Shown here: one piece after another, positions 1 through 64,000 of the stretch
Position numbering within the stretch: the first letter of the stretch is position 1
Layout of the letters: every line of letters begins with the position of its first letter
Assembly (NCBI GenBank): GCA_016185425.1
Contig: JACPNQ010000030.1
Coordinates: 1-64,000 of the forward strand
Origin: Acidobacteriota bacterium
Lineage (GTDB): Bacteria > Acidobacteriota > Terriglobia > Bryobacterales > Bryobacteraceae
DNA length: 64,000 nucleotides
Direction of reading: 5' to 3'
The notes under the pieces: model-generated
Seen by the model: the letters and a program-made list of their open reading frames with translations, nothing else
Database searches by the model: none
What the model was told of the DNA's origin: nothing
Made by a program: the position numbers and the translations under genes

Positions 1-169
1 CATCGACCAGATGCGCCAGACCATGTCCAAGGACGACTTCGCACAGGAGTTCGAGTGCAAATTCATCGCCGCCGGCGGCCAGTTCATCAGCCGCGAAGTC
101 TTCCGCGCCTGTCTCCGCGACGACTTCCCGCTCTTCATGCCGGAATACGATCTGGAAGACGGCGACTAA
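1..169 (+). CDS. C-terminal end of a phage terminase large subunit-like protein (partial)
   Basis: The frame is open from the left edge to a TAA at 167-169 and gives about 55 residues. The segment with DDFAQEFECKF followed by a Phe/Ile-rich stretch resembles the end of the ATPase part of phage terminase large subunits, where an FxxEFxCxF pattern is common. Terminases pump DNA into viral heads. The gene stops 10 nt before the endolysin-like gene, so the two look like one transcription unit and suggest a prophage or remnant extending left of the window. Too little is visible to exclude another family; the assignment is an inference from a short motif. Confidence 0.45.
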   Translation, partial: IDQMRQTMSKDDFAQEFECKFIAAGGQFISREVFRACLRDDFPLFMPEYDLEDGD

Positions 170-179
170 GGAACGAATC

Positions 180-1139
180 ATGCCTGCAATCACCACAGCG
201 CAGATCAACGCGTTGAATACTACAACCTTGTCCGCTGCCGATGACATCGGCAAGTGGACCGGCGCCCGGCTAAAAGCGCCCTTTCTAACTTGGTTCAACC
301 GCAACATCGCCGGAAAAGGCCCATGGTCGGGCGTGTCGCTCGTCGACACGCCCGCCAACCACGCCGCTTTCCGTGACTTCTGGGATAACATCGCCACGCT
401 CACCGGCGGCGGCGCGGCTACGCCCTTCCAGTTCCTCGCACTCATGGGGATATTCGCCAATGAATGCCGCGCCAACTTCAAACCGGCATCGGAAAAAATG
501 GGCCGCGCCGGATACCCCGGCCTCAGTTATCTCTATGACGCGATCCCGGGCTGCAAGCGTTCCTACAACACGCTCGACGGAAACAAAACCGCTCTGGAAT
601 GTTTTAACAGTGCCGCGTTCCATAATGCCCACGCCGCCAAAACGCCCGCCGCGCGCCTGCGCAACACCACCGACGCCCGCTGGGCCGGCGCCGTCTATCC
701 ACGCGCGGATTTCTCCACCGCGCCTAACGCCGCCACCGCCTACATCATGGAGACAGACTTCATGAAATTCCGCGGCCGCGGCTTCATACAAACCACGGGA
801 CGCGCCAACTACGCCAGCCTCATCCGGTTCATCCTGGATTACAACGGCGCTGACACTGTGCTCAACGACTACCGCGATCAGTGGACCGGACGCGCCATCG
901 ACGACATCGCCGACGCTTCGTCAAACGACGATTGGGACCGCCTCTTTCAGGAGACCGGTCTCGCCATCGCGGCCGCCGCCATTCGGCTCCACAACATGGC
1001 CTCCGGAAACTACCTCGCTCTCGACGGCGATCCCGACAAGGCCGTCGTCAACATGGGCAAACGCATCAGCGGTGGCGCCGAATACGCCGCCAAATACCGC
1101 GACCGCATGGAGGTGCTCATAGTCCGGGTTTTGTCTTAA
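180..1139 (+). CDS. GH19 chitinase/endolysin-like lysozyme-fold protein
   Basis: A 319-residue protein. The region with E95 (FANECRANF, about 92-100) and FRGRGFIQTTGRANY (197-211) matches the catalytic cleft of the GH19/lysozyme-like superfamily; E95 is the likely general acid. Such enzymes cut peptidoglycan or chitin glycan chains, and phages use them as endolysins. No signal peptide is evident, which fits a holin-dependent or structural lysin. The ATG follows a terminase-like gene by 10 nt. It overlaps the 3' end of the convergent kinase pseudogene by 4 nt. Family-level assignment is fairly secure; the phage role is inferred from context. Confidence 0.72.
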   Translation: MPAITTAQINALNTTTLSAADDIGKWTGARLKAPFLTWFNRNIAGKGPWSGVSLVDTPANHAAFRDFWDNIATLTGGGAATPFQFLALMGIFANECRANFKPASEKMGRAGYPGLSYLYDAIPGCKRSYNTLDGNKTALECFNSAAFHNAHAAKTPAARLRNTTDARWAGAVYPRADFSTAPNAATAYIMETDFMKFRGRGFIQTTGRANYASLIRFILDYNGADTVLNDYRDQWTGRAIDDIADASSNDDWDRLFQETGLAIAAAAIRLHNMASGNYLALDGDPDKAVVNMGKRISGGAEYAAKYRDRMEVLIVRVLS

Positions 1140-1660
1140 CGGCGCCCACGCGCTCCCGTGCCACGGTCTCCGTGCGCTTCGTGCATTACCGAGTTCTCCA
1201 CCAGCGTCTGCACCGCCTGCGGAGACACTTCGCAGTCGAGCAACTCGGGAGCCACGTCCAAATCGAAGCGAAGCCGGTCGCTCGCATCGAGCGAAAAACG
1301 CAGCAGCGCGCACAACCGCTGCAACTGCGCCTCCGCCTGCGCGGGGTCGGAGTGAATTAACGAAAAGATTGAGTTCAACGTGTTGAACAGAAAGTGAGGA
1401 TGTATGCGGGATTCCAACGATGCCAGTCGCGGCTCCGTCGCGAGCTTCAACGCCCTTTCGCGCTCCAGCTCGGACGATTCATACTTCGCCCGCCGGAAGT
1501 TCCGCGTCCGGATCACACCGGCCGCGTTCAAAAGGGTCAACGCCAGCAGAGTGCCCGCGCCCACGCCGATGCACACCGTGTGCACGAAGGACGCCAAATC
1601 CGCGCCCGGACAGCTCCCCTTCGCGAACCACGTCTCCGCCCTCGGCGACGCCTTTTTCAA
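1136..1660 (-). pseudogene. Decayed LytS-type sensor histidine kinase
   Basis: The 174-residue frame has a membrane segment (about 24-48), a short linker and the His_kinase core RIHPHFLFNTLNSIFSLI, in which the first His is the usual phospho-acceptor. After LLRFSLDAS the roughly 25 residues that normally precede the DRLRF...ELLDC strand are missing in frame. The protein stops soon after the N-box-like LVENSVMHE, so the rest of the ATP-binding domain is absent. It therefore cannot be a working kinase. Its start is uncertain: another minus frame at about 1640-1853 could be the displaced N-terminus. It ends against the endolysin gene and lies divergent to the MFS gene. Confidence 0.7.
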
Positions 1661-1847
1661 TCAGCGGCTGGCCGAGATGCGGCGGCATGCCCGTGCCCTT
1701 CTTAATCATCTCCATGCCGGCCTGCATGTCTCCGCCGCGGACCTTGTGGTCATACCGCGCGGTCTGCGCGCCCAGCATCCGGCGGCCCGTCGGCGGCTTT
1801 CCGGCGAAACGGCCGGATTCGCCGGCGAACCGTGTACACTGATCCTC

Positions 1848-3035
1848 TTGCACCGCTTCCGAAACTGGATCCCTGCCGGGTCGATGATGCTGGTCTCGCT
1901 GATCAGCTACATCGACCGCAATACATTGGCCTTGCTCGCGCCAACCATGCTCGCCGAGCTAAAGCTCTCCAACGAGCAATACGGCTGGGTGCTCTCCGGT
2001 TTCAGCGTCGCCTACATGATCGGCAACCTGCTTTGGGGCCGATGGATCGACCGCTTCGGGCTCCGCTGGGCCATGACAGCCGCCGTCGGCTTCTGGACAC
2101 TCGCGTCGTCGTCCCATGCGCTCACTCTGGGTTTCGCAAGTCTTTTCCTCGCGCGTACCGCGCTCGGATTCGGCGAAGGAGCAACGTTTCCCGGCGGCCT
2201 GCGCACCGTCGTGCAAACGCTGCCTCCCGCGCAGCGTGCGCGCGGCGTCGCGGTCGCATACAGCGGCGGTGCGCTCGGCGCCCTCATCACGCCGATCATC
2301 ATGACGCGCGTCTTCGGCCTGTGGGGCTGGCGTGGCGCGTTCTGGTTCACCGGCTTAATAGGCCTGCTGTGGGTTCTTCTCTGGCGGAGAATCCATGTAC
2401 CGGCACATACAACAACAGAGACTTCAGCCAATCGACCCTCCTGGCGCGATCCGCGCTTCTGGGCCTTCGCCTGTAGTTACGCATTCGGTTCCGCACCGCT
2501 CGGCTTCGTCCTCTACTATGCGCCGCTGTACCTCAAGGTCCTCGGCAAAACGCAAATCGAGCTCGGCGATATCCTTTGGATTCCGCCGGTCGGTTGGGAG
2601 ATCGGCTACTACGTCTGGGGCTGGTGGATCGATCGCACCGTCGCCAAAGCAGGCTTCAGCGTCCGCTCCTACAGAGGCCTGTTTACCGGACTCATGCTGC
2701 TGTCGCTTCTCCTCGGGACCGTGCCGTTTGTGTCGAGCTTCCCGCTCGCTATGTTCCTGCTCTTCTTCGCGATGTTCATCGCATCGGGGTTCATCATCGG
2801 CACCGTGTCGTACGCCACAACGGCCTTCGGACACCGCGATTCCGGTTTCCTCGCCGGCCTCGGCGCAGGTTCCTGGTCGGCGCTGGTCGCCGTTCTGACG
2901 CCCCTTGCCGGCCGTCTCTTTGACCAGCACAACTACCACGCGGCCTTCCTCATCTCCGCGCTCTTTCCCTGCGTTGGATGGGCCATTTGGATGGCGCTTG
3001 CTAACCTGAGGTCTACATGTTCGATTCCGAAATGA
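1848..3035 (+). CDS. MFS transporter
   Basis: About 395 residues with some 12 hydrophobic segments. Near the N-terminus SYIDRNTLALLAP resembles the first helix of the anion:cation symporter group, and GRWIDRFGLRWAM is the MFS loop 2-3 signature. The substrate cannot be told; relatives carry sugar acids, hexuronates or other organic anions. The frame runs open much further upstream, but similarity to MFS begins only at the RFRNW segment, so I chose a TTG at 1848. An ATG at 1884 is the alternative. The last 19 nt overlap the M50-like protease gene, so the two are probably cotranscribed. Confidence 0.75.
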   Translation: MHRFRNWIPAGSMMLVSLISYIDRNTLALLAPTMLAELKLSNEQYGWVLSGFSVAYMIGNLLWGRWIDRFGLRWAMTAAVGFWTLASSSHALTLGFASLFLARTALGFGEGATFPGGLRTVVQTLPPAQRARGVAVAYSGGALGALITPIIMTRVFGLWGWRGAFWFTGLIGLLWVLLWRRIHVPAHTTTETSANRPSWRDPRFWAFACSYAFGSAPLGFVLYYAPLYLKVLGKTQIELGDILWIPPVGWEIGYYVWGWWIDRTVAKAGFSVRSYRGLFTGLMLLSLLLGTVPFVSSFPLAMFLLFFAMFIASGFIIGTVSYATTAFGHRDSGFLAGLGAGSWSALVAVLTPLAGRLFDQHNYHAAFLISALFPCVGWAIWMALANLRSTCSIPK

Positions 3036-3694
3036 TCGTCTTCGGCCTCATGTGGTACGTGTCGTTTCTCTTCTCGACCGTTTGCCACGAGGCCGGCCAC
3101 GCCTGGGCGGCACTTCAAGGCGGAGACAGCACCGCGTATCACGGGGGCCAGGTTTCGCTCGATCCGCTGCCTCACATGCAGCGCGAACCGTTCGGCATGA
3201 TCCTCGTGCCGTGGATCTCGTTCTTCCTGAACGGCGGACAATTTATGATGGGTTGGGCCAGCGCGCCGTACGATCCCTACTGGGCTAGGAACTATCCGAA
3301 GCGAGCCGCCTGGATGTCGCTCGCCGGACCGGCGGCCAACTTCACACTCGCGATCCTCGCGGGCCTTGCCATCCGCTTCGGCATTAGCTTCGGCCTGCTG
3401 CAAGCGAGCGAAACAGTACTAACCCATTCGGGAGATGCGGTGCTCAAACTGCTCGGTATCATGTTCTTCCTGAACATCATCCTCGGCACCTTCAACCTGC
3501 TGCCGCTGCCGCCGCTCGATGGCTTCACTGCAATCGGCATCTTCCTTCCGGAAGCAACAGCGGCGCGGCTCGAAGAGTTTCGCCAGTCGGCGGGCATGTT
3601 TCAGATCGTCGGTCTGGTCATCGCCTGGCAAGTCGCACCGTACTTTATCGGGCCCGTTTACGAAATTGCCCGAGTAGTAATCATAGGCCGTTAG
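3017..3694 (+). CDS. Site-2 protease family (M50-like) membrane metalloprotease
   Basis: A 225-residue integral membrane protein. HEAGH (residues 24-28) within the first hydrophobic segment supplies two zinc-binding His and the catalytic Glu. NLLPLPPLDG near residues 160-170 is the second M50 motif and gives the third zinc ligand (Asp). Members cleave substrates inside the membrane, for example in regulated intramembrane proteolysis. There is no PDZ domain, so it belongs to the small FtsH-independent, rhomboid-sized group of site-2 proteases. The ATG lies inside the end of the upstream MFS gene. The substrate is unknown. Confidence 0.82.
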   Translation: MFDSEMIVFGLMWYVSFLFSTVCHEAGHAWAALQGGDSTAYHGGQVSLDPLPHMQREPFGMILVPWISFFLNGGQFMMGWASAPYDPYWARNYPKRAAWMSLAGPAANFTLAILAGLAIRFGISFGLLQASETVLTHSGDAVLKLLGIMFFLNIILGTFNLLPLPPLDGFTAIGIFLPEATAARLEEFRQSAGMFQIVGLVIAWQVAPYFIGPVYEIARVVIIGR

Positions 3695-3709
3695 GCCCTT
3701 GACAACCCC

Positions 3710-3740
3710 TTGAAAAGATGGGTCCGATCCTTGCTACTAT
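3710..3740 (+). promoter_or_regulatory. Candidate sigma70-like promoter of the RRM gene
   Basis: TTGAAA at 3710-3715 and TACTAT at 3735-3740 are separated by 19 nt. They are followed by about 130 nt of untranslated leader before the RRM gene ATG. A TTGACA at 3699-3704 is closer to consensus but has no -10 at the right distance. A long leader is common for cold-shock-type RNA-binding proteins, so post-transcriptional control is possible; I see no strong hairpin in it. Confidence 0.4.
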
Positions 3741-3873
3741 TAAGGAGTCTTTGCCTGCCTCCGTTCGCCCTTCCGTGATCTTCGGTAGCTAGTGCTCCTT
3801 TCACATCGGCTCAGGTCCCTTCGAGAAGTTCGCCAAAGACAGACAGTCAGTATTAGCTAAAGGAAATCACGAT

Positions 3874-4215
3874 ATGACCAATATCTTTGTCGGAAACCTC
3901 AGTTTCCGGACGACCCAGGAGGAGATCCATCAGGTCTTCGGCAATTACGGCGCCGTCGAACGCGTGAATCTCGTGACGGACCGTGACTCCGGGCAGTCAC
4001 GCGGTTTCGCCTTCGTGGAAATGACCAACGCCAACGAAGCCGAAGCGGCGATCAACGCCCTGAATGGAACCGAATTGCACGGGCGTAACATCAACGTGAA
4101 CGTCGCCCGTCCCAAGCCTGCCGGCGGTGGCGGTGGTGGATTCGGCGGCGGCCGCGGCGGCCGCGGCGGCGGTGGTGGTGGTCATCGCGGCGGCGGCGGC
4201 GGCGGCCGCTGGTAA
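3874..4215 (+). CDS. Glycine-rich RNA-binding protein with one RRM
   Basis: A 113-residue protein. One RNA recognition motif fills residues 1-80, with RNP2 IFVGNL (4-9) and RNP1 RGFAFVEM (about 44-51); the aromatic residues of both motifs that stack on RNA are present. Residues 83-113 are almost only Gly with a few Arg (RGG-like), typical of bacterial cold-shock RRM proteins that act as RNA chaperones. AAAGGA lies upstream of the ATG. The gene has its own candidate promoter and a strong terminator, so it appears monocistronic. The GGC/GGT-rich 3' end reflects the glycine tail and is not a separate repeat element. Confidence 0.9.
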   Translation: MTNIFVGNLSFRTTQEEIHQVFGNYGAVERVNLVTDRDSGQSRGFAFVEMTNANEAEAAINALNGTELHGRNINVNVARPKPAGGGGGGFGGGRGGRGGGGGGHRGGGGGGRW

Positions 4216-4257
4216 GCGACTTCCTTTTCTGAATCGGTCGATTTTTGAATCGGTCTG

Positions 4258-4291
4258 CGGCCGGGCTTCATGCCCGGCCGTTGCCTTTTTT
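4258..4291 (+). terminator. Intrinsic terminator after the RRM gene
   Basis: A perfect 9-bp GC-rich stem, CGGCCGGGC (4258-4266) and GCCCGGCCG (4272-4280) around a 5-nt loop, is followed by TTGCC and a run of seven T. It ends the RRM transcript and insulates the downstream cytochrome gene. Confidence 0.88.
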
Positions 4292-4322
4292 GCACCAAAC
4301 CCCTGATGTAACCGGATACAAT

Positions 4323-6809
4323 ATGTGCCAAGTCATGACTTACCTTCGCCTCGGACTCGTCCTGGCGCTCGCAGTTGTTTGCGCGCATGCCCAGCAGAAC
4401 AACGACCGGCACTCGATCGGCGTCAAGGCGTCGCAGATCATCGCGGCTAACTGCGTCGGCTGCCACGGCGCGCCCATCAAAAACGCCGGGCTCGATCTGC
4501 GCAAACGCGACACCATCCTGAAGGGTGGCGAGCGCGGAGCGGCCGTCTCGCCGGGCAATCCGGAGCTCAGCCGTATTTACAGGCAGGTGGCGCATCTCGA
4601 CGCGCCGCATATGCCGCCGGGTAAGAAGCTGTCCGAGGAAGAGATCCAGACGCTCAAGACTTGGATCGAGCGCGGCGTGCCGTATGAGGACATCCTCGAC
4701 CAAAAGGAAGAAGAAGCTCGCGCCGCACTGGCCAAACTCGAGGATCGCCCGATCACTCCGGCCGAGCGCAAATGGTGGGCCTTTCAGAAAGTCGTGAGGC
4801 CGGCTGGTATGAAAAGCATCGATGAGTTTCTGCTCGATACCATGAGGAAGAAGGGCCTTACGCCGTCACCCGCGGCGGACAAGCGCGCCCTCGCGCGGAG
4901 AGCTTATCTCGACCTCACCGGCCTGCCGCCGACCATCGCGCAGCTCAAGGAGTTTGTTGACGACCAGCGGCCCGACGCGTACAACCGCCTCGTCGATAAG
5001 CTGCTCGACAGCCCTCACTACGGCGAACGCTGGGCGCGTCATTGGCTGGACCTGGTTCGCTTCTCCGACTCCGGCGGCTTCGAGTACGACCGCGAGCGCG
5101 ACAACGCCTGGCGCTACCGCGACTACGTCATCCGCGCTTTCAACAGCGACAAGCCCTATGACCGCTTCCTGAAGGAGCAGTTGGCCGGCGATGAGCTCTA
5201 TCCGAACAGCGTCGAAGCGCGCGTTGCGACTGGGTTCCTTCGTTTGGGCGTCGAGAATAACATCCGGACCGAGCAGACGCGGATGGACGAGCTGGACGAT
5301 ATAGTCGTTACAACAGCTAATTCGCTTCTCGGTGTAACTGTCGGTTGCGCGCGCTGTCACAACCATAAGTTCGATCCGATTCCGCAGAAGGACTACTACC
5401 GGATGCAGGCGGTCTTCTTCGGCACCAAGGCCGAAGAGCGGCCGCTCGTCTCCGATGAGGAGCTGAAGAAGCACAAGGACGCGGTGAAGGCCATCGAAGA
5501 ATTGCAGCGTCCGATCCGCAAAGAGATGCGCGCCGTGGAGCAGCCGACGCGCGACAAGATCATCGCCAAGCGCAAGTCGGAGTTGCCGGACTACATGCGC
5601 CTCGCTCTCGCCACGCCGCTGGAGAAGCGGACCGATGGCCAGAAGCTCAACGCGAACCAGGTGGAAAAAACCCTCGAGAACATCCGCGAAGAGGATCTGA
5701 TCGCAGAGATGCCGCTGGCCGCCCGCGCCAAGCGCGATCTGCTGCAATCGCAGATCGACGACCTCGACAGGCAGAAGCCGCGGCTCGACACGGTCATGGC
5801 GATCATGGAGAACAGCAAGGACGCGCCGGCCTCTTACTTCCTGCACCGCGGCAACATTGGCCAGAAAGGGAGCAAGATGGCGCCCGGCGTCCTGTCCGCC
5901 GCGACGGATGGCGAGTGGAGCTTCCCCGCCCCGCCGGCCGATGCGAAGTCCAGCTTCCGCCGCGCCGGTTTTGCCGAGTGGATCACCAGCCCGGACAACC
6001 CGCTCACGGCGCGTGTCATGGTCAACCGGATCTGGCAGAACCATTTCGGCGAGGGCATCGTCCGCACACCGAGCAACTTCGGCAAGATGGGTGAGCGCCC
6101 CTCGCACCCTGAGCTGCTGGACTACCTCGCCAGCGAGTTCGTCCAGAGCGGCTGGAGCGTCAAACATGTTCAGCGCCTCATCATGAAGTCGGCGGCCTAC
6201 CAGATGGCGAGCGACGATATCGAAGCCAATATCAAGATCGATGCCGACAATCGCTTCGTTTGGCGAATGGCACGCCGCCGGGTAGAGGGTGAAGTGATCC
6301 GCGACGCGGTGTTAGCAACGGCTGGGACCCTCGATGGGACCGTTGGCGGCCCGGCGGTATATCCGTACATCGACCCGGCGCTGTTCCAGTCGAGCTCCAA
6401 GCGCACATGGAATGGTAAGGCGGTCAACGATCCATCCACGTACCGGCGTAGTGTCTACGTCTTCAGCAAGCGGACGATCCCGCTGCCGATGCTCGAAACA
6501 TTCGACCGGCCGGACACGATGTCGAGCTGCGCGCGGCGCAACCGCTCCACCATTGCGCCGCAGGCGTTGATCCTGATGAACAACGAGTTCATCGGTATCC
6601 AGGCCAAGCACTTCGCGCAGCGCCTGGAACGCGAGGCGGGACCGGACACGACGGCGCAGGTGAAGCTCGCTTATGAGCTGGCCCTTTCGCGCGAGCCGAA
6701 GGCCGATGAGTTGGCCAAGGCGATCGGCTTCATCCAGAGTTATCCCCAAGGCCTGGTGGACTTCTCCCACGCCCTATTCAACATCAACGAGTTTGTATAC
6801 ATTCCATGA
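4323..6809 (+). CDS. Planctomycetes-type cytochrome c protein with DUF1549 and DUF1553
   Basis: About 828 residues. After a signal peptide (LRLGLVLALAVVCAHAQ) comes a PSCyt1 c-type haem domain with CVGCH, then DUF1549 (including GERWARHWLDLVRFSDS) and a C-terminal DUF1553 (NHFGEGIVRTPSNFGKMG). A second CxxCH, CARCH, lies in DUF1549. These large periplasmic proteins abound in Planctomycetes and Solibacter-like acidobacteria and are almost always paired with a DUF1501 protein. Their reaction is not established; polysaccharide or sulfated-glycan oxidation has been suggested. An ATG at 4335 is an alternative start. The stop overlaps the DUF1501 start by 4 nt (ATGA). Confidence 0.88.
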   Translation: MCQVMTYLRLGLVLALAVVCAHAQQNNDRHSIGVKASQIIAANCVGCHGAPIKNAGLDLRKRDTILKGGERGAAVSPGNPELSRIYRQVAHLDAPHMPPGKKLSEEEIQTLKTWIERGVPYEDILDQKEEEARAALAKLEDRPITPAERKWWAFQKVVRPAGMKSIDEFLLDTMRKKGLTPSPAADKRALARRAYLDLTGLPPTIAQLKEFVDDQRPDAYNRLVDKLLDSPHYGERWARHWLDLVRFSDSGGFEYDRERDNAWRYRDYVIRAFNSDKPYDRFLKEQLAGDELYPNSVEARVATGFLRLGVENNIRTEQTRMDELDDIVVTTANSLLGVTVGCARCHNHKFDPIPQKDYYRMQAVFFGTKAEERPLVSDEELKKHKDAVKAIEELQRPIRKEMRAVEQPTRDKIIAKRKSELPDYMRLALATPLEKRTDGQKLNANQVEKTLENIREEDLIAEMPLAARAKRDLLQSQIDDLDRQKPRLDTVMAIMENSKDAPASYFLHRGNIGQKGSKMAPGVLSAATDGEWSFPAPPADAKSSFRRAGFAEWITSPDNPLTARVMVNRIWQNHFGEGIVRTPSNFGKMGERPSHPELLDYLASEFVQSGWSVKHVQRLIMKSAAYQMASDDIEANIKIDADNRFVWRMARRRVEGEVIRDAVLATAGTLDGTVGGPAVYPYIDPALFQSSSKRTWNGKAVNDPSTYRRSVYVFSKRTIPLPMLETFDRPDTMSSCARRNRSTIAPQALILMNNEFIGIQAKHFAQRLEREAGPDTTAQVKLAYELALSREPKADELAKAIGFIQSYPQGLVDFSHALFNINEFVYIP

Positions 6810-8200
6810 ACCAACGATTCTTTTCACGGCGTGAACTGTTATGGAAAGCCGGCGGCGGCATCGGCGGGCTGGCATTGTCCAACCTGATGTCAGGCGCGAG
6901 TGTCTCGCCTTTAGCGCCGAAGGCCGGACACTTCCCGGCCAAGGCCAAGTCGATCATCTCGATCTTCTGTTATGGCGGAGTCAGCCATATGGACACGTTC
7001 GATCCGAAGCCGATGCTGAAGAAGCGGGCGGGCGAGACGATCCCCGGCAAGACCATTGTGCCGTCGCAGGGAACTCCGGGCGGCTTGATGCCCGCGTTGT
7101 GGGAGTTCAAGAAGTACGGCCAGTGCGGGATGGACGTGTCGGACCTTTTCCCGCATGTCGCGCAGAGGGTGGATGACATCGCCTTCATCCGCTCGATGCA
7201 CTGCATCTCGAATGACCATGCACCGGCGCTGTACCAGATGAATACCGGCTCGATCCAGACCGGCTATCCGAGCCTGGGAAGTTGGGTGACCTATGGGCTT
7301 GGCACGGAGAACCAGAGCCTGCCCGCGTTCGTGGTCTTCACCGATCCGCGCGGCGGCCCGATCGGCGGCGCACCCAACTGGGGCAACGGCTTCATGCCGG
7401 CCTCCTATCAGGCGACGCCGTTCCGTCCGACCGGCGATCCGATCGTCGACTTGAAGCCGCCCGAAGGCATGACACCGGAGCGTCAGCGCAAGTGGCTGGA
7501 CTTCATGGGCAAGCTGAACGAGGAGCATTGGAAGAAGAACCCCCACGACTCCGAGCTGGCTGCGCGGATCGAATCGTATGAGCTTGCTTTCCGCATGCAG
7601 ACGTCCGCCGTGGAAGCTGTCGATGTGGACAAAGAGACCGCGGCGACACGGAAGATGTACGGGCTCGATGAGAACATCACCGAGTACTTCGGACGGCAGT
7701 GCCTGATGGCGCGGCGCCTGGTTGAGCGCGGTGTTCGCATGGTGCAGATCTACTCCGGCGGCGGCAACTTCGGTGAAAGCTGGGACGCTCACTGGGACCT
7801 GAAAGAGAACCACGGCCAGCACTGCGCCGAGACGGACAAGCCGATCGCGGGTTTGCTTTCGGACTTGAAGTCGCGCGGGCTGTTGGACCAGACGTTGGTG
7901 ATCTGGCATGGCGAGTTTGGCCGTATGCCGATCTCGCAGCGTATGTCGGGCCGCGACCACAATCCGCAGGGCTTCACGGTGTGGATGGCCGGTGGCGGCG
8001 TGAAGGGTGGGACTTGCGTCGGGGCGACGGATGAGTACGGTTTGGAAGCCGTCGAGAAACCGCAGAAGGTGAACGATCTGCATGCAACGATCCTTCACCT
8101 GATGGGGTTCGATCATACCCGTCTGACTTACCTCCACAACGGCCGCTACATGCGGTTGACCGATGTGGAGGGCGAGGTTATTAAGGAAATCGTGGCTTAG
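6806..8200 (+). CDS. DUF1501 family exported protein
   Basis: A 464-residue protein with a Tat-like signal (SRRELLWKAGGGIGGLAL). The body has the features of DUF1501, a family related to the alkaline phosphatase/sulfatase fold: CYGGVSHMDTFDPKP near the N-terminus, and the metal-site-like WHGEFGRMP and GRDHNPQGF further on. It shares its first 4 nt with the end of the DUF1553 gene, the standard pair. The two proteins probably work together in the periplasm, but no reaction has been assigned to the family. Confidence 0.88.
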   Translation: MNQRFFSRRELLWKAGGGIGGLALSNLMSGASVSPLAPKAGHFPAKAKSIISIFCYGGVSHMDTFDPKPMLKKRAGETIPGKTIVPSQGTPGGLMPALWEFKKYGQCGMDVSDLFPHVAQRVDDIAFIRSMHCISNDHAPALYQMNTGSIQTGYPSLGSWVTYGLGTENQSLPAFVVFTDPRGGPIGGAPNWGNGFMPASYQATPFRPTGDPIVDLKPPEGMTPERQRKWLDFMGKLNEEHWKKNPHDSELAARIESYELAFRMQTSAVEAVDVDKETAATRKMYGLDENITEYFGRQCLMARRLVERGVRMVQIYSGGGNFGESWDAHWDLKENHGQHCAETDKPIAGLLSDLKSRGLLDQTLVIWHGEFGRMPISQRMSGRDHNPQGFTVWMAGGGVKGGTCVGATDEYGLEAVEKPQKVNDLHATILHLMGFDHTRLTYLHNGRYMRLTDVEGEVIKEIVA

Positions 8201-8588
8201 GAGTTCAACCCAAGCCGTTTGAGTCGTCCTTGCTCACTTGGTGGCGCGAGACTCCCACTGCTTGAGTTTGGTGGAATGTACGAAAGGCTGTTGTCGCGAT
8301 TGGCGGGACGCGCCTGACCCGCCTCCACATAGGACGTTGTATACGAATGTCCAATGTGGAGGAGGCTGGTGTCCAGGTTATTCAGTTGAGAAAGAACAGG
8401 CCGGAACAAGCAACGATGGCGAGCCAAGATCGCTGTTCCGGGAAACAGGCCCTATAACTTCATTCTATCAAGGCTGTCTACTTTTTCGACTCTTTTGGGG
8501 CGAGAGGTCGGAGCTATTGTCTTAGTGTTTTGATGGAGTTAGAGCTGATTTTCGGAGTGCTGTGAACGACATTTCCCCAGGCGAGGAA
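8201..8588. other. 388-nt gap without a convincing gene
   Basis: It lies between two convergent genes. Open frames on either strand (up to 95 codons) have no recognisable domain and poor start contexts. The only structure I see is the inverted repeat at 8322-8362. The stretch could be a remnant of lost DNA or the place where the two converging transcripts end. Confidence 0.5.
8322..8362. repeat. 14-bp inverted repeat with 13-nt loop
   Basis: CCTCCACATAGGAC (8322-8335) faces GTCCAATGTGGAGG (8349-8362) with a single mismatch. The loop contains the palindrome GTATAC. No T-run follows on either strand, so it is not a classic terminator. It might be a structured RNA element, a mobile-element end or a bidirectional transcription barrier. 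Confidence 0.6.
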
Positions 8589-9776
8589 TCAGAGTTTCGC
8601 GCCGTTGCGGAGGATGTAGGCGCGGTTGATTTGGGAGATGGATCCAGTGCCGATCTGTTGCATGATCATGGCGAGCTCGGCGCGGAGGATTTGGACGACT
8701 CTTTCGACGCCGGGTTGGCCGAAGGCGGCGAGGCCCCAGATGTACGGGCGGCCGATGCCGACGGCTCGGGCGCCGATGGCGAGGGCCTTGAGAATGTCTG
8801 TACCGCGGCGGAAGCCGCCGTCGACGAGAACGGGGATCTGGCCTTTGACGGCGTCGATAACTTCGGGGAGGATCTCCATGGTCCCGCGGCCGGTCTCGGT
8901 GGCGCGGCCGCCGTGGTTGGAGACGATGACGCCGTCGGCGCCATGTTCGCGGGCGAGGACGGCATCTTCGGCGGTGTCGATGCCTTTGATCAGAACCTTC
9001 ATGGAGGTCATTTTTTTGAGCCGGTCCAGGTAGGTCCAGTCGGCATTGGGAGGGTTGTATTCACCGGAGAGTCCGGCGAACATCGGCAAGTGGCGGTTAC
9101 GCTCGGCAAGCGAGCCGGTAATCGGGTGGGAACGGTGGCAGCCCATACAGTTCCGCGTGTCGGTCCGGGCGAAGCGCAAGGACGTTTCGGTTCTACGGCC
9201 GGCAAGAGTATCAACTGTCCAAGACATGACACGGCAGCCGGTGGATTCGACACGGCGCACCATTTTTTCGGTTTCTCCCCAATCGCGCGGCATGTAGAGC
9301 TGGTACCACGGCGCGGCGCCGTACGCCTTGGTGACCGCTTCGATGCTCTGGCTCGATGTGGTGGAGAGCATCACCATGGCGCGCTGCTCCTTTGCAGCGC
9401 GCGCGGTTACGAGTTCGGCATCGGGATGATACTGGCGCTGGAGCCCGACGGCGCTCAGGTAGAACGGCATGGTCCAGTTTTCGCCGAAGAGGTTGGAGGA
9501 GAGATCGGGAGCCGCCACACCGGAAAGGCGGCGAGCGCGCAATTGGTAGTGGTCCATGGCCTCGACGTTACGGCGGAGTGTTACGTCGCCGTTGACACCG
9601 GAAGCTAAGAAGCCCCAATGCGCTGGAGGAAGAGCCTTTTGCGCCAGAAGCTCAAAGTCCATGACGTTGATGGCGTCCTTGGGATCGGTTATGGCGGGAG
9701 GTTGAGCGAAGAGGGGGCTGGCCGCGAGGAAGCGGAGGAATTCACGGCGGAAGCTTGGAGCTGGACCATTGCTCAT
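8589..9776 (-). CDS. Exported FMN-dependent alpha-hydroxy-acid oxidase/dehydrogenase with a CxxCH motif
   Basis: About 395 residues of the glycolate oxidase/L-lactate dehydrogenase family: MPFYLSAVGLQ near the start, then VSNHGGR with the catalytic His (about 288) and adjoining Arg, and VDGGFRRGTDILKALAIGA for FMN phosphate binding. These enzymes oxidise 2-hydroxy acids to 2-oxo acids. Two oddities: a Tat-like leader (RREFLRFLAASPLFAQ) suggests periplasmic location, and CMGCH (about 210-214) sits in the loop-4 region that is variable in the family. That motif could bind a c-type haem and make the enzyme a flavocytochrome. The ATG at 9776 was preferred to a TTG at 9785. Confidence 0.85.
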   Translation of the reverse strand: MSNGPAPSFRREFLRFLAASPLFAQPPAITDPKDAINVMDFELLAQKALPPAHWGFLASGVNGDVTLRRNVEAMDHYQLRARRLSGVAAPDLSSNLFGENWTMPFYLSAVGLQRQYHPDAELVTARAAKEQRAMVMLSTTSSQSIEAVTKAYGAAPWYQLYMPRDWGETEKMVRRVESTGCRVMSWTVDTLAGRRTETSLRFARTDTRNCMGCHRSHPITGSLAERNRHLPMFAGLSGEYNPPNADWTYLDRLKKMTSMKVLIKGIDTAEDAVLAREHGADGVIVSNHGGRATETGRGTMEILPEVIDAVKGQIPVLVDGGFRRGTDILKALAIGARAVGIGRPYIWGLAAFGQPGVERVVQILRAELAMIMQQIGTGSISQINRAYILRNGAKL

Positions 9777-9893
9777 GGGCGACAATTATAGCGAGTCCGA
9801 AATCTTATTTACGCAGTTATCCGATGGTTTTCGAACTTATCGCCGGTAAGATAGTTTCCAAGGGCCCGCAACCACTTAGATCCGGAGGTGTCT

Positions 9894-11618
9894 ATGGAAC
9901 GTCGCACTCTTGTCCTTATGCTCTGGGCGGGAATGTACGCGGCGCCGGCGCAGCAAGCAGTTCCCAACCCGTCCGCGGCCGCCACCGATAAAACGACCGG
10001 AATTTTGGAAGGGCGCGTGGAGAATTCGAAGACCGGCGAGCCGGTGCGGCGTGTGAACTTAACGCTCCGCCCGTCGGGGCAGCAGGCAGGGGCCTCGGTT
10101 GGGCCGATGGTACCGGCGGCGCCGTATGTCGCGACGACCGACGCCGAGGGCAAGTTCCGCATCGAAAAGGTCGAACCGGGCAATTACTTTCTCATGGCGG
10201 AGCGCCAGGGATTCGTGCGGCAAACTTACGGCGGCCGGTCGATGTTCATGATGGGCACGACCATAACGGTTACGGCAGGGGCGGAGCTGAAGACTCTGCA
10301 CTTCAGGATGATTCCGCACGCCGTGCTCACTGGACGCGTTTTGGATGAGGAGGGTGAACCTCTTGCACGGACGCAGGTCCAGGTGTTGCACCGGCGTTAC
10401 TTCCAGGGCAAGACGCAGTTGGTGCCGACGGGCGGCGGGCAGTCGAACGATAACGGCGAATTCCGCATTGCGGATATCGCGCCCGGCCGTTATTGGATCG
10501 CCGTGGTGTACTACGGCCGCCAGATGTTCGGCGACGGTCCGGCGCGAAACACGGCGGGGCAGCCCGAGGAAGAGTACGTGACTACGTACTACCCGAGCGC
10601 CGCCGATGAGCCGGGAGCGCAACCACTCGAAGTGGAGGCCGGGCAACAGTTGAGTGGATTGGATGTGCGGATGCGAAAGTCGCGGGTGTACCGGATCAGC
10701 GGCAAAGTGACAGGCAGCGGTACGCCGCAACAGGTCCGAGTCATGCTCATGCCGCGGACTACTGGCGTTTCTATGGCAGGATTCGGCCGCAGCAGTTCGG
10801 CTGTAAAGGCGGACGGCACGTTCGAGGTCGGCGGCGCACAAACAGGAAGTTACAATCTAGTGGCGATGTCCTCACAGGGGATGATGAGCACGATGGGGCA
10901 GGTGGCCGTAGATGTGGGGCGGGAGAACGTCGAGGGCGTGGTGTTGACTCTTGGGAGCGCCAGCACGGTTCGGGGCGGCATTCGCGTGGATGGGAGCCTG
11001 GAGCAGTTAGAGAAAGCACAGGGCAAGAAGATCACGTTCGAGGCGGCGCGGATACAGCTTGCGCCGATTGACGGTATCGGCTTCAATGCGCCGAACTCCG
11101 CTCTGAAACCGGACGGTTCGTTCGTGATGGAGAACGCGGGAGCGCAGAAGTATCGAGTGAGCGTCTACAATCTTCCGGCGGGACTTTGGGTGAAGGCGGT
11201 TCGTTCCGGGGACCAGGACGTGACGGAGCAGGGGTTGGACCTTTCCTCGGGCGGCGGAGCGAATGTGGAAGTCGTGCTCGGAACGGGAGCCGGGCAAATC
11301 AGCGGGGCGGTGCAGGACGGAAAGCAAAAGCCGGCACCGGGAAGCATGGTCACATTGATTCCCGATCCGATGCTGAAGCACCTTTCGGATCGGGTCCGAC
11401 TGGTAATGGCGGATCAGAACGGGCAGTTTACGTTGAAAAGCATCACTCCAGGCGAGTACAAGCTCTATGCGTGGGAGGATGTGGAGCCGGGGAGCTATTC
11501 GGACCCTGAGTTTCTGAAGCCGCATGACGGGGCGGCGAAGAAGATGACGGTGAAGGCGGACGGGTCGGAACAAGTTACGGTGGTGCAGGTTTCGGCGGAG
11601 GCGACGAAGATACGGTAG
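9894..11618 (+). CDS. Carboxypeptidase-regulatory-like (CPD) domain protein, secreted
   Basis: About 574 residues: a signal peptide (to about residue 20, ending near APAQQ), then repeated beta-sandwich modules starting with ILEGRVENSKTGEPVRRVNLTLRP and recurring as HAVLTGRVLDEEGEPLARTQVQV. DNGEFRIADIAPGRYWI is the usual end of such a module. These domains serve in folding, binding or outer-membrane contexts; no enzymatic residues are seen. The ATG follows GGAGG by 5 nt. Near-copies of its last 144 nt, or shorter stretches, recur at 14445-14487, 15348-15491 and 16228-16245. Confidence 0.82.
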   Translation: MERRTLVLMLWAGMYAAPAQQAVPNPSAAATDKTTGILEGRVENSKTGEPVRRVNLTLRPSGQQAGASVGPMVPAAPYVATTDAEGKFRIEKVEPGNYFLMAERQGFVRQTYGGRSMFMMGTTITVTAGAELKTLHFRMIPHAVLTGRVLDEEGEPLARTQVQVLHRRYFQGKTQLVPTGGGQSNDNGEFRIADIAPGRYWIAVVYYGRQMFGDGPARNTAGQPEEEYVTTYYPSAADEPGAQPLEVEAGQQLSGLDVRMRKSRVYRISGKVTGSGTPQQVRVMLMPRTTGVSMAGFGRSSSAVKADGTFEVGGAQTGSYNLVAMSSQGMMSTMGQVAVDVGRENVEGVVLTLGSASTVRGGIRVDGSLEQLEKAQGKKITFEAARIQLAPIDGIGFNAPNSALKPDGSFVMENAGAQKYRVSVYNLPAGLWVKAVRSGDQDVTEQGLDLSSGGGANVEVVLGTGAGQISGAVQDGKQKPAPGSMVTLIPDPMLKHLSDRVRLVMADQNGQFTLKSITPGEYKLYAWEDVEPGSYSDPEFLKPHDGAAKKMTVKADGSEQVTVVQVSAEATKIR

Positions 11619-11630
11619 TAAGGTAGTGGC

Positions 11631-13133
11631 ATGCGCCATTCCGCTTCGCTGCTTTTCCTGACCGCCTTGCCCGTGATTGCGCAGATGCCGTGCGAGCGGC
11701 TGCGGTTGATTGCGTTATCCGATACGGCGGTTACGTCGGCTGAAGAGGTCGCGGCGGGAGTCTTTCGATTCCCGGGTACGCCCGCCGGGGCGCCTGGGCC
11801 GGGGCTACCGGTCTTCTGCCGCGTTGCGATGACTCTGAAGCCATCGGCCGATTCCGATATTAAGGCAGAAGTATGGATGCCGTTGACGGCGGAATGGAAT
11901 GGGAAGCTGCTGTCGGCAGGCGGGGGCGGATTCGTGGGATCCATCAGTTACGGCGCGATGGCCGCGGCTCTGCGGGATGGATATGCGACGGCGTCGACCG
12001 ATACGGGCCACGTTGGCGGGAACGCGACTTTCGCGCTGGGACATCCGGAAAAGATCGTCGATTTCGCATATCGCGCTGTGCATGAAATGACAGTGAAGGC
12101 CAAGGCGATCCTGACGGCATACTACGGCCGGCCGGCGCGGTATTCGTATTGGCAGGGCTGCTCGACCGGCGGCCGGCAGGGATTGATGGAGGCGCAACGA
12201 TATCCGGAAGACTACGACGGGATTATTGCGGGCGCGCCGGCAAACAACCAGATTCACTTGTGCGCATGGCGAATGGCGTTGTTATCCGCAGTGATCAAGG
12301 ACCCGGCGCGGGCTCTGTCACCGGCCAAGATCGCTGTCGTACACGATGCCATCCTGGCGAAGTGCGATGCGTTGGACGGGGTGAAGGACGGACTGCTGGA
12401 AGACCCGCGGCAATGCCGCTTTGAGCCGGAGACGTTGTTGTGCCGCGGATCGGAGCAGGAGAGTTGCCTGACGGCGGGACAAGTGGCAACTGTGAAAATG
12501 GCGTTTACCGATATACGGAAAAAGAACGGAGAGTTTATCTATCCGGGGCTGGTGCCGAGTAGTGAGACGGGGTGGCTTCTGCCTGGTAATGCAAGGGAAC
12601 CGGGAGGACTCGATGTGGGAATGTTTCAATACATCGGGCGTCAGGACGCCAATTGGGATTGGAGGACGTTCGACCTGGAAGCGGATCTGGCGCTGGCGGT
12701 GAAGAACGGGGGCTTTATGGAAGCAACCGATCCAAACCTTGCGGCATTCAAGGCGCGGGGCGGGAAACTGCTGATCTATCACGGGTGGGCCGACGGCGGG
12801 TCCGGCGGGGCGATTTCGCCGGTGAACACTCTGAACTATTACTCCAGCGTGTTGACGAAGATGGGGCCCAATCAATCGAACTGGTTACGCGTGTTCATGG
12901 TTCCGGGGATGCAGCATTGCGGGGGCGGGCCGGGGCCGAATCAATTCAATGCAGTTGCGGCGTTGGAGCGGTGGCGTGAGTCGGGTGTGGCTCCGGATTC
13001 CATTCTCGCGGCTCGCGTGGTGGAGAATCGAGTGGAGAGAACGCGGCCGGTATGTCCGTTTCCGCAGGTAGCGGTTTATAAGGGGACCGGCAGTATCAAC
13101 GACGCGGGGAACTTTACGTGCAAGGTGAAGTGA
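11631..13133 (+). CDS. Tannase/feruloyl esterase family hydrolase
   Basis: A 500-residue exported protein: signal peptide (ASLLFLTALPVIAQ), then the tannase-fold alpha/beta hydrolase. WQGCSTGGRQGL contains the nucleophile Ser in C-S-T-G-G, preceded by the Cys that forms the family's characteristic disulfide next to the active site. MQHCGGGPGP near the C-terminus holds the catalytic His and the partner Cys. The family hydrolyses esters of gallate, ferulate or related plant phenolics. It starts 12 nt after the CPD gene and is probably cotranscribed with it, consistent with plant polymer use. Confidence 0.85.
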   Translation: MRHSASLLFLTALPVIAQMPCERLRLIALSDTAVTSAEEVAAGVFRFPGTPAGAPGPGLPVFCRVAMTLKPSADSDIKAEVWMPLTAEWNGKLLSAGGGGFVGSISYGAMAAALRDGYATASTDTGHVGGNATFALGHPEKIVDFAYRAVHEMTVKAKAILTAYYGRPARYSYWQGCSTGGRQGLMEAQRYPEDYDGIIAGAPANNQIHLCAWRMALLSAVIKDPARALSPAKIAVVHDAILAKCDALDGVKDGLLEDPRQCRFEPETLLCRGSEQESCLTAGQVATVKMAFTDIRKKNGEFIYPGLVPSSETGWLLPGNAREPGGLDVGMFQYIGRQDANWDWRTFDLEADLALAVKNGGFMEATDPNLAAFKARGGKLLIYHGWADGGSGGAISPVNTLNYYSSVLTKMGPNQSNWLRVFMVPGMQHCGGGPGPNQFNAVAALERWRESGVAPDSILAARVVENRVERTRPVCPFPQVAVYKGTGSINDAGNFTCKVK

Positions 13134-13144
13134 GCAGCTCTCTT

Positions 13145-13975
13145 TTAGCCCTTCAGAGCCGGCCGCCGTGCCGGGGGTCTCATGGGGCGGGACGATTCCA
13201 TTCGCAGATAGGCCGCGGCAGCCCGCAGGCGTACTTTCTGCTTTTTGTCCGATATCAGTTCCGCTAGCTTGGGCTTCATCGCGACCAGTTGCTTTGTGGC
13301 AACGATATGGACGGCAGCCGCGCGGACTGTCCAATCCTCGTCGGCGAATGAAGAGGCGAGGAGTTTGTCGCAGACCTTCCCTTTCTCTCCGCACACCATC
13401 AGCAGGCTCACCGCGCGAGCGCTGAACTCAGCGTCCGATAACATGCCTAACAGCGCGTTGTAACCCGCGCCGATCCCTGGGACGGGAACGAAGCCTACGC
13501 CGCGTTGTACCGCGAAGAGAAAGGCGCTTCGCGGCGTCTTCAGGCGGCGCCAACTGTTCATCATTTCCTTCTTGAAGAATCCGCTCTTGGCTTTGATCTC
13601 GCCTTCGTAGACGGATTCGAGGGCCTCGAGTCCGGCGGGATCCTTCATTGTGTACAAAGCCTTCGCCGCTGCAAACGCGACCTCCGGCACGTCGTCGGAG
13701 AGTGCCGACTTCAGCAGGCCGACGCGGTTCTTGTCGTTCAATTCTCCGAGTGTGTCGAGCGCGGCGACGCGGACGAGGTAATCCTTATCTTTGAGCATGT
13801 CCTCGAGCAGAGCGGCGGCAGGATCCTTTGCCGGGACCAGGCTGAGGGCCAGGGCGGTCTCCCGGCGTTCGTCACCCTCTTTGCTGTGGGCTGCATCGGT
13901 CAAGGCTTTGCGGGCATCCTCGATTGTTGCCGCCCACACGCAGGAGCTTAAGAGAATTAGCCAGTATGTGCGCAT
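13145..13975 (-). CDS. HEAT-repeat protein with signal peptide
   Basis: A 276-residue protein. An N-terminal signal peptide (WLILLSSCVWA) is followed by alpha-helical HEAT repeats, for example DKDYLVRVAALDTLGELN and DEDWTVRAAAVHIVATKQ. HEAT arrays make binding surfaces and are not catalytic. Between the two halves lies a Gly-rich hydrophobic stretch (VGFVPVPGIGAGYNALLGML) that may touch a membrane. The C-terminal tail is Arg/Pro-rich. It converges on the tannase-like gene with 11 nt between the stops. The role is unknown. Confidence 0.75.
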   Translation of the reverse strand: MRTYWLILLSSCVWAATIEDARKALTDAAHSKEGDERRETALALSLVPAKDPAAALLEDMLKDKDYLVRVAALDTLGELNDKNRVGLLKSALSDDVPEVAFAAAKALYTMKDPAGLEALESVYEGEIKAKSGFFKKEMMNSWRRLKTPRSAFLFAVQRGVGFVPVPGIGAGYNALLGMLSDAEFSARAVSLLMVCGEKGKVCDKLLASSFADEDWTVRAAAVHIVATKQLVAMKPKLAELISDKKQKVRLRAAAAYLRMESSRPMRPPARRPALKG

Positions 13976-14048
13976 AGGGACATCATCGCGTACGTTGGCA
14001 CCCCATGTTAAGCTTTTCCCTTTAGGGAGAGTTAGTAAGTGGGCCGAT

Positions 14049-14564
14049 ATGCGGAATCAGAGTATTCTCTCAGCCGGTGAGTTTGCCGAGATCCGCGAAC
14101 TTGCGGAGGACGCCAGGCTATATACCGCCGGCCTCCGAGGCCAGCTTTTGGATGGTTTCGACGCCGATGCTGTCGCATCGATCACGGTAGACGGCAGTCC
14201 CTTAATCCAACTGAGCATTGACCTTCGCTGGGTAACCGATCACGAGCGCCTCGCCGATGGCTCCTTCCCCCTGCTTTTGTGGCTCAAGAACGCCGCACGC
14301 CTGACGAAGCCCTTTAGTCAGGGTGCTGCCTTCCAACAGTGGGTCGATATCATCTCAGCGCGGCCTGCTAGTTGGAATGGATCGGCTACAGCGCGAGTTC
14401 CGCACGAATTACCTCGCGGCGCGAAGAAGTTCTTCGGGCGGGACGACGCTGGTACAGGTGCCGGCGGAGGCGACGAAGGTGCGGTAGGGAATGCGGTTGT
14501 GTGCAGAGCGTACGGTGCGAAACGATGCCAGGAATCAAAGAGGCCGACACTACCGAGGAGCTGA
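14049..14564 (+). CDS. Protein with an effector-associated-domain-like N-terminus, C-terminally disrupted
   Basis: Residues 1-110 contain a helical region with LRGQLLDGFDADAVASI, ERLADGSFPLLLWLKNAARL and FQQWVDII. To me this resembles the effector-associated domains (EADs) that link sensors to effectors in bacterial conflict systems. That resemblance is from memory of the pattern and needs a profile search. After about residue 112 the frame is low-complexity and runs over a CPD-gene tail remnant read in another frame (14445-14487). The original effector part therefore appears to be lost or replaced. Whether the shortened protein is made is unclear. Confidence 0.4.
   Translation: MRNQSILSAGEFAEIRELAEDARLYTAGLRGQLLDGFDADAVASITVDGSPLIQLSIDLRWVTDHERLADGSFPLLLWLKNAARLTKPFSQGAAFQQWVDIISARPASWNGSATARVPHELPRGAKKFFGRDDAGTGAGGGDEGAVGNAVVCRAYGAKRCQESKRPTLPRS
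14445..14487 (+). pseudogene. CPD gene tail remnant, copy 1
   Basis: The frame from about 14445 reads TLVQVPAEATKVR and then a TAG. This matches the end of the CPD protein (VVQVSAEATKIR), with close agreement at DNA level over about 43 nt. It is out of frame with the EAD-like gene that runs across it. It marks the left end of the TA/remnant mosaic. Confidence 0.65.
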
Positions 14565-14615
14565 CCTCCTATTTATGAGCGGACACTTCAAGAAGCAAAC
14601 ATCGCGAGCAGGGAG

Positions 14616-15059
14616 GTGAGAATCTACCTGGACGCCTGCTGCCTGAGTCGCCTCACAGATGATCAGTCGCAGGCCAGAATTCGAGAGGAGGCCGAGGCCG
14701 TTGAGAAGATTCTAGCTGGAGTTCGGCGAAGCACGCTAGAACTGATCTCGAGCGAAGCGCTCGAAGACGAAGTACGCCGTAATCCTTCCCTGGAGCGGCG
14801 AGTGGAAGCGGAGACGCTCCTGTCACTGGCCGTGACGAGGATCGAGATTGACGATGCAACGATTCTCCGGGCGCGGCATGTGGTGCGTTTGGGTTACGGT
14901 CCGCTCGATGCGCTCCATGTTGCAGCGGCTGAGGCCGCAGGTGCAGATGTGATGCTGACCACCGACGACCGGTTGCTGAAGCGCACCGCCAGCAAGACAG
15001 GCAACCCTCGAGTTTCCGTGCAGAATCCGCTATCTTGGATAAAGGAGCAGGGAGTATGA
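14616..15059 (+). CDS. PIN-domain protein, probable TA toxin
   Basis: A 147-residue PIN ribonuclease-like protein. Acidic motif positions are visible in MRIYLDACC (Asp6), the Glu of SSEALEDEV, GPLDALHVAAAEA and MLTTDDRLL. The family cuts RNA, often tRNA. The start is GTG, next to GGGAGG; no ATG is nearby. Unlike classic VapBC, the small partner gene lies downstream, overlapping by 4 nt (ATGA). A 14-codon frame (14576-14619) ends on the start, but I see no antitoxin upstream. Confidence 0.75.
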   Translation: MRIYLDACCLSRLTDDQSQARIREEAEAVEKILAGVRRSTLELISSEALEDEVRRNPSLERRVEAETLLSLAVTRIEIDDATILRARHVVRLGYGPLDALHVAAAEAAGADVMLTTDDRLLKRTASKTGNPRVSVQNPLSWIKEQGV

Positions 15060-15274
15060 CCGCGATCGACCAGCTAACGGACGAGCAGTTTGAACGGCAC
15101 GCCCTTGAGGTCCTCAAACGTGAATTGGGGGCCGCCGGCTTGGCCCGGTTCCTACGGCTGGATCGTTCCGGAACCGGCGACTACACTCGCGACCGGGAGG
15201 AGTGGCAGAAGAGACTTACGTTAGATCAGATTCTTGAGTCTATTCGCGGGCACCGGCGGCAGACACGTCTTTAG
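15056..15274 (+). CDS. Small protein coupled to the PIN toxin, putative antitoxin
   Basis: A 72-residue, charged and probably helical protein, beginning MTAIDQLTDEQFERHALEV and including FLRLDRSGTGDYTRDREEW. Its ATG overlaps the PIN gene stop (ATGA), so translation is coupled. I know similar small proteins beside PIN genes but cannot name a family. The antitoxin role is inferred only from the pairing. No classic RHH, AbrB or Phd fold is evident. Confidence 0.5.
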   Translation: MTAIDQLTDEQFERHALEVLKRELGAAGLARFLRLDRSGTGDYTRDREEWQKRLTLDQILESIRGHRRQTRL

Positions 15275-15313
15275 GCCCTCCTGGCCGTTCAGGCGGCTAC
15301 CTAACGGCCAGCG

Positions 15314-15347
15314 TCGAGTTCTGCTACCTTTCGCAGCCGGAGGAGGT
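15314..15347 (-). repeat. rpiB 3'-end remnant, short copy
   Basis: These 34 nt match the stretch at 15992-16025 almost exactly, and match the 3' end of intact rpiB (from about 17001) less closely. Homology stops abruptly at 15347/15348, where a CPD tail begins. It is one of the boundaries of the repeating mosaic. Confidence 0.6.
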
Positions 15348-15491
15348 GAGGATGTGGAGCCTGGGGGCACTTCGGATCCTGAGTTTTTGAAGCTGCACGA
15401 TGGGGTGGCGAAGAGGGTTTCCGTGAAGGCGAATAGGTCGGAACAGGTGACGCTGGTGCAGGTGCCGGTGAAGGCGACGAAGGCGCGGTAG
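15348..15491 (+). pseudogene. CPD gene tail remnant, copy 2 (144 nt)
   Basis: Exactly 144 nt align without gaps to the last 144 nt of the CPD gene (11475-11618). The translation contains SDPEFLKLHDGVAKRVSVK and ends TLVQVPVKATKAR with the same TAG; the intact gene has SDPEFLKPHDGAAKKMTVK and VVQVSAEATKIR. There is no start codon context and no preceding domain, so it is a broken copy from this or another CPD paralogue. Confidence 0.8.
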
Positions 15492-15506
15492 GGGGCTGTG
15501 CGCCGC

Positions 15507-15758
15507 TTAGAGCATGTTGTCGTAGCCGGCATGAGTGCCGATCCAGAACCACACCATTCCTCCGGGAATCGATACCGCAAGAGCACGATGGTGCAGTCCG
15601 ACTCGCACTGACCAGTAGCGACCTATTCTCTTTAGGTGGAGTGAAGGGTGATGCGGATCGGTATTCAACAGCGCGAATGCCCTGTCCGCAAGTAGCCGGA
15701 TCCGATCCAGTAGGCGACGATACCGAAACCAGAAATCCGCCGTTGCCCGGTGGATCAC
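15507..15758 (-). CDS. RelE/ParE family toxin
   Basis: An 83-residue protein of the RelE/ParE fold. The helix with LADRAFALLNTDPHHPSLHLK is followed by the strands IGRYWSVRVGLHHRALAV and VWFWIGTHAGYDNML, with the Arg, Trp and His placements common in this subgroup. Such toxins either cut mRNA at the ribosome or poison gyrase; which applies here cannot be told. It starts at GTG overlapping the antitoxin stop (GTGA), the usual antitoxin-first order with coupled translation. Confidence 0.85.
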   Translation of the reverse strand: MIHRATADFWFRYRRLLDRIRLLADRAFALLNTDPHHPSLHLKRIGRYWSVRVGLHHRALAVSIPGGMVWFWIGTHAGYDNML

Positions 15759-15955
15759 AAATCGGTAGTCAAGCCTGCCTTGTGGTCCGCAAGAGCTGAT
15801 TCGGCCATTCGGTCGAGCTTACCGGTGCCGGCATCGGCTTCGATCTGGCGATCCCACATTTCGGCGTCATGCTGCGCAAACCATTCCCTAAGCGTTTTCA
15901 GCTCGGATTGATCCAGCGCGGCGATCTGCTCCTCAATTGATTCAACGCGGCTCAT
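15755..15955 (-). CDS. RelB-like antitoxin of the RelE/ParE pair
   Basis: A 66-residue protein: an acidic helical N-terminus (MSRVESIEEQIAALDQSEL), LREWFAQHDAEMWDRQIEAD, and a C-terminal tail, LADHKAGLTTDL, likely to wrap the toxin. The ATG at 15955 was chosen because GAGGAA precedes it and because the open frame further upstream runs through an rpiB remnant. Antitoxin and toxin overlap by 4 nt. The product should neutralise the toxin and repress the operon. Confidence 0.78.
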   Translation of the reverse strand: MSRVESIEEQIAALDQSELKTLREWFAQHDAEMWDRQIEADAGTGKLDRMAESALADHKAGLTTDL

Positions 15956-15990
15956 TTGAACTTCCTCTTTTAGCGTACATCGAGGCCAGC

Positions 15991-16223
15991 TTCGAGTTCT
16001 GCAACCTTTCGCAGCCGGCGGAGGTGGCAAGGCGCGTGGGTGAATCCGGCGGGGAGGAATGTGTCGACGAGGTCCTTTGCCACGGCGGGGCCTTGGGTGC
16101 GGCGCCGATGCAGAGGATGTTATGTGATCGTCTTCGGCGCCTTGCTTCGCTGAGAAGTGGTCACCGATGAGCGCGGCGTACACGCCTTTGACTTTGTTGG
16201 CGCAGACCGAGGCACCGACTCCG
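15991..16223 (-). pseudogene. rpiB: rpiB 3'-half remnant, long copy
   Basis: About 233 nt align to the 3' part of intact rpiB (17000-17236). Identical runs include 16054-16077 with 17063-17086 (24 nt) and 16182-16213 with 17193-17224 (32 nt). The minus-strand frame still reads [19 protein letters not shown] and [13 protein letters not shown], as in RpiB, then is frameshifted. The N-terminal half, with the catalytic Cys of CGSGVGAS, is missing. It ends abruptly next to a CPD tail fragment. Confidence 0.88.
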
Positions 16224-16227
16224 TGGG

Positions 16228-16245
16228 GCGGCGAAGGCGCGGTAG
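16228..16245 (+). repeat. CPD gene tail remnant, copy 3 (18 nt)
   Basis: The 18 nt match the end of copy 2 (15474-15491) with one mismatch, including the terminal CGGTAG. It directly follows the long rpiB remnant and precedes the VapC gene stop by 6 nt, the same order as in the unit at 15314-15491. On length alone it could be chance; its position makes it credible. Confidence 0.45.
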
Positions 16246-16251
16246 TTGGCG

Positions 16252-16683
16252 CTAGGAACTTGGCGCTATTTTCGCCAAGTAGTGTTCTACTCTGTCGGTT
16301 GTCCAAGTCGGCACTCCGCAGCCGAAGAAGTCGGTGTCCTCAGTCCAGATCGGGCAATTCAATGCGAGGGCGGTTGCGAGGATGGGCCAGTCGTTAACGT
16401 CGCGGCGCTCGATGAGGGCGCGGGCTTCCGCCTCGAATTGCGCATACGTCTCTGTGTCGATCGTCTGTATGAGGTTCGGGAGCAATTCGAAAATTTCGTA
16501 AGCTGCGACTTCCCGGATTTTCTGCCGTTCCAAGATTTTTGGTAGATGGTCGCGCGCTTCCTGGAACGCCGTGTCTGGCGTAACGAAATTTGCGCGCTCG
16601 GAATACTTGCGCAACAACAGGAGGGCCCGGGACCCGAGTACCGCACGAATCAAGATGTTCGCGTCAAGGACGAGCATTCTCAT
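16252..16683 (-). CDS. VapC-like PIN-domain toxin
   Basis: A 143-residue PIN-domain ribonuclease. Acidic positions: LVLDANILIRAV (Asp7), the Glu in TAFQEARDHL, the Asp of RRDVNDWPILATALAL, and IWTEDTDFF. The ATG at 16683 lies 5 nt after the stop of the Phd-like antitoxin gene, so the two form one operon. The target is probably tRNA or rRNA, as in other VapC proteins, but cannot be predicted. Confidence 0.85.
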   Translation of the reverse strand: MRMLVLDANILIRAVLGSRALLLLRKYSERANFVTPDTAFQEARDHLPKILERQKIREVAAYEIFELLPNLIQTIDTETYAQFEAEARALIERRDVNDWPILATALALNCPIWTEDTDFFGCGVPTWTTDRVEHYLAKIAPSS

Positions 16684-16688
16684 CGTCT

Positions 16689-16949
16689 CTATTTACGCCG
16701 CTCGCGGCGCAGTTGCTTGAACTCCTCGACGATCTCATCTTCGCTAATTCCTGCTTCGGCAAGCAGCGCCTGCATCTTTTCGCCCGCAACACGCAAGGCC
16801 TCCAAGACAGCCTGACTTGGGCGGGGTTTTGTTGGCACGTAGATACCGATCGTTGCGCCGTGGCGAGTGATTGCTACTGGATCTTTCGATTCGAGGTAGG
16901 TTGACAGGTGCTCTCGAAATTCCCGGATTCCGACTTTGGTTGGCTCCAT
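16689..16949 (-). CDS. Phd/YefM-type antitoxin of the VapC-like toxin
   Basis: An 86-residue protein. MEPTKVGIREFREHLSTYL and DPVAITRHGATIGIYVP form the Phd/YefM DNA-binding fold. The C-terminal charged helix (AGISEDEIVEEFKQLRRER) should bind the toxin. The ATG at 16949 follows AAGGAGG on the minus strand; the frame is open upstream but lacks family similarity. A palindrome just upstream is a plausible autoregulatory operator. Confidence 0.85.
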   Translation of the reverse strand: MEPTKVGIREFREHLSTYLESKDPVAITRHGATIGIYVPTKPRPSQAVLEALRVAGEKMQALLAEAGISEDEIVEEFKQLRRERRK

Positions 16950-16960
16950 CGTGCCTCCTT

Positions 16961-16970
16961 GTGTGTACAC
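16961..16970 (-). promoter_or_regulatory. Palindromic operator candidate of the Phd-VapC operon
   Basis: TGTGTACACA is a perfect 10-bp palindrome 12 nt upstream of the antitoxin start. On the minus strand it lies just downstream of TATCAT, a possible -10. The placement fits autorepression by the antitoxin. Confidence 0.5.
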
Positions 16971-16988
16971 AATGATAACACAATTGCC

Positions 16989-17438
16989 TTACTGGGCGGA
17001 TTCGAGTTTGGCAACTTTTCCCAGACGGCGGAGGTGGCGAGGCGCGTCGCTGAATTCGGCGGCGAGGAATGTGTCGACGAGGTCCTTCGCCACTTCGGGG
17101 CCTTGTGTGCGGCCGCCGATGCAGAGGATGTTCATGTGGTCGTCTTCGACGCCTTGCTTCGCTGAGAAGTGATCGGCGATGAGCGCGGCGTGGACGCCTT
17201 TGACTTTGTTGGCGCAGACCGAGGCGCCGACTCCGCTGCCGCAGACGGCGATGCCGCGCACCACGTCACCGGCGGCGACGGCTTCCGCCAGCGGGATCAC
17301 GAAGTCGGGGTAATCGTCGTCCTCTTTGAGGGTGAATGCGCCGAAATCGACGACTTCGTGGCCGGCGGCTTTGAGGTGGTCCACGAGCGTTTCCTTCAGG
17401 TTGAAGCCGCCGTGGTCGGTGGCGATTCCGATCCTCAT
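16989..17438 (-). CDS. rpiB: Ribose-5-phosphate isomerase B
   Basis: A 149-residue RpiB/LacAB family enzyme interconverting ribose 5-phosphate and ribulose 5-phosphate in the pentose phosphate pathway. [16 protein letters not shown] carries the phosphate/substrate His, and [18 protein letters not shown] carries the catalytic Cys. [20 protein letters not shown] is also typical. The start overlaps the pgi stop by 4 nt (ATGA), so it is the last gene of a sugar-phosphate operon. Its 3' half is duplicated at 15991-16223, and a short end piece at 15314-15347. Confidence 0.95.
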
Positions 17439-19060
17439 GGCTTGGCCTTCCGGTAGCGGCGGATGAGGTTGTTGGTCGAGCTGTCGTGGGTTAGGTTGGG
17501 CTCTTTTGCGGACTCGAGCTCGGGGATGATTCGGTTGGCGAGGACTTTGCCTAGTTCGACGCCCCATTGGTCGAAGGAGTCGATGCCCCAGAGAATGCCT
17601 TGGGTGAAGACGGCGTGCTCGTAGAGGGCGACGAGCTTGCCGAGAGTGGCGGGGTCGAGGCGGTCGGCCCAGATCATGTTCGATGGTCGGTTGCCTTCGA
17701 AGACGCGATGGGGTACGAGCCACGCTGCCGTGCCGCCGGCTTCGACCTGCTCGCGGGTTTTGCCGAAGGCGAGGGCTTCGGCTTGGGCGAGGACGTTGGC
17801 GATGAGGATATCGTGGTGGCGGCCGAGCGGGTTGAGCGAATGGCTGAACGCGATAAAGTCACAGGGGATCATCCGCGTGCCCTGGTGGATCAGTTGGTAG
17901 AAGGAGTGCTGGCCGTTGGTGCCGGGTTCGCCCCAGTAGATCACCCCGGTGTCGTAGTCGACTGGCGTGCCGTCGAGCGTGATGTATTTGCCATTGCTCT
18001 CCATGGTTAGCTGTTGGAGGTAGGCCGGGAAGCGTTTCAGGTATTGCTCATACGGCAGGACAGCCACAGTCGCCGCGCCGAAGAAGTTGCCGTACCAGAT
18101 GCCGAGGAGGCCCATGAGCACGGGCAGGTTTTGCGCGAATGGCGCGGTGCGGAAGTGCTCGTCCATTTCGTGGAATCCGGCGAGGAGTTGGCGGAAGCCG
18201 CCAGGGCCGATGGCGAGCATCGTCGAGAGGCCGATGGCCGAGTCCATGGAGTAGCGGCCACCGACCCAGTCCCAGAAGCCGAACATGTTGGCGGTGTCGA
18301 TACCAAATTTTCCGACCTCGGCGGCGTTGGTGGAGACGGCTACGAAGTGTTTGGCGACCGAGGCCGCGCCGCCGCCGAGACCGGCGATGGACCAGTCGCG
18401 GGCGGTGTGGGCGTTGGTCATGGTCTCGATCGTCGTGAAGGTCTTCGAGGAGACGATGAAGAGGGTTTCGGCGGGGTTGAGGTCGTGAACGGCTTCGGCG
18501 AAGTCGGTGCTGTCGACGTTGGAGACGTAGCGGAATGTTAGTGCTCGATCGGAGTAACTACGAAGCGCTTCGTAGGCCATGACGGGACCGAGGTCGGATC
18601 CGCCGATTCCGATGTTGACGACGTTGCGGATGCGCTTGCCGGTGTGGCCGGTCCATGCGCCGGAGCGGACACGATCCGCGAAGGCGGCCATCTTGTCGAG
18701 GACCTCGTGGACGTCAGGGACTACGTTGCGGCCGTCGACGAGAATGGTGGAGCCCTTCGGGGCGCGGAGGGCGGTGTGGAGGACGGCGCGCTTTTCGGTG
18801 ACGTTGATCTTCTCGCCTGAGAACATCGCCTCGATGCCGGCGGCAAGGCCGGACTCTTCGGCGAGCTGGACAAGGAGCTTTATGGTTTCGGCGGTGAGAC
18901 GGTTCTTGGAGTAGTCGAGGAAAAGACCGGCGGCTTCGGCGGTGAGGGTGGCGCCGCGGGTTGGATCGGCGGCAAAGAGGTCACGGAGATGCATGGGGCC
19001 GACTTCGTCGAAGTGGGCTTCGAGGGCCTTCCAGGCCGCGCGTTCGGTGAGGGTTGGCAT
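17435..19060 (-). CDS. pgi: Glucose-6-phosphate isomerase
   Basis: A 541-residue enzyme of glycolysis/gluconeogenesis converting glucose 6-phosphate to fructose 6-phosphate. [18 protein letters not shown] is the sugar-phosphate-binding SIS core; [18 protein letters not shown] and [18 protein letters not shown] are the PGI signatures, the latter with catalytic Glu and His. DQWGVELGK near the end carries the final catalytic Lys. The ATG at 19060 follows AGGAG; an upstream in-frame ATG at 19093 lies inside the phosphatase gene. The start touches the phosphatase stop (1-nt overlap), so translation is coupled. Confidence 0.96.
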
Positions 19061-19662
19061 TAGGTACTCCTGTGGAAATAAGTTTCGTTCCATAGCTGGA
19101 CGACGGGCCGGGTGAGATCGTGCTCATAGCCGAGAGCGCTAAGGCTGGCAGTGCTGAGTTGGAACGAGAGGCAGCTTGGGTGCAGTTCGAGGCCGATCCA
19201 GCGGGTGGCGAGGACGCGGAGGAAGTGGCCGCTGGAGAAGACGAGTGCGCCGGCGTTGAGCGAGCGGAGACGGGCGACGACGCGGTCGGCACGGGCGCTG
19301 ATTTGATCGACGGATTCGCCGTTGGGTGCGCCATCGCGGAAGAGTTTCCAGTTGGGCGTTTTGGCGCGGATCTCGGCGCTACGAAGCCCTTCGTAGTCAC
19401 CGTAATCCCATTCGACGAGATCGGGGTCGGTTTCGGCGACGGCGCCGAAGCCGGCGATGTCACAGGTGCGGGAGGCGCGTTGGAGAGGACTGGTCCAGAC
19501 TCGCGCGAATGCGAGGCCGGCGAGACGCTCACCGAGTTTGACGGCGGCGGCTTCGCCTTCGGGGAGTAGAGGAAGATCCGTAAGTCCGGTGTGCTGGCCG
19601 CTGCGGGACCATGCGGTCTCGCCGTGGCGGGCGAGGTAGATGGTGGGAAGCGTGGTGCTCAT
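19060..19662 (-). CDS. Histidine phosphatase family protein
   Basis: A 200-residue phosphoglycerate mutase-like phosphatase. [17 protein letters not shown] contains the phosphorylated His of the RHG motif. [22 protein letters not shown] (Glu proton donor) and [14 protein letters not shown] (second catalytic His) follow in the family order. It could hydrolyse sugar phosphates, which fits its place between an aldolase and pgi; a true mutase is less likely because the protein is short. The ATG at 19662 overlaps the aldolase stop (TAATG). Confidence 0.85.
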
Positions 19663-20426
19663 TAGCGCAGGGCCGCGACAGTCTCTTTGGCTTTTTCGAG
19701 GAGCAGGTTCCACTCGTTGGACGTTCCGAGGAATCGGAAGCCGCGATCGCGGCAGAACTTCGAGAGCGCCACGCCGCGGCACTGAATGCCGGGAGCGATG
19801 TCCTTGGCGTTGCAGGTGTCGCGGATCTTGTCGATGGCGTCGATGAACCTGGGGTGCTCGAATTCGCCTGGGATGCCAAGGGAGATGGAGAGATCGACGG
19901 GGCCGACCATGACCACGTCGAGGCCGGGGACGGAGAGCAACTCCTCGCGCGCTTCGAGGGCTTTCACGGTTTCGATCTGCAGGATGATCATGCCGTTCTC
20001 ATTCCGATGGGCGATCATCTGGGGAATCGTGACGGCTTCATAGTTGGCCTGCATGACAGTGAGGCCGAAGCCACGGACGCCGGCGGGCGGGAACTTGCAC
20101 CAGGAGACCGCTTGTTCGAGTAGCTCGGGGGATTCGACGCGGGGAAAGATGATGCCGTCGGAGCCGCAGTCGAGGGCGCGCGCGATCATCTCATAGGTCA
20201 TGTTGGCGACGCGGGTGAAGATGGTGAGGCCGCAGAGATCGCCGATGCGGCAGATGTTTTGGATGGTTTCGATGCCGAAGCCGCCGTGCTCGCCGTCGAG
20301 GTAGGCGTAGTCGAATCCGGCGGCCTTGAGAAGGCGGGTGATCTCGGGGTCGCGGAGTTGGCCGTAGGAGGTGCCGAGAACGGTTTTTCCTTCTTTCAAG
20401 GCCTGTTTGACGGGGTTTGAGCGCAT
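19662..20426 (-). CDS. HpcH/HpaI family aldolase
   Basis: A 254-residue class II, metal-dependent TIM-barrel aldolase. YAYLDGEHGGFGIETIQ holds the catalytic base region, IIFPRVESPELLEQAV and ILQIETVKALEAREELL the metal-binding Glu, and VVMVGPVDLSISLGIPG the metal-binding Asp. Members cleave 2-keto-3-deoxy sugar acids or 4-hydroxy-2-oxo acids to pyruvate (or its analogue) and an aldehyde. As the first gene of an operon with a phosphatase, pgi and rpiB, it may feed aldehyde products into central sugar-phosphate metabolism. The exact substrate is not known. Confidence 0.88.
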   Translation of the reverse strand: MRSNPVKQALKEGKTVLGTSYGQLRDPEITRLLKAAGFDYAYLDGEHGGFGIETIQNICRIGDLCGLTIFTRVANMTYEMIARALDCGSDGIIFPRVESPELLEQAVSWCKFPPAGVRGFGLTVMQANYEAVTIPQMIAHRNENGMIILQIETVKALEAREELLSVPGLDVVMVGPVDLSISLGIPGEFEHPRFIDAIDKIRDTCNAKDIAPGIQCRGVALSKFCRDRGFRFLGTSNEWNLLLEKAKETVAALR

Positions 20427-20491
20427 CTAGGGTTAGTTTATCAGCCCGGCACTTTTCTGAATCCTTGCGAAGGCGTGGGCCATCTCATTTC

Positions 20492-20512
20492 TCGTAACAG
20501 TTCACGTTACGA
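20492..20512 (+). promoter_or_regulatory. Operator candidate for the Rrf2 regulator
   Basis: TCGTAAC (20492-20498) and GTTACGA (20506-20512) form a perfect 7-bp inverted repeat with a 7-nt spacer. It ends 14 nt before the start of the NAD(P)H-binding gene. Position and symmetry fit a dimeric repressor, most simply the Rrf2 protein encoded in the same operon. Confidence 0.55.
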
Positions 20513-20526
20513 ATAGGAGAAGAGTC

Positions 20527-21147
20527 ATGAAAGTGACGTTGTTTGGCGGTTCCGGAATGATTGGCAGCCGGATTCTGCAGGAACTGATTTCGCGGGGACA
20601 TAGCGTGACGGCCGTGGTGCGCAACCCGTCGAAGATTACGGGTGCGGCGGCGTTGGCGGGTGATGTTTTGGATCCGGCCAGGGTGGCCGCGGCGTCGACG
20701 GGCGCCGATGCAGTGATCAGCGCGTATGCGCCTCCGGCGGACGATCCGGCGAAGCTTTCGGCGGCGGCGCGCACCTTAGGCGACGCTCTGCCGCGCGCGG
20801 GTGTGAAGCGGCTGTTGCTTGTGGGTGGCGCGGGCGGCCTGGAGGTGGCTCCGGGAGTACGGCTTGTAGATACGCCCGAGTTCCCTACGCCGTATAAGCC
20901 GTACGCGTTGGCGCACATTGACGCGGTGGATCAGTTGAAGGGCACAGATCTGGATTGGACCGTGTTGAGTCCGGCAGCGATTATCGAGCCGGGTGAACGG
21001 ACGGGCAAGTTCCGCCTGGGCACGAACCAGTTGGTGACGGACGCGAAGGGTGATAGCCGGATCTCCGCGGAGGACTACGCAATCGCTTTGGTTGATGAAT
21101 TGGAGAAGCCGCAGCACATCCGGCAGAGGTTTACGGTGGGATACTGA
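20527..21147 (+). CDS. NAD(P)H-binding NmrA/SDR-like protein
   Basis: A 206-residue atypical short-chain dehydrogenase. MKVTLFGGSGMIGSRILQEL has the GxxGxxG dinucleotide-binding loop, followed by GDVLDPARVAAASTGADAVI. LDWTVLSPAAIIEPGERTG is the usual C-terminal motif of the YwnB/NmrA group, whose members sense or use NAD(P)H. The arrangement with a downstream Rrf2 regulator mirrors the ywnB/ywnA pairing of Bacillus. The start follows AGGAGA. The physiological substrate is unknown. Confidence 0.8.
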   Translation: MKVTLFGGSGMIGSRILQELISRGHSVTAVVRNPSKITGAAALAGDVLDPARVAAASTGADAVISAYAPPADDPAKLSAAARTLGDALPRAGVKRLLLVGGAGGLEVAPGVRLVDTPEFPTPYKPYALAHIDAVDQLKGTDLDWTVLSPAAIIEPGERTGKFRLGTNQLVTDAKGDSRISAEDYAIALVDELEKPQHIRQRFTVGY

Positions 21148-21160
21148 TGGCTTATTCGCC

Positions 21161-21601
21161 GTGAACCAGGACACGCAGCTCGCGATCAGCATCCACATTC
21201 TTTGCCTTCTGGCGCTCAGCGAAGGGGAGCGAACGACATCGGAGCGGATCGCCGGCAGCGTGAACACCAATCCCGTGGTAATCCGGCGGACGCTGGGGCG
21301 ATTGCGGCGGGCAGGCTTCGTTCATTCGCAGAACGGGATCGGCGGCGGGTGGACGCTGGCCCGGCCGGCCAAGGAGATCACGCTGCGAGCGTTGATGGAC
21401 GTTATCCGGACTTCTCCGCTTCTAGCGATGCGGCGGGAGGCGCCGAATCCGGATTGCCTGGTGGGGTCACAGATTAGGCCGGTGCTGACGGGTTATTACG
21501 AAAAGGCGGAGGCGGCTTTGTTGGAGCGCCTGGGGGAGTCGACGGTTGCGGATGTGGTTCGGGATATTGTGCGGGCGGCACGGAAGGGACGTCGCGTCTA
21601 A
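21161..21601 (+). CDS. Rrf2 family transcriptional regulator
   Basis: A 146-residue regulator. The winged helix (LAISIHILCLLALSEGER, then SERIAGSVNTNPVVIRRTLG, and FVHSQNGIGGGWTLARP) is typical of Rrf2/YwnA proteins. There is no three-Cys cluster of the IscR/NsrR kind; the only Cys residues are isolated, so an Fe-S sensor is unlikely. A GTG at 21161, 13 nt after the preceding stop, is the best start. It probably represses its own operon through the inverted repeat at 20492-20512, perhaps responding to thiol or electrophile stress like YwnA/CymR relatives. Confidence 0.82.
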   Translation: MNQDTQLAISIHILCLLALSEGERTTSERIAGSVNTNPVVIRRTLGRLRRAGFVHSQNGIGGGWTLARPAKEITLRALMDVIRTSPLLAMRREAPNPDCLVGSQIRPVLTGYYEKAEAALLERLGESTVADVVRDIVRAARKGRRV

Positions 21602-22755
21602 TTCACCTCGAGTCCGGCTTTCCTGAGGACATTGCGAAGGTCCGAGAAGCCCTGGTCACCCTCCAAAGCGGCGGTAACGTTGCCGTCCTTGTCGATGACA
21701 ATGTAGGTAGGGAAGACGCCCAGTTGATAGGCGCGTGGCATTTCGTTTTCGGTGGTCAGGACAACGGGATAACTGTGCGGGTGGTCCTTCAGGAACTTTT
21801 CGACGATCGCGCGCTCCTCGCTGACAGACACACCGACGATCATCAGATCCTTATCGCCGTATTTCTTGTAGAGCTTGTCCAGCGCGGGGCCATCGGCGCG
21901 GCAAGGCGGGCACCAGGTGGTCCAGAAATCCAATAAGACGGTTCGGCCTTTGAAGGCGGCGAGGTCAACCGGTTTGCCGTGAATGTCCGAGGCGGTCATG
22001 GCCGGCGCGGGTTTGCCGGCCAACTGCTTCTTGATTTTCGCGGCGTTCCATTGGGAGAGCTCCTTCACTTCCTTCACGCCTTGTGCGGGCAGTTGGAAAA
22101 GCGACTCCGGCTGCGCGGCGGCGCTGAACCGCTTGAGCGTGAACGTTTGCTCCACCTGGTGTCCGCCGCGGGATGTTTGGATGTTTTGCAGAGTTTTCGC
22201 GGCGACGATCATTCCGTTGTCGAGGTCGGCGAAGATGCGGGCCACGCCGTCGAGCATTTGGGTGGTATTGTTGGGGCCGTTGTTTCGCGTCCATTTTTTC
22301 AATGGGGCCTCGAGGACGACGCATTGGTGGTCCTTGCCTTCGAATCCGCAGGGGCGGCGGCCCGCCTCCTTTGCCTTCGACCAGTCGGGATCGGAGGCGG
22401 CATAGGCACGCGGAATGGGAGCGGGGTCCTTGGCTTTGCGCTTGATCCGCTCGAACTCGCCGCCGTCCTCTTCCATGTAGAAGAGATCCTTGCCGTCGAA
22501 GATGCGAAGATAGCTTCCGGACCCGCTTACGGACTTTTCGCGCCAGCGGTCCGCCGCGATGTCGAGCACGATTTGACGCTCGGAACCTTGCGAACCGTTC
22601 GCCGTTTTGTAGCTCTGAGTGACCGTAAATTCCTGGTGCAGGCCGGGCAGCGCGGCGCGCTTTGCCGCCAACTCCGTCCATAGCGCACCGGCGGAAGATG
22701 GGCCGGCAGCTAACATGGCGGCACTTACAGTGCCTAACATCAGGGGGAAACGCAT
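21598..22755 (-). CDS. Exported two-domain protein: LolA-like N-terminus plus TlpA/ResA-like thioredoxin
   Basis: A 385-residue protein with a signal peptide (MLGTVSAAMLAAGPSSAG). Residues about 25-215 resemble outer-membrane lipoprotein-sorting/DUF2092-type beta domains (QEFTVTQSY, IFDGKDLFYMEEDGG). Residues about 245-385 form a TlpA-type thioredoxin domain with the redox motif WCPPC in LLDFWTTWCPPCRADGP and the cis-Pro in GVFPTYIVIDKDG. It may reduce or isomerise disulfides of exported proteins, for example in c-type cytochrome maturation. The last 4 nt overlap the convergent Rrf2 gene. Confidence 0.82.
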   Translation of the reverse strand: MRFPLMLGTVSAAMLAAGPSSAGALWTELAAKRAALPGLHQEFTVTQSYKTANGSQGSERQIVLDIAADRWREKSVSGSGSYLRIFDGKDLFYMEEDGGEFERIKRKAKDPAPIPRAYAASDPDWSKAKEAGRRPCGFEGKDHQCVVLEAPLKKWTRNNGPNNTTQMLDGVARIFADLDNGMIVAAKTLQNIQTSRGGHQVEQTFTLKRFSAAAQPESLFQLPAQGVKEVKELSQWNAAKIKKQLAGKPAPAMTASDIHGKPVDLAAFKGRTVLLDFWTTWCPPCRADGPALDKLYKKYGDKDLMIVGVSVSEERAIVEKFLKDHPHSYPVVLTTENEMPRAYQLGVFPTYIVIDKDGNVTAALEGDQGFSDLRNVLRKAGLEVN

Positions 22756-22823
22756 CTACTCATGTTACTGAGGTTTTGATTAGCGCCGGGGAGGGGTGTT
22801 CCGGCTGCCGGTTTGAAAACCGC

Positions 22824-22829
22824 TATAAT
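22824..22829 (+). promoter_or_regulatory. -10 element of the LexA-like HTH gene
   Basis: A consensus TATAAT ends only 10 nt before the ATG at 22840, so the transcript would be nearly leaderless. No good -35 box sits at the normal distance. Confidence 0.45.
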
Positions 22830-22839
22830 CCTCTGCAGG

Positions 22840-23076
22840 ATGAAGAAGAGCTTCACCGAAAAGCAAGGGCAGTACCTGGCTTTCATTTACTACTACACGA
22901 AGCTGAACGGACGGCCGCCAGCCGAGGCCGACATGCAGCGCTATTTTCGAGTCACGCCGCCTTCGGCGCACCAGATGGTGCTCACACTGGAGTTGAATGG
23001 CTTTATTGGGCGTACTCCCGGCCAAGCGAGGTCAATCCGTCTCCTAGTCCCGTACGAGCAGTTGCCCGACCTGTAG
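22840..23076 (+). CDS. LexA-type winged-helix DNA-binding protein
   Basis: A 78-residue protein consisting only of a LexA DNA-binding-like winged helix: FTEKQGQYLAFIYYYTKLNG, then PPAEADMQRYFRVTPPSAHQ (recognition helix) and LTLELNGFIGRTPGQARSI (wing). There is no peptidase/autocleavage domain, so it is not LexA itself. The internal ATG at 22840 was chosen over 22813, which precedes the -10. Its 3' end overlaps the convergent 118-residue gene by 74 nt. It probably binds DNA as a small regulator; the targets are unknown. Confidence 0.75.
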   Translation: MKKSFTEKQGQYLAFIYYYTKLNGRPPAEADMQRYFRVTPPSAHQMVLTLELNGFIGRTPGQARSIRLLVPYEQLPDL

Positions 23077-23359
23077 CGGGACACCGCAGGTACAGCAGGC
23101 TGCGGAGCCTCTTCCTTTGTTTGGGCTTCAAGCTCGCAACGTAGCCCGCGATCTCGTACTGGTTAAAGATCCGCCATACTTCCGCCAGGAAGCGTGGCAG
23201 CTCGCGGGCGAACTCGGGCCGCTGTTCGGCTGCGCAGGCGAAGTTCAGCAGCTTCTCGCCAATCAAGTAGTCAAGCGCGCCTTTCACGCCGAAGCGCCTC
23301 CTGATTCCTTTCGTGGCCTTGCACTGTTGAATCCAGATTCTCTCGAAACGGATGCTCAT
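23003..23359 (-). CDS. Conserved hypothetical 118-residue protein
   Basis: I do not know a named domain. It starts MSIRFERIWIQQCKATKGI and continues FGVKGALDYLIGEKLLNFA, FARELPRFLAEVWRIFNQY and EIAGYVASLKP: helical, basic and soluble. Similar proteins exist as hypotheticals, sometimes in accessory DNA. Its C-terminal 74 nt overlap the convergent LexA-like gene, so the two mRNAs would be antisense to each other at their ends. Confidence 0.6.
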   Translation of the reverse strand: MSIRFERIWIQQCKATKGIRRRFGVKGALDYLIGEKLLNFACAAEQRPEFARELPRFLAEVWRIFNQYEIAGYVASLKPKQRKRLRSLLYLRCPATGRATARTGLGDGLTSLGREYAQ

Positions 23360-23410
23360 ACCGGGTCAAGATACCGCTACCAACGATCAGGAGGCAATCG
23401 CTCTCACTCG

Positions 23411-24979
23411 CTAGTCGACCGTTAGCACCTGATGATCGGGGCAGGTGGGCTCGACGCACTCATAGATGCGGTCGATCAAGTCCATGCCGTGTTCGGCGAG
23501 GAACGGGAGGATACCGTACATGCGCTCCTGCAGGTGGCGGTGCGGGTAGATCCGATCGGCCAGGAATTTGGCATCCGCGGCGGCCTGGGTGTCGCGGCGG
23601 AGCGCTTCGCGGGCCGTTTTCTGCTCCATCTTGCTGAGCTGATAGCGGACCTTGGCCGCGCTCGTGGCGAGGGCCTTTTCGAGGCTCGGATCGAATGCCG
23701 CCAGGGAACAGGACAGCTTGGCGAGTTCCGCTTCGACAGCAGCGCTGGACTTGGTGAACTGTGCGGAAAGGCCGCTGGGAATGAGGCGGCGGGCCATGCG
23801 CTCACGGAGGTCGACTTCGGGGACGGCGATATCCTTGAGGCCGAGTTGGTAGCGCTTGGTGAGTTTGGCGGCACGGCGATCGAGGAGCGTGAACGACGCG
23901 CGGTGAGAGACGACGGGCATGCGGCCGAGGAGATTACTGTAGAGCGGCTCGCTCTGTGCAAAGTAGGCGAGCTCGGCCGGACCACCGAGATAGGCGACGG
24001 TGGGGAGGAGATAGTCCTGCATCACCGGACGCAGAATGGCATTGGGGGAGAGGAGCTCGGGGCGGGCGGTGAGGTCCTTGAGCGACTGGCCGTTGAAGAG
24101 GTCTCCGGTGCGCTTGAGGGCGGTCCGTTTGCCGCCTTCGAGGGTGAAGAAAAGGGAGGCGTTGGGTTCGAGGTGGACTTGCCCGTGATAGCCGGCGGCT
24201 TCGAGTTGGCGAGTACGGGCTTGGACGGATTCGACGAGGTTTTTGGAGAGGCTGAGGGCCGTTGTCAGGAAGGGTGCGGCGATTTGGCGGATGGCGGGGT
24301 CGAGGGGGTCGAGGAAGAGGAGGCCGTAGGGGCGGAGGAGTTGTTCAATGAGCTTCCGGAAGGCGCTACCGAACGTGGCGCCTTCCACGTAACACGATTC
24401 GGCAAGTTGGAGGACTTCCTGGGCAAATGGCAGGCCGTGGAGCGCCTCGCGGAGACCCTCGATGGGAATGTCGCGCAGTGGAGTAGGGCCGACGGGACCG
24501 TTGAGGGGGTTAACGGAGGATGTGGTGAACGAGACGGGCGAATGGGATGAGTTGAACACCCAGGACTGGTTGATCTCGGCGAGGTCGTGGTCTTCCGTAG
24601 CGAGCCAGAAGACGGGTACGGCACAGGCGCCGCGGTCACAGAGCGTCCGGGCCAGCTTGATGGCGGCGAGGGCTTTGAAAATCGTATAAAGCGGGCCGCC
24701 GAAGAGGCCCACCTGTTGGCCGGAGACGACGGCGACGGTGTTGGGCTCGGCCAGCTTGTCGAGCGATGGGTTGCCTGGGTTCGTCTGGCGGAGCGCGGCG
24801 ACGAGGGCAGCGCGGCGATCGGCCGGGTAGATGATCTCTTTGGCGGCGCGGCAGTAGGATTCGGGGTCGTAAGGCGGATGGTGGTAGAAATTGGCTACGC
24901 GGTCATAGTGGTACAAAAAGTCCGCGAACAGACGCGAGGCGCCCGGGAGTTCGGTGTGGCGTATACAGTGCTGTTCCAT
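23411..24979 (-). CDS. bshC: Bacillithiol biosynthesis cysteine-adding enzyme BshC
   Basis: A 522-residue protein matching BshC in length and in its landmark VVSGQQVGLFGGPLYTIFKA. PVFWLATEDHDLAEINQSW follows, and YLGGPAELAYFAQSEPLYS appears further on. BshC joins cysteine to glucosaminyl-malate in the last step of bacillithiol synthesis. A C-terminal coiled-coil stretch is visible (about 400-470). It is transcribed away from the frataxin operon; bacillithiol and frataxin both affect iron-sulfur cluster supply, so the neighbourhood is sensible. The other bsh genes are not in the window. Confidence 0.9.
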   Translation of the reverse strand: MEQHCIRHTELPGASRLFADFLYHYDRVANFYHHPPYDPESYCRAAKEIIYPADRRAALVAALRQTNPGNPSLDKLAEPNTVAVVSGQQVGLFGGPLYTIFKALAAIKLARTLCDRGACAVPVFWLATEDHDLAEINQSWVFNSSHSPVSFTTSSVNPLNGPVGPTPLRDIPIEGLREALHGLPFAQEVLQLAESCYVEGATFGSAFRKLIEQLLRPYGLLFLDPLDPAIRQIAAPFLTTALSLSKNLVESVQARTRQLEAAGYHGQVHLEPNASLFFTLEGGKRTALKRTGDLFNGQSLKDLTARPELLSPNAILRPVMQDYLLPTVAYLGGPAELAYFAQSEPLYSNLLGRMPVVSHRASFTLLDRRAAKLTKRYQLGLKDIAVPEVDLRERMARRLIPSGLSAQFTKSSAAVEAELAKLSCSLAAFDPSLEKALATSAAKVRYQLSKMEQKTAREALRRDTQAAADAKFLADRIYPHRHLQERMYGILPFLAEHGMDLIDRIYECVEPTCPDHQVLTVD

Positions 24980-25081
24980 CCAATTCCATATCTGCGCGCG
25001 GCGCAGAGGTCCGTTTAGTACAGGCTAACAGATGCAGGTATTATTCCTGTGGTTGCAGGTATCTGCTACCGTCAAATTGTA

Positions 25082-25405
25082 ATGATTGATGAGGCCGTTT
25101 TTCGGCGTGCCGCCGACGGGGCGTTGGAATCGCTATTTAAAGCGTTGAGCCGGGCGTGCGATACGCATGATTTTGAAGCGGATATGAATAATGGGGCGTT
25201 GACCGTAGAGTTCGACGACCCGCCGGCGAAGTTTGTAGTGAGCCCGAACACTCCGGTACGACAGATCTGGGTCTCGGCGCATTCGAAAAGCTTCAAATTG
25301 GATTGGAACGGATCGGCGTTTGTCCTGCCGGAGACCGGCCAGACGCTGGCGGAACTCATTGGGGAGCATATTGGCAAGCGACTGGGGGAAGAGGTCACGC
25401 TGTAA
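25082..25405 (+). CDS. cyaY: Frataxin-like iron-binding protein CyaY
   Basis: A 107-residue protein with the frataxin fold: an acidic first helix (MIDEAVFRRAADGALESLF), a strand GALTVEFDDPPAKFVVSPN, then RQIWVSAHSKSFKLDWNG, the conserved strand pattern with Trp. Frataxins bind iron and modulate the IscS/IscU iron-sulfur assembly complex. The stop codon overlaps the M28 peptidase start (TAATG). The in-frame ATG at 25082 agrees with family length. It is the first gene of a four-gene run that also includes HemW. Confidence 0.82.
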   Translation: MIDEAVFRRAADGALESLFKALSRACDTHDFEADMNNGALTVEFDDPPAKFVVSPNTPVRQIWVSAHSKSFKLDWNGSAFVLPETGQTLAELIGEHIGKRLGEEVTL

Positions 25406-26856
25406 TGTTCCGTCTGTTTTTGGTTGGCGCAGTGGCCGTACTGGGGGCCAACTCGCCGGCCGAGCGTCAACTGCTCGATTCGATTCAGGCCACTGCGTTG
25501 AAGGGCCATGTTTCGTTTCTCGCCTCGGATTTGCTGGAGGGCCGGGACACGCCCTCGCGGGGGATCGAGATTGCGGAGGAGTATATTGCCGCGCAGTTCC
25601 GGCGCATTGGCTTGGAGCCAGGCGGGGACAGCGGCAGCTATTTTCAATCGGCCGCGTTTTTGAAGGTGACGCAGCCGATGGAGGGGTTCCGCGTTAGCGT
25701 GGAGGGTCCGGACGGGAAGAGTTGGGGATCGACGGGCGGAAAGGTCAGCGTGACGGCTGACTCGGCGATACAGGCAGACAACCTGAAGGTGATGAAGGTT
25801 ACCATTGCGGAAGGCGATGGGGCCTTACCGGCGCGGGAGTTGGTGCAGGGGAAGGCTGTGTTGGTCTATCTGGCGCAGCGAACGCGCACCACGGTGCAGC
25901 GGCTTAGCGCACTGCTCGCGATGAAGCCCGCGCTGGTTGTAACAACAGGTCCGTCATTGAACCGGCCATTCCGGCTGCGTGAGGCTGACGGCGCCACCGG
26001 CACTCCGATGATCACGACTTCCGACGGCGATTTCGTGACATTTGCGGCCGGGCTTCCGGATGGAGAGACGCCGGCTGTTTTGAGCGTGAATATCGCGGCG
26101 CCGGTGGAAGAGAAGGTGACGCTGCGGAATGTGATCGCGGTGCTTCCGGGAAGCGACGCGACGCTACGGAATCAACGTATCCTGCTGACGGCGCATCATG
26201 ATCACCTTGGAGTACTCCCTCGCGGCGATGGCGACCGCATCAACAACGGCGCCAACGACGACGCGAGCGGCGTTGCGACCGTGCTGGCGATGGCGGAAGC
26301 GTTTGCCGCACGGAGCCCGCGGCCGAAGCGGACGCTGGTATTCATGACGTACTTCGGCGAAGAGAAGGGGTTGCTTGGGTCGAAGTATTATGCGCGGCAC
26401 CCGGCGATTCGGCTGTCGGAGACGGTGGCAAATCTCAACTTCGAACAGATGGGCCGCACCGATGATGCGGAGGGCGCGCGCGTGGCGAAGTTGACGGGGA
26501 CGGGTCTTGACTATACGAGCATTTGGCAGGTGCTGACGGAGTCGTCGCAGGAGGCCGGGGTGGGGATTTCGATTCACGAGAAAAATAACGATCTGTTCTT
26601 CGCCGCGAGCGACAATCAGCCTTTGGCCGACATGGGTGTGCCGGCGATAACGCTGAGCGTTACGTTTATTTTTCCGGACTATCACCGGCCGGGTGACCAT
26701 TGGGAGAAGATCGACTATGCAAATTTCGAGTTGGTGGTGCGGGCGGCGGCGCTAACCGTAAGCCGGTTGGCGGATGCCAAGGAGCCGGTGAAGTGGTCGC
26801 CGGAAAATCCTAAAGTTGAGAAGTACCGGAAGGCGTACCAGGCGTTGCATCCGTAG
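25405..26856 (+). CDS. M28 family zinc peptidase with PA domain, exported
   Basis: About 483 residues. After a short hydrophobic leader comes FLASDLLEGRDTPSRG, typical of M28 enzymes with an inserted protease-associated domain. Zinc and catalytic sites follow in order: LTAHHDHLGV, NGANDDASGVATVLAMAE (bridging Asp) and FGEEKGLLGSKYYA (catalytic Glu-Glu); the C-terminal DYHRPGDHWEKI provides the last His. M28 members are aminopeptidases or glutaminyl cyclases; this one is probably a secreted or periplasmic aminopeptidase. It overlaps cyaY by one nt. Confidence 0.88.
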   Translation: MFRLFLVGAVAVLGANSPAERQLLDSIQATALKGHVSFLASDLLEGRDTPSRGIEIAEEYIAAQFRRIGLEPGGDSGSYFQSAAFLKVTQPMEGFRVSVEGPDGKSWGSTGGKVSVTADSAIQADNLKVMKVTIAEGDGALPARELVQGKAVLVYLAQRTRTTVQRLSALLAMKPALVVTTGPSLNRPFRLREADGATGTPMITTSDGDFVTFAAGLPDGETPAVLSVNIAAPVEEKVTLRNVIAVLPGSDATLRNQRILLTAHHDHLGVLPRGDGDRINNGANDDASGVATVLAMAEAFAARSPRPKRTLVFMTYFGEEKGLLGSKYYARHPAIRLSETVANLNFEQMGRTDDAEGARVAKLTGTGLDYTSIWQVLTESSQEAGVGISIHEKNNDLFFAASDNQPLADMGVPAITLSVTFIFPDYHRPGDHWEKIDYANFELVVRAAALTVSRLADAKEPVKWSPENPKVEKYRKAYQALHP

Positions 26857-26858
26857 TT

Positions 26859-27944
26859 ATGGCCGGGATCTACATTTCGTGGCCGTTTTGCGCGCAGAAG
26901 TGCACGTACTGCAACTTTGCGTCGGGAGTGTTTCCGCGGGAGCTCGAAGTCGATTATGCGGAACGGCTGATTGCCGAGGTCACTTCGGCAGATTGGCCGT
27001 TTACGCCGGAGACGGTTTATCTGGGCGGCGGCACGCCGAGCCAGATGGATTTGGGTGTTTTGGGGCGGCTGCTGGCGATGATACCGGGGCGCCCTTGGGT
27101 GGAAGCGACGATGGAGGCGGCGCCGGGGACTTTCGACGATTTTCAAGTTGAGGCTTGGCGGGGCGCGGGGATTACTCGAGTGAGTTTGGGCGTGCAGTCG
27201 TTTATCGATGCCGAGTTGCGAAGGACAGGCAGGAAGCATACGGCGCGGATTGTCGCTGACGATGTGGCGCGGTTGCGGGCCGCGGGGATTGCGGATTTCA
27301 ATGTGGATTTGATTGCGGGGTTGGCTGGGCAGACGCGGAAGAGCTGGGAGGTGTCGCTTGATGCGGCGTTGGCGCTCGATCCGCCCCATGTGTCCGTGTA
27401 CATGCTGGAAGTGGACGAGGACAGCCGGCTGGGATTGGAGATTTTGAATAACGGCGGGCGGTATGGTGCCCGCGATATTCCGGATGATTCCGCAATTGCG
27501 GAGATGTATGAACGGGCGGTGGAGCGGCTCGCGGCGGCGGGAATTGCGCGTTACGAGATCTCGAATTTTGCGCGGCCGGGGTGCGAGTCGCGGCACAACT
27601 TGAAGTATTGGCGGCTGGAGCCGTATTTGGGGTTTGGCGCGGATGCGCATTCGTTTGCGGGCGGAGAGCGCTGGCAGAATGTGGAGACGGCAGCGGAGTA
27701 TGTGCAGGCGGATTTCGGGAAGGCATCGCTGACGAAGTCGAATCCGGACGAAGAGCGGTTTTTTGTGGGGCTGCGGTTGAGCGAAGGGGTTGTTTTGTTA
27801 GACGAGGATTGGGAGCGGCACGGTCCGGCGATTGAGCGATTCGTTGCGGAAGGGTTGTTGGAACGGGATGCGTCGCGGCTGCGATTGACTGCGCGCGGTA
27901 TCCTGCTTTCTAACGAAATCTTTCAGGAGTTCTTGGCGGCATGA
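26859..27944 (+). CDS. hemW: HemW-like radical SAM haem chaperone
   Basis: A 361-residue radical SAM protein. [15 protein letters not shown] has the CxxxCxxC cluster motif. LGGGTPSQM and [18 protein letters not shown] are the HemN/HemW signatures, and the HemW-type C-terminal domain follows. The protein lacks the longer N-terminus of true coproporphyrinogen dehydrogenase HemN, so the HemW haem-delivery role is preferred. It starts 2 nt after the M28 gene and overlaps the aldolase gene by 4 nt, in one operon with frataxin; iron and haem handling are linked here. Confidence 0.88.
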
Positions 27945-28996
27945 CCTTTATTGACCTGCGCAGTGACACCGTGACGCGGCCGACGGCGGCGATGCGGAGG
28001 GCGATGGCGGACGCGGAAGTGGGCGATGACGTGTATGGGGAAGACCCGACTGTCAACCTGCTGGAGGAGCGCGCCGCGGCTATTTGCGGGAAAGAGGCCG
28101 CGCTGTTTGTGCCGACCGGTACGATGGGGAACACGATCGGCATCAAGGTGCATACCGAGCATGGGCAGGAGGTGATCTGCGAGTCACGGGCGCACATTTT
28201 GAACTATGAACTGTCGATGATGGCCTGGTTTGCGGGTTGCGTGGCGCGGGCGGTGGTGGCCGAAGACGGGGTGCTGTCGTGGGCTTCCATTCGTGAGCAG
28301 ATCCGGCCGTTGGGGCCTCATGCGGCGCCCACTGGTTTGATTGAGGTCGAGAATACACACAACATGGCGGGCGGAACCGTTTACCCGCTCGATACGCTGC
28401 GGGAGATCGGCGAGGAGTCGCATAAGTTGGGCCTGCCAGTGCATATGGATGGGGCGCGGGTTTTTAATGCGGCGGCGGCGTTGGGCGTGCCGGTTACCGA
28501 AGTGGTGGCACCGGTGGATACGGTGATGTTTTGCTTGTCGAAGGCGTTGGGAGCGCCGGCGGGGTCGATGCTGGTTGGGCCGCGGAGGCTGATTGACAAG
28601 GGGCGATTGTACCGGAAGCGGTTGGGGGGCGGGATGCGTCAGGCGGGCGTGTTGGCGGCGGCTGGGTTGATTGGGCTTTCCGAGATGGCTGCGCGGTTGG
28701 GCGAAGATCATGAGAATGCTTGCTTCCTGGCTTCCGGGTTAGCGGGAATTCCGGGGGTTTCGGTGGAGCGGACGCCGGCGACCAATATTCTGTTCTTTGA
28801 TGTATCGGGGACTGGGCATACGGGCGCATCGTTTAGCGCGGCGTTGAAGGAGCGGGGAGTGTTGATTAATGCGGCGTCGGGCGTGGCAAGATTGCGGTTG
28901 TTGACGCATTTTGATGTGGACAGATCCGCTTGTGAGCGGGCGCTAGGGGTGGTTAGGGAAGTGGCGGCGATGGGGGTGAGAGGGACTTACGTGTGA
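27941..28996 (+). CDS. Low-specificity L-threonine aldolase
   Basis: A 351-residue fold type I PLP enzyme. [19 protein letters not shown] is the diagnostic N-terminus, and [18 protein letters not shown] follows. [16 protein letters not shown] contains the Asp that binds the pyridine N and the conserved Arg, and [15 protein letters not shown] contains the PLP Lys. It splits threonine (or allo-threonine) into glycine and acetaldehyde. The start overlaps hemW by 4 nt (ATGA). Its 3' end overlaps the decayed VapC gene on the other strand by 44 nt. Confidence 0.92.
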
Positions 28997-29288
28997 ATGG
29001 CTGGAGGGCATCGAGCCCGGGAATTGCCTTGAAGTGCTTGAGATTGAACGTATAGAGCCGCACCCCCCGTTGGAGTGCCATCGCGGCAATCGGCCAGGCC
29101 ACTGAGTAAGAGCGGAGAAACCGTTCGACCTGTCGTATGTCGGCTTGATCCCGGCGGCCGCTGACTAGTTCCATGGCTACCATCCCCGGGATCTGAAAAG
29201 TATCCTCTTCGGCGGATGCTAACCAAGCCGCGGCTTGGGGCGATCCGCGCAAACACTCGATTAGGACGTCGGTATCAACGAGGATCAT
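28953..29288 (-). pseudogene. VapC toxin with an internal deletion
   Basis: The N-terminal half is a normal PIN domain: MILVDTDVLIECLRGS (Asp), then GMVAMELVSGRRDQADI (Glu). After FLRSYSVAWP the chain jumps straight to IAAMALQRGVRLYTFNLKHF. Family members have about 30 residues there, including the motif IPDCLIAA with a catalytic Asp, so the toxin is almost certainly inactive. The deletion is in frame. The C-terminus runs on into a Pro-rich tail antisense to the threonine aldolase gene. It overlaps the antitoxin frame by 4 nt. Confidence 0.78.
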
Positions 29289-29524
29289 TCCTCTCGTCGT
29301 TTCCACGCTTCCTTCCGAAGCGTGGCGGCAAACTCGGCGCTATCGATGATATCGGCGCGATCACGCCACATGCCGAAGAACTCCGCAGCGCCAAGCTTCC
29401 TAGAGTTGAGCTCGGAGTTGTCTCGTTTGCCGCCGACACTTGCAAGACGATGTGAGCCGGGCCGGCGGGAATGCCGGTGTCGAGATTGACAGTTTTGACG
29501 ATAGCGAGTATCGTCTTCCGTCAA
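29285..29524 (-). pseudogene. VapB-like antitoxin, probably frameshifted
   Basis: The C-terminal end, FFGMWRDRADIIDSAEFAATLRKEAWKRREE in two parts (FFGMWRDRADIIDS and AATLRKEAWKRR), is typical of VapB toxin-binding tails. The N-terminus in this frame (RYRQNCQSRHRHSRR) is not protein-like. The neighbouring frame over about 29425-29500 reads sensibly (IVKTVNLDTGIPAGPAHIVL), which points to a frameshift near 29410-29425. With the toxin deletion, the whole module appears dead. Confidence 0.6.
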
Positions 29525-29593
29525 TTTGATCTTAACAGGCCGCGTGGTTTAACTACGGCGGGCGGGTCGATCGTTCCTCGAATTTTGACGCGT

Positions 29594-30175
29594 TTAAGGA
29601 CGGGCGGCGGGCTCGATCTTGATCTCATCTTCGAGGCACGAGATGATCAGGAGCTCGCAGCCGGTGTCGGAGGTGAGGAATTCGTGATCGGTGCCGGGGA
29701 GGGCTTTTTCGTAATCGCCGGCGAAAATATGGGTTTTGCTGCCGAGGCGGACATCGCCGGAGAGGACCATGCACTGTTCGAGCTGAGTGTGATGGTGCGG
29801 GGGATATTTGGCGCCGGGCTCGAGTTTCAGGATTGAAGTCGCCATGCGCGTGTCGCGCTCAATGTGGAGGATCTTGGTGGATACGCCGGGGTAGCCGGTG
29901 TCTCGCCACTTACCATTGCCCGCGCGCAGGACTTGCATACCGGGTTCGGGCTCTTCGAAGCCGGGCAATTTGCGCTTCATCAGGCGGTCTTTGATGCGCG
30001 GAGATGGCGGAGCCGGTTTGGCATCGACAAGCGCTTCCATGACGGATTGGAGGCGTTCGACTTCGAGAGTGGCGGCGGGATCGCCGGATGCGAGAAGGCG
30101 TTCGAAGGCGTCGAGCTCTTCGTCCTTCAGGGAACCCATGGCATACAGTGCGGCTTGTTCGCTAAGTTCCTGCAT
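29594..30175 (-). CDS. ChrR-like cupin anti-sigma factor
   Basis: A 193-residue protein. The N-terminal helices (SEQAALYAMGSLKDEELDAFE) form the sigma-binding part of anti-sigma factors. A C-terminal cupin follows (about 95-185) with LEPGAKYPPHHHTQLEQCMVL in two pieces; HHH and Glu are the likely metal ligands, as in ChrR, which releases its sigma factor on singlet-oxygen or peroxide stress. The zinc-binding HxxxCxxC of classical ZAS anti-sigma factors is not seen. It overlaps the sigma gene by 14 nt. Confidence 0.82.
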   Translation of the reverse strand: MQELSEQAALYAMGSLKDEELDAFERLLASGDPAATLEVERLQSVMEALVDAKPAPPSPRIKDRLMKRKLPGFEEPEPGMQVLRAGNGKWRDTGYPGVSTKILHIERDTRMATSILKLEPGAKYPPHHHTQLEQCMVLSGDVRLGSKTHIFAGDYEKALPGTDHEFLTSDTGCELLIISCLEDEIKIEPAARP

Positions 30176-30776
30176 GTTGGAGTTCCTCTTTCAATTTGAG
30201 CATACCGAGGCGAATCCGCGTTTTTACGGTTCCCAAAGGCAGGCCGGTTTTTGCTGCGACTTCGGAGTGGCTGAGGCCTTCCCAGAAGGCCAGGGCGATT
30301 ATGCTCCTTTGCTCCTCGGGCAGGTTCGACATTGCCCGGTGGATCTGCTGCTGCCGCTGCGTGGCGGCGACTTGCTTTTCCGGGCCGGAGTCGGGCGAGA
30401 TGTATTCGATCGATTCGTACTGTTCGGCGGCGAGGAAGCGGCGGCGGGTCTGCAGCGTTCGCCAACGGTCCAGTGCGCGGCTGCGGGCCATCATGCCGAG
30501 CCAGGAGGTTACCGCACAGCGGTCGGGATTGTAGCTCGCGGCGAGACGCCACACCTGCTGGAAGACGTCGAGAGTGATCTCCTCGGCTTCCTCCGGCTCG
30601 CGGAGAATGCGGATGGCAATGGCGTTCACGTAGCGGCTGGCCTCGTCGTAGAAATCGGATAGGGCACCGGCATTCCCGGCCGCAATTTGCATTACGAGCA
30701 GAGACCACCTTTCGGACCCAGGTACGGTCCCCCTATTCGGCTGTACGGGTGTAGCGTCCGAGTTGGATTCGCTCAT
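30162..30776 (-). CDS. ECF RNA polymerase sigma factor
   Basis: A 204-residue sigma70-family factor of the extracytoplasmic-function group. Region 2 is LSDFYDEASRYVNAIAIRIL through AEEITLDVFQQVWRLA; region 4 is NLPEEQRSIIALAFWEGLSH through LPLGTVKTRIRLGMLKLKE. Region 3 is missing, as expected. It is cotranscribed with the cupin anti-sigma factor and lies 17 nt after the cytochrome b gene on the same strand. It probably controls an oxidative or photo-oxidative stress regulon, by analogy with RpoE-ChrR. Confidence 0.88.
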   Translation of the reverse strand: MSESNSDATPVQPNRGTVPGSERWSLLVMQIAAGNAGALSDFYDEASRYVNAIAIRILREPEEAEEITLDVFQQVWRLAASYNPDRCAVTSWLGMMARSRALDRWRTLQTRRRFLAAEQYESIEYISPDSGPEKQVAATQRQQQIHRAMSNLPEEQRSIIALAFWEGLSHSEVAAKTGLPLGTVKTRIRLGMLKLKEELQHAGT

Positions 30777-30793
30777 GCGAAAAAAACTGCGAT

Positions 30794-32365
30794 TTAATCC
30801 TTGAGAGTCTCCATGTACGCTAGCATATTGTCCATGTCGCCGCGTTCGAATTTGTAAGGCGGCATCATAGAGCCGGGCGAGAATTTCTGCGGATCGCTGA
30901 AGTGACCGTCCATCCAGGCGCGATCGCGGCGCGCGGCAACACCGTTTAACGGCGGGCCGGATTTACCGCCTGCTCCGTTGACAGCGTGGCAGATGCCGCA
31001 GTTGTTCTTCACGTAGAGCTGGGCGCCGGACACGACGTTTACTGGCGCGCTCGCGATGGCGCCGACGCTTTCGTCGTCGAGCTTGCGCATGAAGTTGGCG
31101 AGCTGACGGAACTGCAAATCTTTTAGTCCCGATCCGGATGCCTGTTTCTGAAAGTGGGCGACGAGCGCGTCGCGTTCGTCGTGAACAGCAATGTCGGCGA
31201 GATTCGGGCCGCCTTTGTGGTCACCGGGCGTGACGCCGTGGCACTGCCAGCACTTGGCTTGACGGAAGCTGCCGACGGCGGCGACTTCCTCGGCCGTAAA
31301 GCTCTGCCATGGTTCTTTGTGCGGTGTGGAGCGGATGGCGGCCGCGGTGAGCCCGGCCCAGCCGAGCGCGGCGAAGAGAACTATGCCGATGGCGAAGGTG
31401 CGCTGGCGAAGCTTGATCGCCGCGCCTCGGTCGATGAATGGCGTAGCGAAAAGGATACCGACCGCAACCCCCGGAAGGACCATACTACCGATGATTTCGA
31501 GCGGCCCTTCGAAGAACTTCAGCATCTGGAAGAGGAAGAGGAAGTACCATTCGGGGCGGGGGATGTAGGTGGTGTCGGTGGGGTCGGCGATCTTGCCGAG
31601 CGGAACGCGAACGAGCGTTGCGAGGGCGAAGAGGATGGCGAACATGACAAAGATCGCCACCGTGTCCTTGAAGACCTGACCTGGGTAGAACTTCTTCGGC
31701 GGCGCCGTTTCAACGGGCTCCGGAGCGACGCCGTGTTTGCGAACGAGGAAGACGTGCAAGCCGATGAGCAGCATCGTCAGCGGAGGTAGTAATAGCACGT
31801 GCGCGCCGTAAAAGCGCGCGAATGTCTGCACGCCGATCTGTCCGTCCTCGCTACCCATGAGGCGGAGAATGTAGGGGCCGGCGATGGGAGCTTTTGCGGT
31901 GATCTGCGTGGTGACGACGGTACCCCAGTAGGCGCGGTTGTCCCAGGGAAGCAGATAACCGGTGAGGCCGAAGCCGAGCGTGAGGAGTAGAAGAATTACG
32001 CCGAGCATCCATGTGGCTTCGCGCGGCTTTTTGTAGGAGCCCCAGAGGAAGACTTGAATGAGGTGGAGCACGACCACGACAATCATCATGCTGGCGCCCC
32101 AGTGATGGAGGCCGCGCATGAGACGGCCGCCGGTGAGTTCAGTGAGAATGAAACGAAGGCTGGAGTGAGCGTCCGGCGGCGTGGGCGCGTAGTTGAGCGC
32201 CAGGAGTATGCCGGTTACGACCTGAATGAGGAAACAGAAAAGCGCTACGCTGCCGAGGACCTGATACCAGCCGCTGGAAGCCGGGATTTCTTCGTAGAGG
32301 AAGTGGTTGATGGTGGAGGAGACACCGGTGCGATGCTCCAGCCAATCCATGAGTTTGGCGATCAC
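30794..32365 (-). CDS. Cytochrome b fused to two c-type cytochrome domains
   Basis: A 523-residue membrane protein. Residues 1-340 are cytochrome b of a bc complex: haem-ligand His residues in HHWGAS, LHLIQVF and GAHVLLLPP, and the quinol-site PEWY (271-274). After the last membrane helix come two c-type haem motifs, CWQCH (372-376) and CGICH (456-460), with MMPPYKFERGD as the likely Met ligand region. The fusion replaces a separate cytochrome c1 and passes electrons from quinol to a dihaem tail. The stop of the Rieske gene lies 2 nt upstream. Confidence 0.92.
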   Translation of the reverse strand: MIAKLMDWLEHRTGVSSTINHFLYEEIPASSGWYQVLGSVALFCFLIQVVTGILLALNYAPTPPDAHSSLRFILTELTGGRLMRGLHHWGASMMIVVVVLHLIQVFLWGSYKKPREATWMLGVILLLLTLGFGLTGYLLPWDNRAYWGTVVTTQITAKAPIAGPYILRLMGSEDGQIGVQTFARFYGAHVLLLPPLTMLLIGLHVFLVRKHGVAPEPVETAPPKKFYPGQVFKDTVAIFVMFAILFALATLVRVPLGKIADPTDTTYIPRPEWYFLFLFQMLKFFEGPLEIIGSMVLPGVAVGILFATPFIDRGAAIKLRQRTFAIGIVLFAALGWAGLTAAAIRSTPHKEPWQSFTAEEVAAVGSFRQAKCWQCHGVTPGDHKGGPNLADIAVHDERDALVAHFQKQASGSGLKDLQFRQLANFMRKLDDESVGAIASAPVNVVSGAQLYVKNNCGICHAVNGAGGKSGPPLNGVAARRDRAWMDGHFSDPQKFSPGSMMPPYKFERGDMDNMLAYMETLKD

Positions 32366-32367
32366 GA

Positions 32368-32862
32368 TTAACCCTCCGCCGACTTCTTCACTTCGCCGAG
32401 CAATACTTTGATGCCGTCGACGCGTACATCAAAGCGGTCCAGCGGACGCGGGGCGGGACCGGCGACAACTTTTCCATCGGGGCTGAACACGGACGTGTGG
32501 CATGGACAAGCGAACGACTTTTCGCCGGCGTTCCAACTGACGGCGCAGCCGAGGTGGGTACATATCGGAGAAAAGGCCACTACCTGTTGGTCGCCGGTCT
32601 TGACGACCCAGGCGGCCACTTTCTCGGTGACGGTTTTCCAACCATCGCGGCGGACGCGGTTGAAGACGACCTGTTCGGGCTGATTGACCATCAGCTTGCC
32701 GATGTCCGCGGCTTCGATCCAGGTGCTTTGTTTTTTCTCGCGGGCGGGGACGAGGAGATAGCCGAGAGTCGGAATTCCTAGTGCGGCGCTGATGGCTCCC
32801 ATCATGCCCATGATTGAGCCGACGAGGAATCCTCGGCGCTTTTCGATAGTTTCTGCTGCCAT
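32368..32862 (-). CDS. Rieske iron-sulfur protein of the bc complex
   Basis: A 164-residue protein with an N-terminal membrane anchor, probably Tat-exported (EKRRGFLVGSIMGMMGAIS). The [2Fe-2S] site is CTHLGC (C101, H103, C106) and CPCHTSVF (C119, C121, H122): two Cys and two His bind the cluster and C106-C121 form the disulfide. PAPRPL is the usual Pro loop. It takes an electron from quinol and passes it to the c-type haems of the cytochrome b/c fusion encoded next, 2 nt downstream. Confidence 0.93.
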   Translation of the reverse strand: MAAETIEKRRGFLVGSIMGMMGAISAALGIPTLGYLLVPAREKKQSTWIEAADIGKLMVNQPEQVVFNRVRRDGWKTVTEKVAAWVVKTGDQQVVAFSPICTHLGCAVSWNAGEKSFACPCHTSVFSPDGKVVAGPAPRPLDRFDVRVDGIKVLLGEVKKSAEG

Positions 32863-32911
32863 TCGATTTGTATTGTAGGGGCGAATCCTTCGGACGATAC
32901 GTTACGGAATG

Positions 32912-34252
32912 TTAAATTAGGCGCTTCCGCAGGCGGTTAGCCGTTTGTTTCTCAATTGTTACGAGGTTTTGATTTTCAAACGGGTCATTGTGGAGGTCGA
33001 AGAGCATGGATTCGTTGCCGAATCCTTCGATGAACTTGTGACGGCCATCCCAGACGAGGCGCCATTCTTCGAGCGCGGAGTGCAGGTGGGTGCGGTGATG
33101 GCCGGTCTTACCGGTCAGGACGGGGCGAAGAGACTTCGCTTCCATTTCGGGTAATGTGCCGGCGCCAGCGTAGTCAAGGAACGTGGCTCCAATATCGATG
33201 AGGCTGGTGAGCGCGTTGGTGGTTTTGTTTTTCTCAACGTCGAGGCCGGCGATGATTAGCGGGATTCCGGCGGAGGCCTGGTAGGGGACGTGTTTACCCC
33301 AGCGGTTGTGGTCGCCGAGCATTTCGCCGTGGTCGCTGGAGAAGACGATCAAGGTGTTGTCGAGCTCGCCGCGCTGTCTGACCGTTTCGACGATCTCGCC
33401 GATGCGGGTGTCGATGTTCTCGCACATGGCCGTGTAGTTCTGACGGATCTTGCCGTGCGCTTCGGTGTTAAATTCGGTGGATTGGTTGGGCTGGGGGTAT
33501 TGGCGGGCGCGTGCGTTGCGTTCCATGGAAGCGGTAATGTCCATGGGGTTGTGGGGGCCGGTGAAATTGACGGCGAGGTGCCAGGGCTTGTCGCGCGGAG
33601 CGTTCTTTAAGAGGGTTTTTGCGTTTTGGGCAATCCAGTTGTCGCAGTAGGCGTCGTCCGGGAGGGGGGTGGTGTGAGTGGCGCTGTAGCTGCGGCGTTT
33701 CTTGAAGTCTTCGACGTGGGCGGCGGCGAGGTTGCGCCCGTGGAGGAGGCGCATATAGGGGTCTTTCGGTGATTCCGCGCCGCTGCGGACGGCGTCACCT
33801 TTGCCGGCGTTATCGATACCGGAGGAAAAGCCCCAGTCTTGTAGCAGGCGCTGGCCATCGAGGCCCCAGTCGAGGGTCTTTTTGTGGAGATCGATTTTGC
33901 CGCAGGCCATGGTGTGATAGCCGGCGGCCTGGAGGGCCTGGTAGTAGGTTTTTTGGGTGAGCGGGAAGTCGTGAGCGTTGCTGGCGACGCCGCAGTTTCT
34001 GTATTCGCGACCGGTGGCGAGGCAGGCACGGCTGGGTGCGCAGAGGGGGGAGGCGCAGAGGACTTTGTGGAAGCGGGTGCCCCGGGCAGCGAGGGCGGCG
34101 ATGTTGGGTAGGTTGACGGGGATGCGCGCGTTGCCAGGCATCCAGTCGGGGCGCCACTGGTCGGGAAGGAGTAGCAGGAGGTTGGGTTTTCGTGGGGGTG
34201 CGGCCGCTATGGAAGCCGCGGCTGCACTGAGGAAACTTCGGCGGGAGGCCAT
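32912..34252 (-). CDS. Sulfatase, Tat-exported
   Basis: A 446-residue type I sulfatase-like hydrolase. A Tat-like leader (SRRSFLSAAAASIAAAP) is followed by the metal-binding NLLLLLPDQWRPDW. CAPSR (71-75) is the CxPSR signature whose Cys becomes formylglycine. FSSDHGEMLGDHNRWGK carries the second metal site. Such enzymes remove sulfate from sugars, phenols or choline. No formylglycine-generating enzyme is in the window. It is probably used on external sulfated substrates, in keeping with the other periplasmic hydrolases here. Confidence 0.9.
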   Translation of the reverse strand: MASRRSFLSAAAASIAAAPPRKPNLLLLLPDQWRPDWMPGNARIPVNLPNIAALAARGTRFHKVLCASPLCAPSRACLATGREYRNCGVASNAHDFPLTQKTYYQALQAAGYHTMACGKIDLHKKTLDWGLDGQRLLQDWGFSSGIDNAGKGDAVRSGAESPKDPYMRLLHGRNLAAAHVEDFKKRRSYSATHTTPLPDDAYCDNWIAQNAKTLLKNAPRDKPWHLAVNFTGPHNPMDITASMERNARARQYPQPNQSTEFNTEAHGKIRQNYTAMCENIDTRIGEIVETVRQRGELDNTLIVFSSDHGEMLGDHNRWGKHVPYQASAGIPLIIAGLDVEKNKTTNALTSLIDIGATFLDYAGAGTLPEMEAKSLRPVLTGKTGHHRTHLHSALEEWRLVWDGRHKFIEGFGNESMLFDLHNDPFENQNLVTIEKQTANRLRKRLI

Positions 34253-34328
34253 CCGGATAGGCTACTAGATTGAAGGCGGGGGATGCTTGGGGGGATGGTA
34301 CACTGCGGACTCAGACTGGAGGCCCATT

Positions 34329-34373
34329 ATGGCAAACAACGTGTACACCAACCAGTCCTTTTACGCCGAGTAG
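34329..34373 (+). CDS. 14-codon open frame with a good ribosome site
   Basis: GGAGG (34319-34323) precedes an ATG by 5 nt. The frame encodes [14 protein letters not shown] and then TAG. It lies just before the SEC-C gene in another frame. It may be a leader peptide, or the first codons of an older, longer gene interrupted by a stop. I cannot tell whether it is translated. Confidence 0.3.
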
Positions 34374-34407
34374 CAAACGGCGGAGGGGATTCCCTTCGGA
34401 GACTCAA

Positions 34408-34536
34408 GTGAAGCGCGGTTATCGCATGGTTCACGGAGAGAAGGAATTGATGGAAAAACTTGGGCGGAAGGACCTGTGCCCGTGCGGGTCCGGACGCAGG
34501 TTCAAAAAGTGCTGTCTTCGGCGCGGGCGGATTTGA
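34408..34536 (+). CDS. SEC-C motif mini-protein
   Basis: A 42-residue protein from a GTG at 34408 (36 residues from the ATG at 34426). Nearly all of it is the SEC-C zinc-binding motif, [19 protein letters not shown], which in SecA binds SecB and the ribosome. It is basic ([14 protein letters not shown]). Stand-alone SEC-C proteins are known but usually have a second domain; here only the motif remains, so it could also be the stump of a longer gene. Confidence 0.6.
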
Positions 34537-34668
34537 TGGCTCGCGGCGAGATCACTTTTTTTAGGTGATTTCCTGGGGCGATTATTCGGATCGCCGCCGA
34601 AACAAACCCTAATCTCGTTCTCCAGTTCGTCGCGTGTGGCGATGTCGCGGGTGATGGGCACGAGTCCA

Positions 34669-35208
34669 CTATCCACCGAGTCGTTCAATCAGTTCACCGC
34701 GGATAGTCTGATAGTCCGCCAGAAGCACCGGGTTGGGTGAGGGCAGGCGGGTGACGACCTGGTGCGCCCATTCGATGTACTTGCGGATCTCGGCGGCGTC
34801 CCAACCATGGGGCGGAGTGTCGCGGAGGGAGTAGAGGTTGCTGATCTTGTCGGCGAGTTTCAATGCGGCAACCCGCGGGGAGGCCGCGGTGGCGTGTTCG
34901 ATCTGCGCTTGTTTGCGCCTTTGCCAGCGTTGCGATTTGTCATCGGTGACGTCGCGGACAAGGCCGGCAATGTCCTCACCGAAGTTTTCGACCAGCGTTT
35001 CGTAGGAAACGCGCACGTCCTCAATGGTGTCGTGCAGATAGCCAGCCGCAATTAAGTTCGCGTCGCAGCCGGCTTCGGCAAGCAGGTGGGCAACGTGGGC
35101 GAGATGGTTGATATACGGCGTCTGGTCGACATCCTTTCGCCGGTGCCGGCAGTGGGCGCGGGCGGCAAATTCCGCCGCGCGCACGACCAGCCGGATTCCC
35201 TCGTCCAT
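34669..35208 (-). CDS. HD-domain phosphohydrolase, ppGpp-hydrolase-like
   Basis: A 179-residue HD-superfamily protein. The metal ligands appear in PYINHLAHVAHLL (His), AAGYLHDTIEDV (His-Asp) and LKLADKISNL (Asp). This order matches the hydrolase domain of RelA/SpoT and the single-domain MESH1-type enzymes, which degrade (p)ppGpp. No synthetase or TGS domain is present, so it would be a small alarmone hydrolase. The ATG at 35208 was picked on family length; the gene starts 4 nt after the acylase stop and is probably cotranscribed. Confidence 0.8.
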   Translation of the reverse strand: MDEGIRLVVRAAEFAARAHCRHRRKDVDQTPYINHLAHVAHLLAEAGCDANLIAAGYLHDTIEDVRVSYETLVENFGEDIAGLVRDVTDDKSQRWQRRKQAQIEHATAASPRVAALKLADKISNLYSLRDTPPHGWDAAEIRKYIEWAHQVVTRLPSPNPVLLADYQTIRGELIERLGG

Positions 35209-35212
35209 CGCG

Positions 35213-37516
35213 TTACCTCGGCTCCAGAGTGATGCGCTTTTCCGCGGCCTTCTCAATGGCGGCGCGAGAGTAGAGGAGCGGGAAGTATTCGCCGCGCGAC
35301 CAGAGACCGGTGAGGTCCTGATAGTGCGGGTCATCGGGATTGCCGGATTGGCCAGGATAGTTGACGGCGCGCGAGGCGTCCCAGTTGCCGACGTCGAGGA
35401 CCATGCGGAAAGAGGGGCCATTGGAGAGATCGAAGGTGTTGCCGGTGTACATCGATTGCCATGGCGAGTAGGGGCCGCCGGGAGCTGGGAATGGGCCGGG
35501 TTGGAGTCTGGCGCGGAGCTTTGCGTCGACGAAATTGCGTAGAGGGTGGCCGGGTAGCGATAGGTGGAGCTTCCCCCATGCAGGTTTGCCGAGCGATTCC
35601 CACTCGGCGTAGGCGGGGGCGAGACTGCGGAGCAGAAGCGATTGTGGATTAATTGGGAATTGCGTGTACTGTCCCTCTAATGCGGCGAGGAGGATGGCGG
35701 CGTCGGGATTGGGTATGGCGGTTGCGGCGGCCGGGGGAAGTGCCGCGGCGAGGAATGCCGGACCGAGGTGGCGTTTCCACCAGAGCTCGAAGAGCGCGGC
35801 GGGTTGCGAATCGACTGATTCGACGGCGTTCCAGCCTCGGAGTATCGCCAGCGCCGCTTTGGTATTTGCGTCATCCGAATGCAACCCATCAATCAACGCG
35901 ACGGCGCGACGGGCGGCGACGGAGGTTTGGTCTGCTTGCAGTTTCATGGAGTCTTCGAGCGATACCTTGGGCAGACGCTTCAGGACTTCATCGACGCGGC
36001 GATGGCGGGAATCGTTCGTCCATTCGAAGCCGAGCTTGCGTTCCTTGTACGGGTAAGCCGCGGGCAGGTTCATTTCATTCGATGTGGAAACGTAGCCGGA
36101 AGATGGATTGTAGGCAGAGGGAAAGTCACCCGGCTGCAGAAAACCGGCCCATTCGTAACGTCCATCACCGGGCACCGGAAGCAGCCCGTCCCAACCTGGA
36201 CGGATGGGAGTGAGTCCGCCGGGGCTCCAGCCGATGTTCCCTTTCGTATCGGCGTAGACCTGGTTGACGGTGGGAGCGCCGCCGCGAAAACGGCCGCTTT
36301 GGAACTCGGCAAAGTTACGGGCGCGCATATAGGCGATGCTGCCGAAGTAGGCGGCGGAACCGGGCTCCATCCAGCAGGAGCGAATGGCGTAGGCGCGGCC
36401 TTTTGCCGCATCGCGGTAAATGATCGGGCCGTGCCGTGTGAACTCCAACTCTGCCTCGCGGGGCGCAGTGCCCTTTACCGCAATCGTGTCGCGCTCCACG
36501 CGCATCGATTCCCAATCACCTCTATACCTGTATTGACGCGGGTTGCCGGGGTTGAGTTCGTAAACGTATAGGTCCTCCTGATCGATGTTGAAGATGGTGA
36601 GGCCGAAGGCGATGACATCGTTGTGGCCCATTGAGATGCCCGGCAGGGCGGGTTCGCCCGCGCCGATGATGTCGAGGCCAGGGGCATTGATGTGCGCGAT
36701 GTAGCGTAGGCTGGGAGTGGAGTACAAGCGGTGGGGATCGCCGGCGAGGATGGGCCGGCCTGTGGCGGATTTCGACGGGCCGATCACCCAGTTGTTGCTG
36801 CCATCATCATTGGCGTCGCTCGTTGGTTTTGTGAACGGGACGGCTTGGGTAGCAAGTGTGAATACGCGCAGAACATCGGCGGGAAGGCAGGGGTCGAGGC
36901 CGTCGGGTACTTTCGTTTCCCAGGCAGGTTGCAGACCGAAGCGGGCCTGGTCGTAGTGTGGACCTTTGAGCGGATCGGTGGCGCAGATGGTTTTAGCGCG
37001 TGCGACTTCACTGGTTACGTTGCGCGTTAGCCCATGGCTGCGGATGCGGACTACGTCTTCGGTTTCCCACTTCGCCGGCGAGTAACCGAGGACTTTGAAT
37101 TCGATGGGCGTGTTATCCGGATTGGCGGTAAGCCAGTCGACATAGGCGTTGATGCCGGCGACAAACGATGCGGCAATGCTCTTTGCGTCCGGGCCGTAGG
37201 CTTCCCACTCCTTGTCCATCGAACCGCGATAAAGAAAGAGCCGCGCGGCGCGGTCCAGCTCGATATATGCGGGCCCCATCACTTCCGACATGCGCCCGAG
37301 GCCGCGGCGGCGCCAGAGATCGATCTGGAAGAGGCGGTCGCGCGCGGCGTTGAAGCCTTGCGCGAAGAAGGCGTCCGGGGTGTTCTTCGCGAAGATATGC
37401 GGCACGCCCCATTTGTCGACGATGAGATCGACGTGTTGTTTGAGGCCTGCTACGCGAATGGTCTGCGGGAAGGCGAAGAGCGGCAACAGGAACAGAAGAA
37501 GCAATCGCGAAGCCAT
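35213..37516 (-). CDS. Penicillin acylase family (S45) protein
   Basis: About 767 residues with a signal peptide (RLLLLFLLPLFAFPQ). The alpha chain start reads VDKWGVPHIFAKNTPDAFFAQG. The precursor is cleaved before the N-terminal nucleophile Ser in DDGSNNWVIGPSKSATG, and GDPHRLYSTP follows, as in acylases. The long beta chain includes NMNLPA-like metal-site segments. Members cleave amide bonds of acyl-homoserine lactones, beta-lactams or other N-acyl compounds, so quorum quenching is one possibility. Upstream ATGs at 37531 and 37528 are alternative starts. Confidence 0.88.
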   Translation of the reverse strand: MASRLLLLFLLPLFAFPQTIRVAGLKQHVDLIVDKWGVPHIFAKNTPDAFFAQGFNAARDRLFQIDLWRRRGLGRMSEVMGPAYIELDRAARLFLYRGSMDKEWEAYGPDAKSIAASFVAGINAYVDWLTANPDNTPIEFKVLGYSPAKWETEDVVRIRSHGLTRNVTSEVARAKTICATDPLKGPHYDQARFGLQPAWETKVPDGLDPCLPADVLRVFTLATQAVPFTKPTSDANDDGSNNWVIGPSKSATGRPILAGDPHRLYSTPSLRYIAHINAPGLDIIGAGEPALPGISMGHNDVIAFGLTIFNIDQEDLYVYELNPGNPRQYRYRGDWESMRVERDTIAVKGTAPREAELEFTRHGPIIYRDAAKGRAYAIRSCWMEPGSAAYFGSIAYMRARNFAEFQSGRFRGGAPTVNQVYADTKGNIGWSPGGLTPIRPGWDGLLPVPGDGRYEWAGFLQPGDFPSAYNPSSGYVSTSNEMNLPAAYPYKERKLGFEWTNDSRHRRVDEVLKRLPKVSLEDSMKLQADQTSVAARRAVALIDGLHSDDANTKAALAILRGWNAVESVDSQPAALFELWWKRHLGPAFLAAALPPAAATAIPNPDAAILLAALEGQYTQFPINPQSLLLRSLAPAYAEWESLGKPAWGKLHLSLPGHPLRNFVDAKLRARLQPGPFPAPGGPYSPWQSMYTGNTFDLSNGPSFRMVLDVGNWDASRAVNYPGQSGNPDDPHYQDLTGLWSRGEYFPLLYSRAAIEKAAEKRITLEPR

Positions 37517-37561
37517 GATTCCGATCATCATACTGCGGCGCCTTGTTACACTCTCAGTGGA

Positions 37562-39889
37562 ATGATTTCTATCCGCCGGGTAGCGGTGCTGGGCGCGGGC
37601 ACCATGGGGTCAAGAATCGCCGCGCATTTCGCTAATGCAGGGATTCCGGCCCTGCTCCTCGATATCGTTGTTCCGGGAGTCGCCGACCGGAACGCCGCGG
37701 CCAAAAAGGGCATCGAAACGGCGTGGAAAGGGCGGCCGGGCGGATTTTTCACTGACGCGCTGCCGGGGCTGGTGACGCCGGGGAATTTTGAAGATGACCT
37801 GCCGAAGATCGCCGATTGCGATTGGATCATCGAGGCGGTAACGGAGAAGCTGGACGTCAAGCGGGAGCTGTGGACGCGCGTGGCGGAGCTGCGCCAGCCG
37901 GGTTCCATCGTGTCGACGAATACAAGCGGTATTCCGCTGGCGCTGATCGCCGAGGGACTCAGCGATGAGTTCCGGCGCCATTTTCTTGGCACCCATTTCT
38001 TCAATCCGCCGCGGTATCTGCATCTCTGCGAGGTGATTCCGGGGCCGGCGACGGATCCGGCGTTGCTGGCGAGTATCAGCGAGTATCTCGACCGCCGGCT
38101 CGGCAAGGGCGTGGTGCCGTGCAAGGATACGCCGAATTTCATCGCGAATCGAATTGGGTCGATGTGGGGCTCGACGACGTTCAAGTACGCGATGGAGGAT
38201 GGGTTCACGGTTGAGGAAGTGGACGCGCTGACGGGTTCGTTGATCGGATTACCGAACAGCGCTTCGTTCCGGCTGATGGATATTGTCGGTGTCGATATCT
38301 GGGTGCATGTCGGCGCGAACTTGTACGGCATGGTGCCGAACGATCCGTGGCGGGAGCGATTTCGCGCGCATCCGGTGATGGAGCAGTTGATGAAGCGGAA
38401 CTGGCTGGGCGACAAGACCGGCCAGGGATTCTTCAAGCGCGCCGGACCGGCGAAGGAGATTCACGCGCTGAATCTGAACACATTCGAGTATCATCCGGCG
38501 GCGAAGCCCAAATTTGCGAGCGTGGAGCAGGCGAAGTTGGTTGAGGATCTGCCGGCGCGATTACGTGCGCTGGTGGCGTCGACCGACAAAGCTGGGACGT
38601 TTTTGTGGAAGTTGATGCGGGATTCGATGTTGTACTCGGCGGAGCGCGTGCCGGAGATCTCGGACCGCATTGTGGAGATTGATCGCGCGATGCGCTGGGG
38701 ATATGCGCACACGTTTGGGCCGTTTGAGCTGTGGGATGCGCTGGGCTTCACCGAGACGGCTCGGCGGATGGAGGCCGATGGCCTGGCGCTGCCGGCGTCG
38801 GTAGTGACGATGTTGTCGCACGGCGCGAAGAGTTTTTACCGGCCCGCGGATGAGAACCGGCGGCCGCGGATGGACTACTTCGATCTGGGCGCGGGGCATT
38901 ATGCGCGGCTGGAGGAAAGAGCCGGGGTCGTCGAGCTCCCCGCCCTGAAGCGAGCGGGCAATACGGTGACCAGGAATGCGGGATGCTCGCTGGTGGATCT
39001 TGGCGACGGTGTGCTGTGCGTGGAGTTCCACAGCAAGATGAACTCGCTGGGCGAAGACCAGATGGGACAGATTGCGACTGCCTACGAAGAGTGCAAAAAG
39101 GGCTTTCAGGCCGTCGTTATCGGGAATCAGGGGGAGCTGTTCAGCGCCGGCGCGAATCTAATGATGGTGCTGATGCTGGCGCAGGATGGGGAGTTTGACG
39201 ACCTGAATGCCGCGATTCACCGGTTCCAGCAGTCGATCATGGCGATCAAATATGCGCCCGTGCCGGTAGTCGTCGCGGCGCATGGGCGCGCGCTGGGCGG
39301 CGGCTGCGAGATGATTCTGCATGGGCCGCGCGTGCAGGTGAGCGCTGAACTGTATGCGGGGCTGGTGGAGGTTGGCGTTGGATTGATTCCGGGCGGCGGC
39401 GGCTGCAAGGAGATGATCCTGCGGCATGGGAGTCCGAAGGCAGTGTTTGAGACGGTGGGGTACGCGAAGGTATCGACGAGCGCGGAAGATGCCCGAAAGC
39501 TGGGATTTCTGGATGCGGGCGCAGGCGTGTCGATGAACGCGGAGCGATTGATCGGCGATGCGAAGGCCGCGGCGATCGCGATGGCGCAGAGCTACAAGCC
39601 GGCCGCGCCGAGGAATGATGTGAAAGTGGCCGGGGCGGCTGGAATCGCGCTGCTGAAGCAGGGCGCGTGGCTGGGACATGAGGGCGGCTACATTACGGAC
39701 TACGATCTGGTGATCGCGGAGAAGCTGGCAAATGTTCTTTGCGGCGGGCGATTGAGCGGGGAGCAGTTGGTAAGCGAGCAGTATCTGCTGGACTTGGAGC
39801 GCGAGGCATTCTTGAGCCTTTGCGGCGATGCGCGGACACAGGCGCGTATGGCGCACATGCTGAAGACCGGCAAGCCGCTGCGGAATTAG
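37562..39889 (+). CDS. fadN: 3-hydroxyacyl-CoA dehydrogenase / enoyl-CoA hydratase (FadN type)
   Basis: About 775 residues in FadN order: first the NAD-dependent 3-hydroxyacyl-CoA dehydrogenase (RVAVLGAGTMGSRIAAHFA, the Rossmann motif; GTHFFNPPRYLHLCEVIPG, with the catalytic His), then a C-terminal enoyl-CoA hydratase/isomerase domain (AAHGRALGGGCEMILHG; VGVGLIPGGGGCKEMIL). It performs two middle steps of fatty-acid beta-oxidation. The ATG at 37562 starts the dehydrogenase fold directly. It is the first gene of a fadN-fadA-fadE operon; the thiolase gene follows after 9 nt. Confidence 0.93.
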   Translation: MISIRRVAVLGAGTMGSRIAAHFANAGIPALLLDIVVPGVADRNAAAKKGIETAWKGRPGGFFTDALPGLVTPGNFEDDLPKIADCDWIIEAVTEKLDVKRELWTRVAELRQPGSIVSTNTSGIPLALIAEGLSDEFRRHFLGTHFFNPPRYLHLCEVIPGPATDPALLASISEYLDRRLGKGVVPCKDTPNFIANRIGSMWGSTTFKYAMEDGFTVEEVDALTGSLIGLPNSASFRLMDIVGVDIWVHVGANLYGMVPNDPWRERFRAHPVMEQLMKRNWLGDKTGQGFFKRAGPAKEIHALNLNTFEYHPAAKPKFASVEQAKLVEDLPARLRALVASTDKAGTFLWKLMRDSMLYSAERVPEISDRIVEIDRAMRWGYAHTFGPFELWDALGFTETARRMEADGLALPASVVTMLSHGAKSFYRPADENRRPRMDYFDLGAGHYARLEERAGVVELPALKRAGNTVTRNAGCSLVDLGDGVLCVEFHSKMNSLGEDQMGQIATAYEECKKGFQAVVIGNQGELFSAGANLMMVLMLAQDGEFDDLNAAIHRFQQSIMAIKYAPVPVVVAAHGRALGGGCEMILHGPRVQVSAELYAGLVEVGVGLIPGGGGCKEMILRHGSPKAVFETVGYAKVSTSAEDARKLGFLDAGAGVSMNAERLIGDAKAAAIAMAQSYKPAAPRNDVKVAGAAGIALLKQGAWLGHEGGYITDYDLVIAEKLANVLCGGRLSGEQLVSEQYLLDLEREAFLSLCGDARTQARMAHMLKTGKPLRN

Positions 39890-39898
39890 GGAGACGAT

Positions 39899-41074
<1,176 letters not shown>

Positions 41075-41086
41075 AGGAGCAGCTTC

Positions 41087-42781
41087 ATGGCAATTGGCGG
41101 ATCGTTTCTGATCGAGAATTACACGCCTGCCGACGTATTTACGCCGGAAGATTACAACGAAGAGCATCGCGCGATCGCGCGGACGACGGACGAATTTTTC
41201 GCGCGTGAAGTGGCGCCAAATCTGGAGAAGATTCAGCACCAGGAGCCGGGCGTCGCGGTGGGAATTCTGCGCAAATCGGCAGAGCTCGGACTGACGGCGG
41301 TGAGTGTGCCGGAAGAGTATGGCGGCATGGAGATGGACCTGATCTCGATGCTGATTGTTGCGGAAGGCCTGGCGAAGGACGGGTCGTACGCGGGCTGGCA
41401 CGGCGGTCATGCAGGTATCGGAACGATGCCGCTGCTGCTGTTCGGAACGCCGGAGCAGAAGAAGAAGTATCTGCCCCGGTTGGCGTCGGCGGAGATGGTG
41501 GGCGCGTACTGTTTGAGTGAGCCTCATGCGGGCTCCGATGCGCTGGCCGCAAAGACGCGCGCGGACCTGTCGGCAGATGGCACGCACTACGTGCTGAACG
41601 GGCAGAAGATGTGGATCACCAACGGTGGCCACGCGGATCTCTACACCGTGTTCGCGAAGGTGGGCGGGGAGAAGTTTACCGCGTTCCTTGTGGAGCGCGC
41701 ATTCCCCGGAGTGAAGCCCGGCGCGGAAGAGAAGAAGATGGGCATCAAAGGGTCGTCGACCACACCGGTTTATCTCGACAACGTGAAGGTGCCCGTTGAG
41801 AACGTGCTGGGAGAGATCGGGCGCGGGCATATCATCGCGTTTAACATCCTGAACCTCGGGCGGCTGAAGCTGGGGCCATTCGCCGTGGGCGGAATGAAGA
41901 ACGTTTTGCAGATTTCAGCGAAGTACGCCAAGCAGCGCGTGGCGTTCGGGAAGCCGATCGCGGAGTTCGGGATGATTCAGCAGAAGATCGCGGAGATGGC
42001 GGCGCGGATCTTTGTAACTGAGTCGATGAGCGTGCGGATCGCCGGGCTGATACAGACGAAGATCGCCGGGCCGGATACGTTTTTGAAGGCCGTGGAGGAG
42101 TTTGCGGCGGAATGCTCGTTCATCAAGGTGTTTGCATCGGAGGCGCTTGATTTTGTTGTCGACGAAGGCGTGCAGATCCACGGCGGCTACGGATATCACC
42201 AGGATTACTTAGTGGAGAGGGCGTATCGCGATTCGCGCATCAACCGGATCTTTGAGGGGACAAGCGAAATCAACCGGATGCTGGCGACGGGGATGATTCT
42301 GAAGCGCGCGCAGCGCGGGCAGTTGGCGCTGGTACCGGCAGTTCAGAAGCTGCAAGGCGAACTGCTTGCGGGGCCGGTGGAGATGGATCTGCCGACGGCG
42401 GCGAAGAAGGCGACACTGTTGGCGCTGGGCGTCGCCTATCAACGGTACATGGCGGAGTTGGAGCAGCAGCAGGAGATTCTGGCCGCGCTGTGCGATATGG
42501 CGATGAACGCGTTCGCGATGGAATCGGCAATGCTGCGCGCGAAGAAGATGAACGAGCCGGAAGTGGTGAAGGCAATGCTCGATGTCTGGCTGCGCGATGC
42601 CATGGACGTAGTGGCCGTATCGGGGCGGACAGTCCTGGCGGCGTGCGCGGAGGGTGATACGCTGCGCACGCAGATGGCCGCGCTGCGGCGGTTCACCAAA
42701 TATGAACCGGTGGATCGCGTGGGATTGCAACGCAAGGTGGCCGCGCGAATTCTCGCCGCGGAGCGGTTCACGGTTGCCTGA
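41087..42781 (+). CDS. fadE: Acyl-CoA dehydrogenase (FadE type)
   Basis: A 564-residue flavoenzyme. The three acyl-CoA dehydrogenase domains are seen in order: N-terminal helices (GLTAVSVPEEYGGMEMD), the beta domain (AYCLSEPHAGSDALAAKT and GQKMWITNGGHADLY), and the C-terminal FAD/catalytic part (QIHGGYGYHQDYLVERAYRD, RINRIFEGTSEINR). The Glu of VDEGVQ or FEGTSEIN is the likely base. An extra 130-residue helical C-terminus matches the longer FadE group of Bacillus. It begins beta-oxidation by making 2-enoyl-CoA. It overlaps the downstream kinase gene by 8 nt. Confidence 0.93.
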   Translation: MAIGGSFLIENYTPADVFTPEDYNEEHRAIARTTDEFFAREVAPNLEKIQHQEPGVAVGILRKSAELGLTAVSVPEEYGGMEMDLISMLIVAEGLAKDGSYAGWHGGHAGIGTMPLLLFGTPEQKKKYLPRLASAEMVGAYCLSEPHAGSDALAAKTRADLSADGTHYVLNGQKMWITNGGHADLYTVFAKVGGEKFTAFLVERAFPGVKPGAEEKKMGIKGSSTTPVYLDNVKVPVENVLGEIGRGHIIAFNILNLGRLKLGPFAVGGMKNVLQISAKYAKQRVAFGKPIAEFGMIQQKIAEMAARIFVTESMSVRIAGLIQTKIAGPDTFLKAVEEFAAECSFIKVFASEALDFVVDEGVQIHGGYGYHQDYLVERAYRDSRINRIFEGTSEINRMLATGMILKRAQRGQLALVPAVQKLQGELLAGPVEMDLPTAAKKATLLALGVAYQRYMAELEQQQEILAALCDMAMNAFAMESAMLRAKKMNEPEVVKAMLDVWLRDAMDVVAVSGRTVLAACAEGDTLRTQMAALRRFTKYEPVDRVGLQRKVAARILAAERFTVA

Positions 42782-43229
42782 GCAGCGAGTGGTGGTGCTG
42801 GTGGGCCTGCCTGCGAGCGGCAAGTCGACATGGGTCGCCGAGCAGGGCGGCGTGGCGATTTCGTCCGATGAGCTGCGGCGCTGGCTGCGCGACGATCCGA
42901 CGGACCAGACGATTCATGGGCTGGTCTTTCGGCTGATGCGCGAGTTTGTGCGGAACCGAATTCTGCTGGGGGCGGCAGTGACCTACGTCGATGCGACGAA
43001 TTTGACTCGCAAGCACCGGCGTCCGTTCATCAAAATCGCGCAGCATATGGGCTGCCGTTGCGAAGCTGTGTTTTTCGATACGCCATTGGAGGAATGCTTA
43101 CGGCGGAACTCGCTGCGGGAGCGGCGCGTGCCGGAGGAGGCGCTTCGGATGCTGGCGGAACGGTTCCAGCCGCCGGAGATCGCCGAGGGTTTCGACGCCG
43201 TGGAGTTAATCGTCGCGCCACAAGCGTAG
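42774..43229 (+). CDS. P-loop kinase-like ATP-binding protein (AAA_33)
   Basis: About 151 residues. VVVLVGLPASGKSTWVAEQG holds the Walker A motif; AISSDELRRWL and VTYVDATNLTRKHRRPFI match the polynucleotide-kinase/zeta-toxin-like AAA_33 fold. FFDTPLEECLRRNSLRERR carries the lid Arg residues. It may phosphorylate RNA ends or a small molecule. The best start is a TTG overlapping the fadE stop; a GTG at 42789 is possible but would cut into the first strand. It converges on the MFS exporter gene with a 24-nt overlap. Confidence 0.75.
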   Translation: MPEQRVVVLVGLPASGKSTWVAEQGGVAISSDELRRWLRDDPTDQTIHGLVFRLMREFVRNRILLGAAVTYVDATNLTRKHRRPFIKIAQHMGCRCEAVFFDTPLEECLRRNSLRERRVPEEALRMLAERFQPPEIAEGFDAVELIVAPQA

Positions 43230-44459
43230 CGCGTAGAGCCATGCGAGCGCGGGAATCACCATGACCGCGCCAGTGAATGCGGCGAGCTCAAAGGGGGAGA
43301 CGCCTCGGTCGATGAGTGCACCGGCGGCGGTGGACATGACGGCCATCATGGCGACACTGAAGCCGAACTCCACCGAGAAGACCCGGCCGCGGAACTTGTC
43401 TTCGGTGTTCAGTTGCAGGAGTGTTGTGGAGAAGACCCAGATAATAGACGTTCCGGCATGCCCGAGCGCGACGCTCAGCGCCGCCATCGAGGTGCTGTTC
43501 ATCCGGCTCAACAAAAGATAGCCGGCGCTGGCCATTACGAATCCGAGAACGATGAACCGTCTCATCCGGGATTCGCTGTCCCTTGCGAATCTGCCGGCGA
43601 TTAGGGGGCCTAGAATTGCACCGAACCCGCGCGCACCCAGGAGAAGGCTCATGCCCAGGGTTGCCGATTGGTCCGTGGTGAGTCCTGCCATTCGCACGGG
43701 GAACGATTCACGGCCGAGGATGGGGAGGATGACCCAGTTGGTGCCGATCAGGCCGAGGCCGGCTTTGACGAACATTGTGGCGGCGAGACGAGCGTCGGAG
43801 CGGACATATCGAAACCCTTCGAGAATAGGCTTGAAATCGAACAGATCGCGGGGGTGGAAGGGCGGAAGATCTATCATATGCGGCTCGACAAAGCGCATGC
43901 GTTGAATCAGGAAGCCGGAGACGACAAACGACGCCGCGTTTAACGCAAAGACTGTTTGCCTGCCGAAGTAGGCGGCGATGACACCACCGAGCGCGGAGCC
44001 GATGGCGAAGTTGAATGACCAGGTGATCGAGCTGAGCGCGTTGCCGGTGATGACGTCCGGGCCTTCCGTGATGTTGGGAATGGTCGCCGTGCGGCCTGGC
44101 TCAAAGAGCGCCCACATGATGGTTTCGAGAAAGAGTAGCGCGTAGAGGAACGTCACCATCTCCGGGCCACGGACGAACAACATACCGGCCACAATGACGG
44201 CGCGCGCCCAGTCGGCGAAGATCATGACGCGACGGCGGCTGAGGCGATCGTTGATGACACCCGCCGTTGGGGAGGAGAGGAACTGCGGCAACACTTGCAG
44301 CGTGAAGGCGAGCGCGATCGACTTCGCCGAGCCGGTATATTCGAGCAGCAGACTATAGATTGCTACGGTGTAGAACCAATCGCCGATCTCGCTGATAACC
44401 TGCGCCATCCAGAGTAACCGGAAGTTGCGGTTCCTACGGAGGAGGGCGAGGTAGCCCAT
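43206..44459 (-). CDS. MFS exporter, enterobactin-exporter-like (MFS_3)
   Basis: A 417-residue transporter with about 12 membrane helices. The N-terminus LRRNRNFRLLWMAQVISEIG followed by GDWFYTVAIYSLL is typical of the MFS_3 drug/siderophore efflux group, and INDRLSRRRVMIFADWARA is the loop 2-3 motif. The substrate is unknown. The start lies 2 nt after the trpS stop, so the two are likely cotranscribed. The 3' end overlaps the P-loop kinase gene. Confidence 0.85.
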   Translation of the reverse strand: MGYLALLRRNRNFRLLWMAQVISEIGDWFYTVAIYSLLLEYTGSAKSIALAFTLQVLPQFLSSPTAGVINDRLSRRRVMIFADWARAVIVAGMLFVRGPEMVTFLYALLFLETIMWALFEPGRTATIPNITEGPDVITGNALSSITWSFNFAIGSALGGVIAAYFGRQTVFALNAASFVVSGFLIQRMRFVEPHMIDLPPFHPRDLFDFKPILEGFRYVRSDARLAATMFVKAGLGLIGTNWVILPILGRESFPVRMAGLTTDQSATLGMSLLLGARGFGAILGPLIAGRFARDSESRMRRFIVLGFVMASAGYLLLSRMNSTSMAALSVALGHAGTSIIWVFSTTLLQLNTEDKFRGRVFSVEFGFSVAMMAVMSTAAGALIDRGVSPFELAAFTGAVMVIPALAWLYALRLWRDD

Positions 44460-44461
44460 GG

Positions 44462-45451
44462 CTAGGCGATGTTGTACAGGCCCATCCGCTCGCGGACGAG
44501 GCGGGTGGTGGATTCGGCAATGGGACGGACGCGTTCCGCGCCGTCGCGGAGAACGCTGTTGAGATAGGCCGGATCGGCAGTGATTTCGGCGTAACGCTTT
44601 TGGATCGGTTCGAGACCTGCGACGACGGCTTCAGCCACCTGCTTTTTGAGGTCGCCGTAACGCATGCCAGCGAAGTGAGATGTCATCTGGTCATTGGACC
44701 AGTCGGTGAAGGCCTGGAAGATATTGAGAAGGTTCACGACGCCGGGGCCCATGGTGTCGAAGTCCACGGCGGGGTTCGAATCCGTGGTCGCGCGCATGAT
44801 CTTCTTCTGCATCTCTTTGGGCGTGTCGAGGAGGCCGATACTGTGTCCTGTCCCGCTCGCCGATTTGCTCATCTTCTTCGTCGGATCGTCGAGGCCCATG
44901 ATGCGCGCACCGACCATCGGCAGGCGCGTTTCCGGCATGGTGAAGGTGTCGGAATAAAGCGAGTTGAAGCGCTGCGCGATGTCGCGAGCGAGCTCGATGT
45001 GCTGGCGCTGGTCCTCACCAACGGGGACGATGTTGGCCTGGTAGAGGAGAATGTCGGCGGCCATCAGCACCGGATACTGCAGGAGGCCGTCGGCGATGGT
45101 GTCCTGGTTTTCGGTTTTTGCCTTGTACTGCGTCATGCGCTCCAGCCAACCAAGAGGCGTGACACAGGTCAACATCCAGGCGAGCTCGGCGTGCTGAGAG
45201 ACCGAGGACTGGACGATCACTGTCGACAATTTCGGATCGATGCCAGCGGCAAGGAACAGGCCCGCGAGCTGTGTGATCTGCTGTTTGAGGGCGGCAGGGT
45301 CTTGATAGACGGTAATGGCGTGGAGGTCGACGATGCAGAAGATGCTGTCGTAATCGTGCTGGATTTTGACCCAATTGCGGAGAGCGCCGAGGTAATTTCC
45401 GATGTGAAGATGCCCGGTGGGTTGAATACCGGAGAGAACGCGTGCTTTCAT
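44462..45451 (-). CDS. trpS: Tryptophanyl-tRNA synthetase
   Basis: A 329-residue class I aminoacyl-tRNA synthetase charging tRNA-Trp. GIQPTGHLHIGNYLGALRNW carries the HIGH-type motif (HIGN), and KKMSKSASGTG the KMSKS loop. PVGEDQRQHIELARDIAQRF is the Trp/ATP pocket. Length and motif spacing are normal. It is divergent from the rRNA methylase gene, whose start is about 40 nt away. Confidence 0.96.
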   Translation of the reverse strand: MKARVLSGIQPTGHLHIGNYLGALRNWVKIQHDYDSIFCIVDLHAITVYQDPAALKQQITQLAGLFLAAGIDPKLSTVIVQSSVSQHAELAWMLTCVTPLGWLERMTQYKAKTENQDTIADGLLQYPVLMAADILLYQANIVPVGEDQRQHIELARDIAQRFNSLYSDTFTMPETRLPMVGARIMGLDDPTKKMSKSASGTGHSIGLLDTPKEMQKKIMRATTDSNPAVDFDTMGPGVVNLLNIFQAFTDWSNDQMTSHFAGMRYGDLKKQVAEAVVAGLEPIQKRYAEITADPAYLNSVLRDGAERVRPIAESTTRLVRERMGLYNIA

Positions 45452-45490
45452 TCCAAACTGTTAGTGTACTGTGTGAGAGACAATGGAAGT

Positions 45491-46714
45491 GTGCAGAAAT
45501 CCGAAGGACCGGCGTTAGATCTGACGCTGCCGGTTGAGAAGTTGGTGTACGGCGGAGCGGGGCTCAGCCGTCATGAGGGACGCGTCGTGATGACGCCGTT
45601 TGTGCTCCCTGGCGAAAAGGTTCACCTGACAATCGAACGAGAGCGGAAAGATGTGCTCAACGGGCGTGTCGTCGAGGTGCTGGAGAAGGCGGAGTCGCGC
45701 ACAACGCCGCTATGCAAGGTATTCGGGCGGTGCGGCGGCTGTCATTATCAGCACGCGCTGTATCCGGCGCAGGTGGCGATGAAGAAAGATGTGCTGCGGG
45801 AAGTGCTGCAGCGGATCGGGAAGTTAACACCGCCGGATGAGATTGCGGAGATCACAGGCGAGCCTTGGGGCTATCGGAACCGGATTCAACTGCACATAGA
45901 TGGACAGAAGGTGGGGTATCGCGAGCCCGGCGCACATAAGGTGGTGGATACGTCGGAGTGTCCCGTGTCGTCGCCAAAGCTGAATGAAGCACTGCGGGCG
46001 GTGCGCCGGATGGTGCGCAGCCATCGTTTTCCGCGGTTTGTCCGTTCGATTGAATTCTTTACCAATGAGCGCGATGTACAGGTGAATATTCAGGAGACGA
46101 TGGCTGGACAACGGGTGGCGCGGCCGTTTTTCGATTGGCTGGAACAGGAGCTGCCGGGCGCGGCGACGGGACCGATTGAGTATGCCGCGAACGGGCATAA
46201 GTACCGTGTGCACTACAAGTCGTTCTTTCAGGTGAATCGGTTTTTGATCGGCGGGTTGACGAAGGCAGCGATTGGCGAGGCGTCGGGCGATACGGCGTTG
46301 GAGCTGTACGCAGGGGTGGGGTTGTTTTCTCTGTCACTGGCGGACCGATTTGGCCAAGTTGACGCGGTGGAGAGCGTGAAAGCTGCAGTGGAGGACGCCG
46401 AAGAGAATGCCCGCCGCGCGAAGAAGAAGATTGGCCATTTTCGTGCAAGCACGGAAGAGTTCCTTGCCGGCGTTAAGACGGCTCCGGACTTCGTGCTGGC
46501 GGACCCGCCGCGAGCTGGTTTGGGGTCTGACTCGGTAAAGGAATTGGTTCGTCTACGGCCGAAGCGGATTGGGATTGTGTCGTGCGATCCGTCGACGCTG
46601 GCGCGAGATTTGAAGGGCTTGTGTGAAGCGGGATACCGCATTGGCTCGATGACACTAGTCGATCTTTTTCCGCAGACGTACCACTTGGAGACCGTTACCC
46701 AACTCGAAATCTAG
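45491..46714 (+). CDS. rlmD: 23S rRNA (uracil-5-)-methyltransferase RlmD/RumA-like
   Basis: About 407 residues. A TRAM-like N-terminal domain (VEKLVYGGAGLSRHEGRVV) is followed by the Cys cluster CKVFGRCGGCHYQH, which in RumA holds a [4Fe-4S] centre. The SAM-binding part includes ALELYAGVGLFSLSLADRFG. The catalytic Cys is in VSCDPSTLARDLKG and DPPRAGL is the conserved acidic motif. It methylates uracil C5 in 23S rRNA or a related RNA. No ATG is suitable; GTGs at 45473 and 45491 are both possible starts. Confidence 0.88.
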   Translation: MQKSEGPALDLTLPVEKLVYGGAGLSRHEGRVVMTPFVLPGEKVHLTIERERKDVLNGRVVEVLEKAESRTTPLCKVFGRCGGCHYQHALYPAQVAMKKDVLREVLQRIGKLTPPDEIAEITGEPWGYRNRIQLHIDGQKVGYREPGAHKVVDTSECPVSSPKLNEALRAVRRMVRSHRFPRFVRSIEFFTNERDVQVNIQETMAGQRVARPFFDWLEQELPGAATGPIEYAANGHKYRVHYKSFFQVNRFLIGGLTKAAIGEASGDTALELYAGVGLFSLSLADRFGQVDAVESVKAAVEDAEENARRAKKKIGHFRASTEEFLAGVKTAPDFVLADPPRAGLGSDSVKELVRLRPKRIGIVSCDPSTLARDLKGLCEAGYRIGSMTLVDLFPQTYHLETVTQLEI

Positions 46715-46723
46715 GAGCCGTTC

Positions 46724-48427
46724 ATGGGCAGCATTCTCGCTTTCCTCCTTATTGCCGCGGCGTGGCCGACCATTCGCTGGCAACAATGGGTGGGCGGGCT
46801 GGAGGCTCCGGTGGACTTGAAGAGCCCGATGGACGGCAGCGGGCGGATGTTCGCGCTGGAACAACCCGGGCGGGTGCGGGTGATACGAAATGGCGTGCTG
46901 GCGACGACACCGGTACTCGATATTGTTTCGAAAGTTCAGTACAAGGACGAGATGGGGTTGTTGGGAATCGCCTTTCCTCCGGGTTTTCGTGAAAAGCAGT
47001 ACTTCTATCTGAACTACGTCGATAAACAGCGGCGCACGATTGTGGCGCGGTATCGCATGAGCGGCGACACGGCCGATCCGGCAAGTGAAGAGGTGCTGCT
47101 GACGATCGCACAGCCCTACGAGAACCACAACGGCGGGTGTTTGCAGTTCGGCCCGCGCGATGGGCTTTTGTATATCGGAATGGGCGATGGCGGGAGCGCG
47201 GGCGACCCGCAGAAACGCGCGCAAAACCCGAATTCCATGCTGGGCAAGATGCTGCGGATGGATGTGGAGAATGGATCGCGGACCGCGGAGGTCTGGGCGT
47301 TGGGGTTGCGGAATCCGTGGCGGTTTTCGTTCGACCGGGCCACGGGGGATCTGTTCATTGGCGACGTCGGCCAGAACGACATGGAGGAGATCGATTTTCA
47401 GCCGGCGAATGCTACGCGCGGGTTGAACTACGGGTGGAGCCTGATGGAAGGGACGCGCTGTTATGACGATCGCAATTGCGCGAGCCGGACGGATCTTGTC
47501 GCGCCGATATTTGGATACGGGCGGAATGACGGTGTGTCTGTCACCGGCGGCTATATTTACCGCGGGCCGGCTTACCCGTTCATGCAGGGGATTTACATCT
47601 TCGGCGACTATGGATCCGGGCAGATATTTGGGCTGCGGCGGAATGGCGCGGCTTGGGAGACGACCAAGTTAGTGAATCCGGAGTTGCCTGTGGTGTCGTT
47701 TGCCGAGGATGAGGCAGGCGAGCTGTACCTTGTGTCGCATAACGGAAACCTACTGCGCATGACCGCGGAGGCGCCGGCGCAAGGAGTAAACGCGATTGTG
47801 AGCGGAGCGAGTTTCCTGCCAGGGATCGCGGCGGGGGGAATTGCGACGGCGTTTGTGAACGGATTGGCGGGGGTGAGCGGGATCGTCGCGGCGGAGCGTT
47901 ATCCGCTGCCGGCGGCATTGAGCGGGGTTACGGTGCGGATTAATGGCCAGACTGTACCGCTGTACGCGGTGGCGAATAGCGGTGTTGGGGCGCAGGTGAA
48001 TTTCCAGGTGCCGTGGAGTGTTATTGGGGACGCGACGGTGGCGGTGAATGGAGCGGAGAGCCGTGTGAATGTTGCTTCTGTGGCTCCAGCCGTATTTACT
48101 GTGGACGGACGACGGGCGGCGATTCGCGGCAATGCCGCACGTGACGGCGCAATCGAGATATACGCGACGGGCTTAGGGGCGGTATCGAACTCGCCGGCAA
48201 CTGGAACCGCGGCTCCTGTATCGCCGTTGGCGACGGTTGTTGAGCAGGTGGAGGTATTTATTGGGGGGCGTTCGGCGCAGGTTTTGTTTGCAGGATTGGC
48301 GCCGGGGTTTGCGGGGTTGTATCAGGTGAATGCGGTGGTACCGCTGGAGACTCCTCCCGGTGAGGCGGAGTTGACACTCCGCACGGGTGGAATCGCCAGC
48401 GGTACTGTGAGGCTATTGATTCAGTAA
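46724..48427 (+). CDS. PQQ-dependent sugar dehydrogenase-like protein with Solibacter-type C-terminal domain
   Basis: A 567-residue exported protein. Residues about 20-345 form the soluble aldose sugar dehydrogenase beta-propeller: MGLLGIAFPPGF, then ENHNGGCLQFGPRDGLLYIG, WALGLRNPWRFSFDRATGDL and DVGQNDMEEIDF, the usual PQQ and calcium segments. Residues about 350-567 are a TIGR03437-type domain (ANSGVGAQVNFQVPW, APGFAGLYQVNAVVP), found mainly in Solibacter relatives and probably involved in surface attachment or export. It likely oxidises sugars in the periplasm or outside the cell. GGAG precedes the ATG by 7 nt. Confidence 0.9.
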   Translation: MGSILAFLLIAAAWPTIRWQQWVGGLEAPVDLKSPMDGSGRMFALEQPGRVRVIRNGVLATTPVLDIVSKVQYKDEMGLLGIAFPPGFREKQYFYLNYVDKQRRTIVARYRMSGDTADPASEEVLLTIAQPYENHNGGCLQFGPRDGLLYIGMGDGGSAGDPQKRAQNPNSMLGKMLRMDVENGSRTAEVWALGLRNPWRFSFDRATGDLFIGDVGQNDMEEIDFQPANATRGLNYGWSLMEGTRCYDDRNCASRTDLVAPIFGYGRNDGVSVTGGYIYRGPAYPFMQGIYIFGDYGSGQIFGLRRNGAAWETTKLVNPELPVVSFAEDEAGELYLVSHNGNLLRMTAEAPAQGVNAIVSGASFLPGIAAGGIATAFVNGLAGVSGIVAAERYPLPAALSGVTVRINGQTVPLYAVANSGVGAQVNFQVPWSVIGDATVAVNGAESRVNVASVAPAVFTVDGRRAAIRGNAARDGAIEIYATGLGAVSNSPATGTAAPVSPLATVVEQVEVFIGGRSAQVLFAGLAPGFAGLYQVNAVVPLETPPGEAELTLRTGGIASGTVRLLIQ

Positions 48428-48431
48428 CGAA

Positions 48432-50618
48432 CTACTTCGCCGTCACGGCTACAGAATTACTCGTAGCCGCGGCGCCGGATTTGGACGCGGTCGCGGTTAT
48501 CGTGAAAGTGTCCTTCTGCTGCGGTCTGAAGTCCCACGCGGCAACACCGGAGGTATTGCTGGTAGTGGTGTAGGTAGTCGCGACACCGTTGGAGCGCACG
48601 GCTTTAAAGGTGACGGATGCCCCGGCGGATGGACCGGCGGCGGTGGAGACCGTTGCGCGGAGGGCGACTGTGGTGCGGACGGCTATATTCGTTGCGCTCG
48701 TGGTAAGGGAGACGTAGAGCGGTTCGGGCGGCGCGATGACGGTCATGTTGGCCGTTGCCGATGTGGAGTTCAGACCGTCAGACGCGGTGGCGTTCACAGC
48801 GTACGTCGCGGGCGTGAAGCCGGCCGGTATTGTTTTCGTCATGGTCGAGTTGGCGGCTTGGCCAGGCGTGAGCGTCAGCGCCGATGGACTGAGCGATGAG
48901 GCGATGAGCGCAGGCAGGGTGGAGGCCAGGCTGTAGGTGCGGTTGGCGCAGCCGCCGGTGTCCATGTTCGTCACGGCGACGGTGTAGTTCACCGAGTTGC
49001 CGGACTGCACGGTGGGATTGGCCGGAGAGATCGAGACCGAAGGCGCGGCGGTGACGCAGGGTACGGGACCGTAGTTCGCAGTGACCGACAACGCCGCGGA
49101 TCCGGCGCCGCTGATCGAGAGCGAAAGATTCGTATAAGGATCGGCCCACGAGCCAGCGAGCGCAGGATCACCATAGGAGCTTGTCGTCTTGGTGTAGTCG
49201 AGCAGGTGAGTATGGGTTCCTGTCGTTGCGTCTTCGTAGTGAATCAGACCGCCGGTGAAGACTTGTGAGGAAAGGGTTGATTCGTATGTCCCGACCGGCT
49301 GGCGGTATTCGACCCAGAGCCATGCATTGTTGCCGGTGCCGCGGCGAATCTTGAGTGCCTGTACGCCAGCGGCGGGAGTGGCGAGAGGCAGCACAGAGTA
49401 GCTTCCGTTGGACTCGGTGGTGAGTATGTTGGAGGAGTTGAGCCAGCCGATCATCGCCTTGTGTGGCGCGTTGTAGTGGCCGAAATTCCAACTTCCCATC
49501 GTATTGAACACGTCCCCGTATTCGTTGAGTGACCCGGCGGTGCCGACAGGACCGAGCGTTTCGGCACCAAAGTCGCGCGTAGACGCGTGGTGCATTGTGA
49601 GATTGTGGCCGCCTTCATGTGCAGCGAGCCTCACACCGTTGTCGCGCGTATTCATGTAGTCGGCGAGCAGCCAGGAGGTGGAGGCTTGGAACGAGCCGTC
49701 GGCCGATGTCAGTGTGCCGCACCCGAGAGAGCCCAGCCCCGCCCAGGCACAGCTACCGGAATTGGGGAAGACGATGAAGACGCGATTGTAATTGAGGAAA
49801 TTGACATCGCTGTCCGCGGCGGCGATGGCGGCGCTCCGCATGCTGGAGTACTCATCGCAGGTATAAACGCGGTCAAGTGTGTAAGGCCCGAAAACATTGC
49901 CCGCGGCAGATGCCTTGCCATACGAGGCTTCGTTCCAGTAACCGCTCACCGAGCGGCCCGAGCTTGCAAAGAAAATGTCCCACACATTGGAGACCGTGAC
50001 CGACGTTGGGAGCGCCACACCGGGAAACTGGACAAGGAGCACCGCCGTGTTCTGTGTGCCTTGCGTGGAGCAGGCGGTTCCGGCCGCGGCCACACCCGTT
50101 TGCACAGACGTGCTTCCCGCTGCGACGACATTATCGAGCCGGACACCGCTAACGTTCAGCGTATTGCCGGAGACGCAGTGCGGCTCACCGCTGGCCGAAA
50201 AAACCTGCAGGATGCCTTGCGCGGTTTTGATGCGAACTTCGGCGGCGCGTACGGAGCGGGCGGGATCGTCGAAGATGACGTGGTCCGATGTGCCACTCCA
50301 CGCACCGTGCTGCTCCAGCGAGGAGGCTGACGCGGGGAACTTGTCCGCGAGGTCACTCAAGAGATCGGCCGAAAACGAGAGGCCGATGGCGGCGGCGGGA
50401 TTCTCTTTTATCAGCGCAGTCAACGCTGCCGCGCGCTGCTTCAAAACGACTGCCGCCTGGCCGCGAACTTGCTCGGCTTGGCCGGGAGGCGTTTTGTCTA
50501 TGGCTGCATGCAACTGCAGCACTTTGTTATTTAAATCCCGGACGTTGCCGGAATTGCCTTGCGCCCACGCTGCAATGACACACGTGAGACACAAGCCGAG
50601 TTGGGTACGACGATACAT
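48432..50618 (-). CDS. Secreted metzincin metalloprotease (M11 gametolysin-like) with Ig-like domains
   Basis: About 728 residues. Signal peptide (LGLCLTCVIAAWA), a propeptide-like helical region, then a catalytic domain with the zinc motif HEGGHNLTMHH (about 333-343), of HExxHxxxxxH type. The Gly normally in the middle is Thr here, a mild departure. NTMGSWNFGHYNA may serve as the Met-turn. After about 510 come two beta-sandwich modules: one NEW3-like (VQSGNSVNYTVAVTNMD) and one Big_1-like (VALRATVSTAAGPSAGASV). It probably degrades external protein. The ATG at 50618 follows AGGAG. Confidence 0.82.
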   Translation of the reverse strand: MYRRTQLGLCLTCVIAAWAQGNSGNVRDLNNKVLQLHAAIDKTPPGQAEQVRGQAAVVLKQRAAALTALIKENPAAAIGLSFSADLLSDLADKFPASASSLEQHGAWSGTSDHVIFDDPARSVRAAEVRIKTAQGILQVFSASGEPHCVSGNTLNVSGVRLDNVVAAGSTSVQTGVAAAGTACSTQGTQNTAVLLVQFPGVALPTSVTVSNVWDIFFASSGRSVSGYWNEASYGKASAAGNVFGPYTLDRVYTCDEYSSMRSAAIAAADSDVNFLNYNRVFIVFPNSGSCAWAGLGSLGCGTLTSADGSFQASTSWLLADYMNTRDNGVRLAAHEGGHNLTMHHASTRDFGAETLGPVGTAGSLNEYGDVFNTMGSWNFGHYNAPHKAMIGWLNSSNILTTESNGSYSVLPLATPAAGVQALKIRRGTGNNAWLWVEYRQPVGTYESTLSSQVFTGGLIHYEDATTGTHTHLLDYTKTTSSYGDPALAGSWADPYTNLSLSISGAGSAALSVTANYGPVPCVTAAPSVSISPANPTVQSGNSVNYTVAVTNMDTGGCANRTYSLASTLPALIASSLSPSALTLTPGQAANSTMTKTIPAGFTPATYAVNATASDGLNSTSATANMTVIAPPEPLYVSLTTSATNIAVRTTVALRATVSTAAGPSAGASVTFKAVRSNGVATTYTTTSNTSGVAAWDFRPQQKDTFTITATASKSGAAATSNSVAVTAK

Positions 50619-50624
50619 GTTTCT

Positions 50625-50645
50625 CCTGAGAATTTTGGTCTCAGG
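50625..50645 (-). promoter_or_regulatory. Hairpin over the ribosome site of the metzincin gene
   Basis: A perfect 7-bp inverted repeat, CCTGAGA (50625-50631) and TCTCAGG (50639-50645) with a 7-nt loop. On the minus strand its 3' arm overlaps part of the AGGAG ribosome site (50623-50627). In mRNA it could hide that site and lower translation. Confidence 0.4.
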
Positions 50646-50748
50646 CCCACTTTGCACGTCATGTTCCAAAAATGCTATTGGGTTGATGCCCGAGCGATGG
50701 GCAAATTGTCGCTATAGGTCGTAAGTACTATTTGCCCTCAGACTATTC

Positions 50749-51936
50749 CTAAGCAGTTTTCAGGATCTCTCGAATGCGTTTTGCGACGATGCGTTCTTCG
50801 CCGGGTTGGAGCATCCAGACTCCGACGTTGAGGGAATCGCTTGTGCCGGGGACGACTTCGATGGAGGGTTCACCTTGGCGGAGGCGCCTGGCGACTTCGT
50901 TGTAGGTGAGTTTGATCTTGCTTTGATCCCAGGTGATCTTGAGATGGGGAACGTGATTGGCGATTTCCGGGACGTATTGCTCGGTCTTGACGGCCGGAGA
51001 GATGGCGACGCTGTCGGCAACGACTTTGACGCGGCGCTCCCACTCCTTCCATTCGGCCTGATGATCCTTCTTGAGGAACGTCTCGATGGCGGCGAGCATG
51101 CCGACGAGTTCTTCCTTATTCACCTTCATGCCGCGGCCGATGGCATCGCCGTTGGGGGATGCGTTCATGCGGGCAGCTTCGATGAGGTCCTTGCGACCCA
51201 TGAGGAGGCCGGCACTCTGCGGCCCGCGGATGCCTTTGCCGCCGGAGAAGGTAACAAGGGAAAAACCAAGCTTAATGTACTTGGTAAGATTTTCCACCGG
51301 GGGGGCGTCGGCGGCGCAATCGATGAAGGTGGGGACGTTGATCTTCTTGCCTAACTCGGCAAACTCGGGAGCTTTGACTTGGCCCTCGCCGTTGGCACTG
51401 TTGAAGAAGAGCATCATGGCCGTTTGCGGGCCGGCGAGTTTTTCGGCGTCGGCGGCGGTCTCGAATTCGACAATTTTGACGCCGGTATTGCGGATGGCGC
51501 GGTCATAGCCGAAGCGGTGCGACTTCTGCATGAGAACTTCGGTCTTCATACCGGTGAGATCGGGGATGGCCTGGATCTTTTTGCGGTCTTTGCCGGTGAG
51601 GCAGGCGGCGGTGCCGAGAGTGATGGCGGACGCCGCGCCCGCGGAAACCATGGCGCCTTCGGCTCCGAGGAGAGAGGCGATCTTGGCGCCGACGGCATCG
51701 TGGAGTTCATTGAGGCGCACGAAGGTCTTCGACGCGTAGTTGATGGCCTCCATGACTTCGGGGAGCATGAGGGAGGCCGTGAACATGGTGTATGTACCGG
51801 CCGCGTTGATGATGGGCTGGACGCCGAGTTCCTTGAAATAGTCGCGCTTGGGGACGGCGGCGCTGGCGGTAAATGCGGTTCCCACGAGCGGGGCGGCGGC
51901 GATGGAGCCTTGCAGGAACTTACGGCGGTTGGCCAT
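50749..51936 (-). CDS. SelA-like PLP-dependent protein with Tat signal
   Basis: A 395-residue fold type I PLP enzyme of the SelA/DgaE-like group. GVQPIINAAGTYTMFTASLM is characteristic, FIDCAADAPPVENLTKYI holds the pyridine-binding Asp, and VTFSGGKGIRGPQSAGLLMG the PLP Lys. True SelA makes selenocysteinyl-tRNA, but no selC, selB or selD is nearby. Relatives such as DgaE are lyases or racemases of amino-sugar acids or amino acids. Unusually it starts with a Tat-like signal (ANRRKFLQGSIAAAPLVGTA), implying export in folded form. GGAG precedes the ATG. Confidence 0.85.
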   Translation of the reverse strand: MANRRKFLQGSIAAAPLVGTAFTASAAVPKRDYFKELGVQPIINAAGTYTMFTASLMLPEVMEAINYASKTFVRLNELHDAVGAKIASLLGAEGAMVSAGAASAITLGTAACLTGKDRKKIQAIPDLTGMKTEVLMQKSHRFGYDRAIRNTGVKIVEFETAADAEKLAGPQTAMMLFFNSANGEGQVKAPEFAELGKKINVPTFIDCAADAPPVENLTKYIKLGFSLVTFSGGKGIRGPQSAGLLMGRKDLIEAARMNASPNGDAIGRGMKVNKEELVGMLAAIETFLKKDHQAEWKEWERRVKVVADSVAISPAVKTEQYVPEIANHVPHLKITWDQSKIKLTYNEVARRLRQGEPSIEVVPGTSDSLNVGVWMLQPGEERIVAKRIREILKTA

Positions 51937-52015
51937 TATGAAATCTCCTCAACGAGATTATAAGGCGCGGCGCGTTGGGTTGCTTGGGTTTCCGGTTTTT
52001 TCACTGCGTTTCCGG

Positions 52016-52053
52016 ACTGATGCGAGTGGCATCATGATGCTAGACTCATCAGT
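52016..52053 (+). promoter_or_regulatory. Nested palindromes upstream of vapBC, operator candidate
   Basis: GCATCATGATGC (52029-52040) is a perfect 12-bp palindrome. It lies inside a second inverted repeat, ACTGATG (52016-52022) and CATCAGT (52047-52053), that ends at the ATG of the antitoxin. The geometry suits binding of several ribbon-helix-helix dimers and autorepression. Confidence 0.6.
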
Positions 52054-52290
52054 ATGCGCACGACCGTGAGCTTGTCCGAGGAGGCACTACAACTCGTGAA
52101 AGCCATCGCCCACGACCGTAAGGAGAGTATGGGAACCGTGATGAGTGAACTGATCATGCGGGGCGCCAACAGCCCTGCGCCCGGCCACAACCCAGGGGAG
52201 ATCAAGCTCGTCAATGGTTGGCCTGTAGTGAGTTATGGGCACACGGTGACGTATGACGAGGTACGGGATTTCCTGGCCGGAGATGAGTAG
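52054..52290 (+). CDS. vapB: VapB-type ribbon-helix-helix antitoxin
   Basis: A 78-residue protein. The N-terminus MRTTVSLSEEALQLVKAIA with DRKESMGTVMSELIMRG is a ribbon-helix-helix DNA-binding domain. The C-terminal WPVVSYGHTVTYDEVRDFL should bind the toxin. The stop overlaps the VapC start by 8 nt, so translation is coupled. A palindrome set just upstream is the likely operator. The pair looks intact, in contrast to the decayed module at 29 kb. Confidence 0.82.
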   Translation: MRTTVSLSEEALQLVKAIAHDRKESMGTVMSELIMRGANSPAPGHNPGEIKLVNGWPVVSYGHTVTYDEVRDFLAGDE

Positions 52291-52687
52291 CAGAGTCTAT
52301 CTGTTGGACACGAGTGTTCTAATCGCCTCCAGCACAACGGATCATGCGATGCATGATCGGGCGATTGGATGGATCAACCGGCGGCATCCGCACTTTGCCA
52401 CTTGCCCGATCACGCAGGGCGCCCTGGTGCGATATCACTGCTTAGCCGGAGGGCCGAACTCGATAACGACGGCGAAGGAGGTTCTGCGCAATATCGTTGC
52501 GCGGCCGGGTCACGTCTTCTGGCCTGATGACATTTCCTATGCAGTCCTTCCGGTGCGCGGATTGCGCGGGCACAAGCAGGTGACGGATTTTTACCTGGTA
52601 GCGCTCGCCGGGAAAAACGGAGGGCGAGTGGCGACGATGGACGAGTCGCTCGCGGCATTCTTTCCAGAAGTCTGCGAACTGATCTAA
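52283..52687 (+). CDS. vapC: VapC-type PIN-domain toxin
   Basis: A 134-residue PIN ribonuclease: VYLLDTSVLIASST (first Asp), a Gln-Gly-Ala segment in place of the usual Glu helix start (CPITQGALVRY), HKQVTDFYLVALA (Asp) and GRVATMDESLAAFF (Asp, Glu). All but one acidic position are visible; the Gln at the Glu site is seen in this VapC subgroup (TA family 'TQGALVR'). The ATG at 52283 overlaps the vapB stop. The 3' end overlaps the convergent VWA gene by 4 nt. Confidence 0.85.
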   Translation: MSSRVYLLDTSVLIASSTTDHAMHDRAIGWINRRHPHFATCPITQGALVRYHCLAGGPNSITTAKEVLRNIVARPGHVFWPDDISYAVLPVRGLRGHKQVTDFYLVALAGKNGGRVATMDESLAAFFPEVCELI

Positions 52688-55188
52688 ATTCCCGCCGAGG
52701 CGATGGCGGTTTGCCACTTCTCCGGCAGAATGCTGCGCCATTTACGAACGACGAGTTCGAGCAGGTTCGCGACGACAGCGAATGCCAGCAGGCCTGGCCA
52801 AAGGCGAGTGGTAGATGGCACGCTGCGGCCCTGGGGATCGAAGACTTGTTTGGGGCCTGGGTTGTAACGCCCACCAGTGAAGCCGGCCATCTGGCGGAGC
52901 AGCGGCTCGTTATTACCGAAGTCGGCGAGTTCGACCTCCTGGCGATAGTAGCCTGTTTCCGGGAAGACGCGGCTGTCCTCCACCGGACGGATGCGGAACA
53001 GGCCTTGGCGCGCGCCGATGCTAACGTGGCCTTTGTAGAGACCATCACCGGCCTTCCGCACATCAATGGGCTGGCGGAAATTATCGGGGCCAAGGATGAA
53101 GATGGGCGGCACGGTTTTCGGATCGGGGATGTTTCGGGCGAGACGGTATGTCACGTCGAGGCCGCCGTTGACGGGGTCGAACTCGGCGGTGGCTTCGCCG
53201 GCGTGGGCGTGCGGAAGAATGTCGCGGAAGAGATTGGCCCAGAGGCGGTCGAACCCTTTCCAAGCAAGCCACGGCTCGGCCCAGCGGTTCTTCGCGTCCG
53301 AGGTGAAGACAGTAGCGCGGCCGAGGCCGTACTGCCAACGGACGAGAAGCGGGTCCTTTTTGTCGATGCTGAGGATGGTCTCCGCGGTCGGTTTGGCGAT
53401 GAATTTTGTATAGCCCTTCAGCGCGGGTGCGGATTCGATGCCAACACCGTCGAGTACTTCGGTCTGGCGATCGACGACGGGAAGGATCGCCTTCTCGATT
53501 GCAGTGGAGCCGGTGAATTCCATCACATCCTTGAGCAGGATCTGTTCGAGGCCAGCGGGATCGTTGAGGAAGTAAGACTTGCCTTTGGAGAAGGCCGCGA
53601 TCTTTTCGAGGTAGGCGCGATTGACGTCCTGGCCGAGGCCGACGGCGGAGATCGTAATATTCTGCGTGATGGCTTCCTTGGCGAGGGATAGACTATCGCC
53701 CTCCTCAGAGATGCCGTCGGTGAGGAGCACAATGTGCTTGAACGTGGCCTTGACGGGGATGGTCTTGCGGTAGGCTTCCGTGAGCGCGGGCGCGATCTGG
53801 GTGCCGCCGTCGGGGGTGATGCCGGCGACAAGGCGTTTGATGAGAGTCCTGTCCTCGGCTTTGCGAATCGGCACAGCCCATTGGAAGGAGTTGTCGAAGA
53901 TGAGGACGCCGACCATGTCGACCGATCGCAGGTTCTCGATAACGCCGATGGAGGCGACGCGAGCGAGCTCCATTTTGCGGCCTTCCATGGAGGACGACTT
54001 GTCGACGATGAGAACGACGCAGGTGCCCTCGGGCGAGCGCGGCGGCGCGAGCTTGGCGGGGAGCACGCGATCCATGGCGTCTTCCTGCTTCTTGCCTTCG
54101 AGATAGGTCATGCGCTCGCCGCCAATGAGCATCAAGCCGCCGCCCTGCTTAACCCAGGCTTCGACGGCGTCTTTGTCGCCGGCAGGAATGTTCTCGATGT
54201 CGTAATTGTTGAGCAGGAGGAGCTGGAAGTCGTCGAGCTTTGAGGTGTCGAGAGAGTTCGACATCAGCACGTCGTACTGCGCGGCGGCGAGGACCCCAAA
54301 GAGGTGCTTTTCACTGCCCGAGGGATCCTGTGTGACGAACAAGGCACGTGGGCGGCGGAGAGAAATCGACTGTGCGAAACGGACTTCGCCAAGTTCCTGG
54401 GAGCGTATGGCGCCGGAGATGTCGATGGCGCCGGGGACGTTCAGTGCGACGTGGACGCGGACGCGATTGAGACCTTGTTCGAGCTGGACTTGATTGTTGC
54501 CGAGGGGCTTGCCTTCGGCGGTGAGGACCACTTCCGCAGCGGCGCGGCGCGGCGCTTCTATAGTGATGTCGATGGGGAAGCGATCGCCTGTGAAGGCGCG
54601 CATGGGAAGGAAGACGGACTCGAGACGAAGGTCGGGCTTCGGGCGGCCGGCGAGTGGAATGATGTCGATGGGAATATTGAGCTGCCGCGCCTGGTAGAGA
54701 GAGCGCGTGACGCTGCCCTTATTCTCCTTGCCGTCGCTCATCAGCAGGACCCGCGGCACCAAGCCTTCGGGCATGGCGGCGAGCGCCTCGCGGAGAGCGG
54801 CTTCGAGATCGGTGCCACGGCCGCTTTCGCCCGCGGTACGGCCGATGGCGCCGCGCTGCTCTTCGGCGCTGAGAGCGCGCGTAGCGCGGGCAAAGGGAAT
54901 GACCTTCAACCAATTGCGGCCGCGCTCGGATTCGATTTGTTTAGCGAGGCGGTTGGCGCGGGCAAGATCGGCGTCGGAGACGGACCCGGAGGTATCAACG
55001 AGGAGGGCGACAGCGCTCTTCGATTCCGACGAGTTGATGGCGGGCTCGGCGAGGGCGACAAGGATGGCGGCGAGGGAGAGGGCTTTGAGGATGAGGTTCG
55101 TCCGTTGCCGGCCGGCACGCCACTCCCAGAAGAGCCATGCCAGCGGGATCCAGGCGATTGCGAGTATCCATGCGCGTTCAAACGTCAT
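52684..55188 (-). CDS. Membrane protein with two VWA domains and a glutamine-amidotransferase-like domain
   Basis: An 834-residue protein. Two N-terminal membrane helices (ILAIAWIPLAWLFW; ALSLAAILVALA) precede VWA domain 1 (LLVDTSGSVSDADL, a MIDAS metal site). A class I glutamine-amidotransferase-like segment (LLLNNYDIENIPAG, KQGGGLMLIGGERM) follows, then VWA domain 2 (LIVDKSSSMEGRKMEL), a beta-rich region and a C-terminal helix (LWPGLLAFAVVANLLELVV). It is the last gene of a MoxR-DUF58-BatA-VWA operon; such operons are linked to chaperone-like assembly and stress tolerance. It overlaps the BatA gene by 4 nt. Confidence 0.86.
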   Translation of the reverse strand: MTFERAWILAIAWIPLAWLFWEWRAGRQRTNLILKALSLAAILVALAEPAINSSESKSAVALLVDTSGSVSDADLARANRLAKQIESERGRNWLKVIPFARATRALSAEEQRGAIGRTAGESGRGTDLEAALREALAAMPEGLVPRVLLMSDGKENKGSVTRSLYQARQLNIPIDIIPLAGRPKPDLRLESVFLPMRAFTGDRFPIDITIEAPRRAAAEVVLTAEGKPLGNNQVQLEQGLNRVRVHVALNVPGAIDISGAIRSQELGEVRFAQSISLRRPRALFVTQDPSGSEKHLFGVLAAAQYDVLMSNSLDTSKLDDFQLLLLNNYDIENIPAGDKDAVEAWVKQGGGLMLIGGERMTYLEGKKQEDAMDRVLPAKLAPPRSPEGTCVVLIVDKSSSMEGRKMELARVASIGVIENLRSVDMVGVLIFDNSFQWAVPIRKAEDRTLIKRLVAGITPDGGTQIAPALTEAYRKTIPVKATFKHIVLLTDGISEEGDSLSLAKEAITQNITISAVGLGQDVNRAYLEKIAAFSKGKSYFLNDPAGLEQILLKDVMEFTGSTAIEKAILPVVDRQTEVLDGVGIESAPALKGYTKFIAKPTAETILSIDKKDPLLVRWQYGLGRATVFTSDAKNRWAEPWLAWKGFDRLWANLFRDILPHAHAGEATAEFDPVNGGLDVTYRLARNIPDPKTVPPIFILGPDNFRQPIDVRKAGDGLYKGHVSIGARQGLFRIRPVEDSRVFPETGYYRQEVELADFGNNEPLLRQMAGFTGGRYNPGPKQVFDPQGRSVPSTTRLWPGLLAFAVVANLLELVVRKWRSILPEKWQTAIASAGI

Positions 55189-57101
55189 GAGGCCTTCCGG
55201 AACGGCGCGGTAAAGCGGTTGAAGAATTCAATGGGCGTTGCGGCGGCGCGAGAGCGAAGGCGGAGACGGCCAAAGAGAAGCCATTCGGCGAGGATGAGGA
55301 CAGCGCCGAGGAGGGCTAGCCAAGGCCAGAGATCCCGCACGGGCGAGGACGAACCGGCGATGCGGCCGAGCCCACGCCGGATCTTTGCGGGGGCTTCCCA
55401 GGCGCTATCGCCGACATCGGGCAGAGAGAGCGAGTAGACCGTTTCCTGGAACCCGGTGCGAACACGGACATTCCCTCGCGTGGCCGAGTAGAACTGCAGC
55501 GTGTTTTCGGAGACGGAAAACGGGAGAGGCTGTTGGTCCTCGCCGGTGACCTGGATGGAGGCGGGGTCGGTATGGGGATCGAGCGCGACCTTAACAGTGC
55601 CGACGCTCTCGCCGTCCAGTTCCCAGCGGCGCAGCGCTTCCGGCGCCATCCATTCGAGGATGTTGGCCATGAGGAGCGGCGCGGCGAGCTCAAACTTCAA
55701 TGCGCCGAGTCCGGGGTGTACTCCAAGGAAGACGGCGCGGGGATTGGCTTGCGCGGCGACGAGGCTGCCACCGTCCGCTTCGGCGATCGGGTCGACGCCG
55801 GGGGATTGGACAAAGAGCGTCGCACCATCGAGCTTGAGATCGAGCGTTCGCAGACCCTGAGCGATGGGGTGCTCTGCGCGCCAGCGGGTGATATGCGCGC
55901 TGGTGTTGGACTTTGCGACAGCGAGAGGGGAGCCCTGCGGCGGCGGTGCAATCCACAGCGCGGGCCGCCTTGGACGTTGCGGCGGATAGAAACGATCGAT
56001 GATGACTATGTCGGAGGCGGTGTCGGGCTTAAAGGCTTCCGGCGGCGCATAGGAGGCGTTGATGCGCGGGTTGGCGGCCATCAGGGGGCGGAGCAACTCG
56101 GGCTGCCGAGTGAAGATGGCGACCTGGACCTGTTTCTGTTCGGGAATCTCGAGTAGGGCAATATTGTCATCGAGCAGTCCGTCGCGGACTTGGAGACGCG
56201 CTTCCATCCAGCCGGCCGACTTGGTGCGGAATTCGAAACGGGCGGTCTCTTCGGCTCCGGGCGCGATGATTAAACGGCTGGAGCCGATGGGCGCGTTGCC
56301 GAATGTGAGCATGAGCGGGACGGCTTCGGGCGCGCGGCCGAAGTTGCGGACGGCGACAAAGATTTCCCAGAGTTGAGCGTCGTTGGGCGAGCGGCGGAGG
56401 TGGAAGCGGCGGATACCGACATTTCGTTTAGGCTCCATGACCGGCAGCAGGCGGAGGGAGGCGGGAAGCGTGGCGGGGTCCGGAAGATCTGCCTGATTGG
56501 CGCGCCCGGCACCGGCGAGGACGATCTCACCGGTGCCCTGGCCGTGCTGGCGCTGCATGCGGCGGGCGAAATCGAAGGCCGCCTGGATATTCAGGGCCGA
56601 CGAGCCGGGCTGGGATTGAAGGATAGCCTGTTCGGCGACGGCTCGATTGGTTTCGAAGACGGTTGCGGGCGTGGGAAGAGCATCGGCGCGAACAACCATG
56701 ACGCGATCCGAACTGGGGAGGGCGCGGAGCCAGCGGATGGCGTGGACCTTGGCTTCGTCGATGAGGCGGCGCTGGGGATCGGACTTTGCGGCGGTCCAGG
56801 CGGAGGTGTCGAGGAGAAGGACATGATCGCGGGATGAGCGGTCCGGCGAGCCGAGGCGCAGTTGAGCAATGGCGGCCAGAAGGAGGCCCATGCCGATAAT
56901 CTGCATGATCATTGACCAGGGCTGCTGGATACGGCGGCGGTGTTTGGCTTCCGGCGGCTTCTCGCTGGGCCTCCAGAAGCGCATGGTGGCGACCTTGATT
57001 TTGCGCCGGGAGCGGTCCAGCAAATATAACGCCAGCACAGCACTGCTCACGGCGCCGAAGAGCGCGGTGAACTCGCCGAGACTGAGGTTAAAGAAGAACA
57101 C
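55185..57101 (-). CDS. BatA (aerotolerance) domain-containing membrane protein
   Basis: A 638-residue protein. The N-terminal BatA region has two membrane helices with a basic linker (LFGAVSSAVLALYLLDRSRRKIKV; RRIQQPWSMIMQIIGMGLL). A VWA-like domain lacking a full MIDAS site follows (VLLLDTSAWTAAKSDPQRR), then beta-sandwich modules and a last helix (LWPWLALLGAVLILAEWLLF). It probably acts with the neighbouring VWA protein and the MoxR ATPase at the membrane. The start is GTG directly after the DUF58 stop (TAGGTG). Confidence 0.82.
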   Translation of the reverse strand: MFFFNLSLGEFTALFGAVSSAVLALYLLDRSRRKIKVATMRFWRPSEKPPEAKHRRRIQQPWSMIMQIIGMGLLLAAIAQLRLGSPDRSSRDHVLLLDTSAWTAAKSDPQRRLIDEAKVHAIRWLRALPSSDRVMVVRADALPTPATVFETNRAVAEQAILQSQPGSSALNIQAAFDFARRMQRQHGQGTGEIVLAGAGRANQADLPDPATLPASLRLLPVMEPKRNVGIRRFHLRRSPNDAQLWEIFVAVRNFGRAPEAVPLMLTFGNAPIGSSRLIIAPGAEETARFEFRTKSAGWMEARLQVRDGLLDDNIALLEIPEQKQVQVAIFTRQPELLRPLMAANPRINASYAPPEAFKPDTASDIVIIDRFYPPQRPRRPALWIAPPPQGSPLAVAKSNTSAHITRWRAEHPIAQGLRTLDLKLDGATLFVQSPGVDPIAEADGGSLVAAQANPRAVFLGVHPGLGALKFELAAPLLMANILEWMAPEALRRWELDGESVGTVKVALDPHTDPASIQVTGEDQQPLPFSVSENTLQFYSATRGNVRVRTGFQETVYSLSLPDVGDSAWEAPAKIRRGLGRIAGSSSPVRDLWPWLALLGAVLILAEWLLFGRLRLRSRAAATPIEFFNRFTAPFRKAS

Positions 57102-57983
57102 CTATTGCATGCCTCTTGCTTCCACGAAGGAGCCGAATATGGCCTGCTCGATAGACGTGCTGGTCGGCAATCCGATATACCGGCCGCCCTTGCGGACGGC
57201 GAGTTCACGAATGGAACGGGCGTAATTGTCGAACGCGTCGACGTAGGCGTCGCGGGCTTCGTCGTCAAAGTTCAGTTTGACCGATTCTCCGGTCTCGGCG
57301 TCCTCCAACTCCAGTTCGCCGTTGTAGGGGGGCTTGCGGTCGTCGTCGCCCCAGAGGTGGATGATAAAGAGCTCGTGGCCGAAGTCGGCGAGATACTGGA
57401 CGGGCTTTTCACACTCCTGCTCGTCGAGGAAATCGGAGATCAGGATGACGAGGCCGCGCTGCGGGTATTCGGCGATGAACTGGCGGAGCGCCTGGGAAAA
57501 ATTGCTGCGGCCGCCGGGCTTGAGTTCTTCGAGGAAGTCGACGATGGGTCGGAAGCGATGACGTCCGCCGCCACAGGTGAGGGGGTCGTGGAGGCCGGAA
57601 TCAAAGGGTTGAAGGAGGATGGTCTCCAGGCGGACGAGGCCGACGTAGGCCAGGGAGGCGGCAAGGCGGCGGCCGAAGTCGAACTTCGTTGGCGCGCCGG
57701 TAGTCATAGAGGCGCTGGTGTCGAAGAGGATGCGGACGGGGACGCGGGGCTCAACCTGGAAAAGCTTGAGGATGAGCTTTTCCAGGCGCATATAGGCGCG
57801 CCAATTGACGGCACGGAGGTCGTCGCCCTGATGAAAGCCGCGATGATCAAGGAACTCCTGCCCAGCGCCGGCATAGCGGGACGCGTTATGGCCGCCGACG
57901 AGACCAGGGAACGACTTTTGCCAGTGCAGCGTGAGGCGCTCTAGCCGTTCCAGGAACTTCTGGTCGATAAGCGGTTCTGGCAT
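57102..57983 (-). CDS. DUF58 domain protein
   Basis: A 293-residue protein of the DUF58 family, VWA-related. Landmarks are GAGQEFLDHRGFHQGDDLRA followed by VNWRAYMRLEKL, and ILFDTSASM (MIDAS-like). Family members are encoded next to MoxR ATPases and are thought to be their partners or substrates. The gene lies 9 nt after moxR and is followed immediately by the BatA gene. Confidence 0.9.
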   Translation of the reverse strand: MPEPLIDQKFLERLERLTLHWQKSFPGLVGGHNASRYAGAGQEFLDHRGFHQGDDLRAVNWRAYMRLEKLILKLFQVEPRVPVRILFDTSASMTTGAPTKFDFGRRLAASLAYVGLVRLETILLQPFDSGLHDPLTCGGGRHRFRPIVDFLEELKPGGRSNFSQALRQFIAEYPQRGLVILISDFLDEQECEKPVQYLADFGHELFIIHLWGDDDRKPPYNGELELEDAETGESVKLNFDDEARDAYVDAFDNYARSIRELAVRKGGRYIGLPTSTSIEQAIFGSFVEARGMQ

Positions 57984-57992
57984 TCGGCGAAG

Positions 57993-58982
57993 TTAAGCAG
58001 CGGCCGCCGTGACGGTGCGCACAATCTCCTTGAGAACAGAGTCGGGGGTTTCGCCTTCGGCATGGGCATCGAAATTTGGGATGATGCGATGGCGAAGGAC
58101 GCTGGGAGCAATAGACTGGATGTCGGCGATGCTGAGCTGCATCCGGCCCTGCATAAGCGCGAGTACGCGGCCGCATTCCACGAGCGCCTGCGCACCGCGC
58201 GGCGATGCGCCATAGCGGATGTATTTGTTGGTGTGCGGGTGGGCGTGCGGTGTGTTCGGCTGGGTAGCCATCACAAGGCTGACGGCGTAGTCACGAACGT
58301 GCTGGGCAACAAGGACATGCCGGGCGACGTGACGGAGGCTGAGGATCTCCTCGCGGTCAACGATCTGATCGATCTCGATCTCTTCGCGGTGGAGAGAGTA
58401 TTCGACGATGCGGGCCAGTTCGTCCTTCGAAGGATAGCCGACGAGGATCTTCATAAGGAACCGGTCGAGTTGGGCTTCCGGCAAGGGGTAGGTGCCTTCC
58501 ATCTCGATGGGGTTCTGCGTGGCCATGACGAGGAACGGCGCTTCAAGCTCGTGCGTTGTGGTGCCGCTGGTAACGGTTCGTTCCTGCATGGCTTCGAGGA
58601 GCGCGGACTGGGTTTTGGGCGTGGCCCGGTTGATTTCGTCGGCCAGGACGAGGTGAGAAAAAATGGGTCCCGCCTGAAACCGAAGCGATTTGGTGCCGTT
58701 GGAGTCGGTTTCCATGATCATGGAGCCGACGATATCTCCGGGCATTAGGTCGGGTGTGAACTGGATGCGCGAGTAACGGAGGCGCAGGACACGGGAGAGG
58801 GTGCGGAGGAGGGTGGTTTTCCCGAGTCCGGGGACGCCTTCGAGCAGAACGTGACCGCCTGCGAGCAGGCAAATTAGAACTCCGTCGACCACATCCTGCT
58901 GGCCGACGATGATCTTGGCAATTTCCTTGCGGATACGGTCTAGCTTTCCGACCGCCTGTGCGACATCAGCTTCACTGAACAC
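57993..58982 (-). CDS. MoxR family AAA+ ATPase
   Basis: A 329-residue AAA_3 ATPase: Walker A in LLEGVPGLGKTTLLRTLS, Walker B in HLVLADEINRATPKTQSALL, sensor 1 in LVMATQNPIEMEGTYPLPEA, and the AAA lid further on with LRHRIIPNFDAHAEG. MoxR ATPases remodel or activate partner proteins, often by metal insertion, together with VWA proteins. The start is GTG. It heads a four-gene operon with DUF58, BatA and a double-VWA protein. Confidence 0.93.
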   Translation of the reverse strand: MFSEADVAQAVGKLDRIRKEIAKIIVGQQDVVDGVLICLLAGGHVLLEGVPGLGKTTLLRTLSRVLRLRYSRIQFTPDLMPGDIVGSMIMETDSNGTKSLRFQAGPIFSHLVLADEINRATPKTQSALLEAMQERTVTSGTTTHELEAPFLVMATQNPIEMEGTYPLPEAQLDRFLMKILVGYPSKDELARIVEYSLHREEIEIDQIVDREEILSLRHVARHVLVAQHVRDYAVSLVMATQPNTPHAHPHTNKYIRYGASPRGAQALVECGRVLALMQGRMQLSIADIQSIAPSVLRHRIIPNFDAHAEGETPDSVLKEIVRTVTAAAA

Positions 58983-59046
58983 TTATTCATTCTAAGACAG
59001 GACCATGACGGTGAATGGGCCGATTGTCACGAAGTGACGCGTAAAC

Positions 59047-59076
59047 AAAGAAAACGGCGCGAACGAGGTCGCGCCG
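59047..59076 (-). terminator. Intrinsic terminator of the small membrane protein gene
   Basis: An 8-bp perfect stem, CGGCGCGA (59055-59062) and TCGCGCCG (59069-59076) with a 6-nt loop. Read on the minus strand it is followed by TTTTCTTTG. It sits about 30 nt after the stop of the 59108-59554 gene and separates it from moxR. Confidence 0.75.
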
Positions 59077-59107
59077 ATGTTTCCATGGGTAGAATGGTCG
59101 CTGCGTT

Positions 59108-59554
59108 CTACGAACGGGCAGTCGCCAGATGGTCGCCACACTCGCCAGCGATATAGCCGACGATGAGCCCCATTTCCCGGAGCGCGTGTTGCGCGCGCGG
59201 GCCAGCGATGGTACGCGTTGCGCCGTACCATGCTTTCATAAGTCGATAATCCAGCATAAGCATCCGGCACTCGAGCGAGTGTCCCGTTGTCTGGACAACC
59301 GGACATTTGGACAGCAGGGACATAACGAGGTCGAGATCCCGGTCCAGCAGATCCTTCACCCGATCCATGTCTTCCGCCGATCCGGCCCGTGCCAGCGACT
59401 CCTCTACAGAGCCGAAGGACAGTTCGTTCTGCAACGCAAACTCATGCGCGTGCTCCTCATTCCAATTGGACTCGAGGATCAGCACACAGGAGTAGCGGAA
59501 CCAGTAAACGAACATCGCCAGAGAGAGGATGATGATCACAACAGATGTAACCAT
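59108..59554 (-). CDS. Small membrane-anchored hypothetical protein
   Basis: A 148-residue protein with one N-terminal membrane helix (VTSVVIIILSLAMFVYWFRY) and a cytoplasmic helical body (ALQNELSFGSVEESLARAG, AEDMDRVKDLLDRDLDLVM, LECRMLMLDYRLMKAWYGA). No domain is recognised. It has its own terminator downstream and 134 nt without a gene upstream, so it is probably transcribed alone. The function is unknown. Confidence 0.7.
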   Translation of the reverse strand: MVTSVVIIILSLAMFVYWFRYSCVLILESNWNEEHAHEFALQNELSFGSVEESLARAGSAEDMDRVKDLLDRDLDLVMSLLSKCPVVQTTGHSLECRMLMLDYRLMKAWYGATRTIAGPRAQHALREMGLIVGYIAGECGDHLATARS

Positions 59555-59688
59555 TGTTCTTTCCCGACTAACGTTGTGTTAAACCGCTCCGCCAAGTACT
59601 GGTTGTACTGGGCTTCATGAGAAGTATATCGGTCTGGCGAGTAAGGAGCAATGAGAAAGGACAGTAGTAGGGCAATTTTGCAAATGGA

Positions 59689-60285
59689 CTACGTCCTCTC
59701 GGCGAGGGGTACCGTCTCATTTTCGAACAACATGTGGGTGGGGGCGATGCCGCGCAGTTCGCAATCCCTGAGGTAAAGGCGGGCGTAGCTGAGGTTCACG
59801 TAATCAGAGTCGGAATAGCCGAGTCGCGTTGCAAAATTGTCGATCCAGAAGGCAGGACCTTCTATTTCCATATACGTGCCGATGGGCGTTTCGTCGACCA
59901 TGACGATGCCTTCTTCGCCCGGGATCGCCCATTCGGTGCGGTATTTTTCGTAGCGGAAACGGGGGATGTAGCCCAGGCGTTCGAGGATGAGTCCGAGATT
60001 CCCGGGGTGCGCCACGGCGACTTCCAGCTCTTCGCGTTCCTTGTGACGTGTGATGGTGGCGGGACCCTTGTAGGTGAAAATGGATTCTCCGCCCGCCTGG
60101 CGGATACGGATCAGTTCGCCGCGGGCGCGGAGAGCGGCATTGGCCGTGTCATAGATGACGTTGGACTCGAAGACCCGGGGGTGCAGGACTTGGAAACCGA
60201 GGGTCCGGAGGCGCGATTCGAGTTCCTGGAGATTGGGTACAGCGACCTTAATCTCATTTTCTTTATTGAGCACCCCGACTGCCAT
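59689..60285 (-). CDS. CYTH-domain protein (class IV adenylate cyclase/thiamine triphosphatase-like)
   Basis: A 198-residue single-domain protein. KENEIKV near the start is the ExExK signature of CYTH triphosphate tunnel enzymes. RARGELIRIRQAGGESIFTY and GPATITRHKEREELEV give the basic and acidic residues that line the tunnel. MVDETPIGTYMEIEGP is the metal-binding later strand. The family includes CyaB-type adenylate cyclases and thiamine or inorganic triphosphatases; the subgroup cannot be told here. It is transcribed away from tRNA-Arg. Confidence 0.86.
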   Translation of the reverse strand: MAVGVLNKENEIKVAVPNLQELESRLRTLGFQVLHPRVFESNVIYDTANAALRARGELIRIRQAGGESIFTYKGPATITRHKEREELEVAVAHPGNLGLILERLGYIPRFRYEKYRTEWAIPGEEGIVMVDETPIGTYMEIEGPAFWIDNFATRLGYSDSDYVNLSYARLYLRDCELRGIAPTHMLFENETVPLAERT

Positions 60286-60335
60286 GCAGCCATAGTAGCA
60301 GCGGTTGTGCTACTCTGCCATACGTCGGTGAATAG

Positions 60336-60412
60336 GCGCCCGTAGCTCAGTTGGATAGAGCATCTGGCTTCGAACCAGAGGGCCGGGAGTTCGAATCTCT
60401 CCGGGCGCACCA
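60336..60412 (+). tRNA. tRNA-Arg (anticodon UCG)
   Basis: The acceptor GCGCCCG (60336-60342) pairs with CGGGCGC (60402-60408), and discriminator A plus an encoded CCA follow. The D arm has GCTCAGTTGGATAGAGC. The anticodon stem TCTGG/CCAGA holds loop CTTCGAA, giving anticodon TCG (decodes CGA). The T arm contains TTCGAAT. All elements are standard. No integrase gene or att repeat lies next to it. Confidence 0.96.
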
Positions 60413-60429
60413 CCTTCGTGATTGGCGGG

Positions 60430-60786
60430 TTATTTCGCGGCGGCGAACTGACGGATGGAATCATCCAGCGTTGCATCCATGTGCATCATTCCGTCGACGC
60501 GCGTGATTTTCAGCACGTGGAGAACGCGATCACCGACGCCGGCGAGGCGAAGCTCACCACCGGAGTTGTTTGCCTTGCCGTGGCAGCCCACCAGGATGCC
60601 GATGCCGGCACTATCGACGAACGAAACCTCCTTCAGGTCCAGCACGATGCGATTCTGGCGGTTCTTGATGAGCTCTTCGACGGCGGACTCAAAGCTCTGC
60701 GATTCGCGGCCAAGCGTGATGCTGCCGGCAAGGGTGAATATCTCGATTCCCGACTCGAGGGAGCTGCGTACGATTTTCAGCGGCAT
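60430..60786 (-). CDS. STAS-domain anti-anti-sigma factor-like protein
   Basis: A 118-residue STAS domain: IFTLAGSITLGRESQSFESA, then NRIVLDLKEVSFVDSAGIGI, where the Ser of VDSAG is the phosphorylated residue in SpoIIAA/RsbV proteins. The unphosphorylated form releases a sigma factor from its anti-sigma kinase. No RsbW-type kinase or partner sigma gene is adjacent. The gene is separated from the epimerase gene by 9 nt and shares its direction. Confidence 0.9.
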   Translation of the reverse strand: MPLKIVRSSLESGIEIFTLAGSITLGRESQSFESAVEELIKNRQNRIVLDLKEVSFVDSAGIGILVGCHGKANNSGGELRLAGVGDRVLHVLKITRVDGMMHMDATLDDSIRQFAAAK

Positions 60787-60795
60787 GATTCTCCT

Positions 60796-61641
60796 TTACA
60801 GCTCCAACTTCTTCAGATAGGCGATGCTCTGTTTGAGGCTCGCCATCGGATCGCCGGGAGTCTGGTCCTGCTCCACGAAAAAGTGTTTCGTGCCGGAAGC
60901 GTAGGCGGCCTTGAGGATTTTCGGCAGCTCCAGTACGCCGGCGCCGGCCTCTTTGAACGCTTCCTTGGGCACCCGTTCGTTGTACCGTACCGTGATGTTC
61001 GGCCCGAGATCCTTAACGTGTATCAGCGGAACACGGCCCTTGTATTTCTGCAGCACTTCGACCGGGTCGACGCCGCCGACGGCGCCCCACATGATGTCGA
61101 ATTCGAGGCCGACGAGGGCCGGGTCGGTGGAGGTCATCAGCACGTCAAGCAGATTTCCTTTCCCCCCAGGCACCGGTTCAAACTCGAATGCGTGGTTGTG
61201 ATAGCAGAGGTGGATGCCGGCTGCTTTGCACTTCGCGCCCGCTTTATTCAGTGTATCCGCGAGCTTCTTGATAACCTCCACACCGCCGCGGTCCGAGGGA
61301 GCGATGTACGGGCAAACGACGAATTTGAAGCCCTTCGCCTTCGCGTCGTCGAGCGCCGCATCCAGCTTGTCCTGCTCTTTCATGAACAGCGCCGTATCGA
61401 TGTGCAGGCTCACCGGCTTGAGCTTCGATGCTTTCAGGGCGTCCCAGATCTTCGGCAGGTTGCCTCGGACCGCTTCAACTTCGTCGTAGCCGGCGTTGTC
61501 GAGTTGGTCAAAGATCGCCTTCGGATTGGCGTCGATGACACTGCGGAGCGTGTAGAGCTGGCACCCGATGTTTTTCATCTTTCGGGCATGCAGGCTGAAC
61601 GAGCCTGCGGCAAGGGAGGCGAGCATTTGGCGGCGATTCAT
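60796..61641 (-). CDS. Sugar phosphate isomerase/epimerase-like TIM barrel, exported
   Basis: A 281-residue xylose isomerase-like (AP endonuclease 2 superfamily) TIM barrel. A Tat-like leader (NRRQMLASLAAGSFSLHA) precedes the barrel. NIGCQLYTLRSVIDANP and NAGYDEVEAVRG are at the start; ICYHNHAFEFEPVPGG-type metal residues (HLCYHNHAFEFEP) and EFDIMWGAVGGVDPVEVL follow, then FFVEQDQTPGDPM with a metal-binding Glu. It may isomerise a sugar or cyclitol in the periplasm. Substrate unknown. Confidence 0.85.
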   Translation of the reverse strand: MNRRQMLASLAAGSFSLHARKMKNIGCQLYTLRSVIDANPKAIFDQLDNAGYDEVEAVRGNLPKIWDALKASKLKPVSLHIDTALFMKEQDKLDAALDDAKAKGFKFVVCPYIAPSDRGGVEVIKKLADTLNKAGAKCKAAGIHLCYHNHAFEFEPVPGGKGNLLDVLMTSTDPALVGLEFDIMWGAVGGVDPVEVLQKYKGRVPLIHVKDLGPNITVRYNERVPKEAFKEAGAGVLELPKILKAAYASGTKHFFVEQDQTPGDPMASLKQSIAYLKKLEL

Positions 61642-61677
61642 AGCGATTCGCCTTCCATCATACCCGCTTGGTCCGGC

Positions 61678-63003
61678 TCATCCATACAATTGGCACTGCT
61701 CGAAGGCATGTCCGAGTTGAAGGACGGACCAGTCGGCCCCTTCGCGCCCCACGATCTGCAACCCAATTGGTAGTCCTTCCGGGGTGAACCCGCACGGGAC
61801 ACTCAACGCGGGAACGCCGAGGATTGAGACGTAGTAGCAGCTCCGCATCCAGTCGATATAGGTTTTCATGGGCTGTCCGTTGATGGCGGTGACGTATGGC
61901 TGTTCGACATCGAAGGGCGCAACCTGGACTGTTGGCAACACGAAGAACTCGTAGACCTCCTGGAAGCGCGCGGTCCGTTCCTTAAGTGCCCTTCGCTTTG
62001 CGTGAGCCGCTGCCAATTCACCGCTCGTTAGACGGGAACCACGTTCGATTTCCTGGCGTACCGTCTCCTTCACCCGGCTGAGCGGTTTGTCGTGATGGAG
62101 AGTGTAGAACTCATGCGCGCGAAGCACCCGGAAGGCCGCATCGGCATCGGTGAAGTCCGGCGCCGCTTCTTCGATGACGCATCCGAGTGTTTCGAAGTGC
62201 CGGCGTGCCTGGTTTACCGTATGCCGCACTACCGGTTCGAAGGGAATTTCCGAAACATCGCTCATCCAAGCCACGCGCGTTTGTTTGAAGTCGCGGTTCA
62301 TCCCGGGCGGCGCGCTCAAGCCCGCCAATACGGCGAGCAGCAGCCCGGCGTCGGCTGCATTCCGCGCCATCGGGCCATTGACCGTCAACGGGCTGTCCGG
62401 GCAGCGGTCCGGCAGAATCGGCACAAGGCCGGGCGTGGGACGCAGTCCGGTCACACCACAGAAACTCGCGGGGTTTCGGAGGGATCCGCCGGTATCGGAG
62501 CCATCGGCAAGGGCGATCATTCCGGTGGCCAGCGCGACGGCCGCGCCACCGCTCGACCCGCCGCACGTCTTCGATGTGTCGAACGGATTTCGCGTCTTTC
62601 CGAACACCGGATTGAACGTTTGCGAACCCGCTCCGAATTCAGGCGTATTCGTTTTGCCCACGCACACGACGCCGGCGGTCTTCATGCGCCCGATGATCCC
62701 GGTGTCGAAATCGGGAACGTAGGCGGCGAAGAGCGGGGAGCCGAACGTGGTCCGGATACCGAGGGTTTCCTGCAGGTCTTTGTGGGCAACAGGTAATCCG
62801 TGGAGAAGGCCCAGAAACTCGCCTTTTGCGGCGGCGCGATCGGCGGCATCCGCTTGGGCGCGGGCGAGTTCCGGCGTGAATGTCACGATGGCGTTCAACT
62901 CGGGATTTCGGCGCTCAATGACCGCGAGATGCGCGTCCAGAACTTCGCGCGCGGATACCTCGCGAGCAAGGAGTTGGCGGCGGAGTTCCAGAGCGGTCTG
63001 CAT
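61678..63003 (-). CDS. Amidase signature family protein
   Basis: About 441 residues of the amidase signature family. The Ser-cisSer-Lys triad is seen as the Lys of LPVAHKDLQETLG, the Ser in GGSSGGAAVALATGM, and the Ser in DGSDTGGSLRNPASFCG. It hydrolyses amides (aryl or alkyl). It lacks GatB partners, so it is not obviously GatA. The ATG at 63003 is preceded by AGGA; an ATG at 63036 is an alternative start. No signal peptide is evident. Confidence 0.9.
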   Translation of the reverse strand: MQTALELRRQLLAREVSAREVLDAHLAVIERRNPELNAIVTFTPELARAQADAADRAAAKGEFLGLLHGLPVAHKDLQETLGIRTTFGSPLFAAYVPDFDTGIIGRMKTAGVVCVGKTNTPEFGAGSQTFNPVFGKTRNPFDTSKTCGGSSGGAAVALATGMIALADGSDTGGSLRNPASFCGVTGLRPTPGLVPILPDRCPDSPLTVNGPMARNAADAGLLLAVLAGLSAPPGMNRDFKQTRVAWMSDVSEIPFEPVVRHTVNQARRHFETLGCVIEEAAPDFTDADAAFRVLRAHEFYTLHHDKPLSRVKETVRQEIERGSRLTSGELAAAHAKRRALKERTARFQEVYEFFVLPTVQVAPFDVEQPYVTAINGQPMKTYIDWMRSCYYVSILGVPALSVPCGFTPEGLPIGLQIVGREGADWSVLQLGHAFEQCQLYG

Positions 63004-63042
63004 ATGGTTTCCTGATATACTGATAGGGCTATTCACACAAGT

Positions 63043-63131
63043 GGCGGAGTGGCGGAATTGGCAGACGCAGCAGACTCAAAATCTGCCGTACTTCACTGTG
63101 CGTGTGGGTTCAAGTCCCACCTCCGCCACCA
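63043..63131 (+). tRNA. tRNA-Leu (anticodon CAA)
   Basis: The acceptor GGCGGAG (63043-63049) pairs with CTCCGCC (63121-63127), then discriminator A and an encoded CCA. The anticodon stem GCAGA/TCTGC encloses CTCAAAA, giving anticodon CAA (decodes UUG). A long variable arm (class II) and a T arm with TTCAAGT follow. It lies between the amidase and the carbamoyltransferase genes. Confidence 0.95.
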
Positions 63132-63137
63132 CTTGTT

Positions 63138-64000
63138 TCACTTCTCGACGAAGAAATAGCCGGCGATCATTGCGTCGATACCGGACGAATAGAAGCTTCG
63201 CACCGCGTCGCGCGGCGTGCACACCAGCGGGTCGCCGAAGAGGTTGAAGCTCGTGTTGTAGAGCACCGGCATTCCGAATACTTCGGCCGCGCGGTGGAGC
63301 AGACGCCAATAGAGGGGGTTGTCCTCCTCGGCAACGGTATGGACGCGAACGATGTTGTCCCCGAGTATGGCGCTCGCGAACTTCTCCTTGTGCGCCTCGC
63401 GCACTCGTCCGACGGTGGCGAGATAGCGCGCGTTAGAACCGACTTCGAAGTACTCCGACGCCACCTCCACGGGTACCGACGCGGCGAACTTCCGAAACGG
63501 TTCGCGGTGCTTGATGTAGACGTTCAGATTCTCCGTCGAATAGGGATTCACCGGGCTTGCGAGGATGCTGCGATTACCCAGGGCGCGCGACCCGAACTCC
63601 ATCCGTCCCTGCATCCAGGCCAGAATGCGATCGCGCTGCAACTGATCGATTGCGGTGGACAAGATCGCGCCGGTAGTGAGGAGCATCTGGAAGCGCAACT
63701 TGCAGTTCTCGAAGACTCGCTTGATCTCTTCGGTCGTATAATCCGGACCGAGGCAGAAGCTGCCGAGGCTTATGCGCTCCGGCCGCCCGAGGACCTGGTG
63801 CCAGGCGAGGCACAGCGCACCGAATGCCGTGCCCGCATTGCCCGCCGACGGCTGCACGTATACGTTGCGGAACTGGCCAGAACGTTCCAGCGCTTCCACG
63901 AGCAATCCATTCAAGAACAATCCGCCGCCCAGGCAGAGATTCCCTCCGGTCCCGGCTAGCCGCAGGACGATGCGCTCCACCGCGCCCTGCAACGAGGCAG
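63138..64000 (-). CDS. NodU/CmcH-type carbamoyltransferase (C-terminal part; continues past the right edge)
   Basis: About 287 residues are visible, still open at the window edge. The frame contains CLGGGLFLNGLLVEALERSG, PSAGNAGTAFGALCLA and MQGRMEFGSRALGNRSIL, typical of the YrdC/Kae1-like end of the NodU/CmcH family, and a C-terminal carbamoyltransferase segment VLYNTSFNLFGDPLVCTPRD. Such enzymes carbamoylate a hydroxyl group of a sugar or a secondary metabolite using carbamoyl phosphate and ATP. The N-terminal part and neighbours are outside the window. Confidence 0.86.
   Translation of the reverse strand, partial: ASLQGAVERIVLRLAGTGGNLCLGGGLFLNGLLVEALERSGQFRNVYVQPSAGNAGTAFGALCLAWHQVLGRPERISLGSFCLGPDYTTEEIKRVFENCKLRFQMLLTTGAILSTAIDQLQRDRILAWMQGRMEFGSRALGNRSILASPVNPYSTENLNVYIKHREPFRKFAASVPVEVASEYFEVGSNARYLATVGRVREAHKEKFASAILGDNIVRVHTVAEEDNPLYWRLLHRAAEVFGMPVLYNTSFNLFGDPLVCTPRDAVRSFYSSGIDAMIAGYFFVEK

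What the first reader, a model, noticed from the sequence alone, without database searches (positions are those of the whole stretch)
14445..17236. Repeating mosaic of TA modules and rpiB/CPD gene tails downstream of rpiB
Reading from intact rpiB leftwards: TA module 3 (Phd-VapC, 16252-16949), a CPD tail (16228-16245), an rpiB tail (15991-16223), TA module 2 (RelBE-like, 15507-15955), a CPD tail (15348-15491), a short rpiB tail (15314-15347), TA module 1 (PIN plus partner, 14616-15274), and a CPD tail (14445-14487). Each TA module is thus followed by an older copy of the rpiB 3' end. The order is the same each time although the TA families differ. This is what repeated entry of TA-bearing cassettes at the rpiB 3' end would leave, each restoring the gene end and pushing the old one outwards. 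No integrase or transposase is present, so homologous recombination using the tail is an alternative. I do not know a described system of this kind.
Basis: partly seen in the sequence, partly recalled or inferred. Interest (0 to 1): 0.88.

Follow-up and report, generated by a model that had tools for sequence, protein, structure and literature searches.

The report
Stacked toxin-antitoxin genes with gene-tail relics
Three unrelated toxin-antitoxin gene pairs are stacked beside a sugar-metabolism gene in a bacterium, separated by broken copies of the two neighbouring genes' ends, which looks like a fossil record of how such addictive genes pile up in chromosomes.

Summary
The mosaic is real. 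Left to right it is (CPD tail - TA - rpiB tail) three times, ending in intact rpiB; both inner junctions join rpiB interior to CPD interior. Even the 19-nt CPD tail exceeds chance. The TAs are three families. No integrase or transposase was found in 9.8-20.4 kb, and tail lengths vary (rpiB 43, 240; CPD 43, 144, 19), which argues against site-specific integration. Best reading: successive accretion of alleles of a CPD-TA-rpiB interval, each by one crossover in rpiB plus one illegitimate joint, leaving the old rpiB end joined to the incoming CPD end. 'Intact gene - TA - copy of its tail with stop codon' recurs in relatives at a GFO/IDH gene, infC and a CPD-like gene; a same-genus genome lacks TA and copy at the first. 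Direct repeats flank 9 of 47 TA loci against 2 of 147 control loci; only three of the nine are clear gene tails. Closest known: insertion of restriction-modification genes with long target duplication, and homology-facilitated illegitimate recombination. A divergence gradient with distance is not shown; no one- or two-unit form was found; the addiction idea is untested. New variant of a known kind.

The parts
9888..11618 (+). Intact gene with CarboxypepD_reg (CPD) domains; source family of the CPD tails
   Evidence: Pfam PF13620 E 2e-33; homologue at 51% in G014 of the same genus, 5.3 kb from gpi in the same relative orientation
14049..14440 (+). EAD5-domain ORF left of the first CPD tail; its frame runs on through the tail to 14564
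   Evidence: PF19957 E 2.5e-12; ORF list and gene call
14445..14487 (+). CPD tail 1, ends at TAG stop
   Evidence: blastn 86% E 1e-7 to 11577-11618; 91% to CPD tail 2
14616..15059 (+). TA1 toxin-like PIN protein
   Evidence: PF01850 E 5.6e-10; 64-78% identity in the seven unbroken copies among nine fetched TA1 loci
15056..15274 (+). TA1 partner, unassigned family, conserved next to the PIN gene
   Evidence: no Pfam match; homologues in 43 of 236 family genomes at E<=1e-10, own genome included
15306..15348 (-). rpiB tail 1 (last about 43 nt), joined directly to CPD tail 2
   Evidence: 93% to rpiB tail 2, 74% to intact rpiB
15348..15491 (+). CPD tail 2 (last 144 nt), ends at TAG stop
   Evidence: 80.6% E 3e-33
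15507..15758 (-). TA2 toxin-like, ParE-like domain
   Evidence: PF24732 E 1.7e-5, just above cut-off
15755..15955 (-). TA2 partner (antitoxin by position); ATG 14 nt after the stop of rpiB tail 2
   Evidence: ORF and gene call; no Pfam match
15984..16223 (-). rpiB tail 2 (last 240 nt) with two single-base deletions; reads KVAELEAGLDVR* at its end, a length seen in 6 of 13 relatives
   Evidence: 89.8% E 2e-86; alignments
16227..16245 (+). CPD tail 3 (19 nt), ends at TAG stop
   Evidence: pattern search, 0.05 matches expected in the window
16252..16683 (-). TA3 toxin-like PIN_2 protein
   Evidence: PF10130 E 9.5e-44
16689..16949 (-). TA3 antitoxin, Phd/YefM-like
   Evidence: PF02604 E 0.0029, below cut-off; found beside the PIN_2 gene in 11 fetched loci
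16989..17438 (-). Intact rpiB, ends KVAKLESAQ*
   Evidence: PF02502 E 7e-48; best relatives 70-78% in other genera
17435..19093 (-). gpi (phosphoglucose isomerase), overlaps the rpiB start
   Evidence: PF00342 E 7e-217

Best explanation
The array is a stack of three alleles of one convergent interval (CPD gene - toxin-antitoxin module - rpiB). In each accretion, incoming DNA carrying a CPD end, a new TA and an rpiB end recombined homologously inside rpiB, so rpiB stayed whole; its other side, broken somewhere inside CPD, was joined without homology to the resident's rpiB interior. That leaves the observed order: new rpiB, new TA, end of the new CPD joined to the end of the old rpiB, old TA. 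A linear fragment (homology-facilitated illegitimate recombination) or a circle that had lost part of its homologous stretch (single crossover) gives the same product. Shown: the anatomy, variable tail lengths, unrelated TAs, no recombinase found nearby, recurrence of gene - TA - tail copy at three other genes in relatives. Inferred: direction and order of events, that the incoming DNA came from other strains, and that loss of a TA by ordinary allelic replacement is counter-selected so that additions survive.
For: Junctions rpiB|CPD at 15348 and 16223/16227 with different break points each time. Tails 1 and 2 of rpiB share 8 differences from intact rpiB in 43 nt, one of them at codon 140 where 11 of 13 relatives side with intact, which suggests that the two tails share an ancestor other than the present intact end. 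rpiB tail 2 ends 9 residues after KVA, as in 6 of 13 relatives, intact rpiB 6 residues after it, as in 0 of 13. CPD tails have L and P at two positions where intact CPD has V and S; of four relatives aligned, four have the L and three the P. In 1.55 Mb of this genome I recognised such local tail copies at three places only: the mosaic, an icd gene and a radical-SAM gene. In relatives: GFO/IDH gene - TA1 - 99-nt tail copy ending exactly at the stop (L332), infC - PemK toxin and an upstream ORF - 47-nt copy (L381, from a one-contig genome), CPD-like gene - RHH-antitoxin-like, UPF0175 and PemK genes - 276-nt copy (L383). Same-genus G134 has the GFO/IDH gene at 90% with one tail, and the DNA search of G134 gave 15 matches, none in the TA1 stretch. 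Direct repeats flank 9 of 47 TA loci and 2 of 147 control loci, p 6e-5; inverted repeats 2 of 47. Single crossover with a shortened circle gave duplications of 109-950 bp of a gene end in E. coli (PMC3240628, passages).
Against: No one- or two-unit version of the array was found; the 18 other same-genus genomes, several of them incomplete, have no match to this rpiB at E<=1e-48. The substitution pattern of rpiB tail 2 (12 of 24 at third positions) rejects neither 'diverged as a working gene' (p 0.30) nor 'decayed copy' (p 0.09); that of CPD tail 2 (11 of 28) fits plain decay (p 0.55). The divergence step inside rpiB expected of a hybrid gene is not significant (8/118 against 16/118, p 0.13). 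Of the nine TA loci with flanking repeats only three are clear gene tails; on those alone 3 of 47 against 0 of 147, p 0.014. Cargo between gene and tail copy is not always a TA (radical-SAM gene, L333; the icd cargo is unassigned). Competence and end-joining genes of this genome were not checked.
Confidence: 0.6

Rival explanations
1. Insertion with long target duplication: TA modules enter by an unknown non-homologous route that copies some 40-400 bp of the target, as proposed for restriction-modification genes; gene ends are hit because only there does the duplication keep the gene whole.
For: Variable long direct repeats flank TAs in several genomes; addiction-type cargo; one case (L399) duplicates 42 nt just after a stop codon rather than a tail. 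Described for restriction-modification systems (PMC3874152, PMC3031569, PMC1643837, passages).
Against: Does not by itself explain the rpiB|CPD junctions or why CPD tails travel with each TA. The duplicated stretches of CPD, rpiB, GFO/IDH, infC, icd, the radical-SAM gene and L333 stop within about 12 nt of the stop codon, whereas a blind duplication should often run further downstream; L383 does, by 67 nt.
Confidence: 0.2
2. Tandem duplication of the CPD tail - spacer - rpiB tail segment within one genome, followed by separate entry of three different TAs into the three spacers.
For: A tandem duplication alone makes an rpiB|CPD junction; inter-copy distances are short.
Against: Needs three further independent TA insertions, exactly one per copy; spacers share no sequence beyond the gene ends although the tails still align at 74-93%; break points differ between the two junctions.
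Confidence: 0.1
3. Remnants of site-specific integrative elements that target gene 3' ends, with integrases lost (as prophage e14 in icd or SCC elements, the latter recalled).
For: Gene-end restoration is typical of them; e14 separates a 163-bp icd end (PMC6379469, passage), and this genome also carries a displaced icd tail.
Against: No integrase found in 9.8-20.4 kb; repeat lengths 43 and 240 nt at the same gene, unless tail 1 was cut later; different target genes; each TA module is under 1 kb.
Confidence: 0.06
4. Assembly chimera of a draft genome.
For: The genome is an unnamed draft in 47 contigs.
Against: Tails differ from their sources by 10-26%, too much for repeat-collapse errors; base composition is steady apart from small dips in TA2 and TA3; the gene - TA - tail layout is also present in a one-contig genome (L381).
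Confidence: 0.04

Closest known systems
Insertion with long target duplication of restriction-modification genes (Nobusato et al. 2000, not read; cited in PMC3874152, PMC3031569, PMC1643837, passages read)
   Same: Addictive gene pair flanked by long, variable direct repeats of the target, seen by genome comparison
   Different: Here the cargo is type II TA by family, the repeat in the clear cases is a gene's 3' end with its stop codon, three events are stacked, and the ends of both neighbouring genes are involved
Homology-facilitated illegitimate recombination and the T6SS immunity-gene arrays of Vibrio explained by it (PMC5361080, passages; PMC3240628, abstract and passages; PMC2884548, passages)
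   Same: One homologous and one illegitimate joint; successive additions push older genes outwards and leave relics
   Different: There an effector is replaced and its immunity gene kept at a dedicated locus; here whole TA pairs accumulate beside a housekeeping gene and the relics are ends of the neighbours
Prophage e14 in icd and other gene-end-targeting integrative elements (PMC6379469, passage)
   Same: Element supplies a new gene end, old end is displaced
   Different: Site-specific integration; neither an integrase nor a constant repeat length was found here
TA islands of unlike classes noted by Makarova et al. 2009 (PMC2701414, passages)
   Same: Unlike TA pairs clustered more closely than chance, which that paper says tandem duplication cannot explain
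   Different: The passages read do not speak of flanking gene-end relics; here they record borders and order

Membership tests
Insertion with long target duplication | Cargo flanked by direct repeats of tens to hundreds of bp that are single copy in an empty relative | tested here: met
   GFO/IDH locus: 99-nt copies flank TA1 in G133; same-genus G134 has one tail and no TA1-stretch match. For rpiB itself no empty close relative was available.
Insertion with long target duplication | Cargo is a restriction-modification system | tested here: not met
   Cargo is TA-like by Pfam and gene pairing
Homology-facilitated illegitimate recombination | One junction inside a homologous gene kept intact, the other without homology at varying positions | tested here: inconclusive
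   Junction positions vary and show at most 1-2 bp of shared sequence by eye; the homologous crossover inside rpiB is not demonstrated (p 0.13)
Gene-end-targeting integrative elements | Integrase gene or remnant | tested here: not met
   None among genes called in 9.8-20.4 kb
Gene-end-targeting integrative elements | Fixed crossover point | tested here: not met
   rpiB tails 43 and 240 nt, though later truncation of tail 1 cannot be excluded
Type II toxin-antitoxin modules | Two-gene pair with a known toxin fold, pair conserved and patchily distributed | tested here: met
   Both TA1 genes in 9 and both TA3 genes in 11 fetched loci, at least three of the copies broken; TA1 partner in 43 of 236 family genomes. 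For TA2 only a DNA match across both genes in G260 and partial ones elsewhere.
Type II toxin-antitoxin modules | Toxin poisons the cell and the partner neutralises it | not testable with these tools
   needs expression assays

The most novel reading that the evidence does not exclude
Addiction turns allelic replacement into accretion: because a recombinant that swaps one TA for another loses the resident antitoxin and dies, only rare illegitimate products that add the new TA survive, so TA-bearing intervals grow into stacks whose gene-tail relics give the order of arrival. This would explain TA islands of unlike families in bacteria generally.
Probability: 0.3. Interest if true: 0.85.

Novelty: new variant of a known kind. 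Interest (0 to 1): 0.62.

Why it matters
How unlike toxin-antitoxin pairs come to sit side by side in chromosomes is open; the 2009 survey (PMC2701414, passage) offered preferential incorporation or transfer of multi-pair cassettes. Gene-tail relics mark the borders and order of each arrival, so the question becomes countable in public genomes. The count begun here (9 of 47 TA loci against 2 of 147 controls) hints at a general route in this family of bacteria, and it would link TA spread to the long-target-duplication route described for restriction-modification genes.

Tried and rejected
An rpiB-tail-like hit in G018 (47%) lies about 55 bp from its contig end (contig length 16043) and is probably an ordinary cut gene. 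The 29-bp repeats near 90.7 and 92.9 kb of the contig sit between genes and look to me like a tRNA-end fragment (recalled, not tested). Many of the other local repeats in the 1.55-Mb survey lie inside long or adjacent genes and look like paralogous genes or repeated domains. The paralogue filter hid two pairs (icd, and the 144-nt CPD tail), which I take. Among the nine TA loci with flanking repeats, L351, L352, L354, L379, L399 and L402 are not clear gene tails; L333 has a 396-nt tail copy but the TA lies after it, so it was not counted. Of the two control loci with repeats, L156 has 25 nt inside genes and L044 74 nt inside long frames. Searches used wrong gene borders for some cut CPD-control loci and gave 2 of 45 (L156 and a false L165); one search is the corrected count, and replaces them. 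Loci dropped there for flanks under 1 kb: TA1 5 of 29, PemK 7 of 30, PadR 4 of 30, rpiB 3 of 29, CPD 11 of 47, gpi 21 of 80. With short flanks allowed gpi gave 1 of 76. TA against PadR alone: p 0.014. Among 80 gpi loci of genome contigs only L040 and L045 also show rpiB at tblastn E<=1e-8. A hybrid-gene signal and a third-position test were inconclusive. PMC3784515 and PMC2654758 were seen as passages and add nothing decisive.
Full report
Setting. The window is part of contig C34 of an unnamed draft genome of 6.64 Mb in 47 contigs. One same-genus genome, G002, has its gpi at the same place, on a contig of the same length, as a public record titled Candidatus Sulfopaludibacter sp. SbA3, so the host is an acidobacterium of that kind (inference).

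Observation. The self-comparison gives as strong pairs rpiB tail 2, the 144-nt CPD tail 2, CPD tail 1 and rpiB tail 1. In the wider survey these are the five strongest pairs printed for contig C34 (pairs under 400 nt). CPD tail 3 is short, but the 19-base end of tail 2 with up to three mismatches occurs exactly four times in 64 kb, at the four CPD ends, against 0.05 expected. Left to right the order is CPD tail 1, TA1, rpiB tail 1 joined to CPD tail 2, TA2, rpiB tail 2 joined to CPD tail 3, TA3, intact rpiB. The three spacers share no recognisable sequence beyond the gene ends. The TAs are PIN plus an unassigned partner, ParE-like plus an unassigned partner, and PIN_2 plus a Phd-like gene. TA2 and TA3 start 14 and 39 nt after the stop of rpiB tail 2 and of intact rpiB, on the same strand.

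What the tails are. rpiB tail 2 differs from intact rpiB at 24 of 236 aligned sites plus two one-base deletions; it is farther than intact rpiB from each of 13 of 13 related rpiB genes, so it has decayed. It nevertheless ends at a length seen in 6 of 13 relatives, while the length of intact rpiB is seen in none of the 13. Tails 1 and 2 share eight differences from intact rpiB in 43 nt; at codon 140, 11 of 13 relatives side with intact, at codon 144 nine side with the tails. The CPD tails likewise have residues that relatives have and intact CPD lacks. This suggests, on few sites, that the present intact 3' ends are not the direct source of the tails.

Relatives at the locus. CPD and gpi are 5.3 kb apart and in the same relative orientation in G014 of the same genus, with other genes and no rpiB between. 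This rpiB has no match at E<=1e-48 in the 18 other same-genus genomes, several incomplete; its nearest relatives, 70-78%, are in other genera, and tblastn at E<=1e-5 found no CPD relative in the loci fetched around 12 of them. No one- or two-unit version of the array was found.

How rare is it. In 1.55 Mb of the same genome, of 1235 gene tails searched, the edge-matching downstream copies that passed the paralogue filter were those of CPD, rpiB and one radical-SAM gene; the filter hid the icd pair and the 144-nt CPD pair, which searches show. None of the three gene-start hits printed was the mirror image. The icd copy aligns, with gaps, to the last part of icd and 6 nt beyond its stop position, score 98 against at most 42 in 500 shuffles; the stop itself is changed in the copy. 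Between lie two ORFs, one with a weak match to the CapP family. The radical-SAM gene has a 44-nt core tail copy across a 574-residue gene without Pfam match. Taking each of 999 genes up to 2.5 kb on seven contigs as focus, 9 are flanked by direct repeats within 1.5 kb; 6 of the 9 belong to the mosaic.

Recurrence with TAs. Twenty loci around TA1 and TA3 homologues, taken from the listing before repeats were looked at, gave 6 of 20 with flanking direct repeats, flanks of 200 nt or more allowed. In a second, partly overlapping set with 1-kb minimum flanks and corrected borders: TA1 4 of 24, PemK 5 of 23; controls PadR 0 of 26, other rpiB 0 of 26, CPD homologues 1 of 36, gpi 1 of 59; together 9 of 47 against 2 of 147, Fisher p 6e-5; inverted repeats 2 of 47 at TAs and 2 of 147 at controls. 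Three of the nine are plainly 'gene - TA - copy of the gene's tail with its stop': a GFO/IDH oxidoreductase (99 nt, 93%, ending exactly at the stop), infC (47 nt, 98%, in a genome of one contig), and a CPD-like gene (276 nt, 88%, running 67 nt past the stop into the start of an antitoxin-like gene, with UPF0175 and PemK genes between). On these alone, 3 of 47 against 0 of 147 gives p 0.014. L333 has a 396-nt tail copy with TA1 just after it. In G134, same genus as G133, the GFO/IDH gene is present at 90% with one tail, and none of its 15 DNA matches lies in the TA1 stretch.

Mechanism. Each unit's outer border is a break inside CPD joined to a break inside the old rpiB, at different places each time; the inner border keeps rpiB whole. 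One homologous crossover plus one illegitimate joint makes this. In E. coli, an assay for such events gave mostly (56 of 60 clones by PCR) partial duplications of the gene end, 109-950 bp in 14 sequenced, ascribed to single crossover with a circle that had lost part of its homology (PMC3240628, passages); that product has the layout seen here. Whether addiction selects additions over replacements is a proposal, not a result.

Known kinds. For restriction-modification genes, insertion with long and variable target duplications has been described (PMC3874152, PMC3031569, PMC1643837, passages; the original 2000 paper was not read and Furuta 2010 is not held). Successive displacement by homology-facilitated illegitimate recombination was proposed for T6SS immunity-gene arrays (PMC5361080, passages). 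In the listings of my searches (capped lists of an open-access library) and in the passages read I saw no report of TA modules flanked by copies of a neighbour's gene end; I read no whole paper.

Verdict. A real, unusual and informative array; the parts are known kinds, while the combination and its recurrence at TAs were not seen in what I searched: new variant of a known kind.

Noticed in passing
L249 13183-16558 (contig C4 of the window's genome): icd followed by two ORFs (the second with a weak CapP match) and a decayed copy of the icd tail at 16400-16558; recalls prophage e14 in E. coli icd.
   Followed up: partly
L286 5644-8303 (contig C8 25644-28303): Radical-SAM gene (QueE-like by my reading), a 574-residue gene of no Pfam family, then a copy of the radical-SAM gene's tail.
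   Followed up: partly
window 14049-14564: EAD5-domain ORF directly left of CPD tail 1; its frame continues through the CPD tail, so the gene may be truncated by that junction. A related stretch lies on contig C40 (74%).
   Followed up: no
L331 3968-5807: A TA1 locus in G259 with several broken and duplicated TA1 pieces, one 204-nt duplication at 99% identity, suggesting recent rearrangement.
   Followed up: no
L333 1648-5346: Metallo-beta-lactamase-fold gene with a 396-nt copy of its tail (94%); a gene of unknown family lies between and TA1 follows the copy.
   Followed up: partly
contig C34 90712-90740 and 92890-92918 (L277): 29-bp direct repeat at 97% flanking a 648-residue gene, perhaps tRNA-end remnants of an integrative element (not tested).
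   Followed up: no
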